Of a stretch of 25,155 bases of DNA, positions 1-25,155 are shown in pieces. The notes under the pieces are model-generated. The model did no database searches, was not told the DNA's origin, and saw only the letters and a program-made list of their open reading frames with translations. The stretch lies in IMG/VR virus record IMGVR_UViG_3300049595_001462, positions 1 to 25,155 of that record; one strand, given 5' to 3'. A program made the translations under genes and the position numbers. Position 1 is the stretch's first letter. The number at the start of each line of letters is the position of its first letter. Source of the DNA: a virus.

Positions 1-30
1 ATCGGGTTTAGTGTCTTCAACAAAGGGAGA
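1..30 (+). promoter_or_regulatory. Truncated promoter/leader of the first small-gene unit
   Basis: The window opens inside a leader that resembles the one before the gene at 930. TTCAACA occurs at 16-22 and again at 911-917, and AGGGAGA (the Shine-Dalgarno) occurs at 24-30 and again at 917-923. The sequence TTTAGT at 7-12 sits where TATGTT (902-907) sits in the other copy, so it is a plausible -10 box. Its -35 box would lie outside the window. Inference from a two-copy comparison only. Confidence 0.4.
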
Positions 31-35
31 CGGCC

Positions 36-209
36 ATGTTTAAGAACCTTCGCGACCTTACGGATTTCGGATCGACCGGTTGGGTCCGCGTCTATCAGGT
101 TTGGGATGCGGCTGGCGTTGTGGTCGCCAAGGTGACGGCGGCTCAAGCCCGTGAGCAATACACCGGCCCGCAATATCAGTTCGCCCTGCTTCATGAGGTG
201 AAGGTGTGA
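36..209 (+). CDS. Hypothetical 57-aa phage protein
   Basis: Translation begins MFKNLRDLTDFG and ends LLHEVKV. The ATG at 36 has a strong Shine-Dalgarno (AGGGAGA, 24-30) at ideal spacing, and the stop at 207-209 overlaps the GTG start of the next gene (GTGA). There is no signal peptide or membrane segment. The protein has an aromatic and valine-rich middle (WVRVYQVWD) that could form a small beta-sheet. I do not recognise the family. The good ribosome binding site and the overlap with the next gene make it a credible gene and the first member of the four-gene unit ending at the 816-851 terminator. Confidence 0.7.
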   Translation: MFKNLRDLTDFGSTGWVRVYQVWDAAGVVVAKVTAAQAREQYTGPQYQFALLHEVKV

Positions 210-430
210 GCCGGGAACCGTTCAAGCCGGTTCTAGACCGCATCCTAGCCGCCCAGCCCGAGATTTTCCTACAGAACCATGAGGGCTATTACCGTCACCG
301 CGACGTGACCGAGCTGATTCAGCAGCTTGTGGATCACCGAGCCGCGCTGGCGAACTTGCTTTCCGACGATTACGGGACAGCGAACGCGAGGGCTGAGGCG
401 CGGGCGCTTTTGGCGGGGTGGAGCAAATGA
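206..430 (+). CDS. Hypothetical 74-aa phage protein
   Basis: GTG start chosen because it overlaps the preceding stop (GTGA, 206-209) and follows purine-rich GAGGTGAAGG. No earlier in-frame ATG exists. The protein is mostly helical, with HRDVTELIQQLVDHRAALAN in the middle and an alanine/arginine-rich C-terminal helix. The stop overlaps the next ATG (ATGA, 427-430), so translation is probably coupled. I do not recognise a family or catalytic motif. Confidence 0.65.
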   Translation: MSREPFKPVLDRILAAQPEIFLQNHEGYYRHRDVTELIQQLVDHRAALANLLSDDYGTANARAEARALLAGWSK

Positions 431-588
431 TGCCGCTGCTAGACCGATACGAGCGGGAGTGTCTGCTGGCCGAGACTGTAAGGCTTCGCGACAAGTTCCG
501 GGCAAATTGGCCTGAAAGCCAACGCCTGCCGATTTTGGAAAAGGACGTGCTTCGCCAGTGTCGAGAATTGGGGGTTCCGAGTGTCTGA
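427..588 (+). CDS. Hypothetical 53-aa phage protein
   Basis: Begins MMPLLDRYERECLL and ends ELGVPSV. ATG at 427 overlaps the previous stop; a second ATG follows immediately at 430. The protein is charged and helical (arginine, glutamate and leucine rich) with two cysteines and no recognisable motif. Its 3' end overlaps the next gene, which starts at GTG 581, by 8 nt. Supported by position in a tightly overlapping chain rather than by homology. Confidence 0.55.
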   Translation: MMPLLDRYERECLLAETVRLRDKFRANWPESQRLPILEKDVLRQCRELGVPSV

Positions 589-766
589 TGATTCGAGAAA
601 GCCCGACATTAAGGATGCGGCGCTAACGCTGGCGACGTTTGCAGGCCATGACGATGATTGCCTGATTAACCGCTTGCCTAGCGAGGGCATTGTGCCGAAT
701 GTTTGCAGTTGCGGCTATGTGGCGGCGCGCAAGGCGGTGTTTGCGGCGCTAGACCTGCCGTGGTAG
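581..766 (+). CDS. Hypothetical 61-aa cysteine-containing protein
   Basis: GTG start at 581, preceded by a G-rich stretch (570-574) that can serve as Shine-Dalgarno. The protein has an acidic HDDDC segment followed by CSCGY near residue 45. The three cysteines and one histidine could bind a metal, but no known finger spacing is complete. It is the last gene of the first unit; a hairpin (787-811) and a rho-independent terminator (816-851) follow the stop. I do not recognise the family. Confidence 0.6.
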   Translation: MSDDSRKPDIKDAALTLATFAGHDDDCLINRLPSEGIVPNVCSCGYVAARKAVFAALDLPW

Positions 767-786
767 CTTAGTCCTGCTTAGACGGT

Positions 787-811
787 GGAACCGGCTGCGG
801 AGCCAGTTTCC
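787..811 (+). other. RNA hairpin preceding the terminator
   Basis: GGAA-C-GGCT (787-796) can pair with AGCC-G-TTCC (801-811) around a GCGG loop (797-800), with one mismatch and one bulged A. It lies between the stop of the 61-aa gene and the terminator at 816. It may be a 3' mRNA-stabilising structure or part of a composite terminator; it could also be coincidental in GC-rich DNA. Confidence 0.4.
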
Positions 812-815
812 GATT

Positions 816-851
816 AAGGCCCGGACAGGTTGCCGCCTGCCGGGCCTTTTT
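816..851 (+). terminator. Rho-independent terminator
   Basis: AAGGCCCGG (816-824) pairs perfectly with CCGGGCCTT (840-848). CAGG (826-829) with CCTG (836-839) extends the stem beyond a single bulged A, leaving a 6-nt loop. The 3' arm runs into five T residues (847-851). This is a textbook intrinsic terminator, placed between the first small-gene unit and the promoter at 880. Confidence 0.9.
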
Positions 852-879
852 GCTGCGCGAAAAATAATCACACAAAGGG

Positions 880-907
880 TTGACGCGTCCGGTCACTCGT
901 CTATGTT
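880..907 (+). promoter_or_regulatory. Sigma70-like promoter
   Basis: TTGACG (880-885) matches the -35 consensus at five of six positions. TATGTT (902-907) is a plausible -10 box after a 16-nt spacer. It sits between a strong terminator and the ATG at 930, which has Shine-Dalgarno AGGGAGA at 917-923. It probably drives the gene run 930-1936. Confidence 0.7.
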
Positions 908-929
908 GGTTTCAACAGGGAGAGACGAG

Positions 930-1070
930 ATGCAAATCCAAGTCGGACAAACCGCCCGCACCGTTTACGGCCAAGGCGTTGTTGCCAAGGTCAACGGCAA
1001 GTCGGTGATCGTCACCGTCAATGGTCAGGATCACAAGCTGACCGCCAAGCAATACGGGATCATGAACTAA
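930..1070 (+). CDS. Hypothetical 46-aa beta-rich protein
   Basis: Begins MQIQVGQTARTVYG and ends KQYGIMN. The strands suggested by GQGVVAKVNGKSVIVTVNGQ, with glycine or Asn-Gly turns, look like a small SH3- or KOW-like barrel; this is a visual impression only. Strong Shine-Dalgarno (917-923) and a promoter immediately upstream make the gene convincing. Its TAA overlaps the ATG of the next gene (TAATG). Function unknown. Confidence 0.75.
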   Translation: MQIQVGQTARTVYGQGVVAKVNGKSVIVTVNGQDHKLTAKQYGIMN

Positions 1071-1294
1071 TGCGCGACACCAGCCACCTCGTTGCCCTCA
1101 TGACCGGCTTGAGCCGTGAGCGTCAGCGCCTCGCCGCTGCCCGCACTGAGCAAGAGCGCGCCCTTCGCACCGTGTGGGTTCGCCAGTCGGAAAAGGAAAT
1201 CAACGCGGAAGAGCGTTTCCTCGGCATGGCGGAAACCGATTGGAATGAGCCGGAAATGTCGGCTGACGATCTGATGGCGGAGCTGATGGCATGA
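1070..1294 (+). CDS. Hypothetical 74-aa coiled-coil protein
   Basis: ATG at 1070 overlaps the preceding TAA. Residues about 12-45 (LSRERQRLAAARTEQERA onward) are arginine/glutamate/alanine-rich and would form a helix or coiled coil. The C-terminus is acidic (SADDLMAELMA). Its stop overlaps the following ATG (ATGA, 1291-1294). No recognised family. Confidence 0.65.
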   Translation: MRDTSHLVALMTGLSRERQRLAAARTEQERALRTVWVRQSEKEINAEERFLGMAETDWNEPEMSADDLMAELMA

Positions 1295-1611
1295 CTGATC
1301 TTGAGCGCGCAAGTCACGCGGTCGAGGATGCGCTGGCGTCTGACGACAATCATCCTGACGATATTGCTCGCGCGGTTCTGTTGGCCGTCCGTGAGGTGTC
1401 GCAAGAGACTTATAACGACATGACCACCGCCCAAGCCCGCAACAAAGCCCGCGCCGCCGAACGTTCGCTAAACTGGTCTGCTGCTGCCGACCTCTACGCC
1501 GTCGCCATCGCCGCCTACCCGATCCAGCAACGCAAAGACGGTCTGGCCGCTGCCGATGTGGCAAATCTTGAAAGCAAGCGGGCGCAATGCCTGCGGATGG
1601 TAGCCGCATGA
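1291..1611 (+). CDS. 106-aa protein with C-terminal helical-repeat-like domain
   Basis: The first about 43 residues are an acidic helical segment. From residue 44 onward (MTTAQARNKARAAERSL) it is clearly paralogous to the whole 66-aa protein at 2039-2239: both share the pattern AE..L.W..AA..YA.AI..YP, then LAA.DV...E.KRA.CLRMV.A. The W-AA-YA-AI-YP pattern resembles one TPR- or MIT-type helical hairpin. An internal ATG at 1420 marks the start of the shared domain and could give a shorter product, but there is no evidence for it. Role unknown. Confidence 0.7.
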   Translation: MTDLERASHAVEDALASDDNHPDDIARAVLLAVREVSQETYNDMTTAQARNKARAAERSLNWSAAADLYAVAIAAYPIQQRKDGLAAADVANLESKRAQCLRMVAA

Positions 1612-1751
1612 ACACCGAGGAAGATTGGAAGCGCGAACGCGAGGAATCCAAGCCTTGCCCTTATTGCAAGGGGCGCGGCTGGGTGGTCGATAAAAACGCT
1701 CCAAGCGGGGGCAGTCCGTGCGGCTGTGATGAGCCGGAGGAGGAAGAATGA
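1608..1751 (+). CDS. 47-aa zinc-finger-like protein
   Basis: Begins MNTEEDWKRE and ends DEPEEEE. It contains CPYCKGRGW at residues 17-25 and PCGC at 37-40. The CxxCxGxG motif is the signature of DnaJ-type zinc ribbons and of many small phage zinc-binding proteins. The ends are highly charged, with a basic/acidic start and an acidic tail. Start and stop both overlap neighbours (ATGA at 1608-1611 and 1748-1751). The finger may serve nucleic-acid or protein binding; function not known. Confidence 0.7.
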   Translation: MNTEEDWKREREESKPCPYCKGRGWVVDKNAPSGGSPCGCDEPEEEE

Positions 1752-1936
1752 CCGCAACTATCAGAAAGCAAATCCAACGCTCCCGCTTAGCCCATAGCGG
1801 AGGCAAACGTCTGGACCTGTATCTAACCAAAGAGGAAGCGGAGGCCCTTGAGGCGTTCAAGGTGCGCGGGCGTCACAGAAGCCTGACAGATGCGGTCAAA
1901 GCCCTGATTGCGCCGCTCGATCAGGCCGAAAAATAA
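1748..1936 (+). CDS. 62-aa ribbon-helix-helix-like DNA-binding protein
   Basis: A basic N-terminus is followed by a predicted beta strand, KRLDLYLTKEEAEAL (residues about 20-34), and helices KEEAEALEAFKV and SLTDAVKALIAPL (about 45-57). This strand-helix-helix arrangement with a conserved-looking SLTDAVKALI second helix fits CopG/Arc-type ribbon-helix-helix repressors. It sits just before the promoter/leader cassette at 1948, so it is a candidate regulator of that site. Family assignment is by pattern only. Confidence 0.6.
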   Translation: MTATIRKQIQRSRLAHSGGKRLDLYLTKEEAEALEAFKVRGRHRSLTDAVKALIAPLDQAEK

Positions 1937-1947
1937 ACCGACCTAAA

Positions 1948-2038
1948 TGCATTTTAGGGCTTGGCGCATGGGTAGAATGTGCTATCCATAGATACCGGCG
2001 CAGGGCAATCAAGCACTAGCCGGAACGGAAACAGACAG
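1948..2038 (+). promoter_or_regulatory. Promoter/leader cassette, copy 1
   Basis: TGCATTTT (1948-1955), TTGGCG (-35, 1961-1966), 16-nt spacer and TATCCA (-10, 1983-1988) are followed by CCGG (1995-1998), GGCAATCAAGCA (2004-2015) and CCGG (2020-2023), ending at ATG 2039. The same elements at nearly identical spacing precede ATG 2704: -35 to ATG is 78 bp in both, and CCGG to CCGG is 21 bp in both. CCTAAA/TTTAGG (1942-1947/1953-1958) forms a small inverted repeat just upstream. The paired CCGG tetramers could mark an operator or an mRNA leader hairpin. Confidence 0.6.
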
Positions 2039-2239
2039 ATGACCACCACCGCAGCGTATCGCGCCGAAGCCCGTAACGCAGAAAAGCACTTGCGTTGGGC
2101 TACTGCTGCCGAGTTCTACGCCGCCGCGATTGAGGTTTATCCGCGTAATGCGGATCGTAAGTTTGACTCGCTCGCTGCCCGCGACGTGTCGCTGATGGAG
2201 GCTAAGCGCGCGGCTTGCCTTCGCATGGTTCAAGCTTAA
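2039..2239 (+). CDS. 66-aa helical-repeat-like protein, paralogue of 1291-1611 C-terminus
   Basis: The ATG at 2039 is preferred over an upstream in-frame start at 1979 because it lies downstream of the promoter cassette and because its paralogue (residue 44 onward of the 1291 gene) begins with the same MTT. The sequence has AEKHLRWATAAEFYAAAIE and ends KRAACLRMVQA. The helix-turn-helix spacing resembles a single TPR or MIT hairpin. Weak Shine-Dalgarno (GGAA). Function unknown; a small adaptor or binding role would be a guess. Confidence 0.7.
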   Translation: MTTTAAYRAEARNAEKHLRWATAAEFYAAAIEVYPRNADRKFDSLAARDVSLMEAKRAACLRMVQA

Positions 2240-2249
2240 GGGGGTCGAG

Positions 2250-2417
2250 ATGCCGATTGAAGAAATGACCAACGAAGCCCTAGCGGCGCATCATTCCGAG
2301 ATGATGTCGAAGGCCCGCGCGGCCCGCGCTGAGAACGATTTGGACATGGCTCAGATGTATTTGGCAGTTGTTCGGCCGATGAATGTTGAAATGCTGCGCC
2401 GGATGCGAGCTAAATGA
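2250..2417 (+). CDS. Hypothetical 55-aa protein
   Basis: Begins MPIEEMTNEALAAHH and ends MLRRMRAK. ATG 2250 is preceded by GGGGGTCGAG, a usable Shine-Dalgarno. The protein is methionine-, alanine- and arginine-rich and entirely helical in appearance. Its stop overlaps the ATG of the helix-turn-helix gene (ATGA, 2414-2417), so the two are probably coupled. No recognised family. Confidence 0.6.
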   Translation: MPIEEMTNEALAAHHSEMMSKARAARAENDLDMAQMYLAVVRPMNVEMLRRMRAK

Positions 2418-2587
2418 CTTCTGAGCAATACCGCGCCGCCCTCTCAACCCTCGGCTTGTCGCAACAAGCGGCGGGCCGATGGCTCATGGTAAGCCCCAAA
2501 ACCGCCCAGAACTACGCCAAACTTGGCCCAAGCGGTCCAGCGCACAGGGCTATTCTGATGGCGCTTAAGCACGGCCTGACCGAATAG
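2414..2587 (+). CDS. 57-aa helix-turn-helix regulator
   Basis: The sequence YRAALSTLGLSQQAAGRWL followed by SPKTAQNYAK is the classic short XRE/HTH form common in proteobacterial phages: LGLSQ turn, then recognition helix PKTAQNYA, then the tail PAHRAILMAL. The helix-turn-helix occupies residues about 6-36. The gene ends right before the second promoter/leader cassette, so regulation of that cassette is a reasonable inference. At 57 aa it is a single-domain DNA-binding protein, typical for this type. Confidence 0.75.
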   Translation: MTSEQYRAALSTLGLSQQAAGRWLMVSPKTAQNYAKLGPSGPAHRAILMALKHGLTE

Positions 2588-2589
2588 AA

Positions 2590-2607
2590 GGCGAAACTTT
2601 TTTCGTC
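2590..2607 (+). terminator. Weak terminator-like hairpin
   Basis: GGCGAAA (2590-2596) can pair with TTTCGTC (2601-2607) around a CTTT loop, including one G-T pair, just after the stop of the HTH gene. It is followed by a T/C-rich stretch rather than a clean T run. It may partially separate the HTH gene from the next promoter. Confidence 0.3.
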
Positions 2608-2612
2608 CTTTC

Positions 2613-2703
2613 TGCATTTTCCCTATTGCGCACATTATGCCCATGTGGGATAACAAATCACCGGGGCGCGGCAATCAAGCAGCACCCGGCAGGAACTAAG
2701 CAG
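2613..2703 (+). promoter_or_regulatory. Promoter/leader cassette, copy 2
   Basis: TGCATTTT (2613-2620), TTGCGC (-35, 2626-2631), 17-nt spacer, GATAAC (-10, 2649-2654), CCGG (2661-2664), GGCAATCAAGCA (2670-2681), CCGG (2686-2689), then CAGATGACC over the start codon. The order and spacing match copy 1 at 1948-2038 to within about 1 nt, although the promoter spacers differ. Both downstream genes start ATGACC. The conserved part lies mostly after the -10 box, so it may act as an operator or as RNA. Confidence 0.6.
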
Positions 2704-2919
2704 ATGACCTACGAACCGACCACCGCTCAAGTCGCCGCCGATTTCATCCGTTCCGTGGATGCGAAGCTGGCCTCTATGTTTATGGCGCAGCCCTTCAACC
2801 GCGTCACCATCGCCCGCGCCTTCGCTAAGGGCCTCGTCCGCGACCCCCAGCAAATGGGCGAGAGCATTATTGCTCTTGCAGAAATGGATCGCGATCAGCG
2901 AATGGAGTTGGCAAGATGA
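2704..2919 (+). CDS. Hypothetical 71-aa protein
   Basis: The start at 2704 is chosen over an upstream in-frame ATG (2626) because that codon would lie in the promoter. Shine-Dalgarno GGAA lies about 10 nt upstream. The protein is helical (QVAADFIRSVDAKLASMF and ALAEMDRDQRMELAR) with no recognised motif. It ends in an ATGA overlap with the next gene. Confidence 0.65.
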   Translation: MTYEPTTAQVAADFIRSVDAKLASMFMAQPFNRVTIARAFAKGLVRDPQQMGESIIALAEMDRDQRMELAR

Positions 2920-3197
2920 GTGTGAAGGCGTGGAAAGAGGAGCGCGACGCCTGCGATGCTCCGGTGTGGTTGTCCGTCGAAGCCGCTGCGGGCTGGTCAA
3001 GCGGCTATAACGAAGCCGTTAACGCCGCGCAGGCATTCTTAATGGTCAAGGTTATAGATCAGTTTTTAGAAGCGTATGACGAACTGACGCTCGCAGACGT
3101 GTTCTTAGTTTTTGGCGAGCGTGAAGCCCGGCTTGTGGCGGACGCAAGGGAAAGTCTTGGGCGGCCTCTTCTAGGCAATGAGGGGGATTTCGCGTGA
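2916..3197 (+). CDS. Hypothetical 93-aa protein
   Basis: ATG 2916 overlaps the previous stop. It is a mixed helical protein containing GWSSGYNEAVNAAQAFL and an acidic segment near YDELTLADVF. There is no membrane segment or catalytic pattern. The 3' end overlaps a possible 30-aa ORF at GTG 3194. Unknown function. Confidence 0.6.
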   Translation: MSVKAWKEERDACDAPVWLSVEAAAGWSSGYNEAVNAAQAFLMVKVIDQFLEAYDELTLADVFLVFGEREARLVADARESLGRPLLGNEGDFA

Positions 3198-3286
3198 GCC
3201 CCTTGGAACACAATCTTGCGGCCTTGATAGCCGCCGCTAATCGCGAAGCCGCCCGTGTCTCCCGCTTGCCTAATCCCTCCACCTAG
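3194..3286 (+). CDS. Possible 30-aa peptide
   Basis: GTG start overlaps the preceding stop (GTGA, 3194-3197), with GAGGGGG just upstream as Shine-Dalgarno. It encodes a short alanine-rich helix beginning MSPLEHNLAAL and ending LPNPST. The context favours translation, but the length gives no independent support. Confidence 0.35.
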   Translation: MSPLEHNLAALIAAANREAARVSRLPNPST

Positions 3287-3294
3287 TCCATATT
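3266..3294 (+). promoter_or_regulatory. Possible promoter before the packaging operon
   Basis: TTGCCT (3266-3271), 17-nt spacer, CATATT (3289-3294): four of six matches in each box. It overlaps the end of the 30-aa ORF and lies before the 81-nt gap (3287-3367) that precedes the packaging and head genes. That gap holds Shine-Dalgarno AAGGA (3353-3357) and nothing else I can identify. A late promoter would be expected hereabouts, but a phage-specific sigma or RNA polymerase site could not be recognised. Confidence 0.3.
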
Positions 3295-3367
3295 CCCTAC
3301 AGCTTACATCGAACGCTGCGGCACTCGGTTAAGCGAACAAACGGAATAGACCAAGGACCGCTGACGG

Positions 3368-3745
3368 ATGACAGCCAACCGCCGGGAACAACTCGACGCT
3401 ATGGCTGCCGCAGCAAATCAAGAGCTGGCAGAACGCTTCCGCGTCGTGTTTATGGATGGCGAGTTTTCGTTAGAACCTCGCGACCAGAACGCACAAGGCC
3501 AGAAAACAATTCCCGTCCTGACTTGGGTTAACGGCGCTGCCCTTGGCGAAAGCCCGATTGTCCCGCCAGTCGCTCGCGCCGAAGACGCCGTGTCAGCCAT
3601 GATGAGCGGGCTAAAAGCATTTCCTGCCGGAAGCGTAATGTTTGCTCGCGGCCCCATGACGGTTGAGGAAGAAACCAACCACGAAACCGGCGAGACACAA
3701 GCAAGGACATTCCTGCGCGCCGCAATCATTTCGGAGGCTGCGTAA
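3368..3745 (+). CDS. Hypothetical 125-aa protein upstream of terS
   Basis: ATG 3368 has Shine-Dalgarno AAGGA 10 nt upstream. The N-terminus is helical (REQLDAMAAAANQELAERF); the remainder looks like a mixed beta fold, with PVLTWVNGAAL and GSVMFARGPMTVEEE. Its stop overlaps the terS ATG (TAATG), placing it as first gene of the packaging operon. I do not recognise the family. Position alone would allow a packaging or DNA-binding accessory, which is speculation. Confidence 0.7.
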   Translation: MTANRREQLDAMAAAANQELAERFRVVFMDGEFSLEPRDQNAQGQKTIPVLTWVNGAALGESPIVPPVARAEDAVSAMMSGLKAFPAGSVMFARGPMTVEEETNHETGETQARTFLRAAIISEAA

Positions 3746-4194
3746 TGCCCGGCGGACGCCCTAGCGATTACACGCCAGCAATAGCCGATGCATCGCCTCT
3801 CACGAACGCAGAGAAGGTTCCCCTTGTTCTCGCCCTCATAGAGGCAGGACAAAGCGAACGATCAGCCTGTGAAGAAATCGGGATTAGCCGATCAACTTTC
3901 AGGACGACGGCGCTCCGCGTCTCTTCGGGCGACCACTACGCGCGCGCGCTTGAGGGTTTGGCGCTTGATCAGGTCGAGAAGCTTGAGGCGACCATTCAGG
4001 ATATGCGCGACGGAACGCTTGACCCTGCTATCGGTCGAATTGAGGTTGACGCGCGTAAATGGTTTGCCAGCAAGTTTCTGCCGAAGCGGTTTGGCGACAA
4101 GGTTGAGGTCGAGCATTCGGGTTCGGTCCAGACGCAGACGGATGATCAGCTTGAGGCCCGCATTGCCGCGCTGATGGCGACGAATGCTCGCTGA
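3745..4194 (+). CDS. terS: Terminase small subunit
   Basis: The 149-aa length is typical for small terminases. A helix-turn-helix-like segment lies at residues about 37-58 (GQSERSACEEIGISRSTF), as expected for pac/cos DNA recognition. It is followed by a helical oligomerisation region with RKWFASKFLPKRFGDKVEVE at 104-123, a segment seen in many phage TerS proteins of the HTH type. The gene overlaps terL by 11 nt. TerS forms a ring that selects phage DNA and stimulates the large subunit. Assignment rests on this motif plus adjacency to terL. Confidence 0.9.
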   Translation: MPGGRPSDYTPAIADASPLTNAEKVPLVLALIEAGQSERSACEEIGISRSTFRTTALRVSSGDHYARALEGLALDQVEKLEATIQDMRDGTLDPAIGRIEVDARKWFASKFLPKRFGDKVEVEHSGSVQTQTDDQLEARIAALMATNAR

Positions 4195-6559
4195 CCTGTC
4201 AACGGCGCATAAGCTTGAGCTGCTGTCGCTGCTTGAGGAGAAGGACCGGCGGGCGCGTCAACGCAAGCTCTGGACCTATTACCCGGACACAGGCCCGCTA
4301 AGGCGCGAGCTATACAAAAAGCACTTAGCGTTCTTTGCTGCTGGCGTGACGCATCGTGAGCGCGCGGCGATGGCTGCTAACCGGGTTGGCAAGTCTGAGG
4401 GGATTGGAGCGTATGAGGTCACGCTACACCTGACGGGCCTTTATCCTGACTGGTGGCCCGGTCGGAGGTTCAAGAACCCTGTCAACGTGCTTTGCGGTGG
4501 TGACACGGGCACGACCACGCGAGACATCATCGTCGCCAAGCTGCTAGGCCCTGCGTCGGATCGCGGGACGGGCATGATTCCGGGTGAGTGCATCGAGAAG
4601 GTCCGGCCTAGCGCGGGCATCCCCGATGGCGTTGACTTCGCGGTCATCAAGCACGTCTCGGGCAAGTCGAGCATCGTCCAGTTCCGCTCATACGACCAAG
4701 GGCGCGAGGCATGGCAAGGGACGGAACGTGATGTCGTCTGGTTCGATGAGGAGCCGCCGGAAGCTGTTTACACCGAGGGGTTGCTCAGGACGCTGACGAC
4801 GAAGGGCATGGTGCTGGCGACCTTTACCCCGCTGCGGGGCCTGACAGACGTTGCGCTGGCCTTCCTGCCGGAGCATGGCGGCAAGTTCTGCGTCCAGATT
4901 GACTGGGATGAGGTTCCGCACCTTTCCGACGAGGACAAGGCGGACCTGATGAGTTCAATCCCGCCTTACCAGAGAGAGGCGAGAACGAAGGGCATCCCGG
5001 CGCTAGGGTCCGGCGTGATCTATCCGGTGGCCGAGTCCGCGTATCTAGTCGAGCCGTTTGAGATACCGCGACACTGGCCACGGGCGTTCGCGATGGACGT
5101 GGGCTGGAACCGGACGGCTGCGATCTGGGGCGCTTGGGATAGGCAGTCCGATGTCGTCTATCTGTATGATGAGCATTATCTAGGCGAAAGCCCTCCGCAG
5201 ATACACGGGGACGCGATCAAGGCTAGGGGCTGGTGGATACCGGGCGTGATTGACCCGGCTAGTTCAGGGTCTAATCAGAAAGACGGAACGGCGTTGAGGG
5301 ATGAGTATATTACCCTTGGGCTGGACTTGGAGAGCGCGGACAATACCGTTGAGGCGGGTATTCACGCGGTTTATAGACGTTTGGCGTCTGGTAGGTTAAA
5401 GGTCTTTAGAACGCTGCCTAACTTCATGTCTGAAATCAGGCTTTATCGCCGTGATGAGAAGGGCAAGATAGTGAAGGACCGCGATCACCTGATGGACTGC
5501 TTTACAGGCGACACGTTGGTACAGACGGAGGACGGTCCAGTTCCTATCATTGATCTGGTCGGGACGACTGGTCGCGTTGTTACTGTTGGCGGTGGCGTTG
5601 CTGAATACGAAGCCTGTCAGAAATACGGACACAGAAACACGGTTCGCCTGATTTTCGATGATGGGTCGGAAGTCAGATGCACGCCAGACCATCGCTTCCT
5701 TACGGAAGACGGATGGGTTGAGGCTGTTGATCTTGAGGGGATGCTTTGCGATACATACGATGTATCTAGCAGCATCGGGTCTAGCCAATGTCAGTCGTCG
5801 TCGTCTCACCAACCATTCAAGAGTTCGGCGGCAAACGATATTATCTGTGCGGAAAGTATTTCCAGCGCGACGGCTCGCGCCTTCATGTCGTTGTGTGGGC
5901 CAGCGCGAATGGTCCTGTCCCGGCTGGTCACCATGTCCACCACAAGGACGAAGACCGATCAAACAACCGGCTCGAAAATCTGGAGCTTCTCACCGCGTCG
6001 GAACACGTGTCGCATCACCAAAGCGGGCATAGTCGAGCGTTATCGCCGCTGGCGCTTAAGCGTGCTGCGGAGTGGCATGGGAGCGAAGCTGGCATTGAGT
6101 GGCATCGTCAACACTATCTCGACGTTGCTGACAGGATGCACGCGCGGGTCGCTCGCTCTTGCGACCAATGCGGCAAGGAATACGATGCCCCTGCTAATGG
6201 CGTGGCGCGGTTCTGTTCAGGCGCGTGCAAAACACGATGGCGCGTCAAGTCCGGGGTGGACGATGTATCGAGAGACTGCGCGTCATGCGGTTCTGTCTTC
6301 ACCGTCAACAAGTATGTATCGCGCCAGCATTGCTCCAAAGATTGCGCCAAAGCGCTGCGTGAGCGTAAGCGAAGCGGGCAAAGCTGATGTTTACTGCCTG
6401 ACGGTTCCCTCAACGGCGGCTTTCGTGTTAGGAAACGGCGTGACGGTTCACAACTGCGCTAGGTATCTGATCATGTCGGGAATGGCGCGGGCGATGACGG
6501 AACCTGTAGAGCATTACCAAGCGCCAGTGCGCGGTCAATCCAGCGTGACGGGATACTAG
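4184..6559 (+). CDS. terL: Terminase large subunit precursor, interrupted by an intein
   Basis: The 791-residue precursor encodes the packaging ATPase-nuclease. The ATPase domain shows a variant Walker A AANRVGKS (residues 64-71), Walker B VVWFDEE (184-190) and coupling motif ATFTPLRG (212-219). The RNase H-like nuclease has aspartates in FAMDVGW (D305), VIDPAS (D357) and DHLMD (D434/D438). Cys439 begins an intein of 319 residues ending VHN at 757. Cys758 is the +1 extein residue, giving a spliced protein of 472 aa with a restored DHLMD-CARYL junction, a normal TerL length. Splicing is therefore needed to complete the nuclease region. The gene overlaps terS and abuts the portal ATG. Confidence 0.95.
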   Translation: MLADLSTAHKLELLSLLEEKDRRARQRKLWTYYPDTGPLRRELYKKHLAFFAAGVTHRERAAMAANRVGKSEGIGAYEVTLHLTGLYPDWWPGRRFKNPVNVLCGGDTGTTTRDIIVAKLLGPASDRGTGMIPGECIEKVRPSAGIPDGVDFAVIKHVSGKSSIVQFRSYDQGREAWQGTERDVVWFDEEPPEAVYTEGLLRTLTTKGMVLATFTPLRGLTDVALAFLPEHGGKFCVQIDWDEVPHLSDEDKADLMSSIPPYQREARTKGIPALGSGVIYPVAESAYLVEPFEIPRHWPRAFAMDVGWNRTAAIWGAWDRQSDVVYLYDEHYLGESPPQIHGDAIKARGWWIPGVIDPASSGSNQKDGTALRDEYITLGLDLESADNTVEAGIHAVYRRLASGRLKVFRTLPNFMSEIRLYRRDEKGKIVKDRDHLMDCFTGDTLVQTEDGPVPIIDLVGTTGRVVTVGGGVAEYEACQKYGHRNTVRLIFDDGSEVRCTPDHRFLTEDGWVEAVDLEGMLCDTYDVSSSIGSSQCQSSSSHQPFKSSAANDIICAESISSATARAFMSLCGPARMVLSRLVTMSTTRTKTDQTTGSKIWSFSPRRNTCRITKAGIVERYRRWRLSVLRSGMGAKLALSGIVNTISTLLTGCTRGSLALATNAARNTMPLLMAWRGSVQARAKHDGASSPGWTMYRETARHAVLSSPSTSMYRASIAPKIAPKRCVSVSEAGKADVYCLTVPSTAAFVLGNGVTVHNCARYLIMSGMARAMTEPVEHYQAPVRGQSSVTGY
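5498..6454 (+). mobile_element. TerL intein with a nested out-of-frame endonuclease
   Basis: Intein residue 1 is Cys (5498-5500) in block A CFTGDTLV. Block B is TPDH (intein residues 62-65) within VRCTPDHRFLTEDG, and WVEAVDL follows. Block F is VYCLTVPSTAAFVL and block G is VTVHN, followed by Cys+1 (6455). All residues expected for class 1 splicing are present. Splicing blocks occupy only intein residues about 1-97 and 297-319. The 200 codons between read as Ser/Arg/Thr-rich low-complexity sequence in the TerL frame, because the real coding signal there is the HNH gene in the -1 frame (5788-6387). The insertion point, directly after the nuclease DHLMD motif, is typical of inteins that target conserved active-site DNA. 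Confidence 0.93.
5788..6387 (+). CDS. HNH homing endonuclease nested out of frame in the TerL intein
   Basis: This complete 199-aa ORF lies in the -1 frame relative to terL. Residues about 14-77 match the HNH_3 type: GGKRYYLCGKYF, RLHVVVW (31-37), GHHVHHKDEDRSNNRLENLE (48-67) with catalytic-type His51/His52 and Asn59/Asn60/Asn64, and H73/H76/H77. Two zinc fingers follow: C125-C128-C143-C147 and C164-C167-C182-C186. An in-frame TAG at 5782-5784 lies just before the ATG, so it is not fused to the upstream intein. The Shine-Dalgarno is poor (GGG at 5777-5779). It ends just before intein block F. The product presumably cleaves intein-less terL alleles. Confidence 0.92.
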   Translation: MSVVVVSPTIQEFGGKRYYLCGKYFQRDGSRLHVVVWASANGPVPAGHHVHHKDEDRSNNRLENLELLTASEHVSHHQSGHSRALSPLALKRAAEWHGSEAGIEWHRQHYLDVADRMHARVARSCDQCGKEYDAPANGVARFCSGACKTRWRVKSGVDDVSRDCASCGSVFTVNKYVSRQHCSKDCAKALRERKRSGQS

Positions 6560-8536
6560 ATGAGCATGGTCGAAGACTACGGCGGCGAATACGAAGCGCT
6601 TGAGCCGGAAGAGGTCGAGGGGATGCCGGAAGGCGTCGATCTGGACGATGCCGGTGGGCCGGAGGATGAGCGCCCGCTTGTTCTGCTGCTCGCTGCGTCC
6701 ACTGGCGATGTGTCGGACATCATCATCAAGTATCTAGGCGAGACGGCACTGACCACGCTTGGTTCGCAATGCGTTGAAGACTGGCGCATGGACGATGTGG
6801 CGCGGAATCAGTGGAAGACGCAGACAGAAGCCGCCTTGGCTGCTGCGGCTCAAGATACTCCGGACGATAAGACCTATCCCTTCGACAGGTCAGCGAACGT
6901 GCAATACCCGCTGGTGACGGTGGCGTCGCAACAGTTCGCGGCGAGGGCTTATCCGGCCATTGTGAAGCCGGGCGATGCGGTGAGCGTGGCGGTTCTCGGT
7001 CGGGATGAATCAGGCCAGAAGCAGGCGCGGGCTGACCGGGTTAAGGATTACCTGAACTATCAGCTTTTCTACCGGATTGCCGATTGGGAAGGCGATACGG
7101 ACGTTCTGCTTAACCAGTTGCCGATTAGCGGATGCGGGTTCCGCAAGGTCTATTACGACCCGCACAAGCGCCGCCCTTGCAGCGAGTTCGTGAACGCCCT
7201 TCATCTGACGGTGCCAAGCGATGCTAGGTCGCTGAAAGAAGCGCCCCGGATTACGCAGGACTTCGAGGTCTTCCCCTATCAGGTGAGCGAGCGCCAGCGG
7301 TCGGGGATGTATCGTGATGTTGAGCTTTTGCTTGACGGGAACGAGGACGATCAAGCGCCGCGCCAGTTCATTGAGCAACATCGCTTGCATGATCTGGATG
7401 GAGACGGGGTTGAAGAGCCTTACGTCATCACGGTTGACGTTGAGTCGTCGGAGGTCATGCGGATTGAGGCGGCTTATGATGAGCTTGACCTAGAGATTGC
7501 GGAGGATGGCCAGACGGTCATTCGGATTGAGCGGTGGTGTCCGTTCGTCAAGTATAGCTTCCTGCCGGACCCTAAAGGCGGGTTCTATGACATCGGGTTT
7601 GGGCACTTGCTGGCCCCGATCAATGCGGTGGTCAATACGATCATCAATCAACTTCTGGACGCTGGCCATGCACAGGTTGCGGGCGGTGGGTTCCTTGCGG
7701 CAGGTCTGAGGCTTCAAGGGTCTGGGCAGACGAACGTGCTGCGGTTTAGCCCGTCTGAATACAAGGTGGTGAACGCGCCGGGCGGGGACATCGCCAAGGC
7801 GATCTATGAGCGGCCCATGCCCTCGCCTAGCCCTGTCCTGTTTGAGCTTCTGGGTATGCTCATGGACGCGGCGAAGGACATTTCGGCAGTTAAGGATGTG
7901 CTGACCGGCGAGGCGGGCAAGTCACAGACGGCCACGGCGACCTTGGCCCTGATCGAGCAAGGGCTTCAGACGTTCACGGCGATTTACAAGCGGATTTACC
8001 GAGCGGCAAAGCAAGAGTTCCAACTGCTGTATGACTGCGTGTCGAGGTACGGCGACCCGGACGAGTATGCGCGGGTTCTGGACATTCCCGGTGCCACGCT
8101 GGCGGCAGACTTCAACGAGGCTGATCTCGATATTCAGCCGGTCGCGGACCCTGCCTCGGTGACGAATATGCAGCGGATGGCCAAGGCCGGGTTCCTGCAA
8201 GGGTTCCTTGGCAAAGGGCTGAACGACGAGGAAATCCTCAAGCGCATCTTTGAGGCTGCGGGCATTCCTGATGTCGAGAAACTGTTTCCGCCTAAGCCTG
8301 ATGGCCCTCCCCCACCTAACCCGCTGACGATTGCGGACATTCGGGAGAAGGAAAGCAAGGCCGGTCTGAACGAGGCCACGGCGGCAAAGAATCGCGCTGA
8401 TGCGATGGATAAGCTCTCCCTAGTGGCAGAGCGAGGAGTGATGAATGGAACTGGAGGACTGGGAACAGTGGCGCAACCACCCGGTGACGGAATGGGTGCT
8501 GTCGGCCCTGAACAAGGCGGCTTCGGCCCAGCTTGA
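6560..8536 (+). CDS. Portal protein
   Basis: The 658-aa length, position directly after terL, and architecture match P22-like portals of short-tailed phages. The acidic N-terminus is followed by an alpha/beta body (YPFDRSANVQYPLVTVASQQ; KVYYDPHKRRP). A middle region DPKGGFYDIGFGHLLAPINA is followed by the long helix region NTIINQLLDAGHAQVA. SQTATATLALIEQGLQTFTA is typical of the segment near the portal tunnel and crown. The proline-rich FPPKPDGPPPPNP comes near the end. The portal forms the dodecameric ring through which TerL pumps DNA. ATG 6560 immediately follows the terL stop. The C-terminal 92 nt overlap the next gene. Confidence 0.88.
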   Translation: MSMVEDYGGEYEALEPEEVEGMPEGVDLDDAGGPEDERPLVLLLAASTGDVSDIIIKYLGETALTTLGSQCVEDWRMDDVARNQWKTQTEAALAAAAQDTPDDKTYPFDRSANVQYPLVTVASQQFAARAYPAIVKPGDAVSVAVLGRDESGQKQARADRVKDYLNYQLFYRIADWEGDTDVLLNQLPISGCGFRKVYYDPHKRRPCSEFVNALHLTVPSDARSLKEAPRITQDFEVFPYQVSERQRSGMYRDVELLLDGNEDDQAPRQFIEQHRLHDLDGDGVEEPYVITVDVESSEVMRIEAAYDELDLEIAEDGQTVIRIERWCPFVKYSFLPDPKGGFYDIGFGHLLAPINAVVNTIINQLLDAGHAQVAGGGFLAAGLRLQGSGQTNVLRFSPSEYKVVNAPGGDIAKAIYERPMPSPSPVLFELLGMLMDAAKDISAVKDVLTGEAGKSQTATATLALIEQGLQTFTAIYKRIYRAAKQEFQLLYDCVSRYGDPDEYARVLDIPGATLAADFNEADLDIQPVADPASVTNMQRMAKAGFLQGFLGKGLNDEEILKRIFEAAGIPDVEKLFPPKPDGPPPPNPLTIADIREKESKAGLNEATAAKNRADAMDKLSLVAERGVMNGTGGLGTVAQPPGDGMGAVGPEQGGFGPA

Positions 8537-8678
8537 CGGTTGGGTAGCAGCGTCGTGGGAGGCGGGTGAGAGCGACCCGCTGTTGCTTACGACGCTTAGA
8601 ACACGGGCAGACGCATATCGCGCACTGTCTGAAATAGCCCTCGAAGATGTGAGGAAGATGCATGATTCGACCGATTGA
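8445..8678 (+). CDS. 77-aa protein starting inside the portal gene
   Basis: ATG 8445 has an excellent Shine-Dalgarno GAGGAG (8433-8438), although both lie within the last 92 nt of the portal frame. The protein begins MELEDWEQWRNHPVTEWVL and continues helical, tryptophan- and alanine-rich, with LRTRADAYRALSEIALEDV near the end. Small acidic helical proteins of this form commonly follow portal genes in podoviruses. It may be a head accessory protein; function unproven. It overlaps the GroES-like gene by 17 nt. Confidence 0.8.
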   Translation: MELEDWEQWRNHPVTEWVLSALNKAASAQLDGWVAASWEAGESDPLLLTTLRTRADAYRALSEIALEDVRKMHDSTD

Positions 8679-8958
8679 ATACAACGTGCTGGTTCGGCCT
8701 GATGCGGCAGAACAAAAGACCAAGGGAGGGATTATCCTCTCTGACCAGACAGTAGAGAGCGACAAACACGCGCAACAGCGTGGGGTTATTGTCTCTATGT
8801 CCCCGGCGGCTTTCGATTATGCGGAGTGGCCGGAAGGTGGGAAACCTGAAATCGGTGACCGGGTATTGTTTGCCCGATACGACGGCATTCTGGTGAAGGA
8901 TGGCGAGGATGAATTCCGCCTTGTGAAAGACAAGGCGATTGCAGCGGTGATCGAATGA
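8662..8958 (+). CDS. GroES-type co-chaperonin
   Basis: The 98-aa length equals that of bacterial Cpn10. It shows the N-terminal strand IRPIEYNVLVRPD, a mobile loop at residues about 17-30 with the GroEL-contacting GGIIL (22-26), the strand GVIVSMSP, and the conserved IGDRVLFARYDG (64-75) before a C-terminal strand KAIAAVIE. It probably forms a heptameric lid that pairs with host GroEL to fold the capsid protein, the role of T4 gp31. No groEL partner gene is present in the window. Shine-Dalgarno GAGGAAG precedes ATG 8662. Confidence 0.93.
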   Translation: MIRPIEYNVLVRPDAAEQKTKGGIILSDQTVESDKHAQQRGVIVSMSPAAFDYAEWPEGGKPEIGDRVLFARYDGILVKDGEDEFRLVKDKAIAAVIE

Positions 8959-9728
8959 CCGACGTTCAAATGGCTCCAGAGGCTCAAGAGGCCCCCGCTC
9001 CTGATGTAGCGGCCCCTGACATCCCGAATGACGCTCCTGCCCGTGAGGCGGCGTCTCCGCCCGATCTGGAGGCCCTTGCGAGGGAAATGGGTTGGCGTCC
9101 AAAGGAAGACTGGAAAGGCGACGACTCCGGCTGGCGTGATGCCGGGGAGTTCGTCAAGCATACGGTCGATGCAAACCGGACGCTAAAGCGCGAGCTTGGC
9201 GAGGTGAAGGACACGATCAAGGGTCTGTCGAAGACCAATGAGAAAATCCTTCAACGGGAACTGGATAAGCAGCGTGTGGCCCTAGAGCGCAAGTTCGCTC
9301 AAGCGGTGGATGCGAACGATCCGACCGAGGCCCGCCGTGTCTCTGCGGAGATTGATGCTCTTGAACGCCAGCCGGTCCAGCAGGACTACAAGGCCAAGTT
9401 CAAGGCGGACAATCCGTGGTTCGGTGATGACAAGGAAGCGACGGCTTACGCGACTGCGATGGCTGGCGTTGCCGCGTCGGAAGGTAAAGACCCGGACGCT
9501 CAACTGGCCTATGCGGCTGAGAAGGTCAGAAAGCGGTTCCCTGAGCTGTTTGATGCGAAGCCGGTGCAACGCAATGCCCCGTCCGTAGAGGGTGGCCAGC
9601 GTGGCGCTCCCCCGCCGAAGAAAACCTATCCCCCGGCTGTTCTGAACGCCGCCCGCCAAGCCGTTGAGCGCAAGCGGGCCGATAGCGTTCAAGAATACCT
9701 TGCCATGTACGATGCGGAGATGCGCTGA
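8955..9728 (+). CDS. Scaffold-like protein
   Basis: The 257-aa protein has an Ala/Pro/acidic disordered N-terminus, the segment LAREMGWRPKEDWKGDDSGW, and a long charged coiled coil (residues about 70-140, with LKRELGEVKDTIKGLSKTNE). Its C-terminus is basic and helical (ARQAVERKRADSVQEYLAMY), the usual form of a scaffold domain that grips the coat protein. Position between the portal and coat genes fits scaffolding function. Assignment is by architecture and context. Confidence 0.75.
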   Translation: MTDVQMAPEAQEAPAPDVAAPDIPNDAPAREAASPPDLEALAREMGWRPKEDWKGDDSGWRDAGEFVKHTVDANRTLKRELGEVKDTIKGLSKTNEKILQRELDKQRVALERKFAQAVDANDPTEARRVSAEIDALERQPVQQDYKAKFKADNPWFGDDKEATAYATAMAGVAASEGKDPDAQLAYAAEKVRKRFPELFDAKPVQRNAPSVEGGQRGAPPPKKTYPPAVLNAARQAVERKRADSVQEYLAMYDAEMR

Positions 9729-10285
9729 TGGCTCGCCCTTACAACAGAAAGCCCAAGATGACCGAAGCCGCTACGCCGCAACCGGCCCCGACGACCATTG
9801 ATCCGTCTGTTCTGAACGAAGCAATGCCCGCGCCGAAACCGGAAGCCAAGTCGTCTGGTATCTCGCCGCGTCGTCTTCAAGAGATGCGCGAAAGGCGTGA
9901 GCGCAGTAACGGAACGCTTGACACCATGACGGTCATGCGCCTTGGCTTGCCCGAGGAAGTAATCCGTGATAACGCTGATTGCGAGCTTCGATGGGTCAAC
10001 GATGAAGGTGGCCGAATCGAACAACTGACCCAGAGGAACTACTATGATGTGGTTGAAGGGGTCGAGGGACGGACTGTAGGCACAAGTGCCACGGGCGTTC
10101 CCATAGTCGCTAGACTCCTTCGGAAACCCAAGGAGTTCGCGGTAGAGGACCGGAAAGCCAAGCTGGACCGTCTCAATCAAGTTGAGAAGGCTGCGCTTCA
10201 GGGTGAAGGTTCGGGGGCCTCGGCTCCATCTCCTGCGGGCATCTACGCCCCTTCCGATAACACCATCAGGGGCTTCAAGCCCTAA
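9728..10285 (+). CDS. Hypothetical 185-aa structural-region protein
   Basis: ATG overlaps the scaffold stop (TGATG). A proline/alanine-rich start is followed by SPRRLQEMRERRERSNG and the folded segment LGLPEEVIRDNADCELRWVN. A small beta region (YYDVVEG, PIVARLLRKPKEF) leads into a basic helix (EDRKAKLDRLNQVEKAALQG). Proteins of this outline recur in podovirus head modules, but I know of no established role. A second assembly factor or minor virion protein is possible. Confidence 0.7.
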   Translation: MARPYNRKPKMTEAATPQPAPTTIDPSVLNEAMPAPKPEAKSSGISPRRLQEMRERRERSNGTLDTMTVMRLGLPEEVIRDNADCELRWVNDEGGRIEQLTQRNYYDVVEGVEGRTVGTSATGVPIVARLLRKPKEFAVEDRKAKLDRLNQVEKAALQGEGSGASAPSPAGIYAPSDNTIRGFKP

Positions 10286-10299
10286 AGGAGTCTTTTCCT

Positions 10300-10881
10300 A
10301 TGGCTAACGTCAATTCTCCGTATGGGCTGCGGCCTGTACGCGAGCGTGACGGTTCTCCCTACAGCGGCGCTGCCAATACGTATTACGTCCCCTCGACGGA
10401 TGCGACGGCGCTGTTCATCGGTGATCCTGTCATTCTCGCTGGCTCGGCTGATGACTCGGGCGTGGCCCCGACCGTCACCCGCGCTACCGCTGGCGCAACC
10501 AACCGCATTACGGGCGTTGTGGTGGGCTTTCAGCCTAACCCGGCGTTTGTGCCGTTCGGTTATCGTCCGGCTTCGACCGAGATGTATGTTCTGGTCGCTG
10601 ATGACCCAGACATCGAATACGCGATTCAGGCGGATGCTGACGGCATTGCCGCTGTACAGATTGGCCTCAACGCCAACCTGACGGCGGGTTCTGGTTCGAC
10701 GGCAACGAAGCGTTCGGGCTTTATTCTGGACGGTTCCACGCCTGCTGCCGATGCGACGTTCCAACTGCGCATTCTCGGCCTTGAGCCGCAAATCAATAAC
10801 GAGGTCGGGGCTTATGCTGACGTTCTCGTTCGTATCAACCTGCCGACCGAAGCTGGCGTCGCCAGCGGCCTTGGCATTTAA
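10300..10881 (+). CDS. Capsid-associated structural protein (possible decoration protein)
   Basis: The 193-aa beta-rich protein begins MANVNSPYGLRPVRERDGSP and contains NTYYVPSTDATALFIGDPV, a pattern frequent in proteins encoded directly upstream of phage coat genes. Shine-Dalgarno AAGGAG lies before ATG 10300. A head decoration or stabilisation role is suggested by size, beta-strand content and position, but not proven. Confidence 0.7.
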   Translation: MANVNSPYGLRPVRERDGSPYSGAANTYYVPSTDATALFIGDPVILAGSADDSGVAPTVTRATAGATNRITGVVVGFQPNPAFVPFGYRPASTEMYVLVADDPDIEYAIQADADGIAAVQIGLNANLTAGSGSTATKRSGFILDGSTPAADATFQLRILGLEPQINNEVGAYADVLVRINLPTEAGVASGLGI

Positions 10882-10896
10882 GGGAGGGCTTGATCA

Positions 10897-11811
10897 ATGG
10901 CTGTGATTACACGCTCTAATCATCCCGACGCGCTATGGCCCGGCGTAAAGCTGTGGTTCGGTAAGGAGTACGGGAAGTATCCCAAGCTCTACACCCAGTT
11001 CTTCGACAAGGAGAAGTCGGACAAGGCTTGGGAATACCTGATTGAAGCCACTGGCTTTGGTCTGGCCCCGGTCAAGACCGAAGGCGCGTCGATTGCTTAC
11101 GACTCGGATCAGCAGGGCTACAAGAACACCCTGTACCATGTCGTTTACGGTCTGGGTTACATCGTGACCCGCGAGGAGCAAGAGGACGACCTGTATCGGG
11201 AAGTCTCCGAAACCCGCGCGTCGTCGCTGGCCTTCTCCATGTCCACGACCATTGAGATTGTTCACGCGAACATTCTCAACCGTGGTTTCACCGGCGGCGC
11301 TTATGCCGGTGGTGACGGTGTGGCGCTTTTCTCGACCGATCACCCGACGCTTTCGGGCAATCAGGCCAACACGCTTGCCGCTGCTGCGGACCTTTCGGAA
11401 GCCTCGCTTGAGGATGCCATCAAGGTTCTGATGCAGATGCGCAACTCGCGCGGCCTGAACATTCCGGTTGCCCCGACGAAGCTGATGGTCAATCCGACCG
11501 AAGCCTTCAACGCGGAACGGATCATCAAGTCGAACCTGCGTCCGGGCACTGCGAACAATGACATCAATGCCATTCGTTCGATGGGCCTGCTTCAGGACGG
11601 CTATGTCTCGAACCCCTATCTGACGGACCTCGATTCGTGGTTCCTGAAGACGGACGTTCCGGGTGGCCTGAAGTCGATGTGGCGTCGTGAAGTCGAGCTT
11701 GAGCGCGACAACGACTTCGACACCGAGAACCTGAAGGCCAAGGCAACCGCTCGTTTCGTCCCCGGATGGGGCGACTGGCGGGGCTGTTTTGGGGTGGCCG
11801 GGGCGGCTTAG
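10897..11811 (+). CDS. Major capsid protein (Mu gpT-like)
   Basis: The 304-aa protein carries features of the Mu-type major head family. Residues 66-106 include IAYDSDQQGYKNTLYHVVYG and YIVTREEQEDDLY. The segment VALFSTDHPTLSGNQANTL starts at residue 142. LEDAIKVLMQMRNSRGLNIP leads to PTKLMVNPTEAFNAERII, the usual P-domain run. An HK97 fold is expected from the family. Shine-Dalgarno GGGAGGG lies before ATG 10897. The gene ends in tandem TAG TAG stops (11809-11814), a safeguard often seen in highly expressed genes, and is followed by a strong hairpin at 11822-11870. Confidence 0.92.
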   Translation: MAVITRSNHPDALWPGVKLWFGKEYGKYPKLYTQFFDKEKSDKAWEYLIEATGFGLAPVKTEGASIAYDSDQQGYKNTLYHVVYGLGYIVTREEQEDDLYREVSETRASSLAFSMSTTIEIVHANILNRGFTGGAYAGGDGVALFSTDHPTLSGNQANTLAAAADLSEASLEDAIKVLMQMRNSRGLNIPVAPTKLMVNPTEAFNAERIIKSNLRPGTANNDINAIRSMGLLQDGYVSNPYLTDLDSWFLKTDVPGGLKSMWRREVELERDNDFDTENLKAKATARFVPGWGDWRGCFGVAGAA

Positions 11812-11821
11812 TAGCCCCGCG

Positions 11822-11870
11822 CTCCAATAACCTCACCCCCGGCAGGCTTCGGCTTGTCGGGGGATTGGAG
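11822..11870 (+). other. UUCG-capped hairpin enclosing the next gene's Shine-Dalgarno
   Basis: A 12-bp stem pairs 11836-11847 with 11852-11863 (two G-T pairs) around a TTCG loop, closed by C-G in the very stable cUUCGg form. An outer 7-bp helix, CTCCAAT (11822-11828) with ATTGGAG (11864-11870), closes it with an internal 7-nt bulge. The GGAG of the outer 3' arm (11867-11870) is the Shine-Dalgarno of the gene at 11877. There is no following T run, so it is not a standard terminator. It may stabilise the coat mRNA or reduce translation or transcription of downstream genes. Confidence 0.75.
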
Positions 11871-11876
11871 AGATTG

Positions 11877-12152
11877 ATGGCCATTCGTCCCGACAGCATA
11901 GGCGCTCCGAACTATATACCCGGTGGCGTTTTCGCCATTTGCGCCCGCTGTTCGTTCAAGCGGCGTCGTCCTGACATCGCGAAAGAATGGACGGGGCTGA
12001 TGGTTTGCCGGGACACTTGTTGGGACCCTCGGCCCGCTATCCTGACGGCCCCTAACGTGGGTCCAGAGGGTGTGCCTCTGCCCGATATTACGCCTCGCCC
12101 GCCTGACTTGTTCGTTGACCCTGAAAACCCCGTCCTCCCGGAAGACCTGTAG
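11877..12152 (+). CDS. 91-aa zinc-binding-like phage protein
   Basis: ATG 11877 is chosen over an upstream in-frame ATG (11766) because it follows the coat stop and has Shine-Dalgarno GGAG (11867-11870). The protein shows ICARCSFKRRRPD followed by EWTGLMVCRDTCWDPRPA: a four-cysteine site (CxxC ... CxxxC). The EWTGL-VC-DPR pattern is common in small proteins encoded after phage coat genes. The C-terminus is proline-rich and extended. Function is not established; the Shine-Dalgarno lies in the hairpin stem. Confidence 0.85.
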   Translation: MAIRPDSIGAPNYIPGGVFAICARCSFKRRRPDIAKEWTGLMVCRDTCWDPRPAILTAPNVGPEGVPLPDITPRPPDLFVDPENPVLPEDL

Positions 12153-12154
12153 CG

Positions 12155-12850
12155 ATGGCCACAAGTGGCAGCATTTCCGAACTGTTGACGGCGCGGGATT
12201 TTGTCACGCAAGCCCTGACGCTGATTACGGTGTTGGGTGGCGGTGAAACGCCGTCAGCGGACGATGCGGCGCAAGGGCTGACGCAACTCCAATGGATGCT
12301 CAAGAGTTGGCAGGCGGACGGCTGCAACCTCTGGCGCGAGGAAGAGAAAACGATTCCCTTCCCGGCTAATACGAAAACGGTGACGCTGGACCCGCGCGTG
12401 CTGGATGTCCAAGAGGCCCGTGCGGAGATTAGCCCGACGTTTCAGCGGATTCTGGACCGATGGGAGCGGGGCGAATACATCGTCCTGCCCAATAAGAACG
12501 CTGCTGGCCAGCCGACTATTTTCTATTTCCGCCGCTTGCGTGACGACGTAACGCTGACGCTGTGGCCGGTTCCTACGATTGCGACGAACGTCTTTTGCAC
12601 GACGGCGCGTGTGATTGATGATGTGACTGATCTGGATCAGAACATTGATGTTCCGCAAGAGTGGTCGGAGACGGTGACCTATAATCTTGCCGCGCGTTTG
12701 CTTGATACGTTCGGTGTGACGGAAACGCGGCCTGTGTTGGCGGCGAGTATCGCATCAAAGGCCGCAAGTCTGTATGATAAGTTGAGCGGGTTTGATCGGC
12801 CCTCGGCAGTATTCCTTCAGCCCCAATACCCCCATAGAGGATATTCCTGA
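12155..12850 (+). CDS. P22 gp4-like head-tail connector
   Basis: The 231-aa protein starts with helical LLTARDFVTQALTLITVLGG, then LTQLQWMLKSWQADGCNLWR. A beta region follows (TVTLDPRVLDVQEARAEI; IFYFRRLRDDVTLTLWPVP), then helices around VPQEWSETVTYNLAARLLDTF. This order is the signature of the gp4 tail-accessory/connector proteins that extend the P22-like portal. Location right after the coat module and before the gp10-like protein agrees. It probably forms the first ring below the portal and helps retain packaged DNA. Confidence 0.85.
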   Translation: MATSGSISELLTARDFVTQALTLITVLGGGETPSADDAAQGLTQLQWMLKSWQADGCNLWREEEKTIPFPANTKTVTLDPRVLDVQEARAEISPTFQRILDRWERGEYIVLPNKNAAGQPTIFYFRRLRDDVTLTLWPVPTIATNVFCTTARVIDDVTDLDQNIDVPQEWSETVTYNLAARLLDTFGVTETRPVLAASIASKAASLYDKLSGFDRPSAVFLQPQYPHRGYS

Positions 12851-13218
12851 TGAGCGGCGTTACTCGCTTCTTTGAAAGCCCCAACGGCAAAGACGTTCCC
12901 GTCAGCTACGAAAAGCCGATGCCGGTTACTGGGGGTATCCTCCCAGTGGCTGGCACCACGGCGACGAACCGCTCTGGCACCGCGACCACGACATCCGGCG
13001 GGCTGAGTGTTGCTGCTAACACGGCGCGCAAAGCGCTTGTTGGGCAAAACGTGTCTTCCGTAAATATTGGTTTCAATGAGTTTGGCGGAACGGCAGTGAT
13101 CGGCGCGGCAGGAACTTACACGGTCGCGCCCGGCCTTTCGTTTAGCATCTCGACCTCAAGTCTTGTGAATTTCATTGCCGCATCGGGAACCGCCGCCGTT
13201 TCTATGACGGAGTACTGA
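12850..13218 (+). CDS. 122-aa beta-rich virion-type protein
   Basis: The ATG overlaps the connector stop (TGATG). It is a Ser/Thr/Gly/Ala-rich beta protein with TATNRSGTATTTSGGLSVAA and a C-terminal domain (ARKALVGQNVSSVNIGFNE... TAAVSMTEY) that looks like a jelly-roll-sized beta sandwich. Very low charge and repeated short strands suggest a virion component. Its position in the tail module is the only functional clue. Confidence 0.65.
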   Translation: MSGVTRFFESPNGKDVPVSYEKPMPVTGGILPVAGTTATNRSGTATTTSGGLSVAANTARKALVGQNVSSVNIGFNEFGGTAVIGAAGTYTVAPGLSFSISTSSLVNFIAASGTAAVSMTEY

Positions 13219-13222
13219 TCCG

Positions 13223-14152
13223 ATGGCCATTGTTGGCGATCTGGTGATTGGCAGGCAAGGCGAGAATCGTGTTCCTGTGTCTGGACGCTATTCGGCTCCG
13301 GCAGACTTCCGCGTGGCCATGCCAGCGGGTTCGACCTATACGCGGACTGGCAGTGCGACCGGGTTGACGCTTGCGGGAACGTTGACTGAATTTGCGGCAG
13401 ACGTTCCGCAGCGGACTAATCGCGGACTGGCGTTGGAGCCAGCATCAACCAACGTGTTGCTGAACAACGTTTTTGATGGTGGGGGCGCAGCGCCAACAAA
13501 ATGGAGTCAGCCTGATGGGTCGGGATCGAGCGTCGCGACCGCATCTGTGTTGATTGCGGGCGCGTCGGCATATATCCAAACGGCGACCGCGCAACGCCCA
13601 TATTTGGCGCAAACAGTGACGGTGGGCGTCGGAACTTACACTCTGTCGTTCTATGTTGAGGCTATCACGGGGACGATTATTGCCATTAATATGCTTTTGC
13701 CGGTTCCCGGTACGGCGACAGCGGGCGATACGATTTGGCCTGTGTGTCCAGCCAACCCGTCCGGCGGTTTAGCGGGCGTTATCGGTGTCGGGCGGCTTGA
13801 TATTCAAGTACCCGTCACCGGAGCCGGGACTTTGAGCGTGTGGGCCGGAGTCGGCGCGGGATCGCCAGCCACGGGGTCTGCGACGTTTTCGTTGCCGGTT
13901 GCGGAGGCAGGCGCGGTTGCAACATCGCCTATTCTTACGACCGGCTCCACGGCCACGCGCGGCCTGCCAGTGTTTACGGAGGCGGTTCCGGCGGGTTTTA
14001 CCAAAGCTATGCTGACTTATTACGATGGCACCACAACACTTGTTTCCGGCTTGCTGCCGGGCGGGACGCTTGATGTGGCGACGGCGGTTATCGGGGCGGG
14101 CAAGGGGCGATTTGGCGTGTCTGAACTAGTGACGCGGTCATGGCTGTCGTGA
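13223..14152 (+). CDS. 309-aa tail-module protein with carbohydrate-binding-like segment
   Basis: ATG 13223 is preceded by GGAG (13209-13212). Residues about 36-80 contain TYTRTGSATGLTLAG, then ADVPQRTNRGLALEPASTNV. This RtgsAT / R.GLALEP..TN pattern recurs in phage structural proteins that precede a lectin- or CBM-like beta sandwich. The rest is Gly/Ala/Thr-rich beta sequence, for example TYTLSFYVEAITGTI. Probably a virion surface or tail protein with glycan-binding potential. Family recognised by pattern, function inferred. Confidence 0.65.
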   Translation: MAIVGDLVIGRQGENRVPVSGRYSAPADFRVAMPAGSTYTRTGSATGLTLAGTLTEFAADVPQRTNRGLALEPASTNVLLNNVFDGGGAAPTKWSQPDGSGSSVATASVLIAGASAYIQTATAQRPYLAQTVTVGVGTYTLSFYVEAITGTIIAINMLLPVPGTATAGDTIWPVCPANPSGGLAGVIGVGRLDIQVPVTGAGTLSVWAGVGAGSPATGSATFSLPVAEAGAVATSPILTTGSTATRGLPVFTEAVPAGFTKAMLTYYDGTTTLVSGLLPGGTLDVATAVIGAGKGRFGVSELVTRSWLS

Positions 14153-14162
14153 GCGGTTCCTA

Positions 14163-15554
14163 ATGCCCCCGGCGCTTATCGGCACAACCTATGACAAGCG
14201 TGTCGTCGGCAAGCTTCCGCCTGTCCGGCTGATAAATCGCTATGTCGAAAGCGCAGCGGCCAATCAGGTGACCGGCGTGGCGATTCTGCCAAGGCCGGGG
14301 CTTGTGCTGAAGGAGACAGTAGGGGACGCGCCACAACGCGGCGTGTTTCGCGAGGATGGGTTGTTTGATGGCGACCTGTTCAATGTCTCGGAAAAGATGC
14401 TTTACCGCGCTGGCGTCCTCGTGCCGTTTGCGGCGGGCGTGACGATTATCGATGGCACTGACCTGATCCGGTGGGCGGGAACGGACCTTGTTGAAGGACT
14501 GTTCTTTGTCGGGGGTGGGGTGCTGTATCTCTACGACGGGACAGATGTTGACGAAGTCACCGTGCCGGATGCCCAACTCGCGACCGATGTAACCGAGATC
14601 AATGGTTATATCATCGTGCAGGTCGCGGGCACGGGCAGGCGTTACTTTATCCGGCCCGGTGAGATTACGATTGACCCGCTGGACTTCTTCACTTCGGAAA
14701 GCTCGCCAGACGGTTCGGTGGCCACGATTGCGACGGCGTCGGAGCTTTGGCTGTTTGATTCCGAAAGCGCGGAGGTCTGGCTTCCGACCGGCAATAGCGA
14801 TGCGCCGTTCCAGAGGTATCAGGGCCGCATCTTCTCGCGTGGGGCGACCTCGCGCGATTGCGTCCTTCAATTCGATAACACGATTTTCTTTGTGGGCGAG
14901 GACAACGAACAAGGGCGGATTGCCTACCGGGCGGCAGACGTTCCGCAGCGTATCAGCACGACGGCGATTGAGGAGAAGTTCCGACTTTCGGAGGCGGATT
15001 TTACGGCGATTGCGTTCATCCTTGACGGCCACGCGTTCTATATCGTGTCGTGCGACCAAGGCTCGTTTGCCTATGACGTTTCGACGGGTGCATGGTGTGA
15101 ATGGCAGTCCTATGGCTTGCCACGGTTCCGTGGTCATGTGGCTGTTGCCTCGGCAGGCTCGCCCGTGGTTCTGGGGGACAGTGAAAGCGCCAAACTGTTC
15201 ACGCTTGATCCGACCGTAGGCAATGACGACGGCGACCCGATCTATCGCGTGGTGGGTGGTGGGGTTCCTACGGTTCGCAGACAGTCGATTGATAGTCTGT
15301 GGATGCAATGCAACACGGGCTATTCGTCGGACCCTGACTATCTGCCCCTAATCCGCATCCGGTTTTCCAAGGATGGCGGGAATACATGGGGTGATGAGAA
15401 ACAAGCAAACCTCGGCTTTACCGGACAATATAACAAGCGCGTGTTTTGGACGCGGTGCGGGCAGTATCGCTCTCCCGGTTTCTTGTTTGAAGTGATAGAC
15501 TCTGACAATGTGCAGACGACTTTCCAGTACGCTGTTTTTAACGAGCCGTTCTGA
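14163..15554 (+). CDS. P22 gp10-like tail hub / DNA stabilisation protein
   Basis: The 463-aa length matches P22 gp10 homologues. It begins with ALIGTTYDKRVVGKLPPVRL and continues as a beta-propeller-like run of short strands (ADVTEINGYIIVQVAGTGRRYF-type repeats). It includes ASELWLFDSESAEVWLPTG and FFVGEDNEQGRIAYRAADVP, typical of the gp10 family. The protein is expected to form the hexameric hub below the gp4 connector that anchors tailspikes and the needle. It follows the gp4-like gene with two beta proteins inserted between. Confidence 0.85.
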   Translation: MPPALIGTTYDKRVVGKLPPVRLINRYVESAAANQVTGVAILPRPGLVLKETVGDAPQRGVFREDGLFDGDLFNVSEKMLYRAGVLVPFAAGVTIIDGTDLIRWAGTDLVEGLFFVGGGVLYLYDGTDVDEVTVPDAQLATDVTEINGYIIVQVAGTGRRYFIRPGEITIDPLDFFTSESSPDGSVATIATASELWLFDSESAEVWLPTGNSDAPFQRYQGRIFSRGATSRDCVLQFDNTIFFVGEDNEQGRIAYRAADVPQRISTTAIEEKFRLSEADFTAIAFILDGHAFYIVSCDQGSFAYDVSTGAWCEWQSYGLPRFRGHVAVASAGSPVVLGDSESAKLFTLDPTVGNDDGDPIYRVVGGGVPTVRRQSIDSLWMQCNTGYSSDPDYLPLIRIRFSKDGGNTWGDEKQANLGFTGQYNKRVFWTRCGQYRSPGFLFEVIDSDNVQTTFQYAVFNEPF

Positions 15555-16651
15555 TGGTTAGTCGCCCTGTTGATGTCTCGCCGGTCCAGAACGCGTTTCC
15601 TATTGTTGACCCTGTAACGGGCAAGGCAACGGAGACGTTTCAACGGTTTCTGCTCAATCTTTGGGAACGAACCGGCGGCTTTACGGATGAGTTCTTTGAG
15701 ATACTGACTGTTGCCAATCTCGGCACCATTCAGGGGCTTATTGCGTCGGGGCAAAACGAGGCGCTGGCACGGGCGCTTGGCGATGTGGCGGCGCAAGGGC
15801 GGCTCAACTCTATCGACCGGCTGTCGCAAGAGCTGGCGTCGCTTGGCCGACAGGTGAACCTGTTGCAAGGCGTAGTGGCGTCTAACTTTCGGGTACCGCA
15901 GCCGACGCGGGTGGTGTCGTTTACGCAGAATGACGTTTGGCAGCTCAACCCGGACATCAAGGCAATCGCCGTCTTTGCTGTCGGCGGGGGTGGTGGCGGC
16001 GGCGGAGGCACGGGTGGTGCGAATGGCGGTGGAGGCGGGGGTGGTGCAAACTACTCGATGGCCTTTATCGAAGGCTCGCTGTTGCCTGCGACCATCGCGG
16101 TCACAATCGGCGCGGCTGGCGCGGCGGGGGCTGGTAGTGGCGGGGCTGGTGGTGATGGCGGAGATAGTTCTTTCGGGTCTTTCGTGGCGGCGAAGGGCGG
16201 CAAGGGCGCGAGCGGCACCGGCACGGGCGGCGCGGCCAATGAAACCTTTGGCGGCATGTTCCAAGGCGGGCCGGGTGGCAATGGCGGGTCCGGGGGAAGC
16301 GACGGCGATTCTGCCGTAAACGATTATCCGGGAGCGCCGGGCGGCGGTGGTGGTGGCCTCTATGCCGGAACGCCGTCTGTTGGTGGATCGGGCGGCACTG
16401 GCAATGGCCGGTCGCTTCTGGCCGAAGGCGGCGGCGGATCGGGGGGCATCGCGGGCGGCGCGGGTGGTTCTACGCCGGTTTCACAAACCCTGATCGGCCC
16501 CGGATTCGGCGGCGGCGGGGGTGGCTCAACGCTAACGTCGGCAGGCGTGGGCGGTGCCGGGTATAACGGCGCGGGTGGTGGCGGCGGCGGCGGTAACGCC
16601 GCTGGCGGTATTGGCGGCGAAGGCCGCGTTTGGGTTGTGGAGTATTACTGA
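15554..16651 (+). CDS. Glycine-rich protein in the tail-needle position
   Basis: The 365-aa protein has two parts. Residues 1-120 hold PVTGKATETFQRFLLNLWER and a helical coiled-coil-like stretch (LNSIDRLSQELASLGRQVNL). Residues about 140-365 are extremely glycine-rich, with runs such as AVGGGGGGGGGTGGANGGGG alternating with short strands (ATIAVTIGAAGAAG), as in Gly_rich_2-type phage tail tips. It occupies the place of P22 gp26, the trimeric needle plugging the tail. A needle or tip adhesin with a polyglycine-helix domain is plausible but inferred. The stop overlaps the next ATG. Confidence 0.7.
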   Translation: MVSRPVDVSPVQNAFPIVDPVTGKATETFQRFLLNLWERTGGFTDEFFEILTVANLGTIQGLIASGQNEALARALGDVAAQGRLNSIDRLSQELASLGRQVNLLQGVVASNFRVPQPTRVVSFTQNDVWQLNPDIKAIAVFAVGGGGGGGGGTGGANGGGGGGGANYSMAFIEGSLLPATIAVTIGAAGAAGAGSGGAGGDGGDSSFGSFVAAKGGKGASGTGTGGAANETFGGMFQGGPGGNGGSGGSDGDSAVNDYPGAPGGGGGGLYAGTPSVGGSGGTGNGRSLLAEGGGGSGGIAGGAGGSTPVSQTLIGPGFGGGGGGSTLTSAGVGGAGYNGAGGGGGGGNAAGGIGGEGRVWVVEYY

Positions 16652-16986
16652 TGGCGACGAGAGCAACGGGCGTAACGGACGACCTGACCACGACCGCTAC
16701 GGCGGTTTTGACGGCTGGTCCGAATGAGGCGATTATCTTCACCAACGTCATCGCGATGAACCGCGATACGACGGCACGGGTTGTTACATTGTATCAGGTG
16801 GCGGACGGCGGCGTGTCGGGCGCGACGAACCAACTGCTGACGCAATCGGTCTATGCGGGGCAGTCAACGTCGGTTCCGATTGGCGCGGTGGTCATTGCCA
16901 ACGGCGCTTCGCTTCATGCCAAGATTGACAGCGGAACGAGCGTCAATCTGTCCCTGAACTACTATACGACAGACCAACAAGCGTGA
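16651..16986 (+). CDS. 111-aa beta-rich virion-type protein
   Basis: The ATG at 16651 (TGATG overlap with the previous stop) is chosen over an upstream in-frame ATG at 16630. The beta-strand pattern is clear: TATAVLTAGPNEAIIFTNVI, then ARVVTLYQVAD, TSVPIGAVVIANGASLHAKI, and SVNLSLNYYTTDQ. The fold resembles small tail-associated beta-sandwich proteins. Its low charge matches the 12850 gene, which could be a distant relative, though I cannot align them. Function unknown. Confidence 0.7.
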   Translation: MATRATGVTDDLTTTATAVLTAGPNEAIIFTNVIAMNRDTTARVVTLYQVADGGVSGATNQLLTQSVYAGQSTSVPIGAVVIANGASLHAKIDSGTSVNLSLNYYTTDQQA

Positions 16987-17615
16987 GGACGCTAGACCCG
17001 TCATATCTGAACGAGGTCGCCAATCATCCGAAAGTCCGTCCGTGGCTTAAGGGGGAGGGCGAGGTCGATCTGTCTTCGCTGATTAGCGACCCGTCGAATA
17101 TCGCCTTGCAGTTTGAGGGCGGTGGATGGGTGCTAAGGAACCTTGGCGCTTGTCAGTATGAGGTTCACTCGATGTTTGTCCCGGAGGTTAGAGGGGCAAA
17201 GGTTCGGGACAATCTGAAGGCCGCGCTAGAGTATGTCTTCTTGCAGACGGATGCGGTTAAACTTGTGACGCAGTTGCCGGAAGGTAATCTGGCCGCGCGG
17301 GCACTTGCGCGGATTGCGGGTTTTCGGCTATGGTTCGGGGAATATCACGTCCTCTGCATTGAGGATTGGATTCAAGCGAGCGATGCTTGCTTACAGGCCG
17401 GTCAGCAGTTTCATGAGAAACTAGAGGCAATCATCCCCTCTCATGCTGCTGGAGCGGCGTTTCTGATGCTACCGACTAATCCGGCGAAAGCTGTCTGGCA
17501 TTACAATCAATGGGCTGCGGTTTGCTTCGCGCCGCTGCTAAATCTTGTCTCGGTGACGCCGCTGATGGTCGAGTGCGGCAAGGTTCTCCACGGCCCTGAT
17601 CTGGAGGCTATCTGA
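16983..17615 (+). CDS. GNAT-like acyltransferase-fold phage protein
   Basis: The GTG start overlaps the previous stop (GTGA); the first internal Met is about 60 residues in and would cut the fold. The 210-aa protein shows a GNAT outline: strand GGWVLRNLGACQYEVHSMFV, then EVRGAKVRDNLKAALEYVF (acyl-CoA loop and helix), then LPEGNLAARALARIAGFRLW, the usual N-x-x-A-R...GF motif. Similar GNAT-fold proteins lie between tail and ejection genes in podoviruses. Whether it is catalytic, and on what substrate, is unknown. Confidence 0.65.
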   Translation: MRTLDPSYLNEVANHPKVRPWLKGEGEVDLSSLISDPSNIALQFEGGGWVLRNLGACQYEVHSMFVPEVRGAKVRDNLKAALEYVFLQTDAVKLVTQLPEGNLAARALARIAGFRLWFGEYHVLCIEDWIQASDACLQAGQQFHEKLEAIIPSHAAGAAFLMLPTNPAKAVWHYNQWAAVCFAPLLNLVSVTPLMVECGKVLHGPDLEAI

Positions 17616-18604
17616 TGCCGGTAGCACCCGCTCTTATTGGTGGCGCTGCTGTTCTCGGTGGTGCCTCTATTGCGTCTAGAGGCGCGTCTCGGCAGGCCAG
17701 CGCGGCGCAGGACGTAGCCAACCAGAATAATCAGCTTCAACAGAACATCTTCAATCAGCAGCGCGCTGATTTGGCCCCGTGGCGGGCTTCTGGCGAAGCT
17801 GCGCTGACAGAGATTAACCGTCGCCTTGGCTTGGGTGGTGCGTCAGCGGCCCCGCGTCAAGGCGCTGGCCCTGTGATGGGCGGTGGTGGCCAAACCCTTA
17901 CCCCGACGATGGGCGGTGGCGGGGGTGGTTATGGCGCGGGTGGTGCAAGCTACGACCAACGCGACACGGCCTTGATGGCCCCGACGATGGCTATGGGGAC
18001 AGACAAGGGCGGGATGGTTCCGCAAGCGATGGGCGGGGTGCTATCGACGGATGGCGCGACCGGCCCGCAAGTGTTGCCCGGTCAGCAAGGAACGGCAAAC
18101 CCCACGGGTGTTGTTTCGACTACGCTTTCGCCCGCGCCGGGAACGCCGGGGGTTGGCAATGCGCTGGACCCTGAGAACCGTTACGGCGGCTTCTATGCCT
18201 CGCCCGGCTATCAGTTCCGCTTCGACGAAGGCCAGCGCGGGATTAACGCGAACCGCGCGGCGTCGGGCATGATGCAGAGCGGTGACACGCTGCGAGCCTT
18301 GACCCGCTATGGTCAGGACTATGCCTCGAACGAATACAATACCCAACTGAACCAACTGTTCAGCGTGGCGGGCCTCGGCCAGACGGCTACGGGTCAGGGT
18401 AACGCCTTAGCGGGTCAATACGGCGCTCAGGTCGGAATGAACAATCAGAACGTCTCGAATGCCCTTCAATCCAGCTACGGGACGCAAGCGAACGCGTGGG
18501 GCAATGCCTTGGGCAACATTGGCGGGAACCTCGCTTACAACTGGCCCACGGGCGGCGCGACGGGTGGTCAGAATCCTCCGTCTGATCTTTGGGGGCTGTT
18601 CTGA
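17615..18604 (+). CDS. DNA-transfer/ejection protein (gp7-like position)
   Basis: The 329-aa protein opens with an Ala/Gly hydrophobic helix (APALIGGAAVLGGASIASRG), then AAQDVANQNNQLQQNIFNQQ and RADLAPWRASGEAALTEINR, the hallmark of phage DNA-transfer proteins. A long Gly/Pro/Met low-complexity linker spans about 85-190. The C-terminal domain has YASPGYQFRFDEGQRGINAN, then GQDYASNEYNTQLNQLFSVA. It is probably carried in the virion and ejected ahead of the DNA. The hydrophobic N-terminus may insert into the membrane. First of three consecutive ejection-protein candidates. Confidence 0.75.
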   Translation: MPVAPALIGGAAVLGGASIASRGASRQASAAQDVANQNNQLQQNIFNQQRADLAPWRASGEAALTEINRRLGLGGASAAPRQGAGPVMGGGGQTLTPTMGGGGGGYGAGGASYDQRDTALMAPTMAMGTDKGGMVPQAMGGVLSTDGATGPQVLPGQQGTANPTGVVSTTLSPAPGTPGVGNALDPENRYGGFYASPGYQFRFDEGQRGINANRAASGMMQSGDTLRALTRYGQDYASNEYNTQLNQLFSVAGLGQTATGQGNALAGQYGAQVGMNNQNVSNALQSSYGTQANAWGNALGNIGGNLAYNWPTGGATGGQNPPSDLWGLF

Positions 18605-19347
18605 TGCAAGTCGATCCTTACGCCGCGACGAACGCGCTTTCCGAAGGCTTTAATCAGCAGCAGGCGATGGCTCAATCACGGGCTAGGCGCGTGGCGGGTA
18701 ATGCGTTGGCGGGTGGCAATATGGCGGGGGCCATGTCTGCGCTTGGCGGTGCTGGTGATCTGCAAGGCCAACGTGTCCTTCAGAGCGATATGACCCGCGA
18801 TGCCGACGAACAACGTGAACGCGAGGAAGCAGAACGGACGGAAAAACTGACGTTCATCCTTCGCGGTGCGGAGGGCCTGTTGCAAGCCCCGCCCGATCAG
18901 CGCCGTGATATTTACACGAACACGCTGCGTCCGGTGCTTCAGCAGATGGGCTTCCCGGATGACGTTCTGTCTCAACTGGATGCGTCGGAAATGAGCGATG
19001 CTCAACTGCGCTCGCTGGTAACGGCGGTTGGCGGCGAGCTTCCGTCAATCACCGCTGGCGACCGGATGTCCGGCGGCAATGTCATTCGCCCAGACCCTTA
19101 CACTGGCGAATACGGCACGGTTTACGAGGCTCCGGCGGCAGCGCCGAACGTCCCGCCCGGCTGGATGATGAACGAAGACGGCAGTATGTCGCCGCGTCCC
19201 GGTTACGTCGAGGGCCAGCGCCAGTTGTCGGGTGCCCGACGTGCGCCTCCTCGCCCCCGCTCTAGCGGCGTGGGTGGTTCAGCCCGACCGGGGACGAGTG
19301 GCCAAGCGGCTCCGGCCCCTACCCGTCGTCCGTGGGAGCGTTACTAA
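18604..19347 (+). CDS. 247-aa ejection-module protein
   Basis: ATG 18604 overlaps the preceding stop (ATGA) and is preferred to an in-frame upstream start at 18589. The N-terminal half is helical (LSEGFNQQQAMAQSRARRV; SDMTRDADEQREREEAERTE), followed by PPDQRRDIYTNTLRPVLQQM and LDASEMSDAQLRSLVTAVGG. The tail is Pro/Arg/Gly-rich and disordered. Position between two ejection candidates matches P22 gp20; no direct motif supports that identity. Confidence 0.65.
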   Translation: MQVDPYAATNALSEGFNQQQAMAQSRARRVAGNALAGGNMAGAMSALGGAGDLQGQRVLQSDMTRDADEQREREEAERTEKLTFILRGAEGLLQAPPDQRRDIYTNTLRPVLQQMGFPDDVLSQLDASEMSDAQLRSLVTAVGGELPSITAGDRMSGGNVIRPDPYTGEYGTVYEAPAAAPNVPPGWMMNEDGSMSPRPGYVEGQRQLSGARRAPPRPRSSGVGGSARPGTSGQAAPAPTRRPWERY

Positions 19348-22302
19348 ATGGCGCAACAGCAGCCCGCACCGTCTGTCGGAGAGGTTATCGACGGGTATCG
19401 CTTCAAGGGCGGTAATCCGGCGCAAGAGTCGTCGTGGGAACCGGCAGAGCCGCCGGGTGCGCGGTTGCTTCCCCGTGGCCGTGCTACGGGCGACCGCCGC
19501 TCGGAAGAAGCCTATTGGGGCCGTCGCCGCACTCAAGGCGACCCGGCTGTTACGCAAGCCGAACAAGGTGTTGCGGCGTCTCGACGGGCTGAAGGATTGC
19601 TGGCGCGTCAGGAAGCGCAAGGCCAAGGCACGGGCGGCATTTACGGCATTCCGTTCATCGGCCCTGTCGCCGGTTTCCTTGACCCTGAAATCCGCGAACT
19701 AAACGCCCTTCAAGCGCGGCAGGCCCGTCTTGAGCGCCAGCCCGGCGAAGGCGCTATTTCGGACTTCGATGCCGCTCAGTTTGTCGCCATGACGTATGGC
19801 GCTGACAAGCCGATGGACACGAACCGCGCGCTGATTCAAGCGCAGCGAGTGATTAACGATGCCACGCTGCAAAAGCGCGAGTTTGATGAGTGGTATTTTG
19901 GGCAGTACGGGACGACGGCAGGCTCGCAAGAGGCGTGGCGCGTCTATGCTCAAGAGAACCCGATTTTCGACCCCGCGTCTCAACGTGGTGAAGGTCCGGC
20001 ACAACTAAACCGTGGCCGTCAAAACTGGCGTCAGTATTTTACCGGTGAGCAAGGGCTAGACACCCAAGCCGAAATGGACGCCGCCGCCACGGCAGGAACA
20101 GACGAATTTGGATTGCCTGAATATGGTATCCAAGGCGGGCGGGAAATTGATGTTCGGCCCGCTGGCCCCGGTGCCGGTCCTGACAGTCCTGTCGATATTT
20201 CTGGCCTGTCCGCTGCGGACTTGATGAACCTTCAGCCGGGGCAATACATCAAGTTCCCAGACGGTCGCGTTGAACGGCTTGCTGGCGCTCCGCGTGTGGG
20301 AGCGAGCGGCGAAGAGGTAGCGCCCGGCGTGTTTCAAGAGCGCGTGTCGCCGGAGCAAGCCATTGAGGCGCGGCGCGCGGATGAGGGGATTGGCCGTCGT
20401 GCTGATACCTTTGTGCGCGGCGTTGCAGACGCGGCTACATTTGGCCTGTCCGATGAGATTACGGCTGGCCTGAATACCGTCCTTCCGCTTGATCGTGGAA
20501 CGCAAGGCGGATGGTCCGGTGATTGGGGTGGCGCGTATCGCCAGAACCTCGATCTGATGCGCGGGATTGATGAAGCCGACGCAGAGCAAATGCCGCTGAC
20601 GCGCGGTGCGGGCCAGTTGGTCGGTGCTGTGGGCAGTGGCGTAGGCGCGGCTAGGATGGCTCCGCAGGCTCTTCGTCAGGTTTCGCGTGTTGGCCAAGCC
20701 CCGCGTGTGGCTGGTCCGGCGCTGAATGCGGACAGGATGCGCCGTGGTGCTAACGCGGTTCGTGCGGGCATCGGTGGCGCTGCTGCGGGTGGCGCTTACG
20801 GCTTCGGCGCGTCTGAGGGCGATATCGTTGAGCGCGGCGGGAATGCCCTTGAAGGCGCTGCGATTGGCGGCGTTCTGGGACCTGTCGTGGAACCGATTGC
20901 CCGGCCCGTGATTGGTGCCGTTCGGGGTATTGGCGATGCCGCTCGTCGGGTGGTTCGCCCTAACGCTCTTGAGGGTGCGGCGGGAACCTATGCCAGCCGT
21001 TTCAATCCCGACACCAACGCGCTTGCCGCTCGCGCGGATGAGCTTGAACGCCTTGGCACTCAACCAGCCTTCATTGATCTGGTGGATGACGCTCGCCTTG
21101 GCACGTTCCGCGCTATCAATACGCGAGACACGCCAGCCCGTGAAGCGGGAACGCGCTTGGCTGAAACCCGTCGCCGGAACCTTCCGTCGCGTGTTCGTCA
21201 GATTGCGGGAGAGGAAATCTCCGGCGAGACACGGCCCACGCTGGAAGTGATTGACGAACTATCGGCAACGCGGCGTGCTAACGCACAAGAGGGCATGGCA
21301 GACTTTGGGGGCCAGCAAGTCACGCTGAACGAAAACGCCGTGCAAGCGGTGCGCTCCGATATGGCTCGCAATGCTATTCGAGATGCGGCGATCCGCGCTC
21401 AAGCCTCGCTTGACCCGGTTGAGCGGGCCTCGGCTGCACGACTTAACCAGCTTGCCGACATGGCGCTAGACAATCCCGCCGCGACGGCAATGACCGTGCG
21501 GGAAGCACAAGACGTATCTGCCGCTCTTAACGCCGCTGCGGATGGAGCCTATCGGAGCGCCACGCCTGCTAATGGCCCGGTTCTGTCTGACCTCGCGCGC
21601 GCTATTCGTTCCTCTGCCCGGCAATCGTCTGAGGGTTACGACAATTGGCTTCGTCAATATGCCGATGACAGCCAACTGCTAGAGGCTGCGACCACAGGTC
21701 GGAACTTCGTTCAAGCCGCGCCGGACCCGATTAGCGAGCGCGGAACGGACGCGTTTGTTCGTAACGCCGCTGGCGCTACGCCGCCGGAACTCGCCGTGCA
21801 ACGCGCTGCGGCCCGTCAAGCGATGGAAGCCGCTGGTGCTGGCCCGACCGGCGCTAGGAGCGTTCTGGAAGGCTTTGCGAGCAATCAGGACCAAGCCCGT
21901 CGCGCTGCTGCGATTGGCGCGGACCCGGCACGACTTCAAGCCCGTGCGGATGCTGAACTCCGTATGTTGCAGAACGCTCAGAACGTCTCGCCTCGGGTGG
22001 GTTCGCAAACCGGAACAAACGTGGCCGATCAGGCGGCGGAGGTCGCGGGCACCGCTCGCGATGTGATGACCGGGAATATGCCGGGCGTCGTTAGCCGTGT
22101 GGGCCGTCGCCTCATGTCGCGTGGTTTCAACGATCAGCAAGCGGAAGCGATTGGCTTGGCGGCTCTCGACCCGGCCCGCACTCGCGAGGTTATCGACCTG
22201 CTGGCTACCCGCATGAACAGACAAGAGGCGCGGAGCCTGTTGCGAGCAATCCGGTTCTCGGCAGCGCAACAATCTGGGCAATACGCAGGAGACGATGAAT
22301 AA
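19348..22302 (+). CDS. Large internal virion / ejection protein (984 aa)
   Basis: ATG directly follows the previous stop. The first 350 residues are charged and largely disordered or helical. Residues about 352-378 carry ADTFVRGVADAATFGLSDEI, a segment common to large phage internal proteins. Residues about 425-540 have several Ala/Gly amphipathic or hydrophobic stretches (GAGQLVGAVGSGVGAARM; AGIGGAAAGGAYGFGAS; GAAIGGVLGPVVEPIA) that could enter membranes. The remainder is long helical sequence. In the P22 layout this is the gp16 position, the large protein that helps DNA cross the cell envelope. No lytic transglycosylase motif is visible. Confidence 0.75.
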   Translation: MAQQQPAPSVGEVIDGYRFKGGNPAQESSWEPAEPPGARLLPRGRATGDRRSEEAYWGRRRTQGDPAVTQAEQGVAASRRAEGLLARQEAQGQGTGGIYGIPFIGPVAGFLDPEIRELNALQARQARLERQPGEGAISDFDAAQFVAMTYGADKPMDTNRALIQAQRVINDATLQKREFDEWYFGQYGTTAGSQEAWRVYAQENPIFDPASQRGEGPAQLNRGRQNWRQYFTGEQGLDTQAEMDAAATAGTDEFGLPEYGIQGGREIDVRPAGPGAGPDSPVDISGLSAADLMNLQPGQYIKFPDGRVERLAGAPRVGASGEEVAPGVFQERVSPEQAIEARRADEGIGRRADTFVRGVADAATFGLSDEITAGLNTVLPLDRGTQGGWSGDWGGAYRQNLDLMRGIDEADAEQMPLTRGAGQLVGAVGSGVGAARMAPQALRQVSRVGQAPRVAGPALNADRMRRGANAVRAGIGGAAAGGAYGFGASEGDIVERGGNALEGAAIGGVLGPVVEPIARPVIGAVRGIGDAARRVVRPNALEGAAGTYASRFNPDTNALAARADELERLGTQPAFIDLVDDARLGTFRAINTRDTPAREAGTRLAETRRRNLPSRVRQIAGEEISGETRPTLEVIDELSATRRANAQEGMADFGGQQVTLNENAVQAVRSDMARNAIRDAAIRAQASLDPVERASAARLNQLADMALDNPAATAMTVREAQDVSAALNAAADGAYRSATPANGPVLSDLARAIRSSARQSSEGYDNWLRQYADDSQLLEAATTGRNFVQAAPDPISERGTDAFVRNAAGATPPELAVQRAAARQAMEAAGAGPTGARSVLEGFASNQDQARRAAAIGADPARLQARADAELRMLQNAQNVSPRVGSQTGTNVADQAAEVAGTARDVMTGNMPGVVSRVGRRLMSRGFNDQQAEAIGLAALDPARTREVIDLLATRMNRQEARSLLRAIRFSAAQQSGQYAGDDE

Positions 22303-24476
22303 TGGCTGCTGGTCGCATTGTCGTGCCTCCGTATTTCCCGGCTCGTAACCGTGACTTTGACCTCCTGTCGGGGGCGAAACTCTATGTCTATGAGAACAAC
22401 ACCACTACCAAGGCCGACATTTACCTCGATGAGGCCATGACGGTTCTTTCGCCTAACCCGGTGATTGCGAATAGCTCTGGCCAGTTTCCGGCGATCTATG
22501 CGGAAGCCGGTACGGAAGCCGCGCCGGTTCTCTACAGTGTCAGCGTTACGACCTCGACGGGTGCCAGCCCCGGCAACCCGTTTAACTTCGACAACTACCG
22601 GCCTTCGGTGGATTGGGAGACGGCTGCGGCTGCGCTAGCGGAAGCGGCGGCTGTTACGGCGGTAGATGCGGCGACGGAGGCGGCGGCTGATCTTGCGTCG
22701 GTCGAAAGCATTTACGACGACATTCTCGCCATTGAGGCGACCGGGTCCAATGCGCCAGCGATTGCCGCGCGGGCGCTTCGTGATGGTTCCAATCTCACGG
22801 GAAGCGAACCGACGCAGTTCCGTGATGCTATTGCGGCGGTCAGCACGGTAGCGCTTGCTGCTACGTCTGGCGCGTCGCTGGTGGGGTTTATGCAGTCGGG
22901 TACTAGCCCAACGGCTGAGACAGTACAAACCGCCGTGCGTAATTTAGGCGTTCGCGTTGAGCAATTCGGCGTCGTTGGTGCTGCTACGGCCGGCGCGGCG
23001 GTCAACTACGCAACCCAAATCCAGCGAGCCATTAACGCTGCCGTGGCGCTCAAGGTGCCGCTGATCTTTGCGCCCGGCCTGTTCTATCGCTCCGACACAG
23101 CTTTGACCCACACGGGGCCGCTGACGATTTCGGGTTACGGCGCAACGCTTTACACAACAGCCGCCATTACACTTTTTATTCCTAGCAGCGACCTCAACAT
23201 TGAGGGCCTGACGTTGCAAGGCCCATACACAGCCTATGCCGCCGACTCCTACGGCATCAAGGGTGGTGGCTCAATCAACGGCGCGGGCGTTGCTCCGACG
23301 CGCAAGAGCCGGATGCGGTTTACCGACGTGACGCTCAAGAATTTCGGCTCGGGCGGCGCGTGGATTGAGTACGCAGAAGATGTCATCTGGACGGCCCCTG
23401 TGGTCAAGGATTGCGGTTGGCACGGCATCATCCACATGAGCACGAACGACGCTCAAGTGCTGTTACCCAATGTTGATACGATTTATCCGAATCCTAGTTC
23501 GGGTTACAACGCCTATGGCATCGGCTTTGGTGCGGTGCAGCCAACTAATGATACAGTCCGTTACCCTACTTGCTCGCGTGGTCAAGTGTGGGGCGGGACC
23601 GTTCGGAACATCCCCGACTGGCACGGGCTGGACACGCACGGTGGTATCGACATCACGTTCAACGGCACGATCTGCATTGATTGCCGACGTGGCGCGGTCA
23701 TCACCTATTCGGACTTCAACGGCCCGCTCCGTTGTGTCATCCAGAACGTGCGGACGACGAACAACTACCCGCTGGAGGCAGTCAGCGCGAACGGTGGCGA
23801 GAAGCGCGCGGAAGGCTTCTGGCTGACCGGCTCGGCCTCATATCCTGCCGTCGATTGCGCCTTGGTCAACTGCTATGCCTACGGGCACGGCATGGCGTTC
23901 AAAAACTATGGATCGTCAGAAGCGTACGGGATTTATGTAGGTCCGTCGCTCCGTGGCCGCGTCCAAGAGTGTAGCGCGATTAACTGTCTTGCGGGCGGCA
24001 TCTATGTGGCAGCGGGGGCGACAGATTTTTTGATCGACAATCCCGTGGTGGACAACCCGTATTGCACCGTACACTCCGGCGGCGTCATTCCTGTGACCAC
24101 TACCGCGCCGCGCTATGTCGAGTTTGCGGCGGCGGGCACCGATGCACAATCTGGTCTAATCACCGGAGCGCGGATGCTTAAAACCGACCCTACTATCGGC
24201 ACATACGTCGGCAACCTCGGTTATTTGGTTCGAGACGGGTCGGGCACTGTGGTCCGCGCCGTTGACACGCTGATGGACGGCGTAACGACTCCGCTGCTTA
24301 ACACTGGCACGGCGGCGCGGTTCCAGACAGACCGCGCGGTTAAGGATACGACCGCAAACAGGCCGACGCTTCCGCTGCCCGGCCAGCTTTATTTTGACAC
24401 GACGCTAGACGCGGACGGCAAGCCGATCTGGTACACGGGAACAGCGTGGGTCGATGCGACCGGCGCGGTGGTTTAA
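22302..24476 (+). CDS. Tailspike with P22-type head-binding-like N-terminus
   Basis: The 724-aa protein has a beta-rich N-terminal domain (residues about 7-100, VPPYFPARNRDFDLLSGAKL, then PVIANSSGQFPAIYAEAG) like tailspike head-binding domains. An alanine-rich helix spans about 105-145. LAATSGASLVGFMQSGTSPT leads to VRVEQFGVVGAATAG at about 218-232, the usual entry to a right-handed beta-helix. The beta-helix covers about 235-610 with repeated short strands. The C-terminus ends LPGQLYFDTTLDADGKPIWY and GTAWVDATGAVV, a common phage capsule-fibre ending. It likely binds and perhaps depolymerises host surface polysaccharide. Active-site residues cannot be assigned by eye. Confidence 0.85.
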   Translation: MAAGRIVVPPYFPARNRDFDLLSGAKLYVYENNTTTKADIYLDEAMTVLSPNPVIANSSGQFPAIYAEAGTEAAPVLYSVSVTTSTGASPGNPFNFDNYRPSVDWETAAAALAEAAAVTAVDAATEAAADLASVESIYDDILAIEATGSNAPAIAARALRDGSNLTGSEPTQFRDAIAAVSTVALAATSGASLVGFMQSGTSPTAETVQTAVRNLGVRVEQFGVVGAATAGAAVNYATQIQRAINAAVALKVPLIFAPGLFYRSDTALTHTGPLTISGYGATLYTTAAITLFIPSSDLNIEGLTLQGPYTAYAADSYGIKGGGSINGAGVAPTRKSRMRFTDVTLKNFGSGGAWIEYAEDVIWTAPVVKDCGWHGIIHMSTNDAQVLLPNVDTIYPNPSSGYNAYGIGFGAVQPTNDTVRYPTCSRGQVWGGTVRNIPDWHGLDTHGGIDITFNGTICIDCRRGAVITYSDFNGPLRCVIQNVRTTNNYPLEAVSANGGEKRAEGFWLTGSASYPAVDCALVNCYAYGHGMAFKNYGSSEAYGIYVGPSLRGRVQECSAINCLAGGIYVAAGATDFLIDNPVVDNPYCTVHSGGVIPVTTTAPRYVEFAAAGTDAQSGLITGARMLKTDPTIGTYVGNLGYLVRDGSGTVVRAVDTLMDGVTTPLLNTGTAARFQTDRAVKDTTANRPTLPLPGQLYFDTTLDADGKPIWYTGTAWVDATGAVV

Positions 24477-24485
24477 GGAGACGAC

Positions 24486-24731
24486 ATGACTGCTCAGGAA
24501 CATATCGACGCCATCGGCGCGGCTACGGTCGCTTTGGAGAAAGCTGCGAAAGAGGCCAAAAAAGCCGCCCGCCTAGTCGTTCAAAAAACCAACGCGCTTC
24601 ATGAGGCACTTGGGAAGGCCGAAGCCGCTTACATCGCCAGCGTGGCCAATGATGGCGGCAACATCGTGGCTTTCAGCGGCGGAAACGACAAGCCTCCGGT
24701 CAACGACCCTGATGGACCTATCAAGCCGTGA
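24486..24731 (+). CDS. 81-aa coiled-coil protein
   Basis: Shine-Dalgarno AAGGAG lies between the tailspike stop and ATG 24486. Residues 5-55 are an alanine/lysine/glutamate helix (EHIDAIGAATVALEKAAKEA; KTNALHEALGKAEAAYIAS). The tail is a Gly/Asn/Pro-rich acidic end. It has no signal peptide or membrane segment. Its stop overlaps the GTG of a membrane protein (GTGA, 24728-24731). The pair might belong to a lysis cassette, but no lysis motif is visible. Confidence 0.7.
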   Translation: MTAQEHIDAIGAATVALEKAAKEAKKAARLVVQKTNALHEALGKAEAAYIASVANDGGNIVAFSGGNDKPPVNDPDGPIKP

Positions 24732-25155
24732 TCTGGTATCTTGTCGCCACCGTAGCGGTCTTCGCCATCTGCTTTCTGGCGTACCGATCCCGGCCCGCCA
24801 AATACGCGGACCTAATGGGTGTAAGCGCCTTGCTGGCCGTCGTGTTCGTCATCAATAACCTGTTGGTGACGCTGTACGACTTCCCCGACGCGCTGCTGGC
24901 ATCCCCCGTTCTCGACTGTTTTCTCGCCGCGATGATTTACCGGGCGTGGGTCCGCAATCGCGAGGGCTGGAAAGTAATCATGGTCGGAAGCCTAGTCGCG
25001 CAACTCACCCTGCACGTTGTGGCCATCGCCATGTGGAAGTTGGGCAGTCTGACACAGTTGGGTCTTTATCAGTATGTGGTCGCCGTCAATTTGCTGTTCA
25101 TCGTTCAGCTTCTGGCCCTTGGGTGTGTCGGAGTGGGTCATGGTTTGGATCGTGT
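24728..25155 (+). CDS. Multi-pass membrane protein, cut by the window end
   Basis: The frame from GTG 24728 (GTGA overlap) stays open to the last base, giving at least 142 residues with no stop. It begins MIWYLVATVAVFAICFLAYR (first membrane helix). Further hydrophobic segments are LMGVSALLAVVFVINNLLV, PVLDCFLAAMIYRAW, VIMVGSLVAQLTLHVVAIAM and YVVAVNLLFIVQLLALGCVG, so about five transmembrane helices. Location after the tailspike suggests a holin or other lysis or superinfection-related protein, but the helix number is high for common holins. Family not recognised. Confidence 0.75.
   Translation, partial: MIWYLVATVAVFAICFLAYRSRPAKYADLMGVSALLAVVFVINNLLVTLYDFPDALLASPVLDCFLAAMIYRAWVRNREGWKVIMVGSLVAQLTLHVVAIAMWKLGSLTQLGLYQYVVAVNLLFIVQLLALGCVGVGHGLDR

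What the first reader, a model, noticed from the sequence alone, without database searches (positions are those of the whole stretch)
5498..6454. Intein whose homing endonuclease is encoded in a different, overlapping reading frame
Seen: terL carries a complete set of intein splicing blocks (A, B, F, G; Cys1, TPDH, VHN, Cys+1) in one frame. A complete HNH_3 plus double-zinc-finger endonuclease (5788-6387, 199 aa) lies in the -1 frame inside it. The HNH ORF has its own ATG, an in-frame TAG immediately upstream (5782-5784), and a TGA just before block F. It is exactly 600 nt, so the splicing frame stays open across it and yields about 200 Ser/Arg/Thr-rich residues. Established: endonuclease domains of inteins are normally fused in frame and excised with the intein. 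Inference: this is a composite element, a mini-intein invaded by a free-standing HNH gene, in which one 600-nt stretch must encode both a working nuclease and a splicing-tolerated linker. The nuclease would be made by separate internal initiation, uncoupling homing from splicing.
Basis: partly seen in the sequence, partly recalled or inferred. Interest (0 to 1): 0.95.

Follow-up and report, generated by a model that had tools for sequence, protein, structure and literature searches.

The report
Intein hiding an out-of-frame homing nuclease
A phage DNA-packaging gene carries a self-removing protein insert whose DNA also encodes, in a second overlapping reading frame, the nuclease that probably spreads it; about a hundred divergent relatives share this double-coding layout, so it is a real and widespread kind of mobile element and not a sequencing error.

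Summary
terL (4184-6559) contains a 319-aa intein (5498-6454), and a complete 199-aa HNH gene (5788-6387) lies inside it in the -1 frame. Independent contigs are identical, so it is not an assembly error. Nor is it unique: of 106 non-redundant loci with a relative of this HNH out of frame between intein halves, 96 keep the splicing frame fully open (88 in -1, 8 in +1); 11 would be expected after synonymous shuffling. The survey found no in-frame case in an unbroken intein. Open loci have 0 stops against 267 expected; the third frame (1461 against 1481) and un-nested HNH genes (76 against 76) show no depletion. The HNH frame is conserved in sequence; the linker is only stop-free and predicted disordered, while its flanks fold as a complete intein. 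A 94%-identical phage lacks exactly the 957-bp element. Free-standing, mini-intein and split-intein relatives occur. Best reading: a mini-intein that captured a free-standing HNH homing gene, translated separately. Splicing and homing are untested. Closest precedent: the ShiLan out-of-frame HNH (no intein). A preprint on non-canonical actinophage inteins could not be read and may overlap.

The parts
4184..6559 (+). terL, large terminase ORF interrupted by the intein (spliced product 472 aa)
   Evidence: Pfam Terminase_6N 5.8e-15 and Terminase_6C 3e-8; ORF open end to end
5498..6454 (+). intein, 319 aa in the terL frame, inserted DHLMD|C-ARYL in the TerL nuclease domain
   Evidence: Cys1/TPDH/HN/+1Cys; NCBIfam N- and C-splicing regions; natural empty allele L056 lacks exactly this stretch
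5498..5764 (+). N-terminal splicing half (blocks A, B; TPDH at 5681-5692)
   Evidence: AlphaFold2 pLDDT mostly above 90 for residues 1-about 88; Hint fold matches
5765..6331 (+). splicing-frame linker, about 189 aa, predicted disordered; same DNA as most of the HNH gene
   Evidence: pLDDT below 50 at residues 90-278; stop-free in the splicing frame; in relatives no amino-acid conservation beyond that of the third frame
6332..6454 (+). C-terminal splicing half (blocks F, G); its first about 18 codons overlap the HNH 3' end
   Evidence: AlphaFold2 pLDDT 90-98; intein_Cterm
5782..5784 (+). TAG closing the HNH frame just upstream of its ATG
   Evidence: sequence; 54 of 96 open relatives also have a stop within 15 codons upstream
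5788..6387 (+). out-of-frame (-1) HNH homing endonuclease gene, 199 aa
   Evidence: HNH_3 1.1e-19; phrog_15471 1.9e-47; purifying selection in this frame in relatives
5878..6009 (+). HNH catalytic domain
   Evidence: residues 31-74 of the HNH protein; H51, H52, N60, H73 invariant across 28 relatives
6160..6345 (+). two C-terminal zinc-finger modules (CxxC...CxxxC twice)
   Evidence: C125, C128, C143, C147 invariant across 28 relatives; the second finger is absent in some relatives
6455..6559 (+). C-extein of TerL (CARYLIMSG...)
   Evidence: contiguous with the N-extein in the empty allele L056

Best explanation
This is a composite mobile element. A mini-intein (class 1 type) in the TerL nuclease domain carries a captured, still self-contained HNH homing-endonuclease gene between splicing blocks B and F, in another reading frame. 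Ribosomes reading terL pass through the 600 nt in the splicing frame and make a disordered linker of about 190 residues that is excised with the intein, giving intact 472-aa TerL. Separate internal initiation at ATG 5788 makes the free 199-aa HNH protein, which cuts empty terL alleles at or near the insertion site, so that recombination copies the whole 957-bp element. Shown here: the double-coding architecture; selection for a stop-free splicing frame together with amino-acid conservation of the HNH frame across about 100 relatives; empty alleles; an intact predicted Hint fold. Inferred: protein splicing, internal initiation in this phage, cleavage and homing.
For: Family: 96 of 106 non-redundant out-of-frame loci open in the splicing frame against 11.0 expected; third frame 0 of 106. 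In the open loci 0 stops against 267 expected; third frame 1461 against 1481; un-nested HNH genes 76 against 76. HNH third codon positions diverge most, and splicing-frame identity equals third-frame identity. Complete Hint fold with both halves at high pLDDT and a disordered linker; matches NpuDnaE, NpuDnaB and SspDnaB inteins. Empty allele L056: 94% identity on both flanks, no gaps, exactly the intein missing. HNH starts carry SD-like sites of 5 nt or more in 35% of cases against 4% of other NTG codons, p = 3e-15. Mini-inteins without HNH at the same kind of TerL site (L154, L169, L176). Free-standing HNH relatives beside terL in isolated phages. Same layout in phages TJE1, Highwayman and LS06 and in a Janthinobacterium chromosome.
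Against: The window's own ATG 5788 has only a 3-nt SD-like match, although its terL start is equally weak. The rise in identity next to the empty site is only weakly suggestive of co-conversion. No transcript, protein or cleavage data exist. In some relatives the HNH frame stays open far upstream, so for those a frameshifted fusion is not excluded.
Confidence: 0.87

Rival explanations
1. Chance open frame: the HNH gene simply happens to leave the terL frame open, or a pair of indel errors shifted an in-frame HNH.
For: The offset-1 frame of this HNH family has few expected stops in GC-rich genomes; about 25 relatives have p above 0.2 individually.
Against: Joint openness 96 of 106 against 11.0 expected, also in genomes of 29-40% GC; identical sequence in independent assemblies. 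No in-frame relative of this HNH in an unbroken intein.
Confidence: 0.01
2. RNA-level removal: the HNH sits in a self-splicing intron nested inside the intein, so the splicing frame is never translated across it.
For: HNH genes are common in phage group I introns; a relative, L005, has an intron-like, stop-containing HNH insertion elsewhere in the same terL.
Against: An intron would put no pressure on the frame across it, yet stops are depleted only in that frame and the two intein halves stay in frame. No Rfam match even at E up to 1.
Confidence: 0.04
3. The HNH is reached by -1 (or +1) ribosomal frameshifting from terL, giving a TerL-N/intein-N/HNH fusion, not by internal initiation.
For: The HNH frame is open far upstream in a minority of relatives, and most share the -1 frame.
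Against: TAG 5782-5784 blocks entry upstream of the ATG here; 54 of 96 relatives have a stop within 15 codons upstream; SD-like sites at the HNH starts; starts conserved near the HNH N terminus.
Confidence: 0.06
4. The HNH is not a homing enzyme but a TerL helper in packaging (as HNH proteins are in HK97-like phages), retained for the phage's benefit.
For: It is tied to terL; free-standing relatives sit next to terL; HNH partners of terminases are known (discussed in PMC10448857).
Against: Near relatives lack the element altogether (L056, L055, L057), and it lies between intein splicing blocks, as homing domains do.
Confidence: 0.08
5. The element is a split intein in practice: translation in the terL frame aborts and the two halves trans-splice.
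For: Split relatives exist with intein halves as separate ORFs around the same HNH (L091, L098, L099, L103, L019, Vibrio phage 1.238).
Against: In the window and 95 other loci the frame is open, and the stop depletion shows that reading through matters.
Confidence: 0.02

Closest known systems
ShiLan domain and Pacc40 gp60 insert: out-of-frame HNH in phage DNA methylases (Arsenault, Gosselin, Gogarten 2025, PMC11855218)
   Same: HNH plus zinc fingers, about 195 aa, in another frame than the host gene, host frame left open, presumed homing, separate translation proposed
   Different: No intein splicing blocks and no splicing; the insert stays in the methylase. Here a complete intein surrounds the HNH, the host gene is TerL, about 100 loci share it, and selection on both frames was measured
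Fractured genes with split inteins and a free-standing endonuclease between them (Dassa et al. 2009, cited in PMC6892783; MIJ3 PolB split intein with HNH, PMC6892783)
   Same: Intein plus independently translated endonuclease gene at one locus
   Different: There the intein is split and would trans-splice, with consecutive genes; here one unbroken frame crosses the endonuclease gene. Split relatives of this same family do occur (L091, L103, Vibrio phage 1.238)
Classical intein with in-frame homing-endonuclease domain
   Same: Endonuclease between blocks B and F, Hint fold, insertion in a conserved active-site motif
   Different: The endonuclease is a separate protein in another frame. The same scan found one in-frame HNH intein, in a portal gene (L200), with a more distant HNH type
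Mycobacteriophage TerL inteins (Kelley et al. 2016, PMC5050341)
   Same: Inteins in phage TerL; splicing and endonuclease activity shown there for some
   Different: Those lie in the ATPase domain and two were shown to carry an active endonuclease domain; [quoted passage not shown]
Collaborative homing: free-standing endonuclease beside terL with a terL intron (phage ICP1, PMC10448857)
   Same: Free-standing endonuclease associated with a splicing element at terL; plausible ancestor state
   Different: RNA intron and separate gene; not nested or double-coding
I-HmuI (PDB 1u3e), HNH homing endonuclease
   Same: Only solved-structure match of the HNH profile, E = 1.2e-4
   Different: Intron-encoded (own knowledge); no twin zinc-finger tail; the structural match is not significant (E = 0.22)

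Membership tests
Intein (class 1 type) | Splicing blocks A, B, F, G with Cys1, TxxH, terminal Asn, +1 Cys/Ser/Thr | tested here: met
Intein (class 1 type) | Hint fold formed by the two halves | tested here: met
   AlphaFold2 and Foldseek: NpuDnaE TMt 0.82; a prediction, not a solved structure
Intein (class 1 type) | Protein splicing shown | not testable with these tools
   needs expression
Intein (class 1 type) | Intein-less alleles with exact joining of the exteins | tested here: met
   L056, L055, L057
Classical homing-endonuclease intein | Endonuclease in frame with the splicing domain | tested here: not met
   HNH in -1 frame here; no relative of this HNH in frame in an unbroken intein
HNH homing endonuclease (HNH_3, phrog_15471) | HNH active-site motif conserved and frame under purifying selection | tested here: met
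HNH homing endonuclease (HNH_3, phrog_15471) | Cleavage of the empty allele | not testable with these tools
   needs enzyme assay
Split intein / fractured gene | Intein halves on separate ORFs | tested here: not met
   one open frame in the window; met only in relatives L091, L094, L098, L099, L103, L019, L048
Intron-encoded HNH | Surrounding group I or II ribozyme | tested here: not met
   no Rfam match; stop depletion indicates that translation crosses it
ShiLan-type out-of-frame HNH insert | Out-of-frame HNH, host frame open, no splicing domain | tested here: not met
   out-of-frame and open frame met, but a complete splicing domain is present

The most novel reading that the evidence does not exclude
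Out-of-frame nesting is a general, evolutionarily stable way for self-contained homing genes to ride inside inteins: HNH genes were captured more than once from beside terL into mini-inteins, kept their own start and stop (so in-frame insertion would truncate TerL), and the host frame was then freed of stops. This gives a continuum of free-standing, nested double-coding and split forms, in which homing and splicing are separately expressed and can be lost separately.
Probability: 0.5. Interest if true: 0.88.

Novelty: new variant of a known kind. Interest (0 to 1): 0.79.

Why it matters
It shows a large class of overlapping genes in which one frame is a sequence-conserved enzyme and the other only has to stay open, a clean natural test of how double coding arises. 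It supplies candidate intermediates for the debated origin of homing inteins and split inteins (mini-intein plus free-standing endonuclease). Standard annotation misses these HNH genes: TJE1, Highwayman and LS06 are annotated with only a long TerL over the HNH. The stop-free linkers are also a natural record of what inteins tolerate between blocks B and F.

Tried and rejected
Alignments A1 and A2 were too divergent to seed collection scans; subsets A3 and A4 worked. Linker hydropathy and charge against synonymous shuffles showed no drift towards a more hydrophilic linker. The HNH model gave no significant PDB fold match. A first SD test that took the best of several candidate starts was biased and was replaced by a single-start test. 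The 106-locus set contains only out-of-frame loci by construction, so absence of in-frame cases rests on the wider survey, not on that set. Considered and rejected: assembly indels, chance, RNA intron. The preprint 10.1101/2025.01.02.630785 ('Actinobacteriophage inteins... non-canonical architecture') is not held; PMC11855218 cites it for overlapping frames, so it may describe similar inteins.

Full report
The window is an IMG/VR virus record of 25155 bases. terL runs 4184-6559 and reads without a stop for 791 codons. Residues 439-757 are an intein (5498-6454): Cys1, TPDH in block B, HN at the end, Cys+1; removing it leaves 472 aa. NCBIfam's N- and C-terminal intein regions both pass their cut-offs. 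Inside, in the -1 frame, lies a 199-codon HNH gene (5788-6387) with HNH_3 at 1.1e-19 and a nearly whole-length match to phrog_15471 at 1.9e-47. A contig from another metagenome (L002) carries the same DNA without a difference over 6597 bases, and a second (L003) over 3358 bases, so compensating indel errors are very unlikely.

A scan of viral contigs with the HNH protein returned 35 loci; in most an intein N-half lies upstream and a C-half downstream, with the HNH in another frame. Scans seeded with aligned HNH proteins and, independently of any HNH, with the intein N-half enlarged the set to 208 loci. A profile survey found 97 distinct intervals with the HNH in -1 and the splicing frame open (one of them a duplicate span of L186), 8 with +1 and open, 12 interrupted or split, several mini-inteins of about 130 aa without HNH, and no unbroken intein with this HNH in frame. 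One conventional in-frame HNH intein, of a more distant HNH type and in a portal-like gene, was seen (L200), so the method can see that case. The hosts are large terminases by Pfam and PHROGs.

Is the open frame more than chance? I shuffled synonymous codons within each HNH gene, which keeps its protein and codon usage. Across 106 non-redundant out-of-frame loci 96 are open in the splicing frame, while 11.0 would be expected; the third frame is open in none. Among the 96 open loci the splicing frame has 0 stops against 267 expected, and the third frame 1461 against 1481. Twelve HNH relatives not nested in an unbroken intein (mostly free-standing; L045 from Lactobacillus phage CL2 has intein-like halves on separate ORFs) have 76 stops in the equivalent frame against 75.7 expected. 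So the null is calibrated and the depletion is specific. Loci are related by descent, so 106 is not a count of independent events; but the HNH proteins are mostly 35-55% identical to the query, so the constraint has held over long divergence. For the window alone: 0 stops against 3.6 expected, p about 0.005.

What is selected? In pairs of relatives the HNH third codon positions diverge about two to four times as fast as the first and second, and HNH identity (60-85%) far exceeds the identity of the splicing-frame translation (26-68%), which is about that of the unused third frame. The nuclease is under amino-acid selection; the linker need only be free of stops. AlphaFold2 on the whole 319-aa intein gives high pLDDT (mostly above 90) for residues 1-about 88 and 279-319 and below 50 for nearly all of 90-278. 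Foldseek matches DnaE and DnaB inteins across both halves (NpuDnaE, TM 0.82 by target). The last about 18 HNH codons overlap the folded C-half, so there the DNA is double-coding in the full sense.

How is the HNH made? TAG 5782-5784 lies just before ATG 5788. In 54 of 96 relatives a stop closes the HNH frame within 15 codons upstream. At single best-placed starts, SD-like matches of 5 nt or more occur in 35%, against 4% of other ATG/GTG codons in the same inteins (odds ratio 11.6, p = 3e-15). The window's own start has only GGT, as weak as the start of terL itself, so internal initiation in this phage is inferred from the family and from the upstream stop.

Is it mobile? L056 is 94% identical to the window on both sides of the insertion point without a gap and lacks exactly the 957 bp; L055 and L057 are also empty. 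Identity to L056 is 99-100% in the 100 bp on each side of the junction and about 94% beyond, a weak hint of co-conversion. Insertion is in the TerL nuclease motif...ED-H|C.D..RY, DDHA|CDALRY, DHLMD|CARYL, DHLMDA|TRYL and similar, within about five codons of one another in different TerL families. One relative (L152) appears to sit at an ATPase-domain site.

Where did it come from? HNH relatives stand free between terL and portal in phages PAE1, FBPa53, SN1 and others, on the opposite strand in Salmonella phages, and before terS in Acinetobacter phage BP10. Mini-inteins without HNH occur at TerL sites of the same motif. In another set of relatives the intein N-half ends in a stop near or inside the HNH and the C-half has its own start, e.g. 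L091 ATG 3597 after AGGTGG, or Vibrio phage 1.238: apparent split inteins. An HNH tree intermixes these states (17 changes, shuffled mean 30; well-supported branches force at least 3 changes for free-standing and for nested -1), but many deep forks are unsupported, so the number of captures is not settled. A likely reason that none is in frame: a captured gene with its own stop would truncate TerL if in frame. A likely reason for the excess of -1: in this HNH family the offset-1 frame is cheaper to keep open (2.2 expected stops per gene) than offset-2 (9.5). Both are inferences.

Known relatives. The nearest published case is the ShiLan domain, an out-of-frame HNH in phage methylases without any splicing domain (PMC11855218). 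Split inteins with a free-standing endonuclease between the halves are known (Dassa et al. 2009, cited in PMC6892783). Published mycobacteriophage TerL inteins lie in the ATPase domain (PMC5050341). A preprint on actinophage inteins of non-canonical architecture could not be read and may describe out-of-frame endonucleases; if so, this is an independent and broader instance with selection evidence. I therefore file it as a new variant of a known kind.

Noticed in passing
L005 about 920-2710 (same in L006): This TerL looks invaded three times: an intein C-terminus at Walker A (GVYHHN|TGKT), an intron-like stop-containing insertion with a different HNH ORF between TerL residues about 230 and 234, and the composite intein.
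   Followed up: partly
L007 about 1920-2117: A roughly 200-bp stop-containing stretch at about the same second TerL site as in L005, perhaps a remnant.
   Followed up: no
L200:3001-4000: A portal-like-protein intein with a conventional in-frame HNH domain; served as a check that in-frame cases are detected.
   Followed up: partly
L083 against L077/L081: A frame shift relative to relatives puts HNH and the intein C-half in one frame: decay or an assembly error.
   Followed up: no
L152:371-1222: The same kind of out-of-frame HNH intein at what looks like a TerL ATPase-domain site (RIFLCH|CQHEKD).
   Followed up: no
L048 (Vibrio phage 1.238) and L091, L094, L098, L099, L103, L019, L104, L023, L180; also L045 (CL2) and L051 (BL3): Apparent split-intein versions with the HNH gene between or overlapping the halves; the C-half has its own start, sometimes with an SD-like site at the HNH stop.
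   Followed up: partly
L011, L068, L087, L093, L119, L164, L169, L186 upstream of the composite or mini-intein: A second intein N-half match further upstream: terminases that may be doubly invaded.
   Followed up: partly
L044 (Tetrasphaera phage TJE1), L046 (Acinetobacter phage Highwayman), L049 (phage LS06): Complete phage genomes whose public annotation shows only a long TerL and misses the nested HNH gene.
   Followed up: yes
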